Shown one piece after another: positions 1 to 64,000 of a stretch of DNA of 64,000 bases. How positions within the stretch are numbered: the first letter of the stretch is position 1; each line of letters begins with the position of its first letter. Source of the DNA: Neisseria animalis (GTDB taxonomy: Bacteria > Pseudomonadota > Gammaproteobacteria > Burkholderiales > Neisseriaceae); assembly GCF_900636515.1 (NCBI RefSeq), contig NZ_LR134287.1:1116001-1180000 (forward strand), in the 5' to 3' direction. Made by a program: the position numbers and the translations under genes. The notes below the pieces were generated by a model. The model was not told the origin of the DNA and searched no databases. It saw nothing but the letters and a program-made list of their open reading frames with translations.

Positions 1-2
1 TC

Positions 3-3000
3 AAAAAAGCAGCAATTGCTTCCAACGAAGGCGCAGGCTTGGCCATGAGCAGTTTGGAACTGGCCAAAACCGATGCTTCGCGTCTGCCGCCGTTGCAGCT
101 TTTTACGCATAACGAAAGCGGCAGTTTGAACACCCCTGCCAACCGCAGCGCGATTGCCCAATTTGTCGGCAATTTCCCGCAAAACCAACAGGCAGCCTTG
201 CAGGACGCAAACGGTATGCTTTCGCGCGAAGGATTGCGCCGTTTGGAAAACGCCATGCTGTATCAGGCATACGGCGACAGCCCCGCTTTGCAGCGCATGG
301 TGGAAAGCAACGACGTAGAAAGCCGCAATGTGGGCAACGCCTTGGCGCAATCGGCGGGCGTGGTGGCCGATGCGCGCAACGATATGGCTTATGGCGACTT
401 GTACGATTTGGATATTGCGGCCGACTTGGTACAGGCGGCAGATTTGATTGAGTCGTTGCGTTCGCAGGGGCGCAGCGTGCAGGATTATTTGGCACAGCAG
501 GACTTTGCCGATACCGTGGGCGATACGGCGAAAATGTTGCTGGCGTATCTGGACGGCAATATCCGCAGCGCGAAAAAAATCCGCGATTTGATACACGCCT
601 ATTACGGCGAAGTCCGCGCATTGGGCAATCCCAAAGAAGGGGATATGTTCGGCGGAAACGATACGGTAACACGACAACAGCTATTGAGAAAGGCTATTCA
701 TGAGCAATCGGGAGACTTTGGAACAGAAACGCAACCGGGAAATACGGGAGCGGATGCAGACGGCGAAACAGGCAACGGCCGGGCAGCAGAAGCAGGCTCT
801 GATGAGGCTGATTTACAATCTGGAACACAATCCGCAGATGGCGCAGGCGATGGAAGCGGCGTTGAAACGGTTGGCGGGGCGGTAAGGCCGCAAGAGACGG
901 ACGAGGATTATCTTGCCGATGGTGCGGCAATGACGGATGCGGAGCAGGAGGCAAATGATGTGCTGTTCAGCTTGGACGAGTCGGCTGATTCGGTGTTTGC
1001 GCGCGCGGTGGATAAGGCGGCAGGCGGTTATCAAGGTGACCGTAAGCGTTATATCCGTATGGGCACCACGCCCGATGTACTGAAAATGCTGGGTTTACCT
1101 GATACGGCTATTTCCATGCGCGAAGATGTTTTCAATAAGGCGATGGGCGGAAAGCACAATTTGACTGCTGCTGATATGAAAGCATTGCCGCGTGAAATCA
1201 ATAATCCTGTGGCAGTAGCAAAATCACGCAGTACGGATAATGGTTATGTGGTTTTTACCGAATTGACCGAACATGAAAACGGCAAAGAAAAGCCGATTAT
1301 TGCTGCACTGCATTTAAAAACATCAGAGAAAGGTTTGGAAGTTATTGATGTTGCCAGTGCTTACGGGCGAAGCAAAAGGCAGATTGAAGCGGATTTGCAA
1401 CATACGCTGTATTGGAATAAAGAAAAAGGTTATCCGTTTGTTGATAGAGCGCAGCTTCAATTGCCAGTTGTCATTCTCAACAAGGATAACCTTTCCAGCT
1501 CCAATATTAAAACAGAAACTGACTTGGCGCAATACCGAAGCGGTAAAACCCCAACGGACTTGACCGAAATCAACACCCGTTTGCGCCGTGCATTGGGCGG
1601 CGAACGGGCGGCTTTGGTGCAGGTGGTAGATTCCAAAACCGCTTTTCCCAAGGATTGGACGGCCATTAAATCGGGCGGTATCGAGGGCAGCTTTAACCGC
1701 AAGACGGGCGAACTGTATCTTTTTGCCGACAACCTGACCCCGGAGCGGGCGGTATGGGTGGCTTGGCATGAGCTGGGGCATAGGGGTTTTGCGGTAAAAG
1801 GCAGCCGCGAATACCTGAATACGCTGGATTTGCTGGGGCGCAATGAAACGGTGGCGAAGATGGCAGACAGAATCCAACGGTTGCGACGCGATACGGACGA
1901 TGCGGCGGCAACGGTACGCAGCGTGGCGGTGGAAGAAGCGGTTGTGGAACTGTATGCGGCACAGCAAACAGGCAACTGGGCGGAAATCGAGACGCGCTAC
2001 GGGGTGGAAATTTCAGACAGCCTGAAACGCCGTGCGGGTAATTGGTTGAAACGGATTGCCGAAACCTTGCGCCGTGTGTGGGCGATGGCAACGGGCAGAC
2101 GAGAGGTTTCCGATCGCGAGGTGCTGGAAGCCTTGGCGGATATTCATCGGGATAATACGGCCGAATTGGACGGGGATTTGGGCGGAGATGTGCTGTTTTC
2201 CAAATACAGCGATGATGCGGATAAAGTGAATCGTGCGTTTGAAATCATGACAGAACCGTTTGGGGACAGGTTTATCGTAAGCAGAGATTCTTCGCGTATC
2301 AGCAATTCAGAATATGTTGAGATTTACGATGCGGAAAATGATGAAGGTTTTAAAGTACGCGTTTCCGACCATTCTTTGCCTGCTCATCATCGTAATCCTT
2401 ATGAAGCGAAGTTTGAAGTATTTCCGCGCGGCGGCAAGGATACCAACAGTCGCGGTGAAGATGCGAAGTGGCATACCGACGGCAGTTGGGTGGAAGCGGT
2501 TGAAAAGGCGGCAGAAATGTTCGGATTGGAAATTCCGCCGCATGTGAAAGCGGTTAAAACCCGCATGGAGAGAAAGGCGGAGCAGGGGGAACAAAGCAAA
2601 CCTGCAAGAAAAGCAGCCAAACGTAATCCGAACGCCAAGCGGATTAAGGAATTGAAGGCGCGTATTGCCCAATACGAGGAGATGATTTCGTGGAATCAGG
2701 GCGAATCGGAAGCGGCGGTAAGCAACCGTAAGTATTTTAGCGAACGCATTGCTGAATTTAAGGCTGAAATGGAATCGCTTCAGGATTCGGGCAGTCGGTT
2801 CAGCCGTTCGCATGATGCGGATTTTGCACGCAAGGCGGCGGTGTTGCAGGGAGAGCCGGTGGCAGTTATCAGCGAACGGAAAGCTCCACAAGGATTTAAG
2901 GCTTTAAGGGAATGGGCTGCAGGCCTGTTTAAACAGGCGGGTGGTGCGGCAGTTAATCCTGAAGTTGGAGAGATTGCATTAAATGAGCGGGCTGTTCGTG

Positions 3001-6000
3001 ACTCCATTGCACACGGAATGAATCCGTTTAAGGCAGAAGCATTTGCTGTTGTTCCGGAAGTGATTGAACAAGGTGTAGTTATCCATCAGGGCAGAAATCC
3101 TGATAATGGTGCGGAGTATGTTTATATCAGCGCACCAGTGATGATAGAAGGGAAAGATGATGTGGTTACGCTGCTGGCAAGAAATACGGGCAGCGGCAGA
3201 CAGATGTATCTGCATAGTGTGGTTACAAAAGAAAGTATCCTGAATGCCAGTGATACCGAGACGGCTGTAATCAGCCGCGAAACGGGGAAGGTCAATTCAG
3301 GATACATAGCCAATATACTCCGTAATTATCTGAATTACAAGCCTGAAACGGAAAACAGTCTTTCCGATATGCGTTTTTCCCGTGCTGACTTGATGACGGA
3401 AGAGCAGGTGCGGGAGTTTGCCGAAACGGGGGAAATGCCGCCGTCTGATTCGGTGTGGCAGGATATGCAGCAGGCTTATCGCGACGAGCAGGTGCGCGGG
3501 CGGTTGAAAGACGGAATCGTCAGCAAGAAAGACAAGCTGCTGGAAGCGGTGGAAGATGCGGCCATTCAATTGAAACGCTGGGCGGACGGTCTGCCTGATT
3601 TGGTGGCCGATGCGCCGATGCGCCAGCTTTTGGAACAGGCTTTCCGCCGCGCGCCGAATATGCGTAATGCGAAGAATCAGGAAATTCAGGTGCGTTTTGT
3701 AACGCCGCTGAATAAGGAATTGTCGCGTTTGCAGAAAAAGTACAAGGGCAAGAGCTTGGTTGAGCTGAAAAACCTTGTCGGCTATTGGATGAGCGCGAAG
3801 TATGCGCCGACAGCCAACAAGCGGCTGATTGAGCGGGCAGAAGCCAAGGTTGAAGAGGCGAAGGCGGCGTTGGCGAAAAAGGAAACGGCGGCGAATAAGG
3901 CGGCTTTGACCCGCGCGGAGAAGGAACTGGCGGAATACCGCGCGTCCATCAGCGGTAAGAAGCAGGGCAAGACGGCGGGCGGTTTCTCTAATCCTGTGGC
4001 GGCCAAGGTTAAGGCGGATATTGAGCAGCATATCGAGCTTGCGGACTTGGAGGCGGTGGCCGGCCATGTACGGGGTATGCTGGACTTTGCGCTGGACTTG
4101 GATTTGGAAAGCGGTATGATTTCCAAGGAGATGTATGATGAATTTAAGGTAAACGTGGATTATGTGCCGTTTACGGGCAATCCTTACGACCCGCTGAACG
4201 GCAGCGATGATGAACGCGATGTGTTGTTCGGCGGCGGCAGCGGGATTAATCAGGCGCGCGACAAGCAGATGAAAGGCCGTGTTTCGATGGCGCAAAACGG
4301 TATTGATGCGGCGTTCGGCAGGGTGGCGAAATCCACGGCCAACTACGGCTATGCGGATTTCAAGAACAAGCTGAATACGGTGTATGAGCGTGCGCTGCGC
4401 CATTATCTTGATATGGGGCTTGATGAGCATGAGGCCAAGAAGCGCGTGGCGGAGGAAATCGGCATTGCGCGCGCGGCGCGTTCGCCGTTTTCGCGCAATA
4501 CGGACAATGTGATTTTTCATAAGGTAGACGGGCGTGATGTGGAGTTTTCGTTGCGCCCTGCGGTGATGGCGGGGATTGTGAATGCGAACCGCGAAGAAGT
4601 GCCGTCTTTTGTAAAACCGGTTCAGGGATTTACGCGGCTGTATGCGCGCGGGGTAACGCAATTTGCGCCGGCTTTTGCGCCGATGAATGCTTTCCGTGAT
4701 ATTTGGGAAAAAACGGAGATGATCCGGGTAATGGAAGGCTGGAACGAACAAGGCGGAAAGGTGGATATGGATAAGGTGGCGCGGCAGGCTTGGGCGAATT
4801 TTACGAAGTCTGCACCGACAACGTTTAATGCGGCGTGGAAGGGGGATTTTTCAGGGAAGGACGGCAAGCTGCTGAAGCAGTTTTTGGATTTGGGCGGGGT
4901 ATCGACTTACGGGACGATGCTGGCGAAGACGGAAACGGATATGCTCAAGCATGTGGCAAGGGAAAGCGGTACGGCTTTGTCTGTGCTGAAAAAGGGTGTG
5001 GAAAGGGTTGAGCAGTACAATCAGATGTTTGATTTGATGCCGGGCTTTTCGCTGTTTAAGGCGTTGACCGACAACGGGGTATCGGCGGAGGCGGCGGCGG
5101 GATTGGTGTTGGGAACGGCCGACTTCAATAAGCGCGGCGCAAAAATGGGTATTGTGCGTGCGCTGTATATATTTTCGCAACCGACGGCCATGGGCGCGGC
5201 CAACTTGGGGCGTTTGCTGGCTACGGCAAAAGGCCAGCGGCGGTTTGTGGGGCAGGCTGCGGCGGCGATGGTGCTTTATTCGCTGCTGCGCGGCATGGAA
5301 GATGAAGACAATGGCGGCAACAAGCTGGATCAGGAAGGGGATATGACGCGCTATATTCCGATTCCGATGGGCGGTGAGTTGTTGAAAATCCCTGTGGGCT
5401 TCGGTTTGCCGCAACTGGTTTGGAATTTTGCGACCAACAGCGTGAAGGCGATGGAGGGGGATATTACGGCGGGGGAGGCGTTCGGCAATATGCTTGCCCA
5501 TTGGTCTAAGACGGTGGCGCCGGTATCGCCGTCTGAAATTTCGGTGGCGAAGTATCCGGGGGCGAAGTTGGCGATGACGGTTACGCCGACGGTTTTTCAG
5601 CCGATTATGCAGAATGTATTAAACCGTAATGCGTTCGGCTCACAGATTACCAAGGGCTTTGTGCGCGAAGATGTGTTGAAGGCGGAGCAGTCTAAGACGA
5701 CAACGGCACCGGAATGGAAATCGGCGGCTTTGTGGTTGCAGCGCAACTTCGGTATTGATTTGCACCCGGAGCAGATTCAGAATCTGGTAAACGGGTATGC
5801 GGTATCGGTATTGCGCGACGGGATTAATTTCTTTATTGAAAATCCGAACCGCGAGGCTTTGGGCAGGCAGCCGAAGACTTTGTTTTTCAATTCGATATAT
5901 GGTCCGCGCAATGAGTTTGCGATTCAGAGCCGTTATTATGAGGCGGTAAGTGAGGCTTCGGAGGTGTTTAAGGAGTTTGAAAGCCGCAAGAGACACGGGG

Positions 6001-6245
6001 ATTTGAGCGGTTGGCTGGACGATGAGAAGCGGGCGGTGATTGCTTGGTATAAGCGGGCGAAATCGGCGGAGTCCCGTGTATCGCGCCCAAAGGCAAGGGC
6101 TACGCGCTTGTTTAACAAGGGCGGCTTGTCGGAAGAGCGTATGCGTGAGGTAACGGTACGCACCATCGGAAGACGGGCGGATATGCAATCTGTTGCGCTT
6201 GGCCAATGGCGTAAATTGAAAGGGCTGAATACGGCTTTTGAATAG
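3..6245 (+). CDS. Giant phage polyvalent/ejection-type protein (DdrB-like, MuF_C-like, HELGH and LPD38-like segments), 5' partial
   Basis: The reading frame is open to the left window edge, so the TTG at 39 is not the true start and the N-terminus is missing. Residue numbers here count from that TTG. The first part resembles the end of DdrB/ParB-like domains of large polyvalent phage proteins. Residues about 318-480 look like a MuF C-terminal domain. Residues 577-581 read HELGH, an HExxH zinc-peptidase signature. About 978-1100 resembles a small LPD domain, and 1520-2020 resembles the LPD38 domain found at the end of such proteins. Proteins of this kind are thought to be packaged in the virion and injected with the DNA. 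Residues about 223-310 are a Gly/Ala/Asp/Glu-rich linker that overlaps another open frame. It ends at a bidirectional terminator shared with the convergent KilA-N gene. The domain boundaries are estimates. Confidence 0.8.
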   Translation, partial: KKAAIASNEGAGLAMSSLELAKTDASRLPPLQLFTHNESGSLNTPANRSAIAQFVGNFPQNQQAALQDANGMLSREGLRRLENAMLYQAYGDSPALQRMVESNDVESRNVGNALAQSAGVVADARNDMAYGDLYDLDIAADLVQAADLIESLRSQGRSVQDYLAQQDFADTVGDTAKMLLAYLDGNIRSAKKIRDLIHAYYGEVRALGNPKEGDMFGGNDTVTRQQLLRKAIHEQSGDFGTETQPGNTGADADGETGNGRAAEAGSDEADLQSGTQSADGAGDGSGVETVGGAVRPQETDEDYLADGAAMTDAEQEANDVLFSLDESADSVFARAVDKAAGGYQGDRKRYIRMGTTPDVLKMLGLPDTAISMREDVFNKAMGGKHNLTAADMKALPREINNPVAVAKSRSTDNGYVVFTELTEHENGKEKPIIAALHLKTSEKGLEVIDVASAYGRSKRQIEADLQHTLYWNKEKGYPFVDRAQLQLPVVILNKDNLSSSNIKTETDLAQYRSGKTPTDLTEINTRLRRALGGERAALVQVVDSKTAFPKDWTAIKSGGIEGSFNRKTGELYLFADNLTPERAVWVAWHELGHRGFAVKGSREYLNTLDLLGRNETVAKMADRIQRLRRDTDDAAATVRSVAVEEAVVELYAAQQTGNWAEIETRYGVEISDSLKRRAGNWLKRIAETLRRVWAMATGRREVSDREVLEALADIHRDNTAELDGDLGGDVLFSKYSDDADKVNRAFEIMTEPFGDRFIVSRDSSRISNSEYVEIYDAENDEGFKVRVSDHSLPAHHRNPYEAKFEVFPRGGKDTNSRGEDAKWHTDGSWVEAVEKAAEMFGLEIPPHVKAVKTRMERKAEQGEQSKPARKAAKRNPNAKRIKELKARIAQYEEMISWNQGESEAAVSNRKYFSERIAEFKAEMESLQDSGSRFSRSHDADFARKAAVLQGEPVAVISERKAPQGFKALREWAAGLFKQAGGAAVNPEVGEIALNERAVRDSIAHGMNPFKAEAFAVVPEVIEQGVVIHQGRNPDNGAEYVYISAPVMIEGKDDVVTLLARNTGSGRQMYLHSVVTKESILNASDTETAVISRETGKVNSGYIANILRNYLNYKPETENSLSDMRFSRADLMTEEQVREFAETGEMPPSDSVWQDMQQAYRDEQVRGRLKDGIVSKKDKLLEAVEDAAIQLKRWADGLPDLVADAPMRQLLEQAFRRAPNMRNAKNQEIQVRFVTPLNKELSRLQKKYKGKSLVELKNLVGYWMSAKYAPTANKRLIERAEAKVEEAKAALAKKETAANKAALTRAEKELAEYRASISGKKQGKTAGGFSNPVAAKVKADIEQHIELADLEAVAGHVRGMLDFALDLDLESGMISKEMYDEFKVNVDYVPFTGNPYDPLNGSDDERDVLFGGGSGINQARDKQMKGRVSMAQNGIDAAFGRVAKSTANYGYADFKNKLNTVYERALRHYLDMGLDEHEAKKRVAEEIGIARAARSPFSRNTDNVIFHKVDGRDVEFSLRPAVMAGIVNANREEVPSFVKPVQGFTRLYARGVTQFAPAFAPMNAFRDIWEKTEMIRVMEGWNEQGGKVDMDKVARQAWANFTKSAPTTFNAAWKGDFSGKDGKLLKQFLDLGGVSTYGTMLAKTETDMLKHVARESGTALSVLKKGVERVEQYNQMFDLMPGFSLFKALTDNGVSAEAAAGLVLGTADFNKRGAKMGIVRALYIFSQPTAMGAANLGRLLATAKGQRRFVGQAAAAMVLYSLLRGMEDEDNGGNKLDQEGDMTRYIPIPMGGELLKIPVGFGLPQLVWNFATNSVKAMEGDITAGEAFGNMLAHWSKTVAPVSPSEISVAKYPGAKLAMTVTPTVFQPIMQNVLNRNAFGSQITKGFVREDVLKAEQSKTTTAPEWKSAALWLQRNFGIDLHPEQIQNLVNGYAVSVLRDGINFFIENPNREALGRQPKTLFFNSIYGPRNEFAIQSRYYEAVSEASEVFKEFESRKRHGDLSGWLDDEKRAVIAWYKRAKSAESRVSRPKARATRLFNKGGLSEERMREVTVRTIGRRADMQSVALGQWRKLKGLNTAFE
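700..885 (+). CDS. Candidate overlapping 61-residue gene nested in the giant phage gene (+1 frame)
   Basis: An ATG with a good ribosome binding site (GAGAAAGG, 6 bases upstream) opens a 61-residue frame in the +1 frame of the giant gene. The product is rich in Gln, Arg, Glu and Met, looks helical, and ends KRLAGR before TAA. In the main frame the same stretch encodes only a low-complexity Gly/Ala/Asp/Glu linker. One frame therefore looks like a compact soluble protein and the other like a permissive spacer, as expected of overprinted genes. No function is recognised. A chance open frame in GC-rich DNA remains possible. Confidence 0.42.
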   Translation: MSNRETLEQKRNREIRERMQTAKQATAGQQKQALMRLIYNLEHNPQMAQAMEAALKRLAGR

Positions 6246-6257
6246 CGGCGTATCGGG

Positions 6258-6291
6258 AAAAGGCCGTCTGCAAAATACCAGACGGCCTTTT
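6258..6291. terminator. Bidirectional terminator built from inverted uptake sequences
   Basis: AAAAGGCCGTCTG (6258-6270) and CAGACGGCCTTTT (6279-6291) form a 13 bp stem with A and T tracts on both sides. It lies between the convergent giant phage gene and the KilA-N gene, so it can stop transcription from both. The stem arms are neisserial uptake-sequence cores. Confidence 0.85.
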
Positions 6292-6295
6292 TTAT

Positions 6296-7084
6296 TTAGG
6301 CGAACATATGCTTCAAGCAGGGAATGGCTCTGTCTTCAAACGGGAAGGTTGAGTAATGTACTTGATGCCGGTAGATTTTGCCGTCCCGAATGATGACGCG
6401 GTATTCTGCGTTTTCATTCAGATTGAATGGGATATTTGCCTGATTGCGGTATAGCTTGGGCACGGTTTCCAAGGTGGCGGCGGTTTTTTTCTCGGCTTCT
6501 TCGCGGTATTGCGCGCCTTTTGCGACGGCTACGCGCGCCATCAGGCTTAATATTTCGGGAAATTGTTCGGGCGGTATGTCTTTGTAGCCGCTTTTGAATT
6601 TGGCTTTGATTGCCGACCAGAGGGTAATGGCCAAGGCTTTTTGTTTTTCAAAGGGTACGGATTGTACCAGCAGGTTGTGCATGGCTTTGACTTCGGCCTG
6701 CTGCTCGCGGGTCAGTCCGTTTGGCAGGGCTTTTTGGGGCTGGGTTTGCAGACGGCCTGAAACAACTGCATCGAACGTACGGATAACTTGTAAAAAGAAT
6801 TTTGCAGAAATCCAAGTAGCGTAGGCGTAAACCAGTTCTTTGCAGGCGTATGTACCGCGATTTGCACCACCCCTTATAACCTGAATAACTTGTTTCGGTT
6901 TTTCCAAACCTGAAATTTCAGGTTTGGAAATTTCATCAATCAATTCATTTGTTTGCTGAAGTTTTAGCCAATTTGTCAGTTCATGGCGCTTTTCGCCACC
7001 ACTGGCTTTATGTAAGTCGTTCAGATTGTAAAGTCTGTTTGAGGTTTGGCGGATTGCCACACTTGAAATTTGAATTGCGTTCAT
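6296..7084 (-). CDS. KilA-N domain phage regulator (antirepressor-type)
   Basis: 262 residues. Residues about 5-110 match the KilA-N fold of phage antirepressors and regulators: an N-terminal 'RLYNLNDLHKASGG' segment, 'LTNWLK', then 'GTYACKELVYAYATWISAKF'. Such proteins bind DNA and often act as antirepressors that favour lytic growth. The rest is a helical, charged C-terminal region of unknown role. The start is ATG 7084, with GGAG about 8 bases upstream. Directly upstream lies a C4-type RNA whose loop can pair with this ribosome binding site, the arrangement known for the ant genes of P1 and P7. Residues about 111-116 (GRLQTQ) are encoded by an uptake sequence (GCCGTCTGCAAA), so the gene itself carries a neisserial DUS. 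A promoter for the whole unit is visible at 7318-7346. Confidence 0.8.
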   Translation of the reverse strand: MNAIQISSVAIRQTSNRLYNLNDLHKASGGEKRHELTNWLKLQQTNELIDEISKPEISGLEKPKQVIQVIRGGANRGTYACKELVYAYATWISAKFFLQVIRTFDAVVSGRLQTQPQKALPNGLTREQQAEVKAMHNLLVQSVPFEKQKALAITLWSAIKAKFKSGYKDIPPEQFPEILSLMARVAVAKGAQYREEAEKKTAATLETVPKLYRNQANIPFNLNENAEYRVIIRDGKIYRHQVHYSTFPFEDRAIPCLKHMFA

Positions 7085-7090
7085 GATGAA

Positions 7091-7100
7091 CTCCTAGTTG
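7091..7100 (-). promoter_or_regulatory. Ribosome binding site of the KilA-N gene and target of the C4-type RNA
   Basis: On the minus strand this reads CAACTAGGAG, placing the AGGAG Shine-Dalgarno 6-7 bases before the ATG. CAACTAG is exactly complementary to the CTAGTTG hairpin loop of the upstream C4-type RNA. The neighbouring TCAACTA is also complementary to TAGTTGA just 3' of that hairpin. Pairing would hide the Shine-Dalgarno sequence. Confidence 0.65.
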
Positions 7101-7110
7101 ATTAGTAGAA

Positions 7111-7129
7111 GCCCACAATTGAGGTGGGC
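7111..7129 (-). other. Hairpin between the C4-type RNA and the KilA-N start
   Basis: On the minus strand GCCCAC and GTGGGC form a 6 bp stem around a CTCAATT loop, directly after the closing stem of the C4-type RNA and before the ribosome binding site. It may help define the 3' end of the processed RNA. It has no T-tract, so a terminator role is not evident. Confidence 0.5.
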
Positions 7130-7202
7130 GGGTCTCAACTACCGCAACTAGACGGCTGCCGCTATTCCCCTTCGGGTATTGTATTTACGGCTATCGACCC
7201 GC
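7128..7202 (-). ncRNA. C4-type antisense RNA controlling the phage antirepressor gene
   Basis: On the minus strand GCGGGTC (from 7202) and GACCCGC (to 7128) form a closing stem around two inner hairpins. One has GCCG...CGGC arms enclosing CCC-GAA-GGG. The other is CCG-TCTAGTTG-CGG. This closed two-hairpin shape, placed directly upstream of a KilA-N/ant-type gene, matches the C4 antisense RNAs of phages P1 and P7 as I recall them. The CTAGTTG loop is a perfect 7-base complement of CAACTAG overlapping the downstream Shine-Dalgarno. In P1 and P7, C4 is cut from the same transcript as ant and silences it. That processing is inferred here from family knowledge. Confidence 0.75.
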
Positions 7203-7295
7203 CATAGAAAAGGCGTTTGTGCAAATTCTTTTCAAGGAGCGAACAAGAAAACGAACAGGCACAAAAAAAACGCGCTATCGGGGCGAATGATTCCG

Positions 7296-7310
7296 CTAGT
7301 TGTTTAGTAG
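7296..7310 (-). repeat. Upstream copy of the C4 target sequence
   Basis: The minus strand reads CTACTAAACAACTAG here and CTACTAATCAACTAG at 7094-7108, directly before the KilA-N start. They are 15-base repeats with one mismatch. This copy lies near the predicted transcript 5' end, so the C4 loop could pair with either copy. Whether it is a decoy, a second regulatory site or a relic is unknown. Confidence 0.6.
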
Positions 7311-7317
7311 TAAGGCA

Positions 7318-7346
7318 ATCATACAAAATAAAACCCGCTTTGTAAA
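7318..7346 (-). promoter_or_regulatory. Probable promoter of the C4-KilA-N transcript
   Basis: On the minus strand TTTACA (-35, 7341-7346) and TATGAT (-10, 7318-7323) each match the sigma-70 consensus at five of six positions and are exactly 17 bases apart. The predicted transcript would start near 7311, just before the upstream target repeat, and run through the C4-type RNA into the KilA-N gene. The promoter lies inside the terminator of the brnTA operon. Confidence 0.6.
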
Positions 7347-7353
7347 GCGGGTT
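7320..7353 (-). terminator. Intrinsic terminator of the brnTA operon
   Basis: AACCCGCTTT (7332-7341) and AAAGCGGGTT (7344-7353) form a perfect 10 bp stem. On the minus strand it is followed by TTATTTTGTAT. It lies 17 bases past the brnA stop codon. Confidence 0.85.
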
Positions 7354-7370
7354 GTGTCAATCAATATTGG

Positions 7371-7655
7371 TTATGCCTGCTGCTCCAGCCATTCGGCAAG
7401 GGCTTTGTCCATACGCGCCTGCCAGCCTTTGCCGGTTGCTCTGAATGCGGCCAGTACGTCGGGAGACAGGCGGATGGATACCAGCTCTTTTACGGGGGCT
7501 TTCTGCCTGCCGCGCGTTCTTTTTGCTTCATGGGCCATAACCATTTGTACAAATTCGGGCGACATGACTTCGTGAACGGGCTTGAATTGCGCCATTTCTT
7601 CAGCCGATACTTCGCGTATGTTGCCTGCTTTGTCAATCAGCGGTTTGTTGCTCAT
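7371..7655 (-). CDS. brnA: BrnA-family antitoxin
   Basis: About 94 residues from ATG 7655, chosen because GGGAGG lies 8 bases upstream; an open extension to 7715 lacks a comparable site. The C-terminal half has the BrnA pattern 'VSIRLSPDVLAAFRATGKGWQ' followed by 'KALAEWL', the ribbon-helix-helix region that binds both the operator and BrnT. The start overlaps the end of brnT by 23 bases, so the two are translationally linked with toxin first, the normal brnT-brnA order. The product should neutralise BrnT and repress the palindromic operator at 7936-7953. The operon ends at the terminator at 7320-7353. As prophage cargo it may promote phage maintenance, which is inference. Confidence 0.85.
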   Translation of the reverse strand: MSNKPLIDKAGNIREVSAEEMAQFKPVHEVMSPEFVQMVMAHEAKRTRGRQKAPVKELVSIRLSPDVLAAFRATGKGWQARMDKALAEWLEQQA

Positions 7656-7908
7656 ATCGTTTGACCTCCCTTTTGTTGGCTTTGCGGAAACTGATGATGC
7701 GGATGCCGTCGGCAAGCGGTGTAAAACAAAGAAAATGCAATCTGCCTCTAATCATGCCGTAGGCGGCATAGCGTGGCTCGGGGTAGTCGTGTCGGATGTC
7801 GGGCAGTATTTTTGCTCCGCTCCATTCAAAGTCCTCTGCCGCTGAAAACGGTAATCCGCGCTCTTCTTCGTTGTGCTTGGATTTGACGGGGTCAAATTCA
7901 ATCCGCAT
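7633..7908 (-). CDS. brnT: BrnT-family ribonuclease toxin
   Basis: 91 residues from ATG 7908 (MRIEFDPVKSKHN...). The open frame extends further upstream, but only this start fits the family length and lies downstream of the promoter. It has the BrnT (DUF497) layout: an N-terminal 'FDPVKSKHNEEERGLPF', a central acidic 'DIRHDYPEPRY', 'RLHFLCFTP' and C-terminal 'GIRIISFRKANKREVKRYE'. BrnT toxins are RelE-like ribonucleases that halt translation. The 3' end overlaps brnA. The promoter has TTGCCT and TACAAT 17 bases apart, with a perfect palindrome covering the -10 box, so autoregulation by BrnTA is expected. Confidence 0.87.
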   Translation of the reverse strand: MRIEFDPVKSKHNEEERGLPFSAAEDFEWSGAKILPDIRHDYPEPRYAAYGMIRGRLHFLCFTPLADGIRIISFRKANKREVKRYEQQTAD

Positions 7909-7935
7909 TTCAATAGCCTGTTTGAAAGATTTAGT

Positions 7936-7953
7936 AAATTGTAAATACAATTT
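7936..7953. promoter_or_regulatory. Palindromic operator of brnTA
   Basis: AAATTGTA-AA-TACAATTT is a perfect 8-2-8 inverted repeat. Its left arm contains the minus-strand -10 box (TACAAT, 7938-7943) of the brnT promoter. The position suits repression by the BrnT-BrnA complex. Confidence 0.72.
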
Positions 7954-7966
7954 GCTGTTGAGGCAA
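7938..7966 (-). promoter_or_regulatory. brnTA promoter
   Basis: On the minus strand TTGCCT (-35, 7961-7966) and TACAAT (-10, 7938-7943) are spaced by 17 bases. Transcription would start about 25 bases before the brnT ATG. The operator palindrome overlaps the -10 box. Confidence 0.7.
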
Positions 7967-8096
7967 GCGGTTTGATTGGCGGGTAGGCTGCAATTTTTTC
8001 CTAATCGGGGATTAGGCCGGTTTTTTTGCGGTATAGTGGGTTTGTCTGCTCCTTTTTGTGCCTGTGTGCTTTTGCATACGGGCATTTTTTTATGCG

Positions 8097-8130
8097 AAAC
8101 GCCGTGATGGGTGGAATCATCACGGCGTTT
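8097..8130. repeat. Long hairpin, first of a pair
   Basis: AAACGCCGTGAT (8097-8108) and ATCACGGCGTTT (8119-8130) form a 12 bp stem with a 10-base loop, just upstream of the first small membrane gene. A sister hairpin with nearly the same stem lies at 8318-8349. There is only a weak T-rich tail, so termination would be partial. Confidence 0.6.
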
Positions 8131-8159
8131 CTGTGCATTAACTTAGACGGATTAAGTCA

Positions 8160-8309
8160 ATGAATGGAAAAGATTATATCGAATTTTGGGATAAGGTGCT
8201 AGAAAAAATGGAAAAATTATCAACGTGGCGTTTTTGGGCTTTATGGCTGCTGGCTGCTGTGATTGCGTTTATTTGGCGGCTACCGGAAATTCTGACGGCT
8301 TTGAAGTGA
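8160..8309 (+). CDS. Small phage membrane protein 1
   Basis: 49 residues: a charged N-terminal part (MNGKDYIEFWDKVLEKMEK) followed by one membrane segment (about 24-42) and the tail WRLPEILTALK. No RBS is strong; the start is set by the open frame. The last 11 codons are repeated almost base for base at the end of the next gene (8387-8548) and echoed in the third. Small single-span proteins are common near phage lysis and late genes, but neither a holin nor a spanin can be assigned. It is preceded and followed by hairpins with nearly identical stems. Confidence 0.55.
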   Translation: MNGKDYIEFWDKVLEKMEKLSTWRFWALWLLAAVIAFIWRLPEILTALK

Positions 8310-8317
8310 AAAAAGTG

Positions 8318-8349
8318 AAACGCCGTGAAGCGGGAACTTCACGGCGTTT
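8318..8349. repeat. Long hairpin, second of a pair
   Basis: AAACGCCGTGAAG (8318-8330) and CTTCACGGCGTTT (8337-8349) form a perfect 13 bp stem with a CGGGAA loop, 9 bases after the stop codon of small membrane gene 1. It is close kin to the hairpin at 8097-8130 and shares AAACGCCGTGA. The two frame the first micro-gene, as if gene and hairpin had been duplicated as a unit. Confidence 0.6.
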
Positions 8350-8386
8350 CTGTATTTAACCCTTTGTGCAGTAAGGATTGAATTGA

Positions 8387-8548
8387 ATGAATGATAAACG
8401 ATTTACCTTTAAATTGCTAGGAGTTTTGATGGAAACGGTCAATTTTACCCCTAAGGAATTGCGTAAAACCATGTGGACTGCCGCTGTGATTTTATTTGCT
8501 GCTATTTTGCTTTGGCGACTACCGGAAATTCTGACGGCTTTGAAGTGA
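8387..8548 (+). CDS. Small phage membrane protein 2
   Basis: 53 residues: a soluble N-terminal half (MNDKRFTFKLLGVLMETVNF), a membrane segment (about 30-43, AAVILFAAILLW) and the tail WRLPEILTALK, identical to that of small membrane protein 1. An internal ATG at 8429, with TAGGAG upstream, would give a 39-residue form and may be the true start. The nucleotides encoding the tail match those of gene 1, so the genes are recent duplicates at their 3' ends with unrelated N-termini. The function is unknown. Confidence 0.55.
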   Translation: MNDKRFTFKLLGVLMETVNFTPKELRKTMWTAAVILFAAILLWRLPEILTALK

Positions 8549-8549
8549 A

Positions 8550-8711
8550 ATGGATTTTAACGTAAAAGTAAAGGGTGGGAAAGTGATTGAAGCATTGGAT
8601 AAGGCCAAATCGGTTCGGCGGTTGCTGTGGGGGTGTGTTTGGGCTGTTCCGTTGACGGTTTTGGTTTGGAAAGCTGCTGATATTTTGAATGTGTTGGCGG
8701 CTTTGAAGTGA
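8550..8711 (+). CDS. Small phage membrane protein 3
   Basis: 53 residues, starting 2 bases after the previous stop codon, so probably co-translated. A Lys-rich N-terminal half (MDFNVKVKGGKVIEALDKAK) precedes one membrane segment (about 26-40). The tail ends AADILNVLAALK, a diverged version of the LPEILTALK tail of the two preceding proteins. It appears to be the oldest member of a three-gene tandem family. The function is unknown. Confidence 0.55.
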   Translation: MDFNVKVKGGKVIEALDKAKSVRRLLWGCVWAVPLTVLVWKAADILNVLAALK

Positions 8712-8767
8712 AAAGTGCAATGCTGACGGGCGGCAGGTTTTTTTGAATGATGTTGTGAGGTGTGGTT

Positions 8768-9214
8768 ATGGCCAATCGGAAGATTTCGACGCATATCAGG
8801 GTGTCGGATAATACGGCGGTGGCGACTGCGGCGGGGTTTGAGTTGAATCCGCTGCGGCCGCAATCGGCGAATTTTAATGTAACGGATAAGCCGGTATCGC
8901 TTTATGTGTGGGGCTTGCAGGCGGGGGAAAGGGTAACGGTTCATCGTGCGCGTGTGGCTTCGCTGGGGGTGTCGGGCTGGCGTAAAGAGGGTGTTTGCTG
9001 CCCGGCTGCGCTTGAGCCTGATGATAACGGTAATGTCGATCATGCGCCGTATGTGCGCTGTGGGGAGGCGGCTGTGCTGACTGCGGAGCACCCGCATTTT
9101 ATTGTTGATGATGTGGGGACGTTTTTCTGCTTGTATGATGGGGATAATGATGTGGTTATCGAGAAGCGGGAAGACGGGATTGTCCGCAAGCAATGTATCT
9201 ACCAGACTTGCTAG
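8768..9214 (+). CDS. Hypothetical phage protein (148 aa)
   Basis: The ATG at 8768 is chosen because GAGG ends 7 bases upstream; a GTG at 8762 is less likely. The product is soluble and beta-rich in appearance, with a Gly-Trp segment 'WGLQAGERVTVHRARV' near residues 46-62 and a C-terminal 'GTFFCLYDGDNDVVIEKRED'. There is no signal peptide and no membrane segment. It sits at the head of a tight rightward unit with the genes at 9223, 9941 and 10125. That position suggests a late structural or accessory virion protein, but I do not recognise a family. Confidence 0.7.
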   Translation: MANRKISTHIRVSDNTAVATAAGFELNPLRPQSANFNVTDKPVSLYVWGLQAGERVTVHRARVASLGVSGWRKEGVCCPAALEPDDNGNVDHAPYVRCGEAAVLTAEHPHFIVDDVGTFFCLYDGDNDVVIEKREDGIVRKQCIYQTC

Positions 9215-9222
9215 GGGGTGTT

Positions 9223-9939
9223 ATGGGCTGTGGGTGTGCGAGTAAGTGTGCGACGGTAACGACGCGTATCGGCGGCGGGGATTGTGGTTTTTCGGTATGT
9301 GATAACCGCGGGCGTGATGTGGATTTTGTGCCGCTTGCTGAATTTCTGCCGCGTGTGCGTTTGATTGCTAAGGGTGTGCCTGATGATGTGGCGTTGGATT
9401 ATATCGGGCAGGCGGCTTTTGAGTTTGCGGTAAAGACGCGGTTGTTGAAGCGTGAGTTGGTGTTTGATGTGCAGGCTGATGTGCAGGATTACTACCTTGA
9501 GGCGGGGGAGTGTGAGCAGGTGCATTTGATTCGCAAGATTGATTTGGATTGTGATGTTTGCGGTACGGCTTCTTGTGCGGTAGATGCGGGGTATTGTGCT
9601 AATCAAAATCTGTTGTTTGATTTTGAGCCGCCGGAGAAAATTTGGCTGAAAAAACGCCCTGATGCGGACGCGGAGAATGCTTTTCGGGTGGAGTATGTGG
9701 CTGCGCCGACGCAAACGGCCTGCGAGGTTGACCGCTTGTTGTTTGACCGGTATCAGGACGCGGTGGTGTCGGGGGCGTTGGCTTATCTTTTGCTGATGCG
9801 GCAATATGATTTTGCCGCCCCGCAACTGGCGGATAGGTATGAATCGCGTTTCAGGCGTGAAATCAATCGGGCAAAGATTGAGGTGGCGCGTGAGGTTAAG
9901 ACGAACGACCGGCATTTTATTGTTTGGGGGAAGGTGTGA
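9223..9939 (+). CDS. Hypothetical phage protein, possibly neck/adaptor-like (238 aa)
   Basis: The ATG at 9223 has a strong site (AGGGGG) 3-8 bases upstream, right after the previous stop codon, and is preferred over the ATG at 9193 inside that gene. The N-terminus is Cys-rich (MGCGCASKC), and two further Cys-pairs occur in the middle (CDVCGTASC). A segment near residues 50-110 ('DDVALDYIGQAAFEFAVKTRLL') and the later 'DRYQDAVVSGALAYLLLM' recall head-tail adaptor proteins of tailed phages. That resemblance is from general pattern only. The C-terminus is basic and helical. The unusual number of Cys residues is shared with the two genes downstream. Confidence 0.65.
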   Translation: MGCGCASKCATVTTRIGGGDCGFSVCDNRGRDVDFVPLAEFLPRVRLIAKGVPDDVALDYIGQAAFEFAVKTRLLKRELVFDVQADVQDYYLEAGECEQVHLIRKIDLDCDVCGTASCAVDAGYCANQNLLFDFEPPEKIWLKKRPDADAENAFRVEYVAAPTQTACEVDRLLFDRYQDAVVSGALAYLLLMRQYDFAAPQLADRYESRFRREINRAKIEVAREVKTNDRHFIVWGKV

Positions 9940-9940
9940 G

Positions 9941-10114
9941 ATGGGTTGTTGTAAGGTGTTGGAATCTTGTTGCGAATGCAGTCGGGGCGTGGGTTTGAGT
10001 GATGTTTTGCCTGTGCCTGATGTGATGGAACGGGTGGAGGTGCGCCCGATTGTGCAATCAGATGACGGCTGCGATATGCGGCCGTGTTGTGGAAATGATA
10101 AGGCTGTTGAATAG
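9941..10114 (+). CDS. Small Cys-rich phage protein (57 aa)
   Basis: It starts one base after the preceding stop codon, with AGGTG immediately upstream (GGGGGAAGGTGTGAGATG). The product begins MGCCKVLESCCECS and ends DMRPCCGNDKAVE, giving eight Cys in 57 residues, arranged in an N-terminal and a C-terminal cluster. This could bind metal or form disulfides. No known domain is recognised. Its N-terminus (MGCCK) echoes that of the preceding protein (MGCGC). Confidence 0.6.
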   Translation: MGCCKVLESCCECSRGVGLSDVLPVPDVMERVEVRPIVQSDDGCDMRPCCGNDKAVE

Positions 10115-10124
10115 GAGATTTGAT

Positions 10125-10349
10125 ATGAGTGATAAGTTGAAGGAATGGTTGTGCGAAGAGGATAAGCCTTTGGGCAGGTTTACGCATTGGCTGGCACGCT
10201 TGGGCGTGAGTTCCAAGGTTGTGATTGATGTTCGGGATTTTGATGAGTTTGAGACGTATTGTTGGTGTTGCTGTGTGTGGCGCGGGCTGATTGCAGGTGG
10301 TCTGATCGGATTGCTTGCGGGCTGGCTTGCTTGTAAGTTTTTGCTTTGA
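10125..10349 (+). CDS. Small phage membrane protein with Cys cluster (74 aa)
   Basis: The ATG at 10125 has AGGAG 7 bases upstream. The first 45 residues are soluble and charged. They are followed by CWCCCVW and a C-terminal Gly-rich membrane segment (about 54-73) ending CKFLL. It is the last gene of the rightward phage unit. One membrane span at the very C-terminus suggests tail anchoring. No function is recognised. Confidence 0.6.
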   Translation: MSDKLKEWLCEEDKPLGRFTHWLARLGVSSKVVIDVRDFDEFETYCWCCCVWRGLIAGGLIGLLAGWLACKFLL

Positions 10350-10784
10350 ATAAAACCCCCGAATAGGGAGTTATTTGTTTGGCAGCTCCCGCAATTTTTG
10401 CTTCACCCAACCTGAAAAATCGGGCAGGGAGTTTGCAAGTTCGATTAGCTCTTTATCGGTATTGCGGTTGAACGATACGGTTTTTTTCAAGCGGGCGGTG
10501 CTTTGTTTACCCGATGCAAAGTCAAATATTATTTCAAAAAATTTCTATTAATTCTGCATAAAAACCGTTCCGCAAAAAATTTTCGCTTATTGATTTAAAA
10601 GGGAAAAAATCAAACCCCGCAAACCAGTTTGCGGAACATAAATTAGTTTGCAGGGCTTGATTTACTTGGGTTTTACCGCAAAATGTGATTTTGCAGACGG
10701 CCTTTTGCTGCATTTCCCACCTTGGGTAATCCGCGTACAATACGCGTTTGATAAATATTTAATTTATTAATGAAAGGAAGGGCA
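10350..10784. other. Prophage-chromosome junction region
   Basis: AT-rich stretch holding the short minus-strand frame above and a dyad: GTTCCGCAAA (about 10567-10576) and TTTGCGGAAC (10628-10637), the latter also forming a CCGCAAA-CCAG-TTTGCGG hairpin (10617-10634). Such repeated ends could be recombinase sites. An uptake sequence lies at about 10692-10704, which by its chromosomal style suggests host DNA from there on. No tRNA or obvious direct repeat is visible. Confidence 0.45.
10371..10490 (-). CDS. Short ribbon-helix-helix-like frame at the prophage edge
   Basis: From a TTG at 10490 the minus strand encodes about 39 residues (KKTVSFNRNTDKELIELANSL, then FSGWVKQKLRELPNK). The pattern 'TVSFN...D..L...A......FS.WVK..L' is typical of small plasmid and phage DNA-binding proteins of the Arc/ParG type. 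The frame is open about 20 codons further up but has no ATG or clear ribosome binding site, and a TAATAG blocks it. It is either a gene using TTG or a 5'-truncated remnant. Confidence 0.38.
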   Translation of the reverse strand: MKKTVSFNRNTDKELIELANSLPDFSGWVKQKLRELPNK

Positions 10785-11969
10785 ATGTCGGCTGTTTTGA
10801 AAATCGACAGGTCGTGGCTCAGCGTGATGGCGCTGGCGGTGGGGGCGTTTATTTTCAATACCACCGAATATATTCCGATTGCGCTTCTGAGCGGTATCGG
10901 CACAACATTTGATATGCCGCCCACACAGGTGGGGGTGATGATTACGGTATATGCGTGGATTGTTGCGCTGCTGTCGCTGCCCTTGATGCTGCTGACCAAG
11001 AATTTTGAGCGGCGGAAATTGCTGCTGGTGTTGTTCGCGCTGTTTGCGGCAGGGCATGTTTTGTCGTTTTTCGCTTGGAATTTCAATATCTTGCTGGCCA
11101 GCCGCGCGCTGATTGCGCTGGCGCATGCGGTGTTTTGGTCGATTACGGCGGCATTGGTGATACGGGTGGCGCCGAAGGGTAAGGGTAATCAGGCTTTGGG
11201 ACTGCTGAGTACGGGTACGGTAATGGCGATGGTGGCGGGTATTCCGCTGGGGCGCATTATCGGGCAATATTTCAGCTGGCAGGCCAGCTTTTTGCTGATT
11301 GGTTTGTGTGCGGCGGCGGTGATGCTGGTTTTGGCGAAAAACCTGCCGCTGCTGCCGAGCGTAAACAGCGGTTCGCTGGCCAGCCTGCCGCTTTTGGTGA
11401 GGCGCAAAAATCTGATGCTGCTGTATGCGTTTACCGTGTTCGTGATTACCGCGCACTTTACGGTATACAGCTATATCGAGCCTTTTGTATTGCAGGAGGG
11501 TGGTTTTGGGCCGGATCAGGTAACGCTGGTGTTGGGCTTTTACGGTTTGGCGGGGTTCGCGGCATCGTATCTGTTCGGGAAATGGTTTGCCAAATTTCCG
11601 CGCCGGTTTTTGGTGGGCGCAACGGCGGTGATCGTGGCGGTTACGCTGCTGCTCCTGCCTGCGGCGGCTTCGGCTTGGGTGGTATATGCGTTGTGTTTTA
11701 TATGGGGAATCGCGATTTCCGTGGTCAGCTTGGCGATGATTGCCAAAGTGTTGGATTTCGCTTCGGATGCGACCGATGTCGCTACCTCAATCTATTCGGG
11801 TTTGTATAATGTCGGCATCGGCGGCGGCGCGCTGCTGGGGCATTATGTCACGCTGTGGTTCGGCTTGGATGCAGTCGGGTTTGCAGGTGCTTTGCTGGCT
11901 GCGTCGGCAGCGGTACTGGCATGGCAGATTGTCCGCCGGAATGATTTTTTGGCGGCAGATAAGGCTTGA
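10785..11969 (+). CDS. MFS transporter, sugar-efflux (SotB-like) family
   Basis: About 394 residues from ATG 10785, chosen over ATG 10770 because AAAGGAAGG lies 6 bases upstream. Twelve membrane segments are apparent. The N-terminal 'LAVGAFIFNTTEYIPIALL' and 'AHAVFWSITAALVIRVAP' resemble the DHA1 sugar efflux proteins of the SotB/YdeA type. The predicted role is proton-driven export of sugars or drugs across the inner membrane; the substrate cannot be read from sequence. It is the first chromosomal gene beyond the prophage and appears monocistronic, ending before a degenerate Correia-type repeat and a bidirectional terminator. Confidence 0.8.
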   Translation: MSAVLKIDRSWLSVMALAVGAFIFNTTEYIPIALLSGIGTTFDMPPTQVGVMITVYAWIVALLSLPLMLLTKNFERRKLLLVLFALFAAGHVLSFFAWNFNILLASRALIALAHAVFWSITAALVIRVAPKGKGNQALGLLSTGTVMAMVAGIPLGRIIGQYFSWQASFLLIGLCAAAVMLVLAKNLPLLPSVNSGSLASLPLLVRRKNLMLLYAFTVFVITAHFTVYSYIEPFVLQEGGFGPDQVTLVLGFYGLAGFAASYLFGKWFAKFPRRFLVGATAVIVAVTLLLLPAAASAWVVYALCFIWGIAISVVSLAMIAKVLDFASDATDVATSIYSGLYNVGIGGGALLGHYVTLWFGLDAVGFAGALLAASAAVLAWQIVRRNDFLAADKA

Positions 11970-12044
11970 GACCTTTGCAAAATTCAACGCAACTGTCCGT
12001 AGGGGCGGATTCCGCATCCATCTGAAAGTCAATGTATTGAAAAA

Positions 12045-12184
12045 TATAGTTATTTGATACGGAATGATACGGCGTTGTTTTGCTCAAAAAAAAGGGGCTT
12101 AACCAAGCTGCCGAAGCAGCAGGCCGACCGTTCCTTACAGTCTGCGGCTTTGCTGCCTTGTCTCATTCTGCGTTATCCGATTAT
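12045..12184 (-). repeat. Degenerate Correia-type element
   Basis: The region begins TATAGT, contains 'GGAATGATACGGCGTTG' and 'TCTGCGGCTTTGCTGCCTTGTCTCATTC' and ends near 'CCGATTATA'. These match, with many changes and an internal insertion of about 30 bases, the 107 bp elements elsewhere in the window. It is an old copy between the MFS gene and the convergent gene at 12377. The rest of the gap 11970-12376 holds only the terminator at 12296. Confidence 0.55.
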
Positions 12185-12295
12185 AAAATTTTCTAAAGTC
12201 CAAGCAAGCGGGCGGGTGTCAAACCAGCCCCCGCAGCCGGTTTTCGTTTATTTTCTGTTTTTGTAAAGGTCTCGGGCGGATACGGCGGCATAATC

Positions 12296-12361
12296 AAGGC
12301 CGTCTGAAAAGATGCGGCAACCGGATGTCGGGATTTCCGCAGGTCATTTTCAGACGGCCTT
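12296..12361. terminator. Inverted uptake-sequence terminator
   Basis: AAGGCCGTCTGAAAA (12296-12310) and TTTTCAGACGGCCTT (12347-12361) are perfectly complementary, separating the MFS gene from the convergent gene at 12377. This pair uses the classic ...CTGAA form. The loop is long (36 bases), so efficiency is uncertain. Confidence 0.6.
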
Positions 12362-12376
12362 GGTACGTTCGGACGT

Positions 12377-12814
12377 TTATTTCGCTTTCAAACCGGCAAC
12401 ACAGCGGCGGTCGCGATCTTCAAACGCTGCCGAACCGCCGAGCAAATCGACTTGCTCTTGCGCGCTGAGTTTGCCGAAGTTTTCAACCTGCTGATAGCTT
12501 AATTTTTCCAGCGGCTCGTCCCACATGCAGACGCAATAGTCGGCAATTACCTTGTTGCCTTGTCCTTCCAAGCCTTGCGCTTTCAAATCAGCCTGCCATT
12601 TTTCGGAAAACGGAATGTTTTTCACGCAGGAATCAATCACGCTTTGTTTGAATTCCGGCTTGGTCATGGCGCATTTCGACAGGAAGAAAAAGCTGATTAA
12701 AAGCGACATGACAATCCATGTCCAAATGCGGACGGTACGGATTTTGGCTTTGGCTTTTTTGGTTTTTGCGGCCTGCTCTTCCGGCGTTTGCGGGTTGGTT
12801 TGTCGGTCAGTCAT
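12377..12814 (-). CDS. Conserved hypothetical single-span membrane protein
   Basis: 145 residues. A basic, hydrophilic N-terminus (1-28, rich in Lys/Ala/Thr) precedes one membrane segment (about 30-46, WTWIVMSLLISFFFLSK). The rest would be periplasmic, with four Cys (in 'DSCVKN', 'DYCVCMW' and 'DRRCVAG') that could form disulfides. I recognise no domain. The ATG overlaps the 3' end of hom by 8 bases, so it is translationally coupled to hom and presumably co-transcribed. Nothing links it functionally to threonine synthesis. Confidence 0.75.
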   Translation of the reverse strand: MTDRQTNPQTPEEQAAKTKKAKAKIRTVRIWTWIVMSLLISFFFLSKCAMTKPEFKQSVIDSCVKNIPFSEKWQADLKAQGLEGQGNKVIADYCVCMWDEPLEKLSYQQVENFGKLSAQEQVDLLGGSAAFEDRDRRCVAGLKAK

Positions 12815-14114
12815 GCAGGCTTTCCATCCGGATCATCACAATCGGTTTTTCCACGCATTCGAGCTCTTCGATGGCAAAGATGGCGGAAACGATGTTTTTT
12901 TCAACGGTACTGTGGGTGAGAATCACGATTTCGGCGGTGGTTTTGTCGATAACGCCTTTTTGGATGAGCGCTTCGATGGACACACCCTCGTGCGCCAGCA
13001 AATTCGCAATTTTACCCAAAGTTCCCGGCTCGTCTTTGGCTTGGACGCGCAGGTAGTAGCTGCTGGTGATTTCGCTCATCGGCAGGAGGTTTTGCTCGCG
13101 AACCTGTTCGGGTTGGAATGCCAGATGCGGTATGCGGTTGCTGCGTTCCGCGCCGATCAGGCGGGCGATGTCGATAATGTCGGCAACCACTGCGCTGGCA
13201 GTCGGCAATGCGCCCGCACCCGCACCGTAGTAAAGCGTTTCGCCGACCATATCGGCATTGACGCGGACGGCGTTCATCACACCGTTGACGTTTGCCAACA
13301 GACGGCTTTCCGGAATCAGGGTAGGATGCACGCGCAATTCGATGCCTTTGGCGGTTTTGCGGGTAATGCCCAACAATTTGATGCGGTAGCCCAATTCCTC
13401 CGCATATTGGATGTCGCGGCTGTCGAGTTTGCTGATGCCTTCCAGATAGCAGGCATTGAAATTAATCGGCGTACCGAATGCCAGCGCACTCATAATGGTG
13501 ATTTTATGGCCGGCATCGTGGCCTTCGATGTCGAAGGTGGGATCGGCTTCGGCATAGCCCAGTGCCTGCGCTTCTTTCAAAACATCGGCAAACGCGCTGC
13601 CTTTTTCGCGCATTTCGGACAGGATGAAATTGCTGGTACCGTTGATGATGCCGGCGATGGATTTGATGTTGTTGGCCGCCAAGCCCTCGCGCAGGGCTTT
13701 GATAATCGGGATACCGCCCGCAACCGCCGCTTCAAACTGAACCATCACGTTTTTTTCTTCGGCCAGCCGGAAGATTTCGTTGCCGTATTCGGCCAAGAGT
13801 TTTTTGTTGGCGGTAACGATGTGTTTGCCGTGTCCGATGGCTGCCAACACGGCATCTTTGGCGGCGGTGGTGCCGCCGAACAGTTCGACGACGACATCAA
13901 CGTCTTCACGAGCAACCAGCGTGAGCGGATCGCGCTCGAAAGCGGCATTCGGGCAGATTTGTTTGGCTTTTGCTTCTTCGCGGGCGCAGACGGCGGTAAT
14001 CACAACGTCGCGACCCAAGCGGCGGCTGATTTCCGTTGCATTTTCCTGCAAAACGGCAGCGGTGCCGCCGCCGACGGTGCCGAGTCCTAAAATACCGATA
14101 TTTACTGGCTTCAT
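12807..14114 (-). CDS. hom: Homoserine dehydrogenase
   Basis: 435 residues. The N-terminal NAD(P)-binding motif is GLGTVGGG (about 10-17). The central catalytic region contains 'NKKLLAEYG', 'EAAVAGGIPII' and 'GIINGTSNFIL'. A C-terminal ACT domain (about 348-430, 'RVQAKDEPGTLGKIANLLA') probably senses threonine. The enzyme reduces aspartate semialdehyde to homoserine, the branch point to threonine and methionine. It is a standalone form without a fused aspartokinase. The ATG at 14114 has a suitable AGGAGA about 7 bases upstream. It is transcribed leftward with the overlapping membrane gene. Confidence 0.95.
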   Translation of the reverse strand: MKPVNIGILGLGTVGGGTAAVLQENATEISRRLGRDVVITAVCAREEAKAKQICPNAAFERDPLTLVAREDVDVVVELFGGTTAAKDAVLAAIGHGKHIVTANKKLLAEYGNEIFRLAEEKNVMVQFEAAVAGGIPIIKALREGLAANNIKSIAGIINGTSNFILSEMREKGSAFADVLKEAQALGYAEADPTFDIEGHDAGHKITIMSALAFGTPINFNACYLEGISKLDSRDIQYAEELGYRIKLLGITRKTAKGIELRVHPTLIPESRLLANVNGVMNAVRVNADMVGETLYYGAGAGALPTASAVVADIIDIARLIGAERSNRIPHLAFQPEQVREQNLLPMSEITSSYYLRVQAKDEPGTLGKIANLLAHEGVSIEALIQKGVIDKTTAEIVILTHSTVEKNIVSAIFAIEELECVEKPIVMIRMESLHD

Positions 14115-14329
14115 TGTGTCTCCTTGTCAGCCGTATTTTCTAATCAAACTGTTTTGCTGATGCGTTGCGGCGTTGGCCGGCGTGCAGGCGCGGATAACGC
14201 GGCGGGCATCTTATCCGCCTTTACCGTGTTTGTTGTCGGATAACTTGTCAAGCGGGCAAGTGGGTAGTAAAGTTTCCAATCCTACCTGAAATTACCTGTT
14301 TTTGCACCTTTTTTACGGATAGATTTGAT

Positions 14330-14701
14330 ATGTTGATTCAAGAAAATACTGCTGCCGGTGCCGATGAAGCGGCGGTTTACCGTCCGGGCCGCATTGAAAT
14401 CGGCAGACAGCTTTATACGCAGGCCGTGGCTTTGTGTCATGGCAAAACCGTGAAGATTACGCAGCAGAAGCCGTCTGATTTGGTTGCTGCTGATTTTTTG
14501 CAGACGGCAGAAGGGCAGGAAAAACCGGAGCTGATTATTGTCGGCACGGGGGAAAAGCAGCAGTTTTTGCATCCGAAAGTCGCGGCGGACTTGGCGGCGC
14601 AAGGCATAGGTTTGGAATGCATGAATACGGCAGCCGCCTGCCGAACCCTGCTGCTGCTGAAAGGCGAAGGCCGCAGCGTGTGGGCTTGGCTCTGGCCTTG
14701 A
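14330..14701 (+). CDS. Mth938-domain protein (DUF498-type)
   Basis: 123 residues. It matches the small Mth938/NDUFAF3-like fold, with 'PELIIVGTGEKQQFL' near residues 66-80, 'GIGLECMNTAAACRTLLLL' and a C-terminal 'EGRSVWAWLWP'. Proteins of this family occur widely in proteobacteria and the mitochondrial member helps assemble complex I. The bacterial role is not settled. It lies divergent from hom and upstream of cysG, with about 120 bases carrying an uptake-sequence pair between it and cysG. The start ATG 14330 follows a Thr-rich leader with GGATAG upstream. Confidence 0.8.
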   Translation: MLIQENTAAGADEAAVYRPGRIEIGRQLYTQAVALCHGKTVKITQQKPSDLVAADFLQTAEGQEKPELIIVGTGEKQQFLHPKVAADLAAQGIGLECMNTAAACRTLLLLKGEGRSVWAWLWP

Positions 14702-14824
14702 AGGCCGTCTGCAAACGGCGGCAATATAACCAAATCGGCTAAAGTAAGCAAAAACCATTCTTTCCGCTTTTTGCAGACGGCATTTAAGATGGCGCTTATT
14801 CAGAATATCAAGTGAGAATACCTT

Positions 14825-16201
14825 ATGAGCCATTATCCGATGTTTGCCAATCTGCGGGGGCGTGCCGTTTTGCTGGTTGGCGCGGGGCAGGTTGCCGAGC
14901 GTAAGGCTGCCGCACTTTTGCAGGTAGGAGCCGTGTTGCGCGTGGTGGCGGAAACGCTCAATCCGCAATTTCAAAGTTGGTCGGATTCGGGCAGGATTGA
15001 ATGGCTCGGCGGTGTGTTTCGAGAAGATTGTTTGAACGGGGTTTTCTTGGCGGTTGCCGCAACGGATGACCGTGATTTGAACCAACGTGTTTTTCAAAGT
15101 GCCGAAGCGCGCGGGACGTTTTGCAATGTCGTCGATACGACTGATTTGTGTTCTTTTATCGTTCCTGCGGTGGTTGACCGCAGCCCGGTTCAAATCGCAG
15201 TTTCCAGCGGCGGCACTTCTCCGGTATTGGCGCGCAAATGGCGGCAGATTATCGAAATGCTGGTGCCGCTGCATACCGGAAAAATGGCGCAACTGGCAGG
15301 AAAATGGCGCGATCGTGTGAAAGAGGCAACCCGTAATGCCGAAGAGCGCCGCCATTTTTGGGAGAAGCTGTTTGACAGCCGATTCAGCTCATTGGCAGCG
15401 CAAGGCGATATGGCCGCTGCCGAGAGCGAATTGGCAGCGCAGTTGGCAGGCTATGCGCCGCATAAAGGCGAAGTGGTGCTGGTGGGCGCGGGGCCGGGAG
15501 ATGCCGGATTGCTGACAGTACACGCTTTACAGGCGATACAGGCGGCAGATGTGGTGTTTTATGATGCGCTGGTATCAGACGAAATCATGGCAACGGTGCG
15601 TAAAGATGCTGAAAAAATCAGTGTGGGAAAACGCGCAGGCTGCCATCATGTCCAGCAGGAAGAAACCAACCGCCTGTTGGTGGAACACGCGCAGGCAGGC
15701 AGACGCGTGGTGCGTTTGAAAGGCGGCGATCCGTTTGTGTTCGGACGGGGCGGCGAAGAAGCGCAAGTATTGCGTCAGGCGGGCATTCCCTACCGTATCG
15801 TGCCGGGGGTAACGGCTGCGTTGGGGGCAACCGCTTATGCGGGTATTCCACTGACACACCGCGATTGCGCGCAAAGTGCGTTGTTTGTTACCGGACACAG
15901 CAAACACGATGGAGAGCAGCCGGACTGGCGGACGCTGGCTTTAAGCAATCAGACGCTGGTGGTGTACATGGGTACGCTGCGTGCTTCGGTGATTGCGGAG
16001 AAGCTGGTCGAATACGGCAGAAGCGCAGATACGCCGGTAGCAGTGATTTCCAACGGTACGCTGCCGAACCAGAGCGTGCAGACAGGCCGTCTGCAAAATT
16101 TGCCGGAACTTGCCGAAGATGCGCCTCGGCCGGCATTGATGGTGATTGGTGAAGTGGCGGCGCTGCGCGATGAATTAAAATGGTTTGGTGAGGCGGCATA
16201 A
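14825..16201 (+). CDS. cysG: Siroheme synthase (trifunctional CysG)
   Basis: 458 residues. The N-terminal half is the precorrin-2 dehydrogenase/ferrochelatase module, with the NAD motif 'LLVGAGQVAERKAAALL' (about 17-33) and 'SSGGTSPVLARKWR'. The C-terminal half is uroporphyrinogen-III methyltransferase, with 'VLVGAGPGDAGLLT' (about 219-232), 'RLKGGDPFVFGRGGEEA' (about 298-314) and 'PGVTAALGATAYAGIPLTHR'. It converts uroporphyrinogen III to siroheme for sulfite and nitrite reductases. The length is as in E. coli CysG. It ends before a bidirectional uptake-sequence terminator shared with rsuA. Confidence 0.96.
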   Translation: MSHYPMFANLRGRAVLLVGAGQVAERKAAALLQVGAVLRVVAETLNPQFQSWSDSGRIEWLGGVFREDCLNGVFLAVAATDDRDLNQRVFQSAEARGTFCNVVDTTDLCSFIVPAVVDRSPVQIAVSSGGTSPVLARKWRQIIEMLVPLHTGKMAQLAGKWRDRVKEATRNAEERRHFWEKLFDSRFSSLAAQGDMAAAESELAAQLAGYAPHKGEVVLVGAGPGDAGLLTVHALQAIQAADVVFYDALVSDEIMATVRKDAEKISVGKRAGCHHVQQEETNRLLVEHAQAGRRVVRLKGGDPFVFGRGGEEAQVLRQAGIPYRIVPGVTAALGATAYAGIPLTHRDCAQSALFVTGHSKHDGEQPDWRTLALSNQTLVVYMGTLRASVIAEKLVEYGRSADTPVAVISNGTLPNQSVQTGRLQNLPELAEDAPRPALMVIGEVAALRDELKWFGEAA

Positions 16202-16244
16202 GGCCGTTTTGCCGGAAATACCGTTATTGACAATATGACCGCAT

Positions 16245-16340
16245 TACACGGAATACGGCAAGGCAGTAAAGCGACAGGCTGTACGGATAATCGGCCTGCC
16301 GCTTGGCTGCCTTATTTCATTTTGTGTGAATCGTCTATAA
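16245..16340. repeat. Probable degenerate Correia-type element
   Basis: 'ACACGGAATACGGCAAGGCAG' and 'CTTGGCTGCCTTATTTCATTTTGTGTGAATCGTCTATAA' recall the ends and core of the 107 bp elements, but with many changes. Assignment is tentative. Confidence 0.35.
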
Positions 16341-16345
16341 AGACC

Positions 16346-16404
16346 AAAAGGCCGTCTGCAAAAACGCTCCGATAGGCAAATCGGTATTTTGCAGACGGCC
16401 TTTT
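16346..16404. terminator. Inverted uptake-sequence terminator between cysG and rsuA
   Basis: AAAAGGCCGTCTGCAAAA (from 16346) pairs with TTTTGCAGACGGCCTTTT (to 16404). It lies between the convergent cysG and rsuA genes and has A/T tracts on both sides. Confidence 0.75.
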
Positions 16405-16458
16405 GCTGTTTTTCGGCCAAATTGAGCAACCGGCGGCTTGAAAAGTTTGCGTGTTTTA

Positions 16459-17145
16459 TCAGGAAATGTCGATAAACTTCCATTCACCGGCTGCAAGATT
16501 TTGCGTATCCCAATCGCCGAAACGGTCGCGGTGGAGGTGTTCCACGCGGTTTCCGGCAGCGGCCACCATACGCTTGACTTGATGGTATTTGCCTTCGGTA
16601 ATCGTCATTAGCAGCGTGTGCGGGTTTTCCAAAACGGCTTCGGTGGCGCGGACGGTTTCATTGTCGTCGTGCAGCAATACGCCGTTTTTCAAGGTGTCGC
16701 ACAGGCTTTGTTCGGCAGCGTGTTTCAGGGTTACGTGGTAGAGCTTGGCGACTTTGTGCTTGGGCGAGGTTACGCGGTGGTTGAACTGCCCGTCGTTGGT
16801 AATCAGCAAAACACCAGTGGTATCCGCATCCAAGCGGCCGACTGCCTGCATTTCAATGTTACGCATATGGTCGGGAAACAGGCTGAATACGCTGGGATAA
16901 TGCTGCGGCTTGTGTGAGGTTTCGTAATCGGCAGGTTTGTTGAGCAGAATATAGAAATAGGGCATGGGAACGGCGACAACGGCTTCCCCGTCCACAACCA
17001 GCGAAGAGACTTCGGCAGGGTTGATGTCGTCTTTGGCGCGGTTGCGGATTTCGCCGTTGATTTCGATGCAGTCGTTGTCAATCAGCCATTGGCATTGCTT
17101 GCGGCTGCCGAAACCTTGTGCTTGGATATATTTGAGTAATTGCAT
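16459..17145 (-). CDS. rsuA: 16S rRNA pseudouridine synthase (RsuA type)
   Basis: 228 residues. An N-terminal S4 RNA-binding domain (1-60, 'LLKYIQAQGFGSRKQCQWLI') precedes the catalytic RluB/RsuA domain with the motif 'VGRLDADTTGVLLITNDGQ' around residues 102-120. Its Asp is the catalytic residue. 'TEGKYHQVKRM' follows near 188. The enzyme makes pseudouridine 516 in 16S rRNA. The start is ATG 17145. A single uptake sequence lies just upstream. Confidence 0.9.
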   Translation of the reverse strand: MQLLKYIQAQGFGSRKQCQWLIDNDCIEINGEIRNRAKDDINPAEVSSLVVDGEAVVAVPMPYFYILLNKPADYETSHKPQHYPSVFSLFPDHMRNIEMQAVGRLDADTTGVLLITNDGQFNHRVTSPKHKVAKLYHVTLKHAAEQSLCDTLKNGVLLHDDNETVRATEAVLENPHTLLMTITEGKYHQVKRMVAAAGNRVEHLHRDRFGDWDTQNLAAGEWKFIDIS

Positions 17146-17356
17146 ATTGATGGAAAATGCGGTTTTGCAGACGGCCTATTGTACTGGAAACCATGAAATG
17201 CCGTCTGAAAATCTTAACGGGGTAGAATCAATCAGGTAAAAAACCGACGGTTTTGCGGTATGCGGTTTGTGCAGACGGCAAATATCGGATTTTGCCGACA
17301 ACTGAAAAAAGGCAGCCGAAACAAGGCCGTCTGCATTTTGAATGGCGGAAAAGCAT

Positions 17357-17383
17357 AAAAAAAATGCCCCTTGGGAAAGGGGC
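17357..17383 (-). terminator. Intrinsic terminator of the HugZ-like gene
   Basis: On the minus strand GCCCCTT-TCCC-AAGGGGC is followed by a run of eight T. It lies about 30 bases past the stop codon of the gene at 17415. Confidence 0.85.
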
Positions 17384-17414
17384 GCAAAAGGAACACAAAC
17401 CACTACCAAAACTG

Positions 17415-17891
17415 TTACAAAGCAAATTCTCCCAACTTGTGACTCGCCGGATAAAGGGCTTTGAGCAAATCATGCGGAGACAGCGGAAAATCCTTATCTG
17501 CCGTTGTCAAACGGCCTTGTCGGGGCGTAAGCTCCAACAAATGGCTGTCGGCCGCTTGATGAAACTTTTCTTTGGCGCGCAGCATACGGCGTTGCAATGC
17601 CGAACTGATGCGCCGGTACAGATTGTCTTGCCGGTGAATCCGGCGGGTGTCGGCAATCCAGCTTAAACGGGTATGCGAAGTTTCATCTTCAATCAGCAAA
17701 ATACCGGCTCGGGATAAATGTGCAGACGGCATATCAGGCAGCCAAACATAATAAAGCCCGTTTAAAGTAATATATACCGCATGATGTATTTCGCAATCCC
17801 TGCAACCTTGGGTCGCCAACAGTGAATGAAGCGTTTGCCGGTGCAGGCGGAGAATTTCCGGGGAAATTTGCTTGAAAATGTTTTCCGGCAT
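17415..17891 (-). CDS. HugZ/HutZ-like haem-utilisation protein (PNPOx fold), short form
   Basis: 158 residues. The stretch 'GLYYVWLPDMPSAHLSRAGILLIEDETSHTRLSW' (about 46-80) resembles the flavin-binding barrel of the HugZ/HutZ group of iron-regulated haem-degrading proteins. 'DNLYRRISSALQRRMLRAKEKFHQAADSHLLELTP' follows. It is shorter than typical HugZ (about 250 residues) and lacks the usual C-terminal domain. The promoter upstream has a perfect TATAAT and an overlapping Fur box, supporting an iron-repressed role. The downstream terminator makes it monocistronic. The fold assignment is by resemblance only; the iron control is seen directly. Confidence 0.6.
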   Translation of the reverse strand: MPENIFKQISPEILRLHRQTLHSLLATQGCRDCEIHHAVYITLNGLYYVWLPDMPSAHLSRAGILLIEDETSHTRLSWIADTRRIHRQDNLYRRISSALQRRMLRAKEKFHQAADSHLLELTPRQGRLTTADKDFPLSPHDLLKALYPASHKLGEFAL

Positions 17892-17938
17892 GATTTCTCC
17901 TTTCTTTCCGTTGCGCTTGCTGCGTTTCGATGAATGGG

Positions 17939-17966
17939 ATTATACAGACATTTTGATATATTGCAA
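17939..17966 (-). promoter_or_regulatory. Promoter of the HugZ-like gene
   Basis: On the minus strand TTGCAA (-35, 17961-17966) and a perfect TATAAT (-10, 17939-17944) are separated by 16 bases. The predicted start is about 40 bases before the ATG at 17891. Confidence 0.75.
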
Positions 17967-17981
17967 ATGATAATTGTTACT
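17963..17981. promoter_or_regulatory. Fur box overlapping the -35 box
   Basis: GCAAATGATAATTGTTACT matches the 19-base Fur consensus GATAATGATAATCATTATC at 13 positions, including the ATGATAAT core. It overlaps the -35 element of the HugZ-like gene, as expected for repression by iron-loaded Fur. Confidence 0.65.
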
Positions 17982-18119
17982 ATTTTATATTAATTAGGTA
18001 AATATTTGTTTTCTATTGGAAAGTTTATTCGATTTGGTTTTGTGCGACAAAAGATTATCTGTTTTGACTTTAATCATGGTATCGTTCTTCAAGGGAAACC
18101 GGAAAAGCGATGAATCTCC

Positions 18120-18398
18120 CTATCGCAGCCTGCCCGAAAGGGGGCGTGTGCAGGTGTGCGGAGCCCTGCCTAGTTTCCTTTTCTTTATTTTCTTTTTCAG
18201 TTCTTCGGTTTTCATCACCCTGAAAGAGTCTAAGAATATCTCTTGTTTGCTTTCGAGATATTTTAAGGCAATCAAATACAAGCGTCCGTCAATTTCCCCA
18301 ACCAACTCATAACTGTCTCTTCACCGGTTGTCGTCGGCAGCAAAATAAACAGGATTGGCAATCAAACCCGGAAGGCGGGCATACTCTTTGACTAAGTT
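18120..18398 (-). pseudogene. Broken gene, possible toxin-domain fragment
   Basis: In one minus-strand frame the DNA reads NLVKEYARLPGLIANPVYF then a TGA stop (near 18320), then YELVGEIDGRLYLIALKYL and EIFLDSFRVMKTEELKK. The spacing 'I.NP.YF..D......Y.L.G.IDGRLY..ALKY' recalls phage and polymorphic-toxin nuclease domains of the barnase/EndoU/RelE-like group. There is no start codon, the frame is broken by a stop, and the C-terminus runs into basic random sequence. I take it as a decayed remnant of a toxin or phage gene. A fragment of BrnT-like origin is an alternative. Confidence 0.35.
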
Positions 18399-18564
18399 GA
18401 ATCGGCAGGGGAACAATATGATTGATGACGGAACATACGATATGGCTATTCCCGTAGGGGCTTTACTGTTTGCGGCTTTGTTTTATTGTGTGTGATTCAA
18501 TAATATCGGCGGAATGTGGCCATATCGTTTGATAGGTGCTGCGGATATGGCGGAAAAGAAATGA

Positions 18565-18671
18565 TATAGTCGAATAAAATAAGAATGAGACAAGGCAGCG
18601 AAGCCGCAGACAGTACACATAGTACGGCAAGGCAAAGCAACGCTGTATCATTCTTATTTTAAATGACTATA
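18565..18671 (+). repeat. Correia-type miniature element (copy A)
   Basis: A 107 bp element starting TATAGTCGAATAAAATAAGAATGA and ending TCATTCTTATTTTAAATGACTATA. The ends are inverted repeats with three mismatches. The core GACAAGGCAGCGAAGCCGCAG and ACAGTACACATAGTACGGCA is the hallmark of neisserial Correia repeats. It is almost identical to the copies at 32513, 41850 and 45112. Confidence 0.9.
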
Positions 18672-18702
18672 AAAAGAAATGATAAAAGGCGGGGATAAGT
18701 CG

Positions 18703-18758
18703 AAAAGCCGTCTGCAAAATGCTCTGATATGCAAATCGGGCATTTTGCAGACGGCTTT
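18703..18758 (-). terminator. Terminator downstream of glgP
   Basis: AAAAGCCGTCTGCAAAATG and CATTTTGCAGACGGCTTTT pair to form a long stem about 70 bases beyond the glgP stop codon. It is built from inverted uptake sequences. Confidence 0.7.
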
Positions 18759-18829
18759 TAACGGTTGTCAAACCTTAGCGGATAAGGCGGATTACTCCGC
18801 TGGCTTATCCGCTGTGGAACTGCTTGCAC

Positions 18830-21307
18830 TTAGTGGGTACGGGGCAGCTCCTGTTCGGTCAGCGGCTTGATGTACCAGATGTCGCGGCAGTAATCGGCAA
18901 TCGAGCGGTCGGACGAGAAGAAGCCCATATTGGCGATGTTGATTAATGCGGATTGTCTCCACGCGGCTTGATCGGCGTAGTGGACATCGACTTTGGCTTG
19001 GGTATCGATGTAGCTGCGGAAATCTGCCATCAGTTGGTAGAAGTCGCCGTAAGGTTGCAGGACATCGCTGTAACGGCCGGGCTCTTCAGGTGAGAAGGTG
19101 CCTTGGCTGATTTGGTTGACAACGCGGCGCAGGTCGCTGTCGCGCTCCATGTAACCCAGCGGGTCGTAGCCGTTGCGGCGGATTTCTTCTACCTGCTCGA
19201 CGGTGTTGCCGAAGATGTAGCAGTGTTCCGAACCGACTTTTTCGAGAATCTCGACATTCGCACCGTCCAACGTGCCGATACATATCGCGCCGTTTAGGGC
19301 GAATTTCATGTTGCTGGTACCTGATGCTTCCGTACCGGCCAATGAAATCTGCTCGTGCAAGTCTGCGGCAGGGATAATGATTTGGGCAAGGCTGACGCTG
19401 TAATTCGGAATGTACACGACTTTAATCAAATCGCGGATACGGGTGTCGTTATTGATGGTTTTGGCGACATCGTTAATCAGGCGGATGATTTTCTTCGCCA
19501 TGTAGTAGGCGGAGGCGGCTTTGCCGGCGAAGATGAATACGCGCGGCTGCCAGTCGGCATTAGGGTTTTCCAGAATTTTGTTGTAACGGTCCACGATGTG
19601 CATCACGTTCAGTGCTTGGCGTTTGTATTCGTGGATACGTTTGATTTGTACGTCAAACAAGGCTTCGGTGTTGACTTTGATGCCCAGTTCGGTTTCGATG
19701 TATTTGGCCAAACGCTCTTTGGCGGTTTTTTTGACTTCGGCAAATTCGGCCTGTACTTTGGCATTGCCTGCCAGTTTGTTGAGTTTGGTCAGGTTGTCCA
19801 AATGCAGACGCCAGTCTTGTTCGCCCAAATGTTTGTCCAAGAAGCGGGTCAGGGCGGGGTTGGCAATGTTAATCCAGCGGCGCGGGGTAACGCCGTTGGT
19901 TACGTTGGTAAAACGTTCGGGGAAGATTTTGGCGAAGTCGGCAAAAATGGTGTTTACCATCAAATCGGAGTGGATTTTGGCCACGCCGTTGATTTTGTGC
20001 GAACCGATAACCGCCAGCCAGCCCATGCGGACGCGGCGGCCGTGGCTTTCGTCGATGATGGAAACGCGGCTGACAAATTCGTCGTCGAAATGCCCGATGG
20101 CGCGCAGGGCGTTCAGGAAATAAGCGTTGATTTCGTAGATGATGTCCAAGTGGCGCGGCAGCAGACGGCACATCAATTCGACAGGCCAAGTTTCCAAGGC
20201 TTCGCTCATCAGGGTGTGGTTGGTGTAGGAGAAGATTTTGCAACACATGTTCCACGCTTCGGTCCATGCCAAGCCTTCTTCATCAATCAGGATACGCATC
20301 AGCTCGGGAATGGCCAGCACGGGGTGGGTGTCGTTCAGGTGAATGGCGACTTCGTCCGCCAGCGTGCGGATATTCGGGAAGCGGCATTTGTGGCGTGCGA
20401 TGATGTCTTGTACGGAAGCGGAGACGAGGAAATATTCCTGTTTCAGGCGCAGTTCTTTGCCGCTTTCGGTGGAGTCGTTCGGGTACAGTACGCGCGAGAT
20501 GTTTTCGTCGCTGTTTTGGGCGCGGACGGCGGAATGGTAGTCGCCTTTGTTGAACTCGTCCAAGTTGAACAGGTTGCCGGCGTGCGCGGTCCACAGGCGT
20601 AGCGGATTGGCAACTTCGCCGCCGTAGCCGGGAATGATTTCATCATAAGCCCAAGCGGATACTTCTTCGTTGGGGTGCCATTCTTTTTTGTCCCCGATAT
20701 TCAGTACGCTGCCGCCGAATTTGATGGAGTATTGTTTGTTCGGACGCGGAAACTGCCATGCCAAATCTTGATCGAGCCACAAATCGGGTTTCTCTACCTG
20801 CTGGCCGTCTGCAATTTCCTGCTTGAACATACCGTATTGGTAGCGGATGCCGTAGCCCATTGCAGGAATACGCAGGGTGGCGAGGGAGTCGAGGAAACAG
20901 GCAGCCAGACGGCCCAAGCCGCCGTTGCCCAAGCCGGGATCTTGTTCTTCTTCGCAGATGTCGGCAAATTCTTTGCCCAGTTGTTTGAAGGCTTCTTCAA
21001 ATTCGGCATAGACACCTTCGTTAATCAGCGCGTTGACGAAGGCACGGCCGAGCAGGAATTCCATGGAGAGATAGTAAACCATGCGCTTGCCGTGGTTGAT
21101 GTGGGCGCGGCGGGTTTTGAGGAAGTCTTCGGCAATCAGGTCGCGTGCCGCCAGCATGGCAGCGTTGAGCCATTGGTGTTCGGTTGCATCTTTGGGATCG
21201 ACGCCTAAAATGAAAATCAGTTTGTAAACAATCGCCTTGCGAATGGTTTCAGCATCCGGCTTCGGCATAACATAATCGTAGCCGGAGATGGGTTGTTTCG
21301 GAGCCAT
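18830..21307 (-). CDS. glgP: Glycogen/maltodextrin phosphorylase
   Basis: 825 residues, the usual GT35 length. Visible signatures include 'YYLSMEFLLGRAF' (about 75), 'EEQDPGLGNGGLGRLAACFLDSLATL' (about 122-147), 'HLNDTHPVLAIPELMRIL', 'VTNGVTPRRW' and the pyridoxal-phosphate region 'TEASGTSNMKFALNGA' followed by 'IGTLDGANVEI'. It releases glucose-1-phosphate from alpha-1,4-glucans. It is the last gene of the leftward malQ/glgB-glgX-glgP cluster but has its own promoter at 21413-21441 and terminator. The start ATG 21307 is supported by an upstream AGAAAGG. Confidence 0.96.
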   Translation of the reverse strand: MAPKQPISGYDYVMPKPDAETIRKAIVYKLIFILGVDPKDATEHQWLNAAMLAARDLIAEDFLKTRRAHINHGKRMVYYLSMEFLLGRAFVNALINEGVYAEFEEAFKQLGKEFADICEEEQDPGLGNGGLGRLAACFLDSLATLRIPAMGYGIRYQYGMFKQEIADGQQVEKPDLWLDQDLAWQFPRPNKQYSIKFGGSVLNIGDKKEWHPNEEVSAWAYDEIIPGYGGEVANPLRLWTAHAGNLFNLDEFNKGDYHSAVRAQNSDENISRVLYPNDSTESGKELRLKQEYFLVSASVQDIIARHKCRFPNIRTLADEVAIHLNDTHPVLAIPELMRILIDEEGLAWTEAWNMCCKIFSYTNHTLMSEALETWPVELMCRLLPRHLDIIYEINAYFLNALRAIGHFDDEFVSRVSIIDESHGRRVRMGWLAVIGSHKINGVAKIHSDLMVNTIFADFAKIFPERFTNVTNGVTPRRWINIANPALTRFLDKHLGEQDWRLHLDNLTKLNKLAGNAKVQAEFAEVKKTAKERLAKYIETELGIKVNTEALFDVQIKRIHEYKRQALNVMHIVDRYNKILENPNADWQPRVFIFAGKAASAYYMAKKIIRLINDVAKTINNDTRIRDLIKVVYIPNYSVSLAQIIIPAADLHEQISLAGTEASGTSNMKFALNGAICIGTLDGANVEILEKVGSEHCYIFGNTVEQVEEIRRNGYDPLGYMERDSDLRRVVNQISQGTFSPEEPGRYSDVLQPYGDFYQLMADFRSYIDTQAKVDVHYADQAAWRQSALINIANMGFFSSDRSIADYCRDIWYIKPLTEQELPRTH

Positions 21308-21412
21308 GATAGCCTTTCTTGATTTGGAAATGACTTCGGTACGCGAAGTTTTTTGTTTGTTGAAGCGCTTCGGCCGTCTGTAAAATACAGCCGAAATTAA
21401 ATAACTTGTTTA

Positions 21413-21441
21413 AGTATATTTTGTTTGTAAAACAATTACAA
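21413..21441 (-). promoter_or_regulatory. Probable glgP promoter with dyad
   Basis: On the minus strand TTGTAA (-35, 21436-21441) and TATACT (-10, 21413-21418) are 17 bases apart. TTGTAA-TTGTT-TTACAA is an inverted repeat overlapping the -35 box, a possible regulator site for sugar control. Confidence 0.5.
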
Positions 21442-21520
21442 CCGTATCTGTGGGTTTGTGGCCGAAAGTTGCCCGAGCGGTGGATTTTGCAGACGGCATG
21501 GTAAGGGGCAAGATGGATTT

Positions 21521-23518
21521 TTACGGTCGGGTATCGTGTTTTTGCAACACCCAGATGCCCATGTGTTCTACGCTAAACAGCCCGTTTTTCGTGTAATCAA
21601 ACTTCTCGGAGGGAGTGCTGGCAAGCTGCCAATTCCCTTGGGGCAGTTTGAAGGATTGGGGTTGGCGTTTGGCGTTGACCAACAGCAGCCAACCGCCGCT
21701 GATTGCAACCTGCATGGCTTTACTGTGGCGGTTGTGCCAATCTTCTTCTGTCATTTCGCTGCCGAAGCTGTCCAGCCAGCGGACATCGTCTGCCTGCCAC
21801 CAGCGGTTGAGGCCGATCAGCGGGATTTGCGCGCGCAGGTTGATTAGTTGTTGCGTATAGTTTTGCAAGGGGTGTTTTGCAGACGGCCAGTCCAGCCATG
21901 TTAAGGTGTTGTCTTGGCAATAGCCGTTGTTGTTGCCCTGTTGGCTGTTGCCGAATTCATCGCCACCGAGCAGCATGGGGGTGCCGGCGGATAAAAACAG
22001 CGAGGCGAGCAGTGCTTTGGCGGTATATTCGCGGGCGGTCAGGATTTCCGTATCGTCGGTTGCGCCTTCTGCACCGTGGTTGTAGCTGATGTTGTCGTTG
22101 TGTCCGTCGCGGTTGTGTTCGCCGTTGGCATGGTTGTGTTTTTCGTTGTAGCTGACCAAGTCGTTAAGGGTGAAACCATCGTGCGCGGTGATGAAGTTGA
22201 CGGAGGCTGAAGGGGGCCTGCCGTTGTGTCCGAAGATGTCGGCAGAGCCGGAAAGCCTTTCGGCAAACGCGCCCAGATTGCCGCTTTCCCAAACCCAGAA
22301 TGCACGCATATCGTCGCGGAAACGTCCGTTCCATTCGCTGAATGGGGCAGGGAAACTGCCGACGTGATAGCCGTCTGCACCGATGTCCCATGCTTCGGCA
22401 ATCAGTTTGCATGAGGCAAGTTGGGGATCTTGATAAAGCAGGTTGAGGAAACGCCCGTGTGCTTGGAATTGGGGTTCGCGTCCGAGTATGGTGCCCAAAT
22501 CGAAGCGGAAGCCGTCGATGTGGAAGGTTTCTGCCCAATAGCGCAGGCTGTCGGCCACCCAGCGGGCAACATCGCGCTGTGCGACATTAAGCGTGTTGCC
22601 GCAACCGGACCAGTTTTCGTAACGGCCGTCCTGCTGCGTCCAATACCATGAGGCATTATCGATGCCGCGCTGGCACAACATCGGCCCGTGTTCGTCCTGA
22701 TCGGCGGTGTGGTTGTACACGACATCCAGAATGACTTCCAATCCTGCACGGTGTAAGGCTTTGACGGCTGTTTTCAGTTCTTCGTCGGCGTGCTCTGCCT
22801 GCGCGGCGTAATCAGGTTCGACGGCAAAGTGTGAGTAGGTGTTGTAACCCCAATAGTTTGACAAGCCGCTGTATTGTAAGTGGTATTCGTCCAGATGCTG
22901 ATGCAGGGGCAGCAGTTCGACAGCGGTAATGCCGAGGTTTTTCAGGTAGGAGATAACGCGTTCGTCCGCCAATGCGCGGTAAGTGCCGGCGTGCTGTAAG
23001 TCGGGGAACTGTTTGGTCAGACCTTTGATGTGGGCTTCGTAGATAACGGTTTTGTGCCACGGCGTATTCGGGCGGCGGTCGTCTTCCCAATCGAATATGC
23101 TTGCGCCGACCACAATACTTTTGGGCGCAAGGGCTGCATTGTCCCTGCCGTCTGCAAAATGAAACCATGCCATTTCCTCAGGGGTGCGGTAGTGCGGTTT
23201 GCCGTCTATTTTTTTTGAGTAAGGGTCGATGAGCAGTTTTTGCGGATTGAAGCGGTTGCCGGGTTTGCCGTTATCGCCGTATACGCGGAAACCGTAGCGT
23301 TGTCCCGCTTTGACGCCGGGTACGAATCCGTGAAAGACCGAACCGCTGCGGGCCGGCATTTGCAGACGGCTTTCGTTTGCTCCGTCAAACAGGCACAGCT
23401 CTACTTTTTCGGCATGGTGGGAAAACAGGGTAAAGTTTGCACCGCGTTCCGTGAGCGTGGCGCCCATCGGGTAAGGGCTGCCGGTTTCGATGTACCATGT
23501 TAGGGCAGTCGTCATCAT
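21521..23518 (-). CDS. glgX: Glycogen debranching enzyme (isoamylase type)
   Basis: 665 residues. An N-terminal CBM48 domain (about 14-110, 'PMGATLTERGANFTLFSHHAEKVEL') is followed by a GH13 barrel with the catalytic Asp in 'HIDGFRFDLGTILGRE', the acid Glu in 'LIAEAWDIG' and 'FITAHDGFTLNDLVSYNEKHN'. It hydrolyses alpha-1,6 branches left by GlgP. The frame has two consecutive Met codons; either could start. Several uptake sequences occur within the coding region. It sits 115 bases downstream of the malQ-glgB fusion and probably shares its transcript. Confidence 0.95.
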   Translation of the reverse strand: MMTTALTWYIETGSPYPMGATLTERGANFTLFSHHAEKVELCLFDGANESRLQMPARSGSVFHGFVPGVKAGQRYGFRVYGDNGKPGNRFNPQKLLIDPYSKKIDGKPHYRTPEEMAWFHFADGRDNAALAPKSIVVGASIFDWEDDRRPNTPWHKTVIYEAHIKGLTKQFPDLQHAGTYRALADERVISYLKNLGITAVELLPLHQHLDEYHLQYSGLSNYWGYNTYSHFAVEPDYAAQAEHADEELKTAVKALHRAGLEVILDVVYNHTADQDEHGPMLCQRGIDNASWYWTQQDGRYENWSGCGNTLNVAQRDVARWVADSLRYWAETFHIDGFRFDLGTILGREPQFQAHGRFLNLLYQDPQLASCKLIAEAWDIGADGYHVGSFPAPFSEWNGRFRDDMRAFWVWESGNLGAFAERLSGSADIFGHNGRPPSASVNFITAHDGFTLNDLVSYNEKHNHANGEHNRDGHNDNISYNHGAEGATDDTEILTAREYTAKALLASLFLSAGTPMLLGGDEFGNSQQGNNNGYCQDNTLTWLDWPSAKHPLQNYTQQLINLRAQIPLIGLNRWWQADDVRWLDSFGSEMTEEDWHNRHSKAMQVAISGGWLLLVNAKRQPQSFKLPQGNWQLASTPSEKFDYTKNGLFSVEHMGIWVLQKHDTRP

Positions 23519-23632
23519 GTTTTGGCTTTCTTATCAGTATTGCCGTCTGCAAATGGTTTGAACCGCTGCTTCAGACGGCTTCTGAAACAGCGGTTATTCT
23601 GGATGGGCGGATACGCCCGACAATAACGGCAA

Positions 23633-26600
23633 TCAGCGTGCTTTGTTGGCCGGAGTGATTTTGCCGGAGGCCGGTTTCGCCGGGGTTTCGGTTTTGACTT
23701 CGGCTTTGCTGTCGGCTTTTTTATACAGGTAAACGGTGGCCAGCGGTGGAATTTTTACGGCTAAGGATTGTGCTTTGCCGTGCGATTCGACGGCTTCGGT
23801 TTGGATAACCTTACCGGCCGATACGCCGCTGCCTTTGTACTGCTCTTGGTCGGAGTTCATGATTTCGGTATAAACGCCGGCTTCTTTTACGCCGAAACGG
23901 TAACTGTCGTGTACAACCGGTGTGAAGTTGCTGATGACAATGATGCTGTTTCCTTCGCGGTCGCGGCGTTCAAAGACGAAAATCGAATTGTTGCCGTCAT
24001 CCGCAACCAACCACTCAAATCCTTCCTGCCATTGGTCGAGCTGGTACAGCGGCGCATTGTTTTTGTAGAGGTGGTTCAAGTCGCGCACATAATCCTGCAT
24101 ACCTTTGTGCCAGCCGCCTTCCTGCTCCAGCAGATGCCATTCCAAACCTTCTTGGAAGTTCCATTCGCGGCCTTGGGCAAATTCTGCACCCATGAACAGC
24201 AGTTTTTTGCCGGGGAAGCCGTACATAAAGCCGTAGTAGGCGCGCAGGTTGGCAAACTGCTGCCAGCAATCTCCCGGCATACGGCCTAACAGCGAGCGTT
24301 TGCCGTGTACCACTTCATCGTGCGACAACGGTAATACGAAGTTTTCGCTGTATTGGTACATCATGCCGAAAGTCATTTTGTTATGGTGGTATTTGCGGTT
24401 GATCGGATCTTCCTGCATATAACGCAGGGTGTCGTTCATCCAGCCCATATTCCATTTGAAATTGAAGTTCAGACCTTCGGCGCGGGTAACATTGGCAAAC
24501 GAGGTGGATTCTTCGGCAATGGCGTTGACACCGTGTATTTCGTTTTTCAACATGGTGTTGGTATCGCGGAGGAAGGAAATGGCCTCCAGATTTTCATTGC
24601 CGCCGTATTGGTTGGGAATCCATTCGCCGTCTTTGCGCGAATAGTCGCGGTAAATCATCGAAGCTACGGCATCCACGCGGATACCATCGAAGCCGAAGCG
24701 TTCAATCCAGTACAGCGCGTTGCCTTGCAGGAAGTTTTTCACTTCGTTGCGGCCGAAATTGTAAATCAGCGTGTTCCAATCCTGATGATAGCCTTCGCGC
24801 GGGTCGGCGTGTTCGTACAATGCGGTGCCGTCGAATTTGTTCAGGCCGTGGTCGTCGGTCGGAAAATGGCCGACAACCCAGTCGAGAATAACGCTGATAC
24901 CGGCTTCGTGCGCGGCATTAATCAGTGCTTTCAATTCTTCGGGAGAGCCGAAGCGGCTGGTTGGTGCGTACAGGCCGGTAGCCTGATAGCCCCAAGATCC
25001 GTCAAACGGATATTCGGATACCGGCAGCAGCTCGATATGGGTAAAGCCCATGTCTTTAACATACGATACCAGTTCGGTTGCCAACTGCTCGTAGGTAAGC
25101 CAGTAATTGTTTTCCGGATTGCGTTTCCAAGAGCCGAGGTGTACTTCGTAAATGCTGATGGGGGCATCGACGGCATTGGCGCGTTCGCGGAATGCGGGGG
25201 CTTCTGCTTTCTCGGGCAAACCCCGCACCACTGAGGCAGTTGTCGGGCGCAGTTCCGCACCGAAGGCATACGGGTCGGATTTGGTTCGAAGCTTGCCGTT
25301 GGCATCCAGTATTTCAAATTTGTACAACGCGTTCAGTTTGACGTCCGGCACAAACATTTCCCAAATACCGGTATCGCGGTGGAAGCGCATCACATGGCGG
25401 CGGCCGTCCCAATGGTTAAATTCGCCGACAACCGATACGCGCTGTGCATTGGGTGCCCATACGGCAAAACGTACGCCTTTGACACCGTCTGATTCGGTAA
25501 AGTGTGCGCCGAAAGTTTCGTAAGGACGCAGGTGTTTGCCTTCTCCCAGCAGCCACGAATCCATATCCTGCAACGAGCTGCCGAAGCGGTAAGGGTCTTC
25601 TTCGCGAACCGGAGCAGAGTCGGCATGGTATTTGACGTTCAGTGCGTAGTCGGGCGCATGTTCAGGCAACATGGCGACAAAGAAACCGCGTTCGTCGATT
25701 TTTGCAGACGGCATGATGGTTTCGCCGGTCTTGCGGTTGACAATATCGACGCAGAAGGCATCGGGAATCAGTACGCGCACAACCTCACCGCCCTCGGCCA
25801 TGCGGTGTCTGCCGAGATAGGCGAATAAATCGTTGTGGGCGGCAGCAAACAGGCGGTCGATGGTGGCACGCTCTTTCATATCGATTTCGTGATATGGTTC
25901 GGCAGTACTGTTTCTATTCATGCGAATCTCCTCAATCAGCGCAAGTTGTTCGTCCATCAGGCGGTTGTCGGGAAAACTTTCCAGCGTTTGCGGCATTTTG
26001 CACGCCCAGTTCGGATAGCCGTCTGCAACGCCGGGTACGTTCAGATTATCATGCATACCCAACAGATTTTCCAGTTGGACGGCATAAAGTTTGCTGTTGC
26101 TTGATGCGCCGTAACGGTGCAGAGCGGTAAGCAGTTCGTTGTTCATTTCGGACGGCATGGCAAAATCCTGCGGCAGGCAGCCAGTTTGTCGGAGCGTATC
26201 CAACCATTTGGCCTTGTCTTGTTCGCGCTGTGCCAAGGCCGTCTGCAAAACGTCGTTGCCGGCAAGGGTGCCCAAACGGTGCATGATTTTCAAATCGCTC
26301 CCCGGCCAGTAACCCGATAAAGGGGCGACATCGTGGGTACTGGTTACGGTAATAGATTGTGCCGGATATTGGTCAGGCAGCTCGAAGCCGTTTTCGTTTT
26401 TGCTGAAATACAAAACTTTATAAGAAAATATCTGATAGCGGTTCAGCAGGTGGCGCGCTTCGTCGGGAACGGTGCCCAAATCTTCTCCGATAACGACACA
26501 GCGGTTGCGGCGGCTTTCCAAAGCGATGATGGCAAACAGGGCTTCGGCGTGATAATGGACATAGGCGCCGTTGTCTGCGGTTTGGCTGCCGACTATCCAC

Positions 26601-27991
26601 CAAAGGCGGCAGAGCGCCATGACATGATCGATACGCAAAATGCCGTATTGGCGCATATTGGCGCGTATCAGCCGGATAAACGGTTCATAGCCGCTGCGTT
26701 CCAGTGCCGTGGGGTTAAGGGGCGGCAGATTCCAGTTTTGTCCGGACGGGCCGAGCGGATCGGGCGGTGCGCCGACTGACATATCCATGCAGTAGCCGCT
26801 GCGGTTGAGCCATGTATCCGCACTGCCGCGTGCCGCGCCGACTGCCAAATCTCCGTAGATACCCAGCGATACGCCGTGTCGGGCGGCGGCTTGTTTGACG
26901 GTTTCGAGCTGCTTGGCGCATAACCATTGCAGCCACATATAAAAGCGGATTTCGTGTGCGTGGGTTTGGGCGAAGTTTTTTACGGCTTCGCTGTCAGGCT
27001 GCTGAAATTCAAACGGCCATGCCGTCCAGCCATAGACACCGGGACGGCTGTAATATTGGTCCAGTGCTTCAAACAAGCCGTAGCCGGATAAATTGCCGGA
27101 ATGTTCGGCAACAAAACGGACAAATTCGGCACGCTCTTGAGCGGCTTCTTCGCACTGTTCGCCGGCAAACTCGGCAAAGGCAAGTTGCAGCGCATCGCGT
27201 TTGAATGCCCATACTGCCGTATAGGCAACAGTTTCGGGAATGCGAAGCGCGGCAATGCGTTGCTGTACTTTTCGGCTTTCCAGCCAGCTTTTGGCGCGTT
27301 CGCTGTAACGGAACACGCCGATGGCGGCAACATCGAGATAAATCGGATTGAGCCATTCGCGTGAAGAAGGACTGTACGGGCTGGCCAGAGCCGGTTGTGC
27401 GGTAAACAGGGCGTGCAGGGGGTTGATGCCGATAAAGTCCAGTTTTCGGCTGCCTGCATATGCCATCAGATTGGCCAAGTCGGTAAAGTCGCCGATACCC
27501 CAGTTGCGTTCGGAACGGAGGCTGTAAAGTTGGACGGTCATGCCGTTCATGCGGCGGCCGTTTGACAGGGTACGGGGTTGATATGCGGTATTGGGGGCGA
27601 CAATCAGGCGGACGCGGCACAGACCATCGCTGCCGTTTGCCGTCAGGGTGTAGTAGCCGGCATCCAGAGGGGGTAATGCTGCCCAACAGCCGCCTTGTTC
27701 GTCCGGATAAACGGTAATGCGGTGTCGTTCTGCTCCGTTTTCGTCGGATAATTCCGCCTCTGAAGCTCCTTTTAAAGCAGGAATGTTGACGGAGCTTTCC
27801 TGCTGCTCGCGGGCAACGGCAACCGATGCAAACATGCCGTCTGCAAATTCATCGGAAAGTGCTGATAAAACCGCTTGCAGAACCTCCGGTTTGGAACGGT
27901 GATAGATACCGTCGATATCGTGAAAGCCCAAAGCGATGCCTGCCTGTTCGGCCTGTTGCTCCAAAGAAACGTGTTCGGATGGTCCGTTCAT
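23633..27991 (-). CDS. malQ-glgB: Fused 4-alpha-glucanotransferase / glycogen branching enzyme (MalQ-GlgB)
   Basis: One uninterrupted 1452-residue frame. Residues 1-690 are a complete GH77 amylomaltase: '[18 protein letters not shown]' near 153, the nucleophile Asp in '[17 protein letters not shown]', the Glu in '[11 protein letters not shown]' and '[12 protein letters not shown]'. From about 691 a full GlgB follows: its N1 domain ('[17 protein letters not shown]'), CBM48 ('[26 protein letters not shown]'), catalytic Asp in '[19 protein letters not shown]', Glu in 'AEEST' and 'LSHDEVVHG'. The tail is Lys/Pro/Ala-rich (about 1425-1452). Both halves keep their catalytic residues. A GAGGAG ribosome site and ATG (25921) at the joint could also start GlgB alone. 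Together the halves remodel and branch alpha-glucans. Confidence 0.93.
25919..25933 (-). promoter_or_regulatory. Internal ribosome binding site and start codon at the MalQ/GlgB joint
   Basis: The minus strand reads GAGGAGATTCGC then ATG (25921), in frame with the fusion at residue 691. The spacing is ideal. A start here would give a 762-residue GlgB of normal length, suggesting that separate overlapping genes were merged by loss of the malQ stop codon and that GlgB may still be made alone. Confidence 0.6.
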
Positions 27992-28176
27992 GGGAAATTG
28001 CCTGTGTGTTTCCGTTTGTGTGGAAAGTCTGACGGGATAATAATAGGGGTATCAAATAAGTGCTGAAACCGTTTGCAGACGGCATAGTGCACGACGGTAA
28101 TGTGCAAAGTCACAAAACGCAGCAAGTTATCCGGATTGTGGGATTTGTTTCATGCTTTATTGGCGGCACGCATTCA

Positions 28177-28221
28177 CAAAAGCCGTCTGAAAATACGCCA
28201 AGCGGATTTTCAGACGGCTTG
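28177..28221 (-). terminator. Terminator downstream of slyD
   Basis: AAAAGCCGTCTGAAAAT and ATTTTCAGACGGCTT pair around a short loop about 10 bases past the slyD stop codon. It is a classic ...CTGAA uptake-sequence pair. Confidence 0.75.
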
Positions 28222-28230
28222 TTGTCAAAT

Positions 28231-28710
28231 TTAGTGGTGGTGTCCGTGCGGGCCGTGCACATGGCCGTGGGCGATTTCTTCGGCAGAAGCATCGCGTACT
28301 GCGGCTACGGTAGCTTTAAACAGAATTTTCATGCCGGCAAGCGGGTGGTTTCCGTCTACAACCGCTTTGCCGTCTGCAACATCGGTTACACGGTAGATGA
28401 TGACTTCTCCGGTTTCGGGGTCGTCTGCCTCAAACATCATGCCTGCTTCAACTTCCACAGGGAATACGCCGACATCTTCGATACGCACCAATTCGGGATC
28501 TTGTTCGCCGAACGCATCATCGGGAGACATCGCTACTTCTACGGTGTCGCCGATTTCTTTGCCGTGCAGGGCTTCTTCTACCAGCGGGAAAATGCCGTCG
28601 TAGCCGCCGTGGAGGTATTCGATGGGCGTTTCGGTTTTATCCAGCAGTTGGTTGTTGGCATCGAACATTTCATAATGCAGCGATACAACAGAGTTTTTAG
28701 CAATGGCCAT
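28231..28710 (-). CDS. slyD: FKBP-type peptidyl-prolyl isomerase (SlyD)
   Basis: 159 residues. An FKBP domain is split by the insert-in-flap chaperone domain, as in SlyD: 'SVVSLHYEMFDANNQLLDKTETPIEYLHG' at the N-terminus, then 'EEALHGKEIGDTVEVAMSPDDAFGEQDPELV'. The C-terminus ends HGHVHGPHGHHH, a His-rich metal-binding tail typical of SlyD, which delivers nickel or helps fold Tat and other substrates. The start ATG 28710 has AAAGGA upstream. It appears monocistronic. Confidence 0.93.
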   Translation of the reverse strand: MAIAKNSVVSLHYEMFDANNQLLDKTETPIEYLHGGYDGIFPLVEEALHGKEIGDTVEVAMSPDDAFGEQDPELVRIEDVGVFPVEVEAGMMFEADDPETGEVIIYRVTDVADGKAVVDGNHPLAGMKILFKATVAAVRDASAEEIAHGHVHGPHGHHH

Positions 28711-29087
28711 ATTTTGTCCTTTGAGAAAGGGAAACTTGAAAACATCTGTATTCTACCACAGCAAGGCTTTGCCTCGCGTTTTATCTTGACGGCATTAGAA
28801 AAGCAGCAGTCAGTTTGTTAAATAAGGTTAAATTTTGGCGTTTTGTTGTTTTTTTACAACCTTAATCAAGGCGGATTTTATTAAATAACAAGCGGTGTTG
28901 TCAGCTTTGAATACGGTTTCTTTACAAAAGTTTAAAATATTAACTGTTTGAAATATATTGGATTTGTCTGAATTTTTTAGGGAGGTCGGTAGGGTTTTGG
29001 TGTTTTGTGCCGAAAGCCGGTCAAATTTCCGATGGAGATAATTCTATATAAGTAATTGATTTTTTCTTACTCCGGCAACAGATGTCG

Positions 29088-29116
29088 TTGCATCTGCCTA
29101 TCCACTAAGGCATAAT
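29088..29116 (+). promoter_or_regulatory. Promoter upstream of a short hairpin RNA or leader
   Basis: TTGCAT (-35, 29088-29093) and CATAAT (-10, 29111-29116) are exactly 17 bases apart. The predicted start near 29122 falls at the base of the hairpin at 29120-29141. Confidence 0.65.
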
Positions 29117-29119
29117 AGC

Positions 29120-29171
29120 GAAAATTCAGCAATGAATTTTCTACTGTAGAGGCCGTTTACGGCCATTTTTT
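29120..29171 (+). ncRNA. Candidate very short RNA or leader attenuator
   Basis: Directly after a good promoter come a 9 bp hairpin (GAAAATTCA-GCAA-TGAATTTTC, 29120-29141) and then GGCCGT-TT-ACGGCC followed by ATTTTTT (29151-29171), a textbook intrinsic terminator. Transcription would yield an RNA of about 50 bases unless it reads through into the lipoprotein gene starting at 29204. It is either a tiny sRNA or an attenuator of that gene. Confidence 0.5.
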
Positions 29172-29203
29172 AGTTATTTAAATCGATTTAAAGGTATCAT
29201 AAA

Positions 29204-29494
29204 ATGAAAAAATCTCTGTTGGCTGCTGCTTTGTTGTCTCTGACTCTGGCCGCTTGTGGCGATGCTGAAAAAGCTCAAGAAGCTGCTGCTTCTGCCGCTT
29301 CTGCTGCTACCGAAGCCGCTGCTTCTGCTGTTGAAATGACTACTGAAGCTGCTGAAGCTGCTGCTTCTGCTGCAGAAGGTGCTGTTGAAGCCGCTGCTTC
29401 TTCTGTTGAAGCTGCTGCTACCGAAGCTGCCAGCGCTGCTGCTTCTGCTGTTGAAGCCGTTACTGAAGAAGCTGCTTCTGAAGCTGCAAAATAA
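29204..29494 (+). CDS. Ala/Glu-rich repeat lipoprotein
   Basis: 96 residues. A signal peptide with lipobox LAAC (Cys about residue 18) is followed by a mature part made almost only of Ala, Glu, Ser, Thr and Val in repeats such as AAASAASAATEAA and EAAASAAEGAVEAAASSVEAA. It would form a long amphipathic helix or coiled coil anchored in the outer or inner membrane. The codons are strongly repetitive (GCTGCTTCTGCT), so length variation by slippage is plausible. A ribosome site AAAGG lies about 9 bases upstream. It has its own terminator. The function is unknown; small Ala-rich lipoproteins are common in Neisseria. Confidence 0.85.
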   Translation: MKKSLLAAALLSLTLAACGDAEKAQEAAASAASAATEAAASAVEMTTEAAEAAASAAEGAVEAAASSVEAAATEAASAAASAVEAVTEEAASEAAK

Positions 29495-29514
29495 TATTCC
29501 AAACGGAATAGCAG

Positions 29515-29550
29515 AAAGCAGGATACAAAACGTATCCTGCTTTTTATTTT
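29515..29550 (+). terminator. Terminator of the Ala-rich lipoprotein gene
   Basis: AAAGCAGGATAC (29515-29526) and GTATCCTGCTTT (29532-29543) form a perfect 12 bp stem, followed by TTATTTTT. The rest of the gap up to 29805 shows an uptake sequence but no supported gene. Confidence 0.9.
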
Positions 29551-29805
29551 TGCAGACGGCCTTTTGCTGATACGGCAAAATATCTTGCCGGTGTGCAGAT
29601 TTGGTCGGCATAAGAAACGAATGCCGTCTGCAAAATCAAGGCGGTCGGCATTGCGGCAGGGGCTGCATGATGTCCGGTTTGCCGTTTGGTTTCGTTTTAT
29701 TGCGTTTCCTTTATATGCCTGATGTGCGTATTATTTTAAAATTGATGAGATTTTGTCGGTTGCTGCCCTGCGCCGTTTTCCCTGATTTTACTGATCCGGT
29801 TTGCC

Positions 29806-31182
29806 ATGAATGCTGATTTATCCGCCCAATTTGCTGCTTTTCTAGATAACGATGAAGTTGTTGCAGCAACGCCTGATTTGCTTATCGACCAGCGGCGGCG
29901 TTTTACCGCTGCGCCCGATGTCGTATTGAAACCTAAGACCGTCGATAGCGTGCAGCGCATCATGCGGTATTGTTTTGAACGGAAAATTTCCGTGACCCCG
30001 CAAGGCGGCAATACGGGTTTGTGCGGCGCGGCGGTCGCGCAGGGCGGCGTGCTGTTGAATCTGTCCCGCCTTAACCGTTTGCGGGAGATTAATCTTGCGG
30101 ATAACAGTATTACGGTTGAAGCCGGTATGGTGTTGCAGCAGGTTCAGGAGGAAGCTGCGAAAGCAGGAAGGTTGTTTCCGCTGAGTTTGGCCAGTGAGGG
30201 ATCTTGCCAAATCGGTGGCAATATTGCCTGCAATGCCGGCGGATTGAATGTGTTGCGCTACGGCACGACACGGGACTTGGTGCTGGGGCTGGAAGTGGTG
30301 CTGCCTGATGGTGAATTGGTGTCACACCTGCAGCCTTTGCATAAAAATACGACCGGTTATGATGTGCGCCATTTGTTTATTGGCAGCGAGGGTACGCTCG
30401 GTGTGATAACGGCGGCTACATTGAAGCTGTTTGCCCAACCGAAAAGTACGGCAACGGCATGGGTAGGACTGCCTGACATCGATTCGGCGGTCGGTTTGCT
30501 GAGTTTGGTTCAGGGACATTTTGCCGAACGCTTGGAAAGTTTTGAGCTGGTCAGCCGTTTTGCATTGGAGCTTTCTGCCGGTTACAGTAGCCTGCCAAAA
30601 CCGGTAGACGCGGAATGGCATATTTTGATGGAGTTGACCGACTCTCTGCCTAATGACAGCTTGCCGGACTATCTTGCCGAGTTTTTATACCAACATGGTT
30701 TTGAAAACAGCGTATTGGCGCAGTCAGAGCAGGAGCGCCGCGATTTATGGCAGTTGCGTGAAAATATTTCTGCATCGCAACGCAGTTTGGGGACAAGCAT
30801 CAAGCATGATATTGCCGTACCGATTGCGGAGGTTGCCGGATTTGTGCGGGAGTGCGAACCTGCTTTGCAAGCGGCATTTCCCGAAATACGCGTGGTCTGT
30901 TTCGGGCATCTGGGCGACGGCAGTCTGCATTACAATACTTTCCTGCCTGATGTGATGAGCAATGAAGTATATGAGTATGAAGACAGAATCAATACCATTG
31001 TTTACGAACATATTTTAAGCCACAAAGGTACGATAGCGGCGGAACACGGTATCGGAACCATTAAAAAACATTGGATTCCGCGTGTGCGTACTGCTGCCGA
31101 AATCGCCTTGATGCGGGCAGTTAAGGCGCAGCTCGATCCGCATAATATTATGAATCCGGGTAAATTGTTGCCCGATGCGTAA
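29806..31182 (+). CDS. FAD-linked oxidoreductase (D-2-hydroxyacid dehydrogenase/GlcD type)
   Basis: 458 residues. The FAD-binding PCMH domain covers about 35-215, with 'VTPQGGNTGLCGAAV' and 'ASEGSCQIGGNIACNAGGLNVLRYGTTRDLVLGLEVVLPDG'. The C-terminal FAD-oxidase domain has 'VCFGHLGDGSLHYN' and ends 'AEHGIGTIKKHW...LDPHNIMNPGKLLP', as in D-lactate, D-2-hydroxyglutarate and glycolate dehydrogenases. It oxidises a D-2-hydroxyacid; the substrate cannot be told from sequence. D-2-hydroxyglutarate or D-lactate are the likeliest. It is monocistronic, ending at a bidirectional terminator shared with the porin. Confidence 0.87.
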   Translation: MNADLSAQFAAFLDNDEVVAATPDLLIDQRRRFTAAPDVVLKPKTVDSVQRIMRYCFERKISVTPQGGNTGLCGAAVAQGGVLLNLSRLNRLREINLADNSITVEAGMVLQQVQEEAAKAGRLFPLSLASEGSCQIGGNIACNAGGLNVLRYGTTRDLVLGLEVVLPDGELVSHLQPLHKNTTGYDVRHLFIGSEGTLGVITAATLKLFAQPKSTATAWVGLPDIDSAVGLLSLVQGHFAERLESFELVSRFALELSAGYSSLPKPVDAEWHILMELTDSLPNDSLPDYLAEFLYQHGFENSVLAQSEQERRDLWQLRENISASQRSLGTSIKHDIAVPIAEVAGFVRECEPALQAAFPEIRVVCFGHLGDGSLHYNTFLPDVMSNEVYEYEDRINTIVYEHILSHKGTIAAEHGIGTIKKHWIPRVRTAAEIALMRAVKAQLDPHNIMNPGKLLPDA

Positions 31183-31225
31183 CCGTTCGGGTATTCAATA
31201 GGTTCATTATCATCATTTGAATGGA

Positions 31226-31291
31226 AAAAGCCGTCTGCAAAATGACGTATCGCAAAGAAAACATGGGGCGATACGGTTTTGCAGACGGCTT
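31226..31291. terminator. Bidirectional terminator between the FAD oxidase and the porin
   Basis: AAAAGCCGTCTGCAAAA and TTTTGCAGACGGCTT form the outer stem. Inside it ACGTATCG and CGATACGG-type arms pair further. It serves two convergent genes. Confidence 0.7.
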
Positions 31292-31318
31292 GTTTGCCGT
31301 TAAGCAGGCGGAAACGGA

Positions 31319-32437
31319 TTAAAAGCGGTGATGCAGCCCTAATGATGCGGCGGTCTGCTCGATTTTTCCTTTATGGGTACGGTTGGCAGCATCGGTGTAG
31401 AGCAGGGTGTTGCCGCCGACACGCAAATAGGCAAGCTGCCCGCGCAGGGAGGTACGTTTGCTCAAGCGGTAATCGCCGCCGACAATAAGCTGATCGAATT
31501 TGTCCACCAACGTTTTACCGCTGTGCATGCCTTTAGCCGCCCGGCCGTGGGCATAGGAAATGCGCGGACGGAAATTGCCGGAGTTGTAACCTGCGGTCAG
31601 CGCGGCATCAAAGGACTCAACCGCTTCGTTTTTACGGCTGTCGGCTGTTATGTCATGATGGTTGTAGCGGTTGAAGCCGTCTGTAAAATAGCCTAAATAG
31701 GTATTGGCGTTTTCATTGGCGCGGGAGTAGGAAAGTCCCAATCCTAAGAATACTTTATCAGCATGGTAGGCGGTTTCCAAACGGGCCACTTGACCGTCTT
31801 CACTGCCGACGCGGTTTTTCCGCAGGGTATAGGCAAGTTTGGCATAATGATTCGGACGGGTATAGGTCAAGCCGGCGGTGTATTGGTCGCGGCCGGCTTT
31901 TTCATGGGTGTATCGGTCGGTCGGATTTTGGTTGTCGCGCGGGGCATATTGTAAATCGGCATGAATACCGGCAAATTTAGGACTTTCGTAGCGTACCGAT
32001 ATGCTGCGGGAACCGCCACGGTAGGCACTCAAACCCAATTCGGCGGCACTCGGCGTACCCATCCACGGGTTGAAACCGTCCATTTCATGCAAAATATTAT
32101 TGAGATTGCCGGCGCGCAAGGTGCCGAATTTGCCCTGCAGACCGATAAACGAATCACGCGTTCCCCAGCCTTGTCGGTCGCCCAAGACGGAAACACGCTG
32201 CTCAAGCTGCCAAATCAGTTTCGTGTCGCCGCCAAGCGTTTCGCTGCCTTTAACGCCGATACGCGAAGTATTGTCGTTGATACGGGTTGCGGCCGCGCTT
32301 TTTGCCATGCCGTCTGTACTTTTGATTTTTACCTGTGAGGCAGAAATACTGCTTTTGATTTGCCCGTACAGGGTTGTGTCCGCTGCGGCTGCCAAAGGCA
32401 GACAGGCCAGCGCCATCGCAATGATGGTTTTTTTCAT
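31319..32437 (-). CDS. General outer-membrane porin (neisserial PorA/PorB-like)
   Basis: 372 residues from ATG 32437 (MKKTIIAMALACLPLAAAADTTLYGQIK), chosen because it opens a perfect signal peptide (cleavage after AAA, about residue 20) with AAGGAC 8 bases upstream. 'TLYGQIKSSISAS' is the usual first strand, and 'SRIGVKGSETLGGDTKLIWQLEQ' and 'RDSFIGLQGKFGTLRAGNL' are typical of gram-negative trimeric porins. The C-terminus ends HHRF with the terminal Phe needed for outer-membrane assembly. It forms diffusion channels. A Correia-type element ends 76 bases upstream of the start, inside the probable promoter or 5' leader. Confidence 0.92.
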   Translation of the reverse strand: MKKTIIAMALACLPLAAAADTTLYGQIKSSISASQVKIKSTDGMAKSAAATRINDNTSRIGVKGSETLGGDTKLIWQLEQRVSVLGDRQGWGTRDSFIGLQGKFGTLRAGNLNNILHEMDGFNPWMGTPSAAELGLSAYRGGSRSISVRYESPKFAGIHADLQYAPRDNQNPTDRYTHEKAGRDQYTAGLTYTRPNHYAKLAYTLRKNRVGSEDGQVARLETAYHADKVFLGLGLSYSRANENANTYLGYFTDGFNRYNHHDITADSRKNEAVESFDAALTAGYNSGNFRPRISYAHGRAAKGMHSGKTLVDKFDQLIVGGDYRLSKRTSLRGQLAYLRVGGNTLLYTDAANRTHKGKIEQTAASLGLHHRF

Positions 32438-32512
32438 GGTAAATGTCCTTATTGAAAAATGAAAAAGCCCAAAGACACCGGCGCAATGACGGTGGCTCGG
32501 GCAGGGCGATAA

Positions 32513-32619
32513 TATAGTCATTTAAAATAAGAATGATACAGCGTTGCTTTGCCTTGCCGTACTATGTGTACTGTCTGCGGCTTCGCTGCCTTGTCTCATT
32601 CTTATTTTATTCGACTATA
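32513..32619 (-). repeat. Correia-type miniature element (copy B), in the porin 5' region
   Basis: A 107 bp copy in inverse orientation to copy A, with complete inverted-repeat ends (TATAGTCATTTAAAATAAG...CTTATTTTATTCGACTATA). Its porin-proximal end gives TATATTAT-like sequence on the minus strand, where a -10 box could arise. Correia elements in Neisseria are known to bring promoters and RNase III sites. Confidence 0.9.
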
Positions 32620-32666
32620 ATCAAATTCCAATTTAAAGACAAATATTTTTTTAGTGATAAAGGTTA

Positions 32667-32915
32667 TTATTTTTTATTTTTCAAGTAAAGCCGTATCAGT
32701 TGCCAAAACAGCGGCAGCAGCAGCGAGGCAGGTGTGCGGCGTTTGGTACGATGGCGGCGTTTTAGGGCAAAGGAGAGCAGTTCGGTAGGCAAATTATTGT
32801 ACGGCCGGTGCAGTTTGGAGTGCCGGTAACGGGTGTGGGCGGCGGTAATGTGCAGGCGCGCCAGTTTGATTTCCAATTCGAGCAGTTCGCGCTCATTGTT
32901 GCGTTGTGCGGACAT
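32667..32915 (-). CDS. YqjK-like small protein
   Basis: 82 residues from ATG 32915 (MSAQRNNERELLELEIKLARL...). The frame extends upstream, but this start has a ribosome site (GAAGGAAAATC) and fits the family. An N-terminal acidic helix is followed by a basic 'KRRHRTKRRT' and a weak hydrophobic C-terminal segment 'ASLLLPLFWQLIRLYLKNKK'. It overlaps the end of the YqjE-like gene by 23 bases. The order yqjD-yqjE-yqjK as in enterobacteria identifies it by position. The role is unknown, probably membrane or cell-envelope stress related. Confidence 0.65.
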   Translation of the reverse strand: MSAQRNNERELLELEIKLARLHITAAHTRYRHSKLHRPYNNLPTELLSFALKRRHRTKRRTPASLLLPLFWQLIRLYLKNKK

Positions 32916-33312
32916 TTGATTTTCCTTCGGTGTTGTCGGCTGTTTTGCCACGCAGACAGGCAATGTCGGTTTGAATGTCGCGTAAGGTGGCGGCGATGCG
33001 GTTGTTTTGCTTGCGCCACAGGCTCGACGCACGATAGAGCAATAAGAAAATAATGAGCAGTGCGGCTGCGGCAATGCTGAAAAATGTCCAGATTGCTGCG
33101 GTTTCGCTCAGAAGGCGGTTGAGACCGAAAAACAGGCTGATGAGTGCGGCCAGCAGCAATACGGACGATACGGCCAATGCGATGAGTATGCGGAAAATAT
33201 TGGCGGCTTGGTCGGCTAAATCCAGATTGAGTATCTGCATTCTCAGCAGTAATAAATTGATGCCTTGACTGAGCAGCGTTTGGGCATGGTCGATTTTTTC
33301 ACGAATGTTCAT
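32893..33312 (-). CDS. YqjE/phage-holin-family membrane protein
   Basis: 139 residues from ATG 33312. Two membrane segments lie at about 44-66 ('ILIALAVSSVLLLAALISLFFGL') and 75-97 ('TFFSIAAAALLIIFLLLYRA'). It has a short amphipathic N-terminus and a charged C-terminus, the layout of the YqjE (holin superfamily III-like) proteins. Such proteins occur with YqjD and YqjK on the inner membrane. It lies in a three-gene operon transcribed leftward. Confidence 0.8.
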   Translation of the reverse strand: MNIREKIDHAQTLLSQGINLLLLRMQILNLDLADQAANIFRILIALAVSSVLLLAALISLFFGLNRLLSETAAIWTFFSIAAAALLIIFLLLYRASSLWRKQNNRIAATLRDIQTDIACLRGKTADNTEGKSNVRTTQQ

Positions 33313-33421
33313 AAAGTATCGGTTGTGATGGTTGTCTGGATAAAAGCCGTCTGAAAAGTGCGTTTCAGACGGCATAAAGGCATCGCATTTGATGAGGAGG
33401 GTGAAAGCCGTTGTTGTTGGT

Positions 33422-33856
33422 TTAGCGGCGGTTCAGCAGAATGCCGACAATTAAGCCGGCTAATGCGGCCAAGCCGATGGCATGGTAGGGTTTCTCCCGT
33501 ACTGCTTGATCGGCGCGGCAGCTTTGTTCCCGAATATGGCGGTCGGCTTCTTGTTTGAACTCGGCAAATTGTTTTTTTCCGGCTTGCCAGTATGCATCTG
33601 CTTGTTCTTCCAAGTCTTCATAATGGCGGCGTGCCTGCTCGGTGAGGTGCTGCTGTTTGGCGCGGATGTCGCTTTCAAATTGCGACAGTCGTTCTTTTGC
33701 GGCATCGAGTTTTTGCTGCAAATCGGCTTTAACCTGCTCCGCTTGTTCCGAACCGGCTTCGCTGCTGCGGCTGTATAGTTCTTCGATATCGTCCATCACG
33801 GCACGGATGTCTTTCAGCAGTGCTTCACGGCGTGCGTCAAAGTGGTGTTTGCCCAT
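33422..33856 (-). CDS. YqjD/ElaB-type ribosome-associated membrane protein (DUF883)
   Basis: 144 residues. A long helical, charged region (about 1-115) is followed by a C-terminal anchor 'REKPYHAIGLAALAGLIVGILLNRR' whose 'P..A.G.A...G...G.L..RR' is the hallmark of the DUF883 YqjD/ElaB/YgaM family. The E. coli relatives tether ribosomes to the inner membrane in stationary phase. The coil between is longer than usual (about 100 versus 60 residues). It is the first gene of the yqjDEK-like operon. Confidence 0.85.
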   Translation of the reverse strand: MGKHHFDARREALLKDIRAVMDDIEELYSRSSEAGSEQAEQVKADLQQKLDAAKERLSQFESDIRAKQQHLTEQARRHYEDLEEQADAYWQAGKKQFAEFKQEADRHIREQSCRADQAVREKPYHAIGLAALAGLIVGILLNRR

Positions 33857-34043
33857 GATTTTCTCCTTATGGTTGGCGGATGGGTAAAAGCTCCGGCAGG
33901 AAAGCGATAAATGCTGTGGCTTGTTTCGACAGAATTTTTCGAAAGCTGCCGTATATTTCGACTATAAGTAATTTGATGTTGTGCGGACAAGCGTTCTTGC
34001 AGGAATTTACAAGGCTTTGCGGTTTGGATAGGTAACCGGCATA

Positions 34044-34099
34044 AAAAGGCCGTCTGCAAAACGGCCGGTGGGTATTTCCGGTATTTGCAGACGGCCTTT
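34044..34099 (-). terminator. Terminator downstream of clpP
   Basis: AAAAAGGCCGTCTGCAAA and TATTTGCAGACGGCCTTTG pair about 20 bases past the clpP stop codon. Made of inverted uptake sequences. Confidence 0.7.
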
Positions 34100-34116
34100 G
34101 GGCGGCAATATGCGGA

Positions 34117-34737
34117 TTATTTGCCTAATACGCCGCGCTGGGTGAGGACTTGGTCGATTAAGCCGTATTCTTGGGCTTCTTCGGCAGTCATGTAGTTGTC
34201 GCGATCGGTGTCGCGTTCGACTTTTGCCAAATCCTGACCGGTATGTTCGGCAATCAAACGGTTTAATTTGGCTTTGGTTTTCAACAGCTCTTTGGCATGG
34301 ATTTCAATATCGGATGCCTGACCGGACAGTCCGCCGCTGATCAGCGGCTGGTGAATCATCACGCGGCTGTTTGGCAGGGAGAAGTGTTTTCCTTTTGCAC
34401 CGGCGGAGAGCAGGAATGCGCCCATGCTGGCGGCCATGCCCATACACAGGGTGGAGACATCGGGCTTGATGAAGTTCATGGTGTCATAAATCGACATGCC
34501 TGCGCTGACTGAACCGCCGGGGGAGTTGATGTAGAGGAAGATGTCTTTATCCGGATTTTCGCTTTCCAAAAACAGCAGTTGCGCCACCACCAGATTGGCA
34601 GACTGGTCGTTTACCGGGCCGACTAAAAAGATGATGCGCTCTTTGAGCAGGCGGGAATAAATATCGAAAGCGCGCTCGCCGCGTCCGCTTTGTTCGACAA
34701 CGGTTGGCACGAGATAGTTTTGAAAGTCTGGAGTCAT
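34117..34737 (-). CDS. clpP: ATP-dependent Clp protease proteolytic subunit
   Basis: 206 residues from ATG 34737 ([26 protein letters not shown]). An upstream TTG extension lacks conservation. The catalytic Ser lies in '[15 protein letters not shown]', His in '[25 protein letters not shown]' and Asp in '[16 protein letters not shown]'. It forms the barrel-shaped peptidase that works with ClpX or ClpA. It lies directly downstream of tig, the standard tig-clpP order, but no clpX follows: the next genes are the yqjDEK-like set beyond a terminator. Confidence 0.96.
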
Positions 34738-34853
34738 TTCTGTTTTCCTTAAATGGCTGAAAAGCACCAAAGCACGCTTGACGCTGCTTCGGTGCTTTTG
34801 ATTTCATGCCGTCTGCAAATTGGGATTGCAGACGGCTTCGGGTTGTCCGAAGG

Positions 34854-36161
34854 TTAGACTTGACCCATTACCTCATCAAAAGACAGGGCTTTTTCAGTTA
34901 CTTTGGCTTTGCCCAGTACGAAGTCGACCACATTGGCTTCTACGGCTAGAGAAGTCGGGCCTTGCAGACGTTGTGCATCGGCATAGTACCAATCGATGAC
35001 TTCTTGAGGATCTTCGTAGCTGTCGGCAAAGTTGGTGATGACGGCTTTGATTTGTTCTTCGGTCGGCTCGAGTTTGTTTTCTTCAACTACTTTTGCCAAA
35101 ATCAGACCCAATGACACGCGGCGTTCTGCTTGCTCTTTGAACATATCCAGCGGCAAATCCAAGTTGGCGGCATCGGCCATGCCTTGGTTGACGAAATTCT
35201 GTTTCATTTCGTTGGCCAGACGGCCGGCTTCTTCGTTAACCAAAACAACCGGTACTTGGATTTCGGTTGATTTCAGCAAGGCGTCCATAACGGATTCTTT
35301 GGTTTGGTCGGCAACGCGGCGTTCAACTTCGCGACCGACGTTTTTCTTCACTTCTTCACGCATTTTGGCCACATCGCCGTCTTCGATGCCCAAGGCTTTG
35401 GCAAAGTCGGCATCCACTTCCGGCAGGGCAGCTTCGGATACGTTGTTCAGGGTAATGGTGAATACGGCGGTTTTACCGGCTACGTCTTTACCGTGGTAGT
35501 CTTCAGGGAAGTTGACTTCGACGTCTTTGCTTTCTCCGGCTTTCATGCCGACTACGCCTGCTTCAAATTCAGGCAGCATCTGACCTGCACCCAAGGCGAA
35601 GGCATAGTTTTTGGAAGAGCCGCCGGCAAACGGTTCGCCGTCGATTTTGCCTTCAAAGTCGATGATGACGCGGTCGCTGTTTTGCGCTTCGCGCTCGACG
35701 TGGTTGTAGCGGGTACGCTGTTTGCGCAGGATTTCTACGGTTTTGTCCACTTCGGCATCGCCTACGCTGGCGGTAACTTTGGTTACTTCTTGTGCGGAAA
35801 GGTCGCCTACGGTTACTTCCGGGAAGACTTCAAAAATGGCGGCAACTTTCAGGGTGTTTTCATCGTCTTGTTCTTCAACGCTGTCGAAGCGCGGGAAACC
35901 GGCGATGCGGAGGTTTTGCTCGGTTACGATGTCGTAGAACGCGCGCGGCAGCAGTTCGTTCAATACTTCGTTTTGTACGGAGGCACCGTACATGGAAGCA
36001 ACGATTTTCAATGGTGCTTTGCCCGGACGGAAGCCGTCGATTTTAACGCGGCGTTGGGTTTGTTTCAGGCGTTTGTCGGTTTCTGCATTGATGTCGGCCC
36101 AAGCCAGAGACACAATGATTTTGCGTTCCAAGTTTTCTAAAGTTTCTACGTTTACGCTCAT
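34854..36161 (-). CDS. tig: Trigger factor
   Basis: 435 residues. The N-terminal ribosome-binding domain has the signature 'GFRPGKAPLKIVASMYG' (about 44-60). The FKBP-like middle domain is at about 155-240 ('SDRVIIDFEGKIDGEPFAGGSSKNYAFALGAGQMLPEFE') and the C-terminal chaperone arms at about 250-430. It shields nascent chains and accelerates proline isomerisation. It lies immediately upstream of clpP, separated by an uptake-sequence hairpin at about 34807-34838. Confidence 0.96.
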   Translation of the reverse strand: MSVNVETLENLERKIIVSLAWADINAETDKRLKQTQRRVKIDGFRPGKAPLKIVASMYGASVQNEVLNELLPRAFYDIVTEQNLRIAGFPRFDSVEEQDDENTLKVAAIFEVFPEVTVGDLSAQEVTKVTASVGDAEVDKTVEILRKQRTRYNHVEREAQNSDRVIIDFEGKIDGEPFAGGSSKNYAFALGAGQMLPEFEAGVVGMKAGESKDVEVNFPEDYHGKDVAGKTAVFTITLNNVSEAALPEVDADFAKALGIEDGDVAKMREEVKKNVGREVERRVADQTKESVMDALLKSTEIQVPVVLVNEEAGRLANEMKQNFVNQGMADAANLDLPLDMFKEQAERRVSLGLILAKVVEENKLEPTEEQIKAVITNFADSYEDPQEVIDWYYADAQRLQGPTSLAVEANVVDFVLGKAKVTEKALSFDEVMGQV

Positions 36162-36315
36162 CGTAAGCCCTTAAAGGTTGTTGGTTGTTGGGAAATCCTG
36201 TTGCGGGGGAGATAGGGACAGACTGCCGAAAATCAAGTGCCGCCCGCAAGGGATAAATTTTAGCCGTTTAGTATAGCACATTGTTGTGCGGATAGGCGAA
36301 AGGCCGTCTGAAAAT

Positions 36316-36972
36316 TTATATGTCCTGCGGTTGCGGTACGTTGTGGTTGACGGCGTAAACCGCTGCCTGTACGCGGCTGCCGAGGTTGAGCTTTCTCAGG
36401 ATATTTTGGACGTGTACTTTGATGGTGGATTCTGCAAGGTCGAGATGGCGGGCGATGACTTTGTTGCTGTGCCCGGCGGCGAGGTAGCCTAAGATTTCCA
36501 ATTCGCGCGGGGTCAGGGCGGAGAGCGCGCGGTCGGTACGCGGTGCGGCGGGCGAAATCAGCGATTGCACGAGGCGTGAGGTCATTTCGGGGGAAAAGAC
36601 GTTGTCTCCGTCTACGGCTTTGCGGATGCTGTCGAGCAGGAAGTCGGCATTGATGTTTTTCAGCAAAAAGCCGCGCGCGCCCAAACGCATACATTCGGTC
36701 AGATCGTCGCTGTCTTCCGATACGGTCAGCATGACGACGTTTTGTTGCGGATTGGTGTTGAGGATTTGTGCCAGCGCTTCCCGCCCGTTCATGGCGGGCA
36801 TATCGAGGTCGAGCAGGACGATGTCGGGTTGGAGCTGTTCGGTCAGTTTGACGCCGGAAAAGCCGTCTGCGGCTTCGCCGATGACTTCAAAGTCGTCTTG
36901 GCGCGAAAGCAGGGCTTTGATGCCGCTGCGGAAAAGGGTATGGTCGTCGATTAAGATGATTTTGATGCTCAT
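36316..36972 (-). CDS. narP: NarL/NarP-family response regulator
   Basis: 218 residues from ATG 36972 (MSIKIILIDDHTLFRSGIKALLSRQ). The receiver domain has the acidic pocket 'LIDDH', phospho-Asp in 'DIVLLDLDMPAMNG' (about 55) and Lys in 'FLLKNIN'. The C-terminal LuxR-type HTH (about 148-210) reads 'LTPRELEILGYLAAGHSNKVIARHLDLAESTIKVHVQNILRKL'. The start codon overlaps the stop of the sensor kinase by 4 bases (ATGA), so they are coupled. By partner and length it is the nitrate/nitrite regulator NarP of neisseriae. mobA close by fits a role in anaerobic molybdoenzyme metabolism. Confidence 0.82.
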   Translation of the reverse strand: MSIKIILIDDHTLFRSGIKALLSRQDDFEVIGEAADGFSGVKLTEQLQPDIVLLDLDMPAMNGREALAQILNTNPQQNVVMLTVSEDSDDLTECMRLGARGFLLKNINADFLLDSIRKAVDGDNVFSPEMTSRLVQSLISPAAPRTDRALSALTPRELEILGYLAAGHSNKVIARHLDLAESTIKVHVQNILRKLNLGSRVQAAVYAVNHNVPQPQDI

Positions 36973-38732
36973 GCTGCGTTTCTTTCGGATTGCGGCAAAC
37001 GTAGGGTAACGGTTGTGCCTTGTTGCGGTCGGGATTCTACGGTCAGGGTGGCGCGGATTCGGCGTGCGCGCTCCTGCATAATGCCCAGTCCGACATGCTC
37101 GCCGGATAAAATATTCAGACGGCTTGTGTCGAAACCGATGCCGTCGTCGCGTATGGTCAGGACAAAATCCCGTTCGTTGGTAATGCTGATGTGTACATGG
37201 CTTGCGTGGGCGTGTTTGCGGATGTTGGACAGGCTTTCCTGCAGGATAAAGACTGCTTGGAGCTGCTCGTCGTTGTTGAGCGCGACAGTGTCGTCCGTCC
37301 ATGAGGTTTCAACGGCAATCTGGGTTTGCTGTTTGAAACGTGCCAGCAGTGCGGCCACGGCTTCGGGAAAGTCTTTATTGCTGATTTTGGTACGGAAGTT
37401 TAACAGAAGCTCGCGGACATCGTCATAGCATTCTTGTACGCCGTCTTTGATAAAACGGATATTTTCTTCAACCTGTTCTTTTTGGCCGGCACGAAACGCA
37501 CTCTCCAGCATTTGAACTTGGAGGTTGAGAAAGGTCAGCGTTTGCGCGATGCTGTCGTGCAGACCTTGGGCAATCAGGTTGCGTTCCTGCAATACGGCAA
37601 GCAGACGGCTTTCTTGGGAGAAGCGGTGGTTGGCAACGGATACGCCGAGCTGGCTGCTTAAGGCGTGCAGCAATTTCCGGTCGTCATCGGTAAGGGTTAT
37701 GCCGTCTGCAAAATACAGGGTAAGTTCTCCTAATTGTTCTTCTTGGTAAACAATCGGGAAAGTATCGCTGCAGGGGAAATCGGGAGCGGCGTTTTCAGGC
37801 AAATTGAATGAGGCGGTCAAGCCGGTACGGCCGCGTTCGGCGTGCAGCAGGCGGACGCAGCCGGCGGAAGCGGAAACGGCAGGAACGGTGCGGGCCAAAA
37901 ACTCTTCGGCGGCTTGTTTGGGCTGGCGGATTTGGTGCAGGTCGCGCGTGGTTTGGTAAAGCAGGGCCAAGTCCCGGTTTTGACGCGCCAGATCGGCGGT
38001 TTGGCGGGCAACTTGTCCTTCCAAGTCGGTGTAGAGTGTTTTCAGGCGGCTGCTCATTTGGTTAAACCCGTGGCTGACTTGGGCAAATTCGCGAATATGG
38101 TCGGTTGGGATAGCCACGCCGAAGCCACCGCGTCTGATGGTTTGTACGCCTTCGCGCAGTGTTTCGAGCGGACGGATAATCCACGCATAGTGCAGCATAA
38201 TCATCGAGCCTGCCGCCAACAATATCATGAAAACCAATGCCATTTGGAAACGCCGCAGCCACAGTGAGTTTTTCTCGCTGGCGTGCTCGAGGGCTTGGAT
38301 AAACAATTCCAAATTGCCGGTAAAGCGGTACAGGTCGATTTGGCTGGGCAATTCGCGGTTCAACAGCGAGGGGCGGATGTTGTTTTGCCAATCGATAAGC
38401 AGCATGGATTGGATTAAATCGTAGGAGAGCGGCGTATGCGAGGGAATCAGCGGGTGAACCAAATCGCTTTTGTTGATGGCGGCCAGTGTCTGCTCGAATT
38501 CTAAAATCTGGCGGTTGATTTGCGGGCCGGAAGCATCGTGGCTGACCGTATAGGTCAGCCGGTAGGTTTGTGTCCGCAGGCTGCCGGCATCATTGATGGC
38601 AGCGGCTGCATTTTCCAAACGCCAAGACAAAAGCAGCGTCAAGACCACGGAAAACAGGGCGGAGCCGACCCACAGCAGGGTCAGCAGCTTGAGCCGGGCG
38701 GAAAGGCTGAGGGATTGGCGGTTTTGGATCAT
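36969..38732 (-). CDS. narQ: NarX/NarQ-type nitrate/nitrite sensor kinase
   Basis: 587 residues from ATG 38732. A first membrane segment (about 15-37) precedes a periplasmic domain opening with the P-box 'NDAGSLRTQTYRL' (about 47-59), the nitrate-binding helix of NarX/NarQ. A second membrane segment lies near 165-187, followed by a HAMP linker and a GAF-like region with 'CVRLLHAERG'. The HisKA_3 box is 'LQERNLIAQGLHDSIAQTLTFLNLQVQML' and the ATPase motifs are 'ESLSNIRKHAHAS', 'DDGIGFD' and 'GLGIMQERA'. It senses nitrate/nitrite and phosphorylates NarP. The upstream TTG start used by a longer frame is unlikely since it lies in an uptake sequence. Confidence 0.85.
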   Translation of the reverse strand: MIQNRQSLSLSARLKLLTLLWVGSALFSVVLTLLLSWRLENAAAAINDAGSLRTQTYRLTYTVSHDASGPQINRQILEFEQTLAAINKSDLVHPLIPSHTPLSYDLIQSMLLIDWQNNIRPSLLNRELPSQIDLYRFTGNLELFIQALEHASEKNSLWLRRFQMALVFMILLAAGSMIMLHYAWIIRPLETLREGVQTIRRGGFGVAIPTDHIREFAQVSHGFNQMSSRLKTLYTDLEGQVARQTADLARQNRDLALLYQTTRDLHQIRQPKQAAEEFLARTVPAVSASAGCVRLLHAERGRTGLTASFNLPENAAPDFPCSDTFPIVYQEEQLGELTLYFADGITLTDDDRKLLHALSSQLGVSVANHRFSQESRLLAVLQERNLIAQGLHDSIAQTLTFLNLQVQMLESAFRAGQKEQVEENIRFIKDGVQECYDDVRELLLNFRTKISNKDFPEAVAALLARFKQQTQIAVETSWTDDTVALNNDEQLQAVFILQESLSNIRKHAHASHVHISITNERDFVLTIRDDGIGFDTSRLNILSGEHVGLGIMQERARRIRATLTVESRPQQGTTVTLRLPQSERNAA

Positions 38733-39124
38733 GCGTTGTCTTTCTGGCAGACGCTTCGGTTTGGAAACGGTAAAAGCCGTCTGCAAACAGACGGAAAAAT
38801 AGGGAAATACGGGAATTGTAAAAGCCGAGGCGGAGAGCTGTAAACATGGCGTGCAGATTTTATCGCAACGATGGGAGAACGGTGCAGCAAGAGTATTCGG
38901 GTTTGCGCTCCGGAGGGGTGGTTGCCGTCTTCGGAATAATTCGGGCTGTGTAAAAAAATGTGTTTTTGTTGTGGAAAGCGGGCGGAATTAGTGTAAAATC
39001 TCGTTAGATAAAATTCATTTTAAATGAAACTTAAATTGGATTTTGCAGACGGCATGAATGGCGGAAAAGATGGGCAACGCTGCCGGTTGAGCGCATCAGG
39101 CCGTCTGCAAAAAGGCGGTAAGAT
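38733..39124. other. Divergent regulatory region between narQ and mobA
   Basis: About 390 bases with uptake sequences at 38770-38790, 39043-39055 and 39099-39112. A possible mobA -10 box (TAAAAT near 38995) lies in the middle. No gene, tRNA or clear operator can be supported. Confidence 0.4.
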
Positions 39125-39721
39125 ATGGAACAGAATGCAATGAAAATTTACGCCTTGATACTTTCGGGCGGGCAGGGCAAGCGGGTTGGCGGTACGGATA
39201 AAGGACTGCTGCCCCTGCGCGGCAAACCCTTAATCGATCATGTTATCGGGCGTATCAGGCAGCAGGTAGACCACATTGCCATCAGCGCAAACCGTAATTT
39301 GGAAGCCTATGCCGAGCGCAGCCCGCATGTTTTCGCCGATGCGCGGCAATGGCAGCACTTGGGGCCGCTGGCGGCGTTGTGTACCGCTGCCAATGATTTG
39401 CAACTGGCTAAGGCGGATTGGCTGCTGATTGTATCGTGCGATATGCCGGAACTGCCGCCCGATTTGGTGGCACGTTTTTTGGAAATGGCACGCCGCACGC
39501 CGCTGTGTAATGCGTTTTATGTGGAAACGCCCGTGCGCCCGCAATACAGCATCATGTTTATCCGTCCGCAGATTTTGCAGAGTGCCATTCCCTATCTCTA
39601 TTCGGGTATGCGGACTTTGCGCGGCTGGTTGCAGCAGCAGCGCGCCCGCGTGGTACATTTCGATTCGGACGGAGATTTTGTCAACTACAATACGCCGGAA
39701 GAATTGCAACAAAGCGAATAG
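39125..39721 (+). CDS. mobA: Molybdenum cofactor guanylyltransferase
   Basis: 198 residues (or 193 if the second Met, 39140, is used; the family usually begins [11 protein letters not shown]). The nucleotide-binding loop is '[29 protein letters not shown]', then '[22 protein letters not shown]' and '[14 protein letters not shown]' with the metal-binding Asp. The C-terminus '[10 protein letters not shown]' is typical. It joins GMP to molybdopterin to make the MGD form used by nitrate reductase and related enzymes. It is single and rightward. Confidence 0.93.
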
Positions 39722-39731
39722 GGCGTACTTT

Positions 39732-39854
39732 TTAACCGCACAACTCGTCGAGCGCCGGCATACCGATGTCAACCACACCGCCTCCACCGTCTGCCGTAAA
39801 TTCATCATAAGGGGTGAAGTGTTTGATGGTTTGGGTGCAGGGTAAAAGAGGCAT
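39732..39854 (-). CDS. Possible 40-residue open frame
   Basis: The minus strand from ATG 39854 reads MPLLPCTQTIKHFTPYDEF then a Gly-rich stretch, VVDIGMPALDELCG and TAA. The composition is protein-like. There is no clear ribosome binding site, and no family is recognised. It may be the end of a decayed gene. Confidence 0.28.
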   Translation of the reverse strand: MPLLPCTQTIKHFTPYDEFTADGGGGVVDIGMPALDELCG

Positions 39855-39931
39855 TTTTAGGCGAAAAGGCCGTCTGCAAAATGCGGGATATTGATATGTT
39901 GACGATTTCCCGCAACGGGTTTATCGTTAGC

Positions 39932-39964
39932 AAAAAAGCCGTCTGAATATGCAGACGGCTTTTT
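39932..39964. terminator. Bidirectional intrinsic terminator
   Basis: AAAAAAGCCGTCTG (39932-39945), loop AATATG and CAGACGGCTTTTT (39952-39964) form a compact stem with T-tracts on both strands. It serves mobA on the plus strand and nnrD, at a distance, on the minus strand. Confidence 0.85.
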
Positions 39965-40119
39965 CTTGCGTTTAAGGCGGGAATACACAGTTTACAACCG
40001 CATCAAGGTAAGAAATAACCAAACCAACAGCTTTCATCGGTTTCAAATCAAAAAAAGTACGGCAGATTCCCTATTCCGATTTCTCATGAATCCGCTATGC
40101 TTGGGAAACGGCATGGCTG

Positions 40120-41016
40120 TCAGATTGACGAATGAATCAGGCGGTTTCTCAGCCAGCGGGCGGCCGGAGCAATTTCACCGGCCAACATACCGGCTTCACC
40201 GATGCCGTTGTCGCGCAGGAGGTCCGCCGCCGCGCCGTGCAGCCATACGCCGGCTTGTGCGGCTTGCAGAAGGGGTATGCCTTGTGCCAGCAGGCTGCCG
40301 ATTATGCCGCTTAACACGTCTCCGCTGCCAGCCGTTGCCAAGCCTGCATTGCCGCTGGTGTTGGTGTAAAGGGGCTGCTCGGGCGCGGCAACCAAGCTGC
40401 GGCTGCCTTTGAGTACGGTTACGGCATTGAAGGTATGGCTGATGGTTTGAACGGCGTGTTCGCGGCCGGATTGCACTGCTTCGGTGGAAATGCCCAACAA
40501 ACGTGCGGCTTCGGACGGATGGGGGGTTAAGATCAGTTTGCCGTGTTCCGCTGCCTGTTGTCGGATTGCAGACGGCTTGGCCAGCAAAGTAAGCGCGTCG
40601 GCATCCAGCAGCAGCGGTTTGCCTCGGGCAGCGGTCAATAGGGCAGACAGTAAATGTTCGGTCTGAGTGTCCAAACCCAAGCCGCAGCCGACGACATAGG
40701 CATCAATGTCGTTGCGCCGTATCAAGGTTTCGGCGGTGGCCAGCATTACTTCGGGGCGTTCGGGAATCACGGCAAACGGCAATTGCGGCTGGTTGAATGC
40801 CGCCCATGTTTTGCCGCAGCCGGTGTACATTGCCGCCGTAGCAGCCAATACGACGGCTCCGCTCATGCCTGATGTGCCGCCGATAACTGCCAGTGTGCCG
40901 AATGTTCCTTTGTGGCTTTCTTCTTGGCGCGGTTTGAACACGTCGGGAAACTGTAAGGCCGTCTGCAAATGGCGGCTTTCGCTGTTTGGACAATAAGATG
41001 GAGAAAAGAAGGTCAT
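40120..41016 (-). CDS. nnrD: ADP-dependent NAD(P)H-hydrate dehydratase
   Basis: 298 residues, a standalone YjeF C-terminal (carbohydrate-kinase-like) domain. Signatures: 'GTFGTLAVIGGTSGMSGAVVLAATAAMYTGCGKT' near 37-70, 'DAYVVGCGLGLD', 'LLLDADALTLL', 'LILTPHPSEAARLLG' and 'NTSGNAGLATAGSGDVLSGIIGSLLAQG'. It repairs hydrated NADH and NADPH using ADP. The usual epimerase partner is not fused here. The first residues include 'HLQTALQF', encoded by an uptake sequence, so the extreme N-terminus has been shaped by or extended through that element. Confidence 0.93.
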   Translation of the reverse strand: MTFFSPSYCPNSESRHLQTALQFPDVFKPRQEESHKGTFGTLAVIGGTSGMSGAVVLAATAAMYTGCGKTWAAFNQPQLPFAVIPERPEVMLATAETLIRRNDIDAYVVGCGLGLDTQTEHLLSALLTAARGKPLLLDADALTLLAKPSAIRQQAAEHGKLILTPHPSEAARLLGISTEAVQSGREHAVQTISHTFNAVTVLKGSRSLVAAPEQPLYTNTSGNAGLATAGSGDVLSGIIGSLLAQGIPLLQAAQAGVWLHGAAADLLRDNGIGEAGMLAGEIAPAARWLRNRLIHSSI

Positions 41017-41081
41017 GGCGCGGCCGGAAAATTTGTTAGAATATGTCTGATTTCAAACATATTATAAGAAAGTACGCGATA

Positions 41082-41741
41082 ATGAAACAGAAAATCAAGG
41101 TGTGGGATTTGCCTACGCGGCTTTTCCATTGGCTGTTGGCGGTTGCGGTGGTGTTTATGTGGTACAGCGCGCAGGCGGGCGGCAATCTGCTGGTGTGGCA
41201 CTTGCGGTGCGGAGTGTTGGTGCTGGCCTTGCTGGTGTTCCGTATTTGCTGGGGTGTGTGGGGCAGCGATACGGCAAGGTTTGCGAATTTTGTACGCGGG
41301 CCGAAACAAATGCTGCGTTATCTCAAAGGCGGGCTTTCGGAAAACGAGCAGCCCGGACACAATCCTGTCGGCGCATTGATGGTGTTGGCATTATTGGTGG
41401 CGGTGGCGGTGCAGGTAACGACCGGCCTGTTTGCGTCCGATGAGAATACTTTTACCAATAACGGCTATTTGAACGGCTGGGTCAGCGCAGATACGGGTTC
41501 GGCATTGCGTACAATCCATATCGGTTTTTTCAATCTGTTGGCGGCATTGGCGGCGGTACACGTTGTAACGATTCTGATTTATAAGTTTGTGAAAAAACAC
41601 AATCTGATTACGCCGATGCTGACCGGTTATAAAGAATTGGAAGGCAAGCTGCCGGTATTGCGTTTTGCCGGAGCAGGGAAGTTTGCGCTGGCGTTTACAT
41701 TGGCTGCCGCGGCCGCATGGTTGGTGGCAAATGCGGCATGA
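41082..41741 (+). CDS. Cytochrome b561-type membrane protein
   Basis: 219 residues from ATG 41082 (MKQKIKVWDLPTRLFHWLLAVAVVFMW). Four to five membrane segments with haem-ligand His in 'TRLFHWLL', 'LLVWHLRCG', 'IHIGFFN' and 'AAVHVVTIL' mark the cytochrome b561/Ni-Fe-hydrogenase b-subunit superfamily. The motif 'GHNPVGALMVLALL' is typical. It probably passes electrons between quinol and a periplasmic partner; the partner is not known. It is divergent from nnrD and ends before a compact terminator. Confidence 0.85.
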   Translation: MKQKIKVWDLPTRLFHWLLAVAVVFMWYSAQAGGNLLVWHLRCGVLVLALLVFRICWGVWGSDTARFANFVRGPKQMLRYLKGGLSENEQPGHNPVGALMVLALLVAVAVQVTTGLFASDENTFTNNGYLNGWVSADTGSALRTIHIGFFNLLAALAAVHVVTILIYKFVKKHNLITPMLTGYKELEGKLPVLRFAGAGKFALAFTLAAAAAWLVANAA

Positions 41742-41760
41742 TGATGTAGGATAACGGAAT

Positions 41761-41798
41761 AAGGCCGTCTGCAAAATTGAATTTGCAGACGGCCTTTT
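41761..41798 (+). terminator. Terminator of the cytochrome b561 gene
   Basis: AAGGCCGTCTGCAAAATT and AATTTGCAGACGGCCTT form a compact, nearly perfect stem followed by TT. It lies 20 bases past the stop codon. Confidence 0.8.
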
Positions 41799-41849
41799 GC
41801 GATGGAATGGATGCGGAAGGCAGATGTTTTGAGCGGATTAGAGTTTGAT

Positions 41850-41956
41850 TATAGTCGAATAAAATAAGAATGAGACAAGGCAGCGAAGCCGCAGACAGTA
41901 CACATAGTACGGCAAGGCAAAGCAACGCTGTATCATTCTTATTTTAAATGACTATA
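41850..41956 (+). repeat. Correia-type miniature element (copy C)
   Basis: A 107 bp copy, identical by eye to copy A at 18565, between the convergent cytochrome b561 and ruvB genes. Both ends are TATAGT/ACTATA. Confidence 0.9.
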
Positions 41957-42023
41957 AAGTTTTATAGTCATTTCATGCAACAAAATACGGCATTGCTGCT
42001 TGGCCGTATGGCGCATGTTCCGG

Positions 42024-43055
42024 TTACTTGTCGTACTGCAGGCCGAAGTGGGCGTAGGCGCGTTCGGTAGCCGTTCTGCCGCGCGGGGTGCGTTGCAGGA
42101 ATCCTTGTTGGATCAGATACGGCTCGATAACGTCTTCAATCGTATCGGTCGATTCGCCGATGGCGGCGGCAATGTTTTCCAAACCTACCGGCCCGCCGCT
42201 GAATTTATATAAAACCGCTTCTAAAAATTTTCTGTCCATCACGTCCAAGCCCTGATGATCGACATCCAGCATACTCAGGGCGGCATCGGCGGTTGGGGCA
42301 TCAATCATGCCGCCGTTTTTGACTTCGGCATAATCGCGCACCCGACGCAGCAGGCGGTTGGCGATACGGGGCGTACCGCGGCTGCGTTTGGCCACTTCCA
42401 TTGCGCCTTCTTCACCCATTTCCAACTGCAAAAGTTGTGCGGAGCGGCTGACAATGGTGGCCAAATCGCGGTTTTCGTAAAACTCCAAGCGGGAAACGAT
42501 GCCGAAACGGTCGCGTAAGGGGTTGGTCAGCATACCGGCGCGGGTGGTAGCGCCGATAAGGGTAAACGGCGGCAGATCGATTTTAACCGAACGGGCGGCA
42601 GGACCTTCGCCGATCATGATGTCGAGCTGGTAGTCTTCCATTGCCGGATAGAGGATTTCTTCGACAACGGGGCTTAGGCGGTGGATTTCATCGATAAATA
42701 ACACATCGTGCGGTTCGAGATTGGTCAGCAATGCCGCCAAATCGCCGGCGCGTTCCAATACAGGACCGCTGGTTTGGCGCAGGTTGACACCCAGCTCGCG
42801 CGAGATGATGTGCGCCAGCGTGGTTTTACCTAAACCGGGCGGGCCGAAAAGCAGGGTGTGGTCGAGTGCTTCGCCCCGCTTTTTGGCGGCTTGGATAAAA
42901 ATGGCCAATTGTTCTTTGGCTTTGCGCTGCCCGATATAGTCTTCCAGCGTTTTCGGACGTAGGGCGCGCTCTAAAAGTTCTTCTTGGCTGGAGATGTTTT
43001 GTGCGCTGATGATGCGTTGCGGTTGCGGTGCAGTCAGGTTGTCGGTTTGTAACAT
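42024..43055 (-). CDS. ruvB: Holliday junction branch-migration helicase RuvB
   Basis: 343 residues. The AAA+ core has Walker A '[16 protein letters not shown]', Walker B '[12 protein letters not shown]', sensor '[12 protein letters not shown]' and '[14 protein letters not shown]'. The C-terminal winged helix ends '[16 protein letters not shown]'. With RuvA it drives branch migration. It is followed by no ruv genes; the small gene upstream (43107) is 51 bases away and may be co-transcribed. Confidence 0.97.
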
Positions 43056-43106
43056 GGTTCGCGGTTTCTCTGAAAATGCAGACGGCTTTCGGGCGGATAA
43101 ATCAGC

Positions 43107-43418
43107 TCAGCTTCTCTGTTCGCGCCATTGCAGATAATCGCGCAGCGGCGGCATGGGAGGATTGATGCAGTGCGGGCAGACGCCGGTTACGTCTTCATCG
43201 TCGCTGTCGATATGGAAAGCATCGGGATCGAAGCGCGCCTGCTGTAAAACGGTTTGGGCGAGGGCTTGTTCCTGAACAACGTCAAATCCGAAGCGTTGCA
43301 GGATTTCTTCCAACAGCCGGATTTCTCCGCTGCTGAAATCTTTGCTGTGGCGGATAATCATGTCGCGATAGTCGGAATGGCTGATTTTTTGCTGTAACAG
43401 TGCGGTCAGGTTGCTCAT
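43107..43418 (-). CDS. Conserved hypothetical protein (103 aa)
   Basis: 103 soluble residues, starting MSNLTALLQQKISHSDYRDMIIRHS. An acidic centre ('DSDDEDVTGV') is followed by 'CPHCINPPMPPLRDYLQW'. The CPHC pair could bind zinc but only two Cys are present. I recognise no family. It is transcribed towards ruvB and likely in the same operon. The start ATG lies just after an uptake sequence. Confidence 0.7.
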   Translation of the reverse strand: MSNLTALLQQKISHSDYRDMIIRHSKDFSSGEIRLLEEILQRFGFDVVQEQALAQTVLQQARFDPDAFHIDSDDEDVTGVCPHCINPPMPPLRDYLQWREQRS

Positions 43419-43564
43419 GAGTCAGGATATGCCGTCTGAAAAACGCTATTATAGCGGAAAGCAGCGTAATATCGGAGAGCGATAGGCCGAAAACAGGATA
43501 GACAATTTCTGTATAGTCGGCTATCGTTATATTATTTATATCGTAACAACCGACAGGGGAAAAC

Positions 43565-44962
43565 ATGACGTTCCGTATTGAACACGACCTGCTGGGCGAG
43601 CGTAAAATTCCTGCAGACGTTTACTGGGGAATCCATACCTTGCGAGCAGTGGAAAATTTTAATATTTCTACACAAAAAATTGCCGATGTGCCGCTGTTTG
43701 TCCGCAGCATGGTAATGGTTAAGAAAGCGACCGCGCAAGCCAATGCGGAATTGGGTGCAGTGCCGTCTGCAATTGCCGCCGCCATCGAACAAGCCTGCGA
43801 CGAGGTATTGCTCAAAGGCCGCTGTTTGGATCAGTTTCCTTCTGATGTTTATCAGGGCGGCGCCGGTACATCGGTAAATATGAACACTAATGAAGTGATT
43901 GCAAACTTGGCCTTGGAAATTCTGGGTCATGAGAAAGGGCGTTACGACATCGTAAACCCGATGGATCATGTCAATGCCAGCCAGTCTACCAATGACGCTT
44001 ATCCTACCGGCTTCCGTTTGGCGGTATATTACAGCATTGGAGAAATGCTCGACAAACTGCGTGTGCTGCGCGATGCCTTCGCCGCCAAAGCAGAAGAGTT
44101 TAAAGATATTTTGAAAATGGGGCGTACCCAGCTTCAGGATGCTGTGCCGATGACGGCAGGGCAGGAGTTTTTATCGTTCCAAGTATTATTGGACGAAGAA
44201 ATCCTCAATCTCGACCGTACCCGTGCTTTATTGTTGGAAGTCAACTTGGGGGCAACCGCCATCGGTACCGGCGTCAACACGCCGAAAGGTTATGCAGCTT
44301 TGGTGGTTGAGAAACTGGCAGCCGTCAGCGGCTTGCCGTGTACGCTCACGCCCAACCTGATTGAAGCCACTTCCGACTGCGGTGCTTATGTGATGGTACA
44401 TGGTGCATTGAAACGCACCGCCGTCAAACTCTCGAAAATCTGTAACGACTTGCGCTTGCTTTCCTCCGGCCCGCGAGCCGGCTTGAAAGAAATCAACTTG
44501 CCGGAAATGCAGGCAGGCTCATCAATCATGCCGGCCAAAGTCAACCCCGTGATTCCCGAAGTTGTCAACCAAGTCTGCTTTAAAGTAATCGGCAATGATA
44601 CAGCCATTACTTTTGCCGCAGAGGCAGGACAGCTCCAACTGAATGTGATGGAACCCGTTATCGCCCAATGTATGTTTGAGACCATTTCGCTGTTGGGTAA
44701 CGCCAGCGTTAATTTGGCGGAAAAATGCGTCAGCGGGATTACGGTAAACCGGGAAATCTGCGAGCGTTATGTATTCAACTCCATCGGTTTGGTGACTTAT
44801 CTCAATCCGTATATCGGCCATCACAATGGCGATGTTGTCGGAAAAATCTGCGCCGAAACCGGAAAAGGCGTGCGGGAAGTGGTCTTGGAGCGCGGTCTGT
44901 TGAGCGAAGAAGAGCTGGACCGTATTCTGTCGCCGGAAAATCTGATGAATCCGCACGCTTAA
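43565..44962 (+). CDS. aspA: Aspartate ammonia-lyase
   Basis: 465 residues. The fumarase/aspartase signature '[12 protein letters not shown]' lies near 319-330. '[23 protein letters not shown]' and '[14 protein letters not shown]' are typical of aspartase rather than fumarase, as is the N-terminus '[25 protein letters not shown]'. It interconverts aspartate with fumarate and ammonia. It is single, with a TATTATTTATAT-rich promoter region upstream, and separated from lpd by a Correia element and a terminator. Confidence 0.95.
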
Positions 44963-45111
44963 AGTTAAGATAAAGTGAGGTATGGTTATATTTCACTTTA
45001 TCTTAAAAAAGAACGTGCTGTGGCGAGGGAGCTGCAAAGCGTTTGTTGGGTTTCATTGTCTTTTTTCTGAACTCATCAAAAGCCAAAACAGAATTTCTCT
45101 TAAATTGAAGT

Positions 45112-45218
45112 TATAGTCGAATAAAATAAGAATGAGACAAGGCAGCGAAGCCGCAGACAGTACACATAGTACGGCAAGGCAAAGTAACGCTGTATCATTC
45201 TTATTTTAAATGACTATA
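45112..45218 (+). repeat. Correia-type miniature element (copy D)
   Basis: A 107 bp copy with a single visible difference from copy A (AAAGTAACGC instead of AAAGCAACGC). Located between the convergent aspA and lpd genes. Confidence 0.9.
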
Positions 45219-45246
45219 AAAGACCAAGATAACGCAAAGATATAGG

Positions 45247-45285
45247 AAGGCCGTCTGTAAAAAGTTAATTTACAGACGGCCTTTT
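45247..45285. terminator. Bidirectional terminator between aspA and lpd
   Basis: AAGGCCGTCTGTAAA and TTTACAGACGGCCTTTT form a compact stem with T/A tracts. The arms contain GTCTGTAAA, a rarer uptake-sequence variant. Confidence 0.85.
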
Positions 45286-45328
45286 AATGAATAATGCTTA
45301 CAGTTTTTTGTTGCAAACTGTTATGACA

Positions 45329-47125
45329 TTATTTCTTTTTCTTTTGCGGCGGCAGGTCGGTACATACGCCCAAAGCCACTTCCGCAGCCATACCAATGGA
45401 TTCACCCAAGGTCGGGTGCGGATGGATGGTGCGGCCGATGTCCTCGGCATCACAACCCATTTCAATCGCCAAACAGATTTCACCGATCATGTCGCCACCA
45501 TTCGGACCGACGATACCGCCGCCGATGATTCTGCCGCTTTCGGCATCAAAAATCAGCTTGGTAAAGCCGTTGTCGCAGCCATTGGCAATCGCACGGCCGG
45601 AAGCTGCCCACGGGAAGGTAGCTTTGGTGATTTTAATGCCGTCTGCTTTTGCAGAGGTTTCGGTTACGCCGACCCATGCTACTTCAGGTGAAGTAAAGGC
45701 TACACCCGGAATGACGCGCGCATCGAAGTAGGCTTTGTGGCCTGCACAGTTTTCGGCGGCAACGTGGCCTTCGTGTACGGCTTTGTGCGCCAACATCGGT
45801 TGGCCGACGATGTCGCCGATGGCGTAAATGTGCGGCACGTTGGTACGCATTTGCTTGTCGACTTCGATGAAACCGCGTTCGGTAACGGCGACACCGGCTT
45901 TTTCTGCACCGATGAGTTTGCCGTTTGGCGCACGTCCGGCAGCCACCAGCACGCAATCATAGCGTTGCGGTTCGGCAGGTGCGTTTTCGCCTTCAAACGT
46001 TACATAGATACCGTCTTCGCGTGCTTCTACGGCTACGGTTTTGGTGTTGGTCATGATGCGGTCGAAGCGGTGTTCGTTGGCTTTCTGCCATACTTTCACC
46101 AAGTCGCGGTCTGCACCCTGCATCAGGCCGTCCATCATTTCCACTACTTCCAGACGGGTGCCCAAAGTGCTGTAAACCGTACCCATTTCGAGGCCGATGA
46201 TGCCGCCGCCGATAATCAGCATATTGCCCGGTACTTCTTTCAGTGCCAATGCGCCGGTAGAGTCGATGATGCGCGGGTCTTGCGGGATAAACGGCAGGTT
46301 CATCACGCGGCTGCCCGCGGCGATAATGGCGTTTTTAAATTGGATGGTGCGTTTTTCGCCGGTTTCTACCAGCGGTGCATCGTATTCGCCGGTTTCGGTC
46401 AGGGCGACTTCGATATGGTGCGCGCCGACAAATTGGCCGTTACCGCGGATGACATCTACTTTGCGTGCTTTGGCCATGCCGTTCAAACCGCCGGTCAGGC
46501 GGCCGACAACGTTGTTTTTGTAGGTACGCAACATATCGATGTCCAGTTCCGGCTCTTGGTATTTGATACCGTTGGCGGCAAGATGGCGCACTTCGTCGAT
46601 TACGTTGGCGTTGTGCAGCAGTGCTTTGGACGGAATGCAGCCTACGTTCAGGCATACGCCGCCCAAGGTGGAGAAGCGTTCCACGATGGCAACTTTCAAA
46701 CCTTCGTCGGCTGCGGCGAAGGCAGCGGAATAACCGCCCGGTCCGCCGCCCAATACCACTACGTCGTATTCCGCATCGGCGTTACCGCTGAATGCAGCGG
46801 CTTGCGGTGCGGCTGCGACTGCTTTCGGGGCTTCTTGTGCCGGAGCGGCGGCAGGCGCGGCTTCGGCTTTTGGCTCCTCTGCGGCAGAGGCGGATTCAAC
46901 TACCAGAATCACGCCGCCTTCGGAGATTTTGTCGCCGACTTTAACTTTCACTTCTTTCACCACGCCTGCGGCTTCGGCAGGTACGTCCATGGTGGCTTTG
47001 TCGGTTTCCAAAGTAATCAGGGTGTCGTCAACGGAGATGGTGTCGCCCGCTTTGACTTCTACGGCGATGATGTCCACATTTTCATGGCCGCCGATGTCGG
47101 GCACTTTCAATTCGATTAAGCTCAT
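45329..47125 (-). CDS. lpdA: Dihydrolipoyl dehydrogenase with N-terminal lipoyl domain (E3)
   Basis: 598 residues. A lipoyl domain (1-78, with the lipoylated Lys in '[10 protein letters not shown]') is joined by an Ala/Pro-rich linker to the flavoprotein: FAD motif 'VVLGGGPGGYSAAFAAADEG' (about 127), redox disulfide 'GGVCLNVGCIPSKAL', NAD motif 'IIGGGIIGLEMGTVYSTLG' and C-terminal 'HPHPTLGESIGMAAE'. It reoxidises the E2 lipoyl groups. The extra lipoyl domain is a known neisserial feature. It lies downstream of aceF, as expected for a pdh operon. Confidence 0.96.
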   Translation of the reverse strand: MSLIELKVPDIGGHENVDIIAVEVKAGDTISVDDTLITLETDKATMDVPAEAAGVVKEVKVKVGDKISEGGVILVVESASAAEEPKAEAAPAAAPAQEAPKAVAAAPQAAAFSGNADAEYDVVVLGGGPGGYSAAFAAADEGLKVAIVERFSTLGGVCLNVGCIPSKALLHNANVIDEVRHLAANGIKYQEPELDIDMLRTYKNNVVGRLTGGLNGMAKARKVDVIRGNGQFVGAHHIEVALTETGEYDAPLVETGEKRTIQFKNAIIAAGSRVMNLPFIPQDPRIIDSTGALALKEVPGNMLIIGGGIIGLEMGTVYSTLGTRLEVVEMMDGLMQGADRDLVKVWQKANEHRFDRIMTNTKTVAVEAREDGIYVTFEGENAPAEPQRYDCVLVAAGRAPNGKLIGAEKAGVAVTERGFIEVDKQMRTNVPHIYAIGDIVGQPMLAHKAVHEGHVAAENCAGHKAYFDARVIPGVAFTSPEVAWVGVTETSAKADGIKITKATFPWAASGRAIANGCDNGFTKLIFDAESGRIIGGGIVGPNGGDMIGEICLAIEMGCDAEDIGRTIHPHPTLGESIGMAAEVALGVCTDLPPQKKKK

Positions 47126-47350
47126 TTTGCATCTTTCTTTGATTATTCCGTTTCAGACGGCCTGAAGCTCATAAAGGCCGTCTGAAAAATCCGTGTTACC
47201 GTATAGGGATTGGTTTTGCAGGGAATGCGGCTCCGTCAGGCTGTTTTGCCGGCAAAATGACGGGATTTTTCACATTGCATCAAACATCCTTCCCGTTTAT
47301 GTTCAGACGGCCTGAACGGATATTAATATTCAAAGGCCGTCTGAAAACCA

Positions 47351-48991
47351 TTACAGGGTAATACGGCGGAAGTCTTTCAACAGGTTGGCCAAGAACACGG
47401 TGAAGCGCATACCTGCCGCACCGTCGATTACGCGGTGGTCGAACGACAGGCTCAGCGGACACATCAGGCGCGGCTCGAACTCTTTGCCGTTCCATACCGG
47501 TTTCATTTGTGATTTGCACACGCCCAAAATGGCGACTTCCGGTGCGTTCACAATCGGGGTAAAACCGGTACCGCCGATGCCGCCCAAGCTGGAGATGGTA
47601 AAGCATGCGCCTTGCATTTCCTGCGGTTTGAGCTTGCCTTCGCGGGCTTTTTTCGACAATTCGGTCAATTCTTGGCTGATTTGTTTCAGGCCTTTTTGAT
47701 CCACATCTTTAATCACCGGTACCACCAAACCGTTCGGCGTATCGGCGGCAAAACCGATGTTGAAGTAGTTTTTCAATACCAGATTGTCGCCGTCCAGAGA
47801 GGCGTTGAATTCCGGGAAAGCTTTCAGCGCGGAAACCGAGGCTTTGATGATGAATGCCAACGGCGAGAGTTTCACACCTTCGCGCTCCCACTCTTTATTG
47901 AGTTGTTTGCGGAATTCTTCCAGCTCGGTCATGTCGGCATCTTCATTGACGGTAACGTGCGGGATGACTACCCAGTTGCGCGACAGGTTTTGGCCGGAAA
48001 TTTTCTTGATGCGGCTCAGTTCTTTTACTTCTACCGAACCGAATTTGCTGAAGTCCACTTTCGGCCACGGCAGCAGATCCAAGCCGCCGCCGAGGGATGC
48101 GGTAGCGGCAGCCGGTGCGGCTTTGCCCGCACCGCCCTGCATGGCGGCTTTGACGAAGGCTTTAATGTCGTCGCCCATAATCCGGCCTTTCAGGCCGGTA
48201 CCGGTTACCAAGCCCAAATCGACACCCAATTCGCGCGCCAGTTTGCGTGCGGAAGGGCCGGCGTGGGCTTTGACGAAGGAAGCTTCGTTAATAGGGGTGT
48301 TGCCGAATGCGGCAGCCGGTGCGGCCGGTGCAGCGGCTTGTGCGGGTGCGGCAGCGGGAGCCGGTGCGGCTGCTTTAGGTGCTTCGGCAGCAGGAGCAGG
48401 AGCGGCGGCAGGTGCGCCGGCTGCTTCTACTTCGATAATGGCAGAGCCTTCGGATACTTTGTCGCCGACTTTAATCAAAACGGCTTTCACTACGCCGGCT
48501 GCGGTAGAAGGCACGTCCATAGTGGCTTTGTCGGTTTCCAAAGTAATCAGGGTGTCGTCAACGGCGACGGTATCGCCGGCTTTGACTTCTACCGCAATCA
48601 CGTCCACATCGCTGTGGCCGCCGATGTCGGGTACGGTCACGGTTACGGTACCTGCTGCGGCGGCAGGCGCGGCAGCCGGAGCGGGTGCGCTTTCGACAGG
48701 GGCAGGTGCCGGTGAGGCTTCCTGAGCCGGGGCAGCAGGTGCTTCGGCAGCAGCACCGGTTTCCACCAGTAGAATCACGCCGCCTTCGGAAATTTTGTCG
48801 CCGACTTTGACTTTGACTTCTTTTACCACACCTGCTGCATCGGCAGGAACGTCCATGGTGGCTTTGTCGGTTTCCAGGGTAATCAGGGTGTCGTCAACCG
48901 CAATGGTGTCGCCGGCTTTGACTTCTACGGCGATGATGTCTACATTTTCATGACCGCCGATATCGGGTACTTTGATTTCTACGATACTCAT
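47351..48991 (-). CDS. aceF: Pyruvate dehydrogenase E2, dihydrolipoyl acetyltransferase
   Basis: 546 residues. Two lipoyl domains (1-77 and about 119-196), each with '[10 protein letters not shown]', are separated by Ala/Pro linkers. A peripheral subunit-binding domain follows (about 250-285, '[28 protein letters not shown]'), then the catalytic domain with '[18 protein letters not shown]' near the C-terminus. It transfers acetyl groups to CoA. The first lipoyl domain is almost the same as that of Lpd. It lies 151 bases downstream of aceE and shares its operon. Confidence 0.96.
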
Positions 48992-49142
48992 TGAGAGTTT
49001 CCTTTTATGCTTCTTGTCTTCGGCTGAAGGTTATCCGATTTTCAGCCGTCGTATTGGTTTCTGCGGCAAAGCTGCCGCGTTCCGCTTAAACAATACACCG
49101 TTTCAGACGGCCTCTGTCTGAGAGGCCGTCTGAAAACTGCGG

Positions 49143-51815
49143 TTAGCGTTTCCAGCTTGGGGCAGTGTCGGTTTGGATGCCGTATTTTTCGATGGCTTGT
49201 TTAACGGTTTCTTTGCTGACTTTGCCTTGGTCTGCCAATGCGCTCAGCGCGGCGACGGCTACGCTGTAACGGTCGACTTCGAAGAAGCGGCGCAGGTTGG
49301 CGCGGCTGTCGGAACGGCCGAAACCGTCGGTACCCAAAACGTGGTAGTCGTTCGGGATATAGGCGCGGATGCGGTCGGCAAAGCTGCGGATGTAGTCGGT
49401 AGCGGCAACAACAGGACCTTCGTGTCCTTGCAGCTGGGCAGTTACAAACGGCAGTTTGTTTTCTTCCAGCGGATGCAGGCGGTTGTAGCGTTCTGCTTCG
49501 ATTGCATCGCGGTGCAGCAGGTTGAACGACGGGCAAGACCAGATGTCGGCTTCAACACCGAAATCGTTTTTCAGCAACTCCGCACCTTTGATGACTTCGT
49601 TCAAAATCACGCCGGAACCCATCAGTTGGACTTTCTTGTCGGATTTGCCGCCTTCTTGCAGCAGGTACATGCCTTTCAGAATTTCCTGTTCGATGCCTTT
49701 GCGTTGCGGCATGGCAGGGTGGGCATAGTTTTCGTTCATCAGGGTCAGGTAGTAGAACACGTCTTCATTTTCGACGTACATGCGGCGCAGGCCGTCCTGA
49801 ATGATGACTGCCAATTCGTATTGGAAAGTCGGATCGTAAGATACGCAGTTCGGAATCAGGTCGGCTTGGATTTGGCTGTGGCCGTCTTCGTGTTGCAGAC
49901 CTTCGCCGTTCAAGGTTGTACGGCCGGCAGTACCGCCCAGCAGGAAACCGCGTGCGTGCATATCGCCGGCCGCCCATGCCAAGTCGCCCACGCGTTGGAA
50001 ACCGAACATCGAATAGTAGATGTAGAACGGAATCATGGCGTAGCGGTTGTTGGCGTAAGAAGTGGCCGCTGCAATCCAGTCTGCCATCGCACCCGGTTCG
50101 TTAATGCCTTCCTGCAGGATTTGACCGTCAACCGATTCTTTATAGAACATCAGTTGGTCTTTGTCTTGCGGGGTATACTGTTGGCCTTTCGGGTTCCAGA
50201 TGCCGTATTGGCGGAACATGCCTTCCATGCCGAAGGTACGGCTTTCATCAGGAACAATCGGTACGATGCGTTTGCCGATTTGTTTGTCTTTCAGCAAGGC
50301 AGACAAGATGCGCACAAATGCCATGGTGGTGGAAAATTCGCGGTCGCCGCTGGATTGCAGCTGTGCATCGAATGTTTCCAAAGCAGGAACCGGCAAGGCT
50401 TCGTTGTTCGGATTGCGCTGCGGCAGATAACCGCCCAATGCGTTGCGGCGTTCGCGCAGGTATTTCATTTCCTCGCTGTCTTCGGGGAAGCGGTAATACG
50501 GCAGGTCGCCGCTTTCGATTTGTTCGTCGCTTACCGGAATATCAAAACGGGTGCGGAATTGTTTCAGCGATTTCACGTCCATTTTTTTCGCTTGATGTGC
50601 GACGTTTTGACCTTCGCCGGAAGCGCCCATGCCGTAGCCTTTGATGGTTTTCGCCAAGATGACGGTCGGACGGCCGCCGGCATTGTTTACCGCTTCGTAG
50701 TATGCCGCATACACTTTGTGCGGATCGTGTCCGCCGCGGTTCAATGCCCATACTTCTTCGTCAGACATATTGGCGATGAGTGCTTTCAATTCGGGCGTAT
50801 TGAAGAAGTGTTCGCGGACATAAGAACCGTCTTTGGATTTGTAAGTCTGGTAGTCGCCGTCCAATACTTCTTCCATGCGTTTTTTCAGCGCATTGGTCGT
50901 GTCGCGTGCCAGCAGGGCATCCCATTTGCTGCCCCAAATCACTTTCAACACGTTCCAGCCGGCACCGCGGAAGTTGCCTTCCAGCTCTTGGATGATTTTG
51001 CCGTTGCCGCGCACGGGGCCGTCCAAGCGTTGCAGGTTACAGTTGATGACGAAAATCAGGTTGTCCAAGCCTTCGCGTGCGGCCAGTGCGATTGCGCCTT
51101 GGGATTCCGGCTCGTCCATTTCGCCGTCGCCGCAGAATACCCATACTTTGCGGCCTTTGGTTTTGCTCAAGCCGCGCGAATCCAAGTATTTCAGGAAACG
51201 GGCTTGGTAAATCGCCATCAGCGGGCCCAAGCCCATGGATACGGTCGGGAATTGCCAAAAATCGGGCAGCAGGTGGGGGTGGGGATAAGAAGGCAGGCCG
51301 TTACCTTCCGCTTCTTGGCGGAAGTTGTCCAACTGTTCTTCGGTCAGGCGGCCTTCAACAAACGCGCGCGCATAAATGCCGGGAGCCGCGTGGCCTTGGA
51401 AGAATACCATATCGCCCTCTTCGCCTTCGCCTTTGGCTTTCCAGAAATGATTGAAACCGACATCATACAAAGTGGCTGCCGATTGGAAGGAAGCAATGTG
51501 TCCGCCCAACTCCAAGTCTTTCTTGCCCGCACGCAGCACCATTGCCGCCGCATTCCAGCGGATTGCGGAACGGATGCGGTGTTCCAGCTCGTGGTTGCCC
51601 GGAGATTTTTGCTCTTTGCCTACCGGAATGGTATTGAGATAAGCGGTGGTAGCGTCGAACGGCATGTGAACGCCGCGGCGGCGTGTGTATTTCACCAGTT
51701 GTTCCAACAGGAAATGTGCACGGCTTTCGCCTTCAGCTTCCAATACGGAGCTCAGTGCGTCCAGCCATTCCTGTGTTTCAATCGGGTCAACATCGTGCGG
51801 TTGTGTGGACATCAT
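49143..51815 (-). CDS. aceE: Pyruvate dehydrogenase E1
   Basis: 890 residues, homodimeric E1 type. Thiamine diphosphate motif: 'VWVFCGDGEMDEPESQGAIALAAREGLDNLIFVINCN'. Also 'AKTIKGYGMGASGEGQN' and 'IVPIVPDESRTFGMEGMFRQYGIW'. It decarboxylates pyruvate and acetylates E2. Two Met codons start the frame (51815 and 51812). It is the first gene of the leftward aceE-aceF-lpd set. A long inverted repeat in the 5' region (51976-51983/52022-52029) may be a leader structure. Confidence 0.97.
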   Translation of the reverse strand: MMSTQPHDVDPIETQEWLDALSSVLEAEGESRAHFLLEQLVKYTRRRGVHMPFDATTAYLNTIPVGKEQKSPGNHELEHRIRSAIRWNAAAMVLRAGKKDLELGGHIASFQSAATLYDVGFNHFWKAKGEGEEGDMVFFQGHAAPGIYARAFVEGRLTEEQLDNFRQEAEGNGLPSYPHPHLLPDFWQFPTVSMGLGPLMAIYQARFLKYLDSRGLSKTKGRKVWVFCGDGEMDEPESQGAIALAAREGLDNLIFVINCNLQRLDGPVRGNGKIIQELEGNFRGAGWNVLKVIWGSKWDALLARDTTNALKKRMEEVLDGDYQTYKSKDGSYVREHFFNTPELKALIANMSDEEVWALNRGGHDPHKVYAAYYEAVNNAGGRPTVILAKTIKGYGMGASGEGQNVAHQAKKMDVKSLKQFRTRFDIPVSDEQIESGDLPYYRFPEDSEEMKYLRERRNALGGYLPQRNPNNEALPVPALETFDAQLQSSGDREFSTTMAFVRILSALLKDKQIGKRIVPIVPDESRTFGMEGMFRQYGIWNPKGQQYTPQDKDQLMFYKESVDGQILQEGINEPGAMADWIAAATSYANNRYAMIPFYIYYSMFGFQRVGDLAWAAGDMHARGFLLGGTAGRTTLNGEGLQHEDGHSQIQADLIPNCVSYDPTFQYELAVIIQDGLRRMYVENEDVFYYLTLMNENYAHPAMPQRKGIEQEILKGMYLLQEGGKSDKKVQLMGSGVILNEVIKGAELLKNDFGVEADIWSCPSFNLLHRDAIEAERYNRLHPLEENKLPFVTAQLQGHEGPVVAATDYIRSFADRIRAYIPNDYHVLGTDGFGRSDSRANLRRFFEVDRYSVAVAALSALADQGKVSKETVKQAIEKYGIQTDTAPSWKR

Positions 51816-52272
51816 TACTATCCTTTATGTTGAGTGTATCAGACTTGGTCTTGCGACCGCTTCGTTTGTTTTCGTTTCTGAGTGAAGTTGAAAAGAAAAC
51901 GTAAAACTAAAATAATTGAGGAGCTATCTTTGATTTCAAAGATTTGACGTTGTGATGTTTTAACTCGAAACACACGCCAAGCCTAAAATATTTCGCTTTG
52001 CTGCAAATCGTATCAGGTATTGGCTTGGCTGGCAAATTGTCTAGATGATTTTCCGTTTTGCAGACGGCCTTGAGGCTGTTTGGTGTCTTGTTATTTATTT
52101 TTTCGAAACAAAAGGAATAAAAAAAGAAAATAATAATGTAAATAGTATATTAAAAAGAAAATAGAAGGTTTGAAAATGATTTGATGGTGTAGAAGAGCAA
52201 AGAAATGAATGGAAATGTTAAAAGTCCGTACGGCTTTTAGAGCGGTACGGACTTTTGCAGACGGCCTTTTAC
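51816..52272. other. Leader/promoter region of aceE
   Basis: About 450 AT-rich bases. GCCAAGCC (51976-51983) and GGCTTGGC (52022-52029) can close a 38-base loop. TTTGA-TT-TCAAA lies near 51930. An uptake sequence is at 52054-52069 and the leuB terminator at 52220. No supported gene. Promoter elements are not clear enough to place. Confidence 0.45.
52220..52256 (-). terminator. Terminator of the leu genes
   Basis: AAAAGTCCGTAC (52220-52231) and GTACGGACTTTT (52245-52256) form a perfect 12 bp stem with a 13-base loop, just past the leuB stop codon. It is followed directly by an uptake sequence. Confidence 0.8.
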
Positions 52273-53343
52273 TTACAAAGCAGCCAATACGGCATCACCC
52301 ATTTCCGAACAAGAAACAAGTTGCGTGCCTTCTTCATAAATATCGCCGGTGCGGAAGCCTTGTTGCAATACTTTTTGCACAGCCGCTTCAATCTGTTGGG
52401 CGCGTGTTTCATCGTTGAGGCTATAGCGCACCAACATAGCCAGCGAAAGAATGGTTGCCAACGGATTAGCCTTGTTCTGGCCGGCGATGTCGGGCGCGGA
52501 GCCGTGTGAAGGTTCGTAGAGGCCTTTGCCGTTTTCATCTAAAGAGGCGGAGGGCAGCATACCGATGGAGCCGGTGAGCATGGAAGCCTGATCGCTCAAA
52601 ATATCGCCGAAGATGTTGCCGGTAGCGATTACGTCGAATTGTTTCGGTGCGCGCACAAGCTGCATGGCGGCGTTATCGACATACATATGGCTCAGTTCCA
52701 CATCCGGATATTCTTTGGCAATATCATCGAAGATTTCGCGCCACAGTTCGGTGGTTTCCAAAACGTTGGCTTTGCCGACGGAGCAGACTTTTTTATTGCG
52801 CTTTTGTGCGGCTTGGAAGGCAACATGGGCAATGCGCTTGATTTCGCTTTCACTGTATTTCATGGTATTGAAGCCTTCGCGCTCGCCGTTTTCCAGCACC
52901 CGGATACCGCGCGGCTCGCCGAAATAAATATCTCCGGTCAGCTCGCGCACAATCAGTATGTCTAAGCCGGCCACGACTTCGGGCTTCAGCGTAGAGGCAT
53001 TGGCCAGCTCTTTATAGAGAATAGCCGGACGCAAATTGGCAAATAAATTCAAATCTTTGCGAATGGCCAGCAAGCCGCGCTCGGGACGCAGCGGGCGCTC
53101 GAGATTGTCGTATTGCGGGCCGCCGACCGCACCGAGCAAGACCGCGTCGGCTTTGCGGCAGAGGTTTTGCGTAAATTTGGGGTAGGGGGAGCCGAATTCG
53201 TCGTAGGCTTCCCCGCCCAAAGGCGCGTATTCGTATGTGACATCCAAGCCTTGTTCGATCAGTTTGTCCAGCACGCGCACGGCTTCGCGCACGATTTCGG
53301 GACCGATGCCGTCTCCGCGCAAAATAGCGATTTGTTGGGTCAT
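52273..53343 (-). CDS. leuB: 3-isopropylmalate dehydrogenase
   Basis: 356 residues from ATG 53343 ([18 protein letters not shown]). Signatures: '[16 protein letters not shown]', 'VGGPQYDN', '[21 protein letters not shown]', '[12 protein letters not shown]', and the metal-binding '[27 protein letters not shown]' then '[18 protein letters not shown]'. It carries out the oxidative decarboxylation step of leucine synthesis. It lies downstream of leuD on the same strand, separated by about 110 bases with an uptake-sequence pair. Confidence 0.97.
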
Positions 53344-53454
53344 TGCGGTTTCCTTAATGATGGGAAAATGGAAAAAGAGAGGAATATTCAGGCAGTTTTT
53401 GCAGCAATTATGCCGTCTGCAAATCGGTGTTTTTTTTGCAGACGGCATTACCAA

Positions 53455-54096
53455 TCAGGCATGAAACAGCCAAGGCTGGGCGGCTTTGCGTTTTGCTTCA
53501 AACGCTTTGATTTCGTCGGCGTGTTGCAGGGTCAGACCGATTTCGTCAAGGCCGTTTAAGAGGCAGTGTTTGCGGTGTTCGGTAATGTCGAAACGGAACA
53601 CTTCGCCGCCCGGGGTGGTCAGGTTTTGTTTTTCCAAGTCGATGGAAAGTTGATAGCCTTCGTTGGCTTCGACTTCTTGGAAAAGCTGCCCGACTTGTTC
53701 TTCGCTTAATACAATCGGCAGCAGGCCGTTTTTGTAGCAGTTGTTGAAGAAGATGTCGGCAAAACTCGGGGCGATGACGGCGCGGAAGCCGTAGTCGTCG
53801 AGTGCCCACGGTGCGTGTTCGCGTGAGGAGCCGCAGCCGAAGTTTTTTCGCGTCAGCAGGATTTGCGCGCCCTGATAGCGGGGCTGGTTGAGTGAGAAAT
53901 CGGGATTGAGCGGACGTTGGCTGTTGTCCATGCCCGGTTCGCCATGATCCAAATAACGCCATTCGTCGAAGGCGTTGGGGCCGAAGCCGCTGCGTTTGAT
54001 GGATTTGAGAAACTGTTTGGGAATGATGGCATCGGTGTCGACGTTGGCGCGGTCGAGCGGGGCAACAATGGCGGTAAGTTGGGTAAAGGCTTTCAT
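53455..54096 (-). CDS. leuD: 3-isopropylmalate dehydratase small subunit
   Basis: 213 residues. Signatures: '[18 protein letters not shown]' (about 17-34), '[21 protein letters not shown]' (about 80-100) and '[17 protein letters not shown]'. With LeuC it isomerises 2- to 3-isopropylmalate. It lies between a small lipoprotein gene (upstream) and leuB. The ATG at 54096 follows an AGGAA-poor leader, so translation may partly depend on neighbours. Confidence 0.96.
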
Positions 54097-54172
54097 GTGT
54101 ATTCCAATAATCGGAAGTCGGAGGCGGGTAATCGGGCTGCTCCTGATTCAGACAGACGATTTTGCAGACGGC

Positions 54173-54496
54173 TTATTTGCCTGTTACGGCTTCTTTGGTC
54201 TTGTCCCAGCCGTGTTTGGTTGCGGCTTTGGTTTTATCCCATGCGTTTTCAGTAGCACTGGTGGTCTTGTCCCACGCATTTTCGGTTGCGTCAGCGGTTT
54301 TTTCTGCACCACGTTTGACGGCGTTTTTGGTTTTATCCCATGCGTTTTCGGTGGCGTTGCCGGCTTTTTCCATGCCGCGTTCGGTTGCCTGCAGGGCGTT
54401 ACGGCTGTCTTGTTTTGCACCGTGCCATGTGTTGCTGCAGGCGGTAATGCTTAAGGTCAATGCAGTGGCGAATAAGAGGGAAGTTATTTTTTTCAT
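54173..54496 (-). CDS. Small repeat lipoprotein between leuC and leuD
   Basis: 107 residues from ATG 54496 with AGGAG upstream. The signal peptide has lipobox ITAC (Cys 20). The mature part repeats a motif like ATENAWDKTK four times (about 48-100), ending KEAVTGK. Such Trp-Asp-Lys-Thr repeats occur in small stress-related lipoproteins and LEA-like proteins, and the N-terminus (TACSNTWHGAKQD) recalls entericidin-type lipoproteins. It is placed in the middle of the leu genes with the same orientation. No link to leucine synthesis is evident. The repeats make copy-number variation likely. Confidence 0.8.
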   Translation of the reverse strand: MKKITSLLFATALTLSITACSNTWHGAKQDSRNALQATERGMEKAGNATENAWDKTKNAVKRGAEKTADATENAWDKTTSATENAWDKTKAATKHGWDKTKEAVTGK

Positions 54497-54558
54497 CTTC
54501 AAACTCCTTGTGTCGGTATGGGACAGGCTGAACTGATACCTGCCTGCTTTGAGTGAGT

Positions 54559-55968
54559 TTATACAAGGCTGCGCACGTCGGTAAAGCGGCCGGTTACGGC
54601 GGCGGCGGCGGCCATTGCGGGGCTGACGAGATGGGTACGCCCGCCGTTGCCTTGGCGGCCTTCGAAGTTGCGGTTGGAGGTGGAGGCGCACCGTTCTTGC
54701 GGGGCAAGACGGTCGGCGTTCATGGCGAGGCACATCGAGCAGCCCGGTTCGCGCCATTCGAAACCGGCTTCGATAAAGATTTTGTCCAAACCTTCTTGCT
54801 CGGCCTGTTCCTTCACCAAGCCCGAACCGGGTACCACCAATACGCGGTTTACATTGGCGGCTTTCAGACGGCCTTTGGCCACGGCGGCGGCTTCGCGCAA
54901 ATCTTCGATGCGGCTGTTGGTGCAGGAGCCGATGAACACCACGTCAACGGGGATTTCGTTCAGCGGCGTGCCGGCGGTCAGTCCCATATATTCGAGCGCG
55001 CGTTCCATGCCGCCGCGTTTGACCGGATCGGCCTCGTCGGCGGGGTCGGGCACTTTGCCGTCTACGCCGAGCACCATTTCGGGCGAGGTGCCCCACGTTA
55101 CCTGCGGCTCGATGTCGGCCGCGTCGAATTCGAATGTTTTATCGAAGGCTGCGCCTTCGTCGGAAACCAGCGTGCGCCAGTAAGCCGCGGCTTTTTCCCA
55201 ATCTTCGCCTTTGGGGGCGAGCGGTTTGCCTTTTACATAATCAATCGTGGTTTGATCCACCGCAACCAGGCCGCTGCGCGCGCCCGCTTCGATGGCCATG
55301 TTGCACAAAGTCATGCGGCCTTCCATGGAAAGGCTTCGGATTGCTTCGCCGCCGAACTCGATGGCATAGCCCGTGCCGCCGGCGGTGCCGATTCGGCCGA
55401 TGATGTACAGTGCCACGTCTTTGGCGGTCACGCCCGTTTTCAGACGGCCGTTCACTTTAATCAGCATGGATTTGGATTTTTTGGCGGTGATGCATTGGGT
55501 GGCCATGGTGTGTTCCACTTCGGAAGTGCCGATGCCGTGCGCCAATGCGCCGAATGCGCCGTGGGTGGAAGTGTGCGAGTCGCCGCAAACCACGGTCATG
55601 CCGGGCAGGGTGGCACCTTGTTCCGGCCCCATCACATGGACAATGCCTTGGCCTTTGTCTTTAAACGGGAAATACGCCAGCGCGCCGAATGCTTTGATAT
55701 TGCTGTCTAAAGTGTCCACCTGCAGCTTGGAAATCGGATCTTGGATGCCTTTGTCCCAATCGTTGGTGGGCGTGTTGTGGTCGGCGGTGGAAACCACGCT
55801 GTCGATGCGCCACAGCTTGCGGCCTGCCATTTTCAAGCCCTCGAAGGCTTGCGGGCTGGTGACTTCGTGCACCAGATGGCGGTCGATATACAGCAATACG
55901 GTGCCGTCTTCTTCTTCGCGGACGATGTGGCTGTTCCAAAGTTTGTCGTAAAGGGTCTGTGCGCTCAT
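54559..55968 (-). CDS. leuC: 3-isopropylmalate dehydratase large subunit
   Basis: 469 residues from ATG 55968 ([22 protein letters not shown]). The iron-sulfur Cys are in '[18 protein letters not shown]' and '[11 protein letters not shown]'. '[33 protein letters not shown]' and '[26 protein letters not shown]' are aconitase-family hallmarks. It is the first gene of the leftward leu set and divergent from gshA. A palindromic sequence in the promoter region (56067-56082) may control it. Confidence 0.97.
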
Positions 55969-56066
55969 GATGGTTCTTTGCATTGGCAGTAGTTGGTTTG
56001 ATGGCAGAATATTAGACGCATTAAAACTTTCTTGCAACAGATTTTGTCTAATTTTTTTAATTTCTT

Positions 56067-56082
56067 ATATTGTTGACAATAT
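56067..56082. promoter_or_regulatory. 16-base palindrome between leuC and gshA
   Basis: ATATTGT-TG-ACAATAT is a perfect 7-2-7 inverted repeat, with the shape of GntR-family operators. On the minus strand it contains TTGTCA, a good -35 box for leuC. A second dyad, TGTCTAA (about 56045-56051) and TTAGACA (about 56094-56100), flanks it. The regulator is unknown. Confidence 0.5.
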
Positions 56083-56225
56083 TCTATAAAATTTTAGACA
56101 TTTTGTATAATTTTTTAAACCTTTCCTTTTTTGCGCCGGTGCAAAAAGAAACTTGCCGACTCTTGAAAAAAGGCACTATTATTCACATATGTCCGAGAAT
56201 TGCCCAACAAACAGAGGTTAGCAGT

Positions 56226-57584
56226 ATGAAACTACCGGTTATCGCCAGCGAGCATTTGGCGCAGCTCCAATCATTTGAAGCGAAAATCCTAGCCAACCAC
56301 ACCAAAATCGAAAACTGGTTCCGTTTGCAATGGAGCCTGCACCGGCCGCCGTTTTACGGTTCGGTCGATATCCGCAATGCAGGTTATAAAATCTCTTCTA
56401 TTGATATGAATCTGTTTCCGGGCGGCTTCAACAATCTGAATCCGAACTTTATCCCGCTGGCGGCGGTGGCGGCGCAAGATGCGGTGCAGCGTGCCTGCGA
56501 AGCGGCGAAATCAGTGCTGATTATTCCCGAAAACCATACCCGCAATACCTTTTATCTGCAAAACGTCTATGCGCTGGCTGAAATTTTACGCTCTGCAGGT
56601 TATGAAGTGCGCTTGGGCAGCTTGAATCCCGAAGTCACCGAGCCGGCCGAATTGCAGACGGCCTTGGGCAATACTATTTTGCTCGAGCCCTTGCTGCGCA
56701 CCCGTGGGCGCGTCCATCTGGCCGACGGCTTCTCACCTTGCGTAGTCTTGCTGAACAACGACTTGTCGGCAGGTGTTCCGGAAATTTTAAAAGGCATTGA
56801 GCAAACCGTATTGCCGCCGCTGCACGGCGGTTGGACATCCCGCCGCAAGACGGCACACTTTGCCGCATACGACCAAGTGGCCGCCGATTTTGCCAAGTTA
56901 ATCGACATCGACGAATGGGACATCAATCCTTACTTTGAAAAAATCAGCGGCTTGGATTTCCAAGAGCGCGAGGGCGAAGACGCATTGGCGGAAGCCGTAG
57001 AGCGCGTATTGGCGAAAATCCGGGCCAAATACGACGAAAAAGGCATCACCGACAAGCCGTTTGTGATTGTCAAGGCTGATGCGGGTACTTACGGCATGGG
57101 TGTGATGAGCGTGAAATCCGCCGACGAAGTGCGCGGACTCAACCGCAAAAACCGCAACAAAATGGCCAAAGTCAAAGAAGGCTTGGAAGTGACCGAAGTC
57201 ATTGTCCAAGAAGGTATTTATACATACGAAACCTTAAACGGCGCAGTGTCCGAACCGGTTGTGTATATGATGGACCGGTTTGTCATCGGAGGCTTTTTCC
57301 GCGTACACGAAGGCCGAGGCGCGGATGAAAACCTGAATGCAGGCGGCATGGTGTTTGTGCCGCTTTCCAACAGCATTCCGACCGGCAACGGTGACGATTC
57401 GGAAGAGGCTCCCGAAGCCTGCAAACGCGTGTTCGAGCAATGGGATTCGCTCGGTATGCCCCGTTCCGGCAAAGACTGCGACATCGACAACGAACACAAC
57501 CGGCTGTATGTGTACGGCGTAATGGCGCGCCTGTCGCTCTTGGCGGCGGCAATCGAATTGGAGCAAACCGCGCCGCAATCTTGA
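56226..57584 (+). CDS. gshA: Glutamate-cysteine ligase (proteobacterial GshA type)
   Basis: 452 residues from ATG 56226 (MKLPVIASEHLAQLQSFEAKI), with AGAGG 9 bases upstream. A longer frame to 56070 is not needed. 'WFRLQWSLHRPPFYGSVDIRNAGYKISSIDMNLFPGGFNNL' is the start of the PF08886-type GshA of betaproteobacteria. 'VLLNNDLSAGVPEIL' and 'FVIVKADAGTYGMGVMSVKSADE' follow. It makes gamma-glutamylcysteine, the first step of glutathione synthesis. It is single, ends at an uptake-sequence terminator, and gyrA follows. Confidence 0.93.
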   Translation: MKLPVIASEHLAQLQSFEAKILANHTKIENWFRLQWSLHRPPFYGSVDIRNAGYKISSIDMNLFPGGFNNLNPNFIPLAAVAAQDAVQRACEAAKSVLIIPENHTRNTFYLQNVYALAEILRSAGYEVRLGSLNPEVTEPAELQTALGNTILLEPLLRTRGRVHLADGFSPCVVLLNNDLSAGVPEILKGIEQTVLPPLHGGWTSRRKTAHFAAYDQVAADFAKLIDIDEWDINPYFEKISGLDFQEREGEDALAEAVERVLAKIRAKYDEKGITDKPFVIVKADAGTYGMGVMSVKSADEVRGLNRKNRNKMAKVKEGLEVTEVIVQEGIYTYETLNGAVSEPVVYMMDRFVIGGFFRVHEGRGADENLNAGGMVFVPLSNSIPTGNGDDSEEAPEACKRVFEQWDSLGMPRSGKDCDIDNEHNRLYVYGVMARLSLLAAAIELEQTAPQS

Positions 57585-57616
57585 AATCAAACCGGTTTTA
57601 ATCAAAGCCGACCGGC

Positions 57617-57657
57617 AAGGCCGTCTGAAAATTCCAAACAGATTTTCAGACGGCCTT
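57617..57657 (+). terminator. Terminator of gshA
   Basis: AAGGCCGTCTGAAAAT (57617-57632) and ATTTTCAGACGGCCTT (57642-57657) form a perfect 16 bp stem. The classic ...CTGAA uptake-sequence form is used here. Confidence 0.8.
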
Positions 57658-57751
57658 CGGCGTATGGGGGAGGTAACGCAAATACAACCCGAATGCGCGT
57701 ATTTATGATAAAATCAGCACAATTTTTTGCTATTCAGAAATACGGAAAATC

Positions 57752-60553
<2,802 letters not shown>

Positions 60554-60568
60554 GCTCAATATCCGATG

Positions 60569-60616
60569 AAAAGGCCGTCTGCAAAATTCATATATGGATT
60601 TGCAGACGGCCTTTGT
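60569..60616 (+). terminator. Terminator of gyrA
   Basis: AAAAGGCCGTCTGCAAA and TTTGCAGACGGCCTTT form a stem about 15 bases past the gyrA stop codon. It is repeated 356 bases downstream, at about 60925-60972. Confidence 0.8.
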
Positions 60617-60909
60617 TTATTATGTTGGTCGCGGCAACGCTGGTGAGCGAAAGTGGCGATTTGATGCTGATTACCAGCGGCGGCGTATTAATCCGCACCA
60701 AAGTCGAGCAAATCCGCGAAACCGGCCGCGCCGCCGCAGGTGTGCGCCTGATTAATCTGGACGAAGGCGAAACGCTGGTCAGCTTGGAGCGGGTGGCGGA
60801 AGAGCCCGACGAAGAAAATGCAGAGGAAAATATGATGGAAAATTCGGAATATACGGAATCTGCAAATAGTTCGGAAAATGTTTTATCCGAAGAAAACGGT
60901 GAAGCGTAA
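60613..60909 (+). pseudogene. Truncated gyrA fragment (duplicated 3' end)
   Basis: This frame encodes the last 94 or so residues of GyrA ([20 protein letters not shown] to the acidic tail), starting inside the terminator of the true gene. It has no promoter or credible start. Compared with GyrA it differs by two amino acids (Asp to Gly and Ser to Asn) and seven silent codon changes. Confidence 0.9.
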
Positions 60910-61244
60910 GCTCAATATCCGATGAAAAGGCCGTCTGCAAAATTCATATATGGATTTGCAGACGGCCTTTGTTTATTATGATTGTTTGGATTGATGGTCA
61001 AATAACCCGGAATGAGACAAGGTGTGGCAACGCCGTGTTATTCCGTGCTAATTAATCATAAACATAGTCTTTTAAAATAAGAATGATACTGCGTTGCTTT
61101 GCCTTGTCGTACTATCTGTACTGTCTGCGGCTTCGCTGCCTTGTCTCATTCTCATTTTATTCGACTATAAAAATGAAGCGGACAGGCCGTGCGCGTATGA
61201 TGGACGTACCGGCCGTTGTATCGAACCAAACAGAACGATGATTT
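60910..61244. other. Intergenic repeats between the gyrA fragment and dapC
   Basis: Contains the second copy of the gyrA terminator, a short degenerate Correia-like stretch at about 61005-61045 (CCGGAATGAGACAAGG...GTTATTCCG) and a full Correia-type element (copy E). No gene. Confidence 0.6.
61063..61169 (-). repeat. Correia-type miniature element (copy E), diverged
   Basis: A 107 bp copy in inverse orientation, with CATAGT at one end and several changes (GATACTGCG, CTTGTCGTACTATCTGTAC, CTCATTCTCATT). It is older than copies A-D. Located past the gyrA duplication, near the dapC 3' end. Confidence 0.85.
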
Positions 61245-62444
61245 TTATGCAGTGGTATCAGAGTAGAGCGATACGATGGTTTCTGCTGCCTTAACGCAGC
61301 TTTCTACATCAGCAACCAATGCAATGCGGACATAGCCTTCTCCCGGGTTGCCGCTTGCGGTCATACGGGCGAGGAAGCGGCCGGGTAAAACTTGAATGGC
61401 GGCCTGCTGCCATAATTTTTTGGCAAAGGCCAAATCATCGCCGTCGGGTATTTTTAACCAGATATAGAATGAAGCATCAGGTGTTTTAACGTCAAACTTC
61501 TGCCGGAGAATCGGGATAACTTTGTCGAATTTTTCCTGATACAAGTGGCGGTTTTCAATCACATGGGGTTCATCGTTCCAAGCTGCGATGCTGGCGCGTT
61601 GCACGGGAATACTCATGGCGCTGCCGTGGTAGGTGCGGTAAAGCAGGAAGTTTTTTAGCAGTTCCGCATCTCCGGCAACAAAGCCGGAGCGCAAACCGGG
61701 AACATTGGAGCGCTTCGACAGGCTGGTAAACATCACTAAGCCTTTGTTGCTGCGGCCCAGTTCGGCAGCGGCTTGCAGACAGCCGATGGGTTTGTTGCCG
61801 TCGAAATAAATTTCGGAATAGCATTCATCAGAAGCGATCACAAAGCCATAGCGGTCTTGCAGGGCGAAAATCTCCTGCCAGTCTTCCCGTTTCAATACAC
61901 TACCGCTTGGGTTGTTGGGTGAGCAGAGAATAACGATTTTGGTGCGCTTCCAAATATCTTCGCTGATACTGCGCCAATCGGGGTTGAATGCCGGAGCAGG
62001 GCAGTTGGCAAAATGGATTTCACCGCCACCAAGCAAGGTTGCTCCTTCATAGATTTGATAAAACGGATTGGGGCTGATGACAACGGGTTTGCTGCCGTCT
62101 GTAACAGGGTCCAGTACGGTTTGGATAAAGGAAAACAGGGCCTCCCGACTGCCTAAAACCGGGAGGATTTCGGTATTCGGGCAGATTTTCAGGCCGTCAT
62201 ACCGACGGCAAATCCAGTCGGCACAGGCTTGGCGCAATTCGGGCAGTCCTGCAGTCAGGGGGTAGGCGGAAAGTTCGGCAAGTGAAGAGGCCAAGGCCTC
62301 GGTAACGACTTTCGGCGTAGCGTGTTTGGGTTCGCCGATGTGCAGGGGAACGGGCGTTATGCCTTCAGGTGCATCAAGTCCCTGCATGGCTTCGCGCAGA
62401 CGTGCAAACGGATAGGGTTGCAGTTGTTCGAGTAAAGAGTTCAT
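61245..62444 (-). CDS. dapC: Succinyldiaminopimelate transaminase
   Basis: 399 residues, a class I aminotransferase. 'PVPLHIGEPKHATPKVVTEAL' (about 32-52), 'VVISPNPFYQIYEGATLLGGGEIHF', 'IVILCSPNNPSGSVL', 'ASDECYSEIYFDG' and the PLP Lys in 'FTSLSKRSNVPGLRSGFVAGD' are visible. The N-terminus 'NSLLEQLQPYPFARLREAMQG' is typical of the neisserial and betaproteobacterial DapC. It acts in lysine and meso-diaminopimelate synthesis. It is single and leftward; guaB is divergent. Confidence 0.92.
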   Translation of the reverse strand: MNSLLEQLQPYPFARLREAMQGLDAPEGITPVPLHIGEPKHATPKVVTEALASSLAELSAYPLTAGLPELRQACADWICRRYDGLKICPNTEILPVLGSREALFSFIQTVLDPVTDGSKPVVISPNPFYQIYEGATLLGGGEIHFANCPAPAFNPDWRSISEDIWKRTKIVILCSPNNPSGSVLKREDWQEIFALQDRYGFVIASDECYSEIYFDGNKPIGCLQAAAELGRSNKGLVMFTSLSKRSNVPGLRSGFVAGDAELLKNFLLYRTYHGSAMSIPVQRASIAAWNDEPHVIENRHLYQEKFDKVIPILRQKFDVKTPDASFYIWLKIPDGDDLAFAKKLWQQAAIQVLPGRFLARMTASGNPGEGYVRIALVADVESCVKAAETIVSLYSDTTA

Positions 62445-62446
62445 AA

Positions 62447-64000
<1,554 letters not shown>

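Follow-up and report, generated by a model that had tools for sequence, protein, structure and literature searches.

Bases 700-885 of the window, as the whole analysed stretch of 64,000 nucleotides from Neisseria animalis is called here, would encode two proteins at once: a segment of a giant polyvalent phage protein and, in the +1 frame, a separate protein of 61 residues. A probability of about 0.85 is assigned to this reading in its full form, which includes an internal start, a small gene that came first and a product that is a partner of the DdrB module; some of these parts carry gradings of their own and are discussed below. That the +1 frame is a real protein-coding gene under protein-level selection is strongly supported by the comparison of homologous sequences. 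The feature of the small frame that exceeds chance expectation is its conservation, not its openness.

The coordinates of the features discussed are collected in Table 1. Read from the N-terminus, the giant carries PBECR3, ddrB-ParB, the conserved DdrB tail, the linker with the small ORF, MuF_C, the HELGH motif, LPD3 and LPD38. It is a polyvalent protein of the DdrB kind, with a ddrB-ParB domain and further conflict domains in one chain and virion genes adjoining. The genes upstream of it include ones with SU10_adaptor and Phage_lysozyme2 domains, and the region is therefore taken to be a set of prophage virion genes. Directly behind the giant gene and convergent with it, a KilA-N domain protein (PF04383) is encoded at window 6296-7084 on the minus strand, and a BrnT/BrnA toxin-antitoxin pair (PF04365, PF14384) lies just outside the giant gene on the same minus strand (window 7371-8085).

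Table 1 Positions, in window coordinates, of the giant gene, its domains and the nested gene
Feature	Position	Strand	Remarks
Giant polyvalent protein gene	3..6245	+	2080 codons inside the window, 2899 in the whole open frame; first start before the window, at L005 13573
Conserved tail of DdrB module	3..692	+	ddrB-ParB domain (PF18763) just upstream of the window, L005 15628-15984
Candidate ribosome site GAGAAAGG of the nested gene	686..693	+	6 bases before the ATG; many random positions equally strong
Giant-protein linker	699..884	+	bases common to the nested gene; 92% of residues from ten types
Nested small gene, 61 codons	700..885	+	+1 frame of the giant gene; homologues, codon phase, shuffle test, structure model
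Exchangeable cassette	950..1565	+	differs from the second giant copy of the same genome; both sides 99.7% identical
MuF_C domain (PF18819)	1143..1427	+	Pfam match in the giant protein
HELGH motif, metallopeptidase-like	1767..1781	+	read directly from the sequence; no Pfam match
LPD3 domain (PF18798)	2895..3209	+	Pfam match in the giant protein
LPD38 domain (PF18857)	5349..5810	+	Pfam match in the giant protein

A second giant copy in the same genome (locus L006, G000:C1:1038000-1057000; open frame 1980) contains an identical nested gene at 11256. The two copies are identical over window positions 1-903, 99.7% identical over 1-949, different over 950-1565 and again 99.7% identical up to 5100, so that in L006 a different cassette stands right behind the identical nested gene, as if domains had been swapped at this junction. 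A repeat of ~110 bases occurs in several copies and in both orientations at these loci (L005 11588-11696; L006 8720-8829, 9083-9192 and 15688-15798). Two of the repeats lie at the borders of stretches common to both giant copies, and they are possibly involved in the exchange between them.

The original prediction, derived from this one sequence, described a 61-codon frame in the +1 frame of the giant gene, and the frame is present as described: it is a complete start-to-stop frame inside another gene, in a different frame of the same strand, with its ATG at 700-702 and its TAA at 883-885, shifted by +1 relative to the giant-frame codons that begin at 699, 702 and so on. The giant-frame linker over the same bases, which had been called Gly/Ala/Asp/Glu-only, proved to be Gly/Ala/Asp/Glu-rich (37 of 61 residues by hand count) and to contain other residue types too; 92% of it consists of G, A, D, E, P, Q, S, N, R and T. 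When the giant amino acids were fixed and the codons redrawn from the giant's own usage, the 61-codon +1 stretch remained open in 58% of the draws, and across members the corresponding values with giant amino acids kept ranged from P = 0.15 to 1.0; openness of the +1 frame was accordingly dropped as evidence. The ribosome site, said to be well placed, does lie 6 bases before the ATG, but its strength is ordinary: 37% of 400 random positions match the pairing predicted between GAGAAAGG and the anti-Shine-Dalgarno end (-3.5 kcal/mol), and this site was also dropped as evidence for the gene. With openness expected by chance (0.58) and an ordinary ribosome site, the single-sequence arguments weigh little.

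The mark of selection was sought in codon phase, the third positions of the small frame being the first positions of the giant frame. Among five pairs of giants, no member of which was reused, giant third positions differed at 79 of 258 sites in the overlap versus 555 of 934 upstream (Fisher P = 2e-16), and in the same disjoint pairs the ratio of first- to third-position differences moved from 286:555 upstream to 102:79 in the overlap (P = 3e-8). Behind the ORF stop, the third-position difference was high again in five pairs (0.46 to 0.69); in the window/L029 pair, the first positions there were as high as the third, a sign of poor homology. A sliding first/third ratio reached its peak in the overlap, which covered 76-100% of the peak window, in seven of eight pairs, with a narrow lead in window/G016 and L078/L083. 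As exceptions, the overlap of L030/L026 came only second along the gene, and G017/G016 was flat in the overlap (0.38, 0.35, 0.35). The shuffle test, in which the giant amino acids were kept, synonymous codons were redrawn and the profile was built without the member's own clade, gave the same result throughout: in 12 of 12 members (11 of family A, described below, and L059), none of the 3000 draws reached the score of the real +1 product.

As a negative control, nine disjoint pairs of giants counted as lacking the ORF were picked by closeness and compared at the same site. Their third positions differed at 261 of 508 positions at the site versus 702 of 1705 upstream (0.51 vs 0.41), that is, more and not less. 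Their first-to-third ratio went from 298:702 to 151:261 (P = 0.014), with third positions still the highest; this slight shift is as in any laxer region. Synonymous-site constraint in the 700-885 interval, proposed with the original prediction as a check, is thus found as a depression of giant third positions in the overlap that is absent from the ORF-less control. It is very improbable that no second protein exists and that RNA structure or composition holds the third positions, because the bases that are freest against expectation are the small-frame third (giant first) positions, which is the mark of a codon frame, because the +1 amino acids fit a profile from other clades beyond all shuffles, and because the ORF-less sites show no such depression.

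The 61-residue product, used as a query, was found in 3 of 46 genomes of the genus. With the giant's DdrB tail as the query, seven loci were obtained in 6 of the 46 genus genomes and, when 83 genomes of the family were searched, eight loci in 7 of them; all eight family loci show the small ORF at the same site, and it is intact in seven of them. The ORF sequence in G081, a genome of the same family, is identical to that of Stenoxybacter acetivorans. Five viral loci from IMG/VR (L009-L013) all lack the small ORF, and 29 further loci from genome and viral contigs include six with the ORF and 23 without it, one of the latter ending before the site. Near-copies left out, 11 distinct diverged giants with a +1 ORF at the same place constitute family A; start, frame and stop are kept in all 11, as had been proposed for checking in homologues, and one further relative, L018 (G020), is broken, both the giant and the nested frame being interrupted within the overlap, apparently by one indel. 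These counts of distinct members omit the near-copies L014, L027, L056, L057, L089, L092, L103, several of L077-L087 and L101, as well as the cut-off loci L054 and L093 and the broken L018. The ten other family A products are 22-57% identical to that of Neisseria animalis and share with it the core L-x-x-L ... P ... A ... M-x-x-A-L, with few exceptions per position; the small proteins of relatives range from 48 to 85 residues.

A profile run against all 12,947 six-frame ORFs (at least 30 residues) of the loci returned the family A members, the broken copy and one chance match (L055), followed by L059 (E 0.0019) and L064 (E 0.81), both of which lie at the same site and in the same frame as the family A ORF. 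A third such member, L070, came from a later search, and the three were placed in group D, whose kinship to family A is weaker. Scanning viral contigs with alignments of the small proteins gave no confirmed case among 345 stretches, and a second scan of this kind returned only the contigs of the already known L031 and L032.

Giants at a greater distance, found in further families of the order and in their viral relatives, also hold +1 small ORFs right behind the DdrB motif: five of six loci in one set (including L070, the group D member) and 22 of 27 in another (one, L093, cut off). Apart from L070, the ORFs of these distant giants form two further sequence families, B and C. When the phase test was applied to six disjoint pairs from B and C, third positions differed at 520 of 1122 sites upstream versus 95 of 327 in the overlap (P = 2e-8), the pair L073/L076 being an exception without depression (0.66 vs 0.67), and all 13 members tried passed the shuffle test, with 0 of 2000 draws each. 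Profile comparison of A with D, B and C detected no kinship; the homology of families A, B and C is unsupported by it, and a single origin is consequently left without support. Loci L065, L099 and L102 have +1 ORFs near the site behind the DdrB tail that fit none of A, B or C and were counted as lacking the gene; these may be further nested genes. Among the phage-collection records with a DdrB-like stretch (13 in one search, 33 in another), the five inspected, P1 included, have no such ORF at the site.

Because the DdrB tail was the query that brought in most members, the association of the small gene with DdrB is partly a product of the search design. Profiles of the small proteins themselves were therefore also run against 300 genomes of the order. 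The family A profile returned the two copies of the Neisseria animalis genome and one chance match. The family B profile gave two giants in G345, a loose copy in G259 and a doubtful match in G179, and the family C profile gave the G212 giant and a loose copy in G129. Two of the five credible places from the B and C profiles are therefore loose copies with no DdrB domain nearby. The family B copy (L111; G259 contig 280, 9929-10072 minus) is a complete ORF near tRNA-Ser, on a contig that ends ~660 bases upstream of it, and the family C copy (L109, in G129) has no clear start and is preceded by a gene that we take to be integrase-like. Both may be prophage relics or free small genes; tblastx of these loose loci against the giants gave noise only. 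With one representative each of A, B and C as the query, the phage collection yielded no match at E up to 5. Two profile matches were dropped: that in G281 (L055, E 4e-4) lies in a frame read as another protein, presumably a transport permease, and that in G179 (L106, E 7e-4) has a stop inside, as judged by inspection only.

The way in which the small frame is reached has to be considered separately. The head of the ORF carries ATG in 30 and GTG in 1 of the 31 nested ORFs, and 25 of the 31 have an in-frame stop no more than 15 codons upstream of the chosen start, starts having been picked by alignment (in L019, L030, L031 and L098, another in-frame ATG precedes the chosen one). We infer initiation at the internal ATG on the giant's mRNA, together with its timing and the partner of the product: ribosomes would start at this ATG on the late mRNA of the giant and produce a small helical protein. 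Programmed frameshifting from the giant frame, yielding a truncated DdrB protein whose tail is read from the small frame and requiring no internal start, is improbable. Such a mechanism would suit the family C starts, which have no Shine-Dalgarno-like site to speak of, and the broken relative L018, in which the DdrB frame runs into the small frame, apparently via an indel; the usable start at the head of every ORF and the upstream in-frame stops in most of them speak against it.

Which of the two frames is the older one was approached through codon usage, with the rest of the giant gene as a yardstick and the mean log ratio as the measure, rather than the published t-Hotelling test. In 30 of 31 overlaps, codon usage was closer to the rest of the giant gene in the small frame than in the giant frame; Stenoxybacter was the sole exception and G010 a near tie. 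For families A, B and C, respectively, the means were 0.15, 0.30 and 0.42 in the small frame and -0.09, -0.22 and -0.31 in the giant frame over the same bases, the giant gene elsewhere having 0.19, 0.26 and 0.37. The codon-usage criterion, as given in PMC8227390, would make the small frame the ancestor; according to the same review, older de novo genes and old nested genes can also acquire normal codon usage. At the same time, in the viral loci L009-L013, the DdrB tail runs almost directly into the stretch that precedes MuF_C, and linker and small gene are both missing. Codon usage and this joint absence make the linker, rather than the gene, the more likely overprint.

The small gene is thus likely, though not proven, to be older than the linker, which would be the small gene read out of frame. 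Under the proposed course of events, the small gene would once have been flanked by a DdrB-domain gene in front and another gene behind, and an open frame through it would have joined both neighbours into one giant gene. No intact phage with three separate genes at the junction was found, just the two loose copies, which lack giant flanks. A 70-row tree of the DdrB tail needs at least eight label changes, and A and D surround lineages without the gene, a placement that is consistent with an early presence followed by losses but is no proof of it.

In the picture drawn by the original prediction, one frame was born over the other and the unconstrained linker tolerated it. A functional gene does overlap the linker; the assignment of the newcomer is what codon usage and the loci L009-L013 turn around. 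The usual kind of overprinting, with the giant and its linker already in place and the small gene arising de novo on top of that unconstrained linker, is a possible but somewhat unlikely order. It would account for the narrower distribution of the small gene relative to the DdrB module, since 39 of the 70 tree rows have no recognised small ORF (so that not every such giant needs the small gene), and it would agree with the statement in PMC8227390 that in most viral overlaps the de novo frame is shifted by +1, the more so if nested. It is opposed by the good fit of codon usage to the small frame and its poor fit to the giant frame, by the fact that loci with the same flanks miss gene and linker together, and by the restriction of 83-100% of the giant-frame residues to ten types in all 31 overlaps.

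The 61-residue product is predicted to consist of two helices, 7-43 and 45-60 (mean pLDDT 81.8, pTM 0.40), and the family B product of three short helices (mean pLDDT 88.7, pTM 0.59). A fold search with the two-helix model gave no PDB match and one BFVD match at E 8.6, and no convincing known family was obtained for the small protein in PHROGs (best E 0.16), Pfam (best E 0.035) or the sequences of solved structures (best E 0.083). The small protein might act on the DdrB part of the giant, in its folding, in its processing or in keeping its enzymatic modules quiet before packaging. A DdrB partner is proposed because the small gene stays beside the DdrB module while the domain behind it is exchanged; this, and the processing of P1 DdrB before packaging, for which its own peptidase domain has been proposed (PMC5512222), led us to favour a helper or restraint of the DdrB part. 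The role of helper, restraint or partner of this module is suggested only weakly and is put forward as a tentative assignment. The original prediction had the product as a possible small regulator, a role that none of the present results bears out.

It is also doubtful, on the present data, that the small protein acts freely in host takeover or anti-defence, as a late product tied to the giant by nothing more than the common mRNA. A small, fast-changing and predicted helical product would be in keeping with such a factor, as would the two loose copies without a DdrB domain nearby, one of them a complete ORF, and the place of polyvalent proteins in phage-host conflicts described in PMC5512222. 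The nested copies, however, lie right behind the DdrB module at one site and are kept when the next domain is swapped, searches of the phage collection with one representative per family were negative, and the loose copies may themselves be relics of prophages.

Small genes nested in another frame of a longer one are known from other viruses. The closest likeness is offered by the S gene of hepatitis B virus and the polymerase spacer, where, according to PMC8227390, a longer gene contains a short one that is read in a different frame, and the long frame is a spacer linking two domains. From codon usage it was argued there that the short gene, situated between two genes, is the older one and that the spacer frame arose through it and serves as a linker. 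That system belongs to an animal virus and has a much longer overlap, whereas the present one concerns dsDNA phages and prophages and a DdrB polyvalent protein, so the resemblance is an analogy without homology. Genes E and K of phiX174 are likewise small phage genes, each read from a different frame within a longer one; in that phage the small genes are taken to be the later arrivals (PMC8227390), whereas here the long frame, merely a linker, looks like the newcomer. The host giant, with its ddrB-ParB, PBECR3, MuF_C, LPD3 and LPD38 domains, resembles the DdrB-like ParB polyvalent proteins (PMC5512222; PF18763, PF18819, PF18857), and in the available part of that paper no nested gene is described, nor do the words 'overlap' and 'small ORF' occur. 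Phage P1 (NC_005856) has an annotated ORF inside a DdrB gene, iddB; it lies on the opposite strand, in the DdrB domain region and not in a linker, whereas the Neisseria ORF is on the strand of the giant, and iddB, being antisense to ddrB, was rejected as a relative. At the equivalent site, P1 has no +1 small ORF of this kind. A search of the open-access literature, at the level of listings and the beginnings of abstracts, returned no description of this nested gene; nested phage genes as such are well known.

Gene callers usually discard nested ORFs of this type, and conserved phage proteins can consequently hide inside the largest genes. On a more general level, giant polyvalent phage proteins may grow by fusing through intact small genes, the nested gene remaining functional and its out-of-frame reading turning into a linker between the DdrB module and exchangeable domains; this would have happened at least three times at one junction (A, B and C), or once, too long ago for resemblance to persist. 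We put the chances of this generalisation at about even. A concrete small protein is now in hand for study beside the DdrB-type polyvalent proteins. Moreover, the repeated presence of a +1 gene at one junction raises a testable question, namely whether the linkers of multidomain phage proteins are free filler or the second reading of genes caught between fused neighbours.
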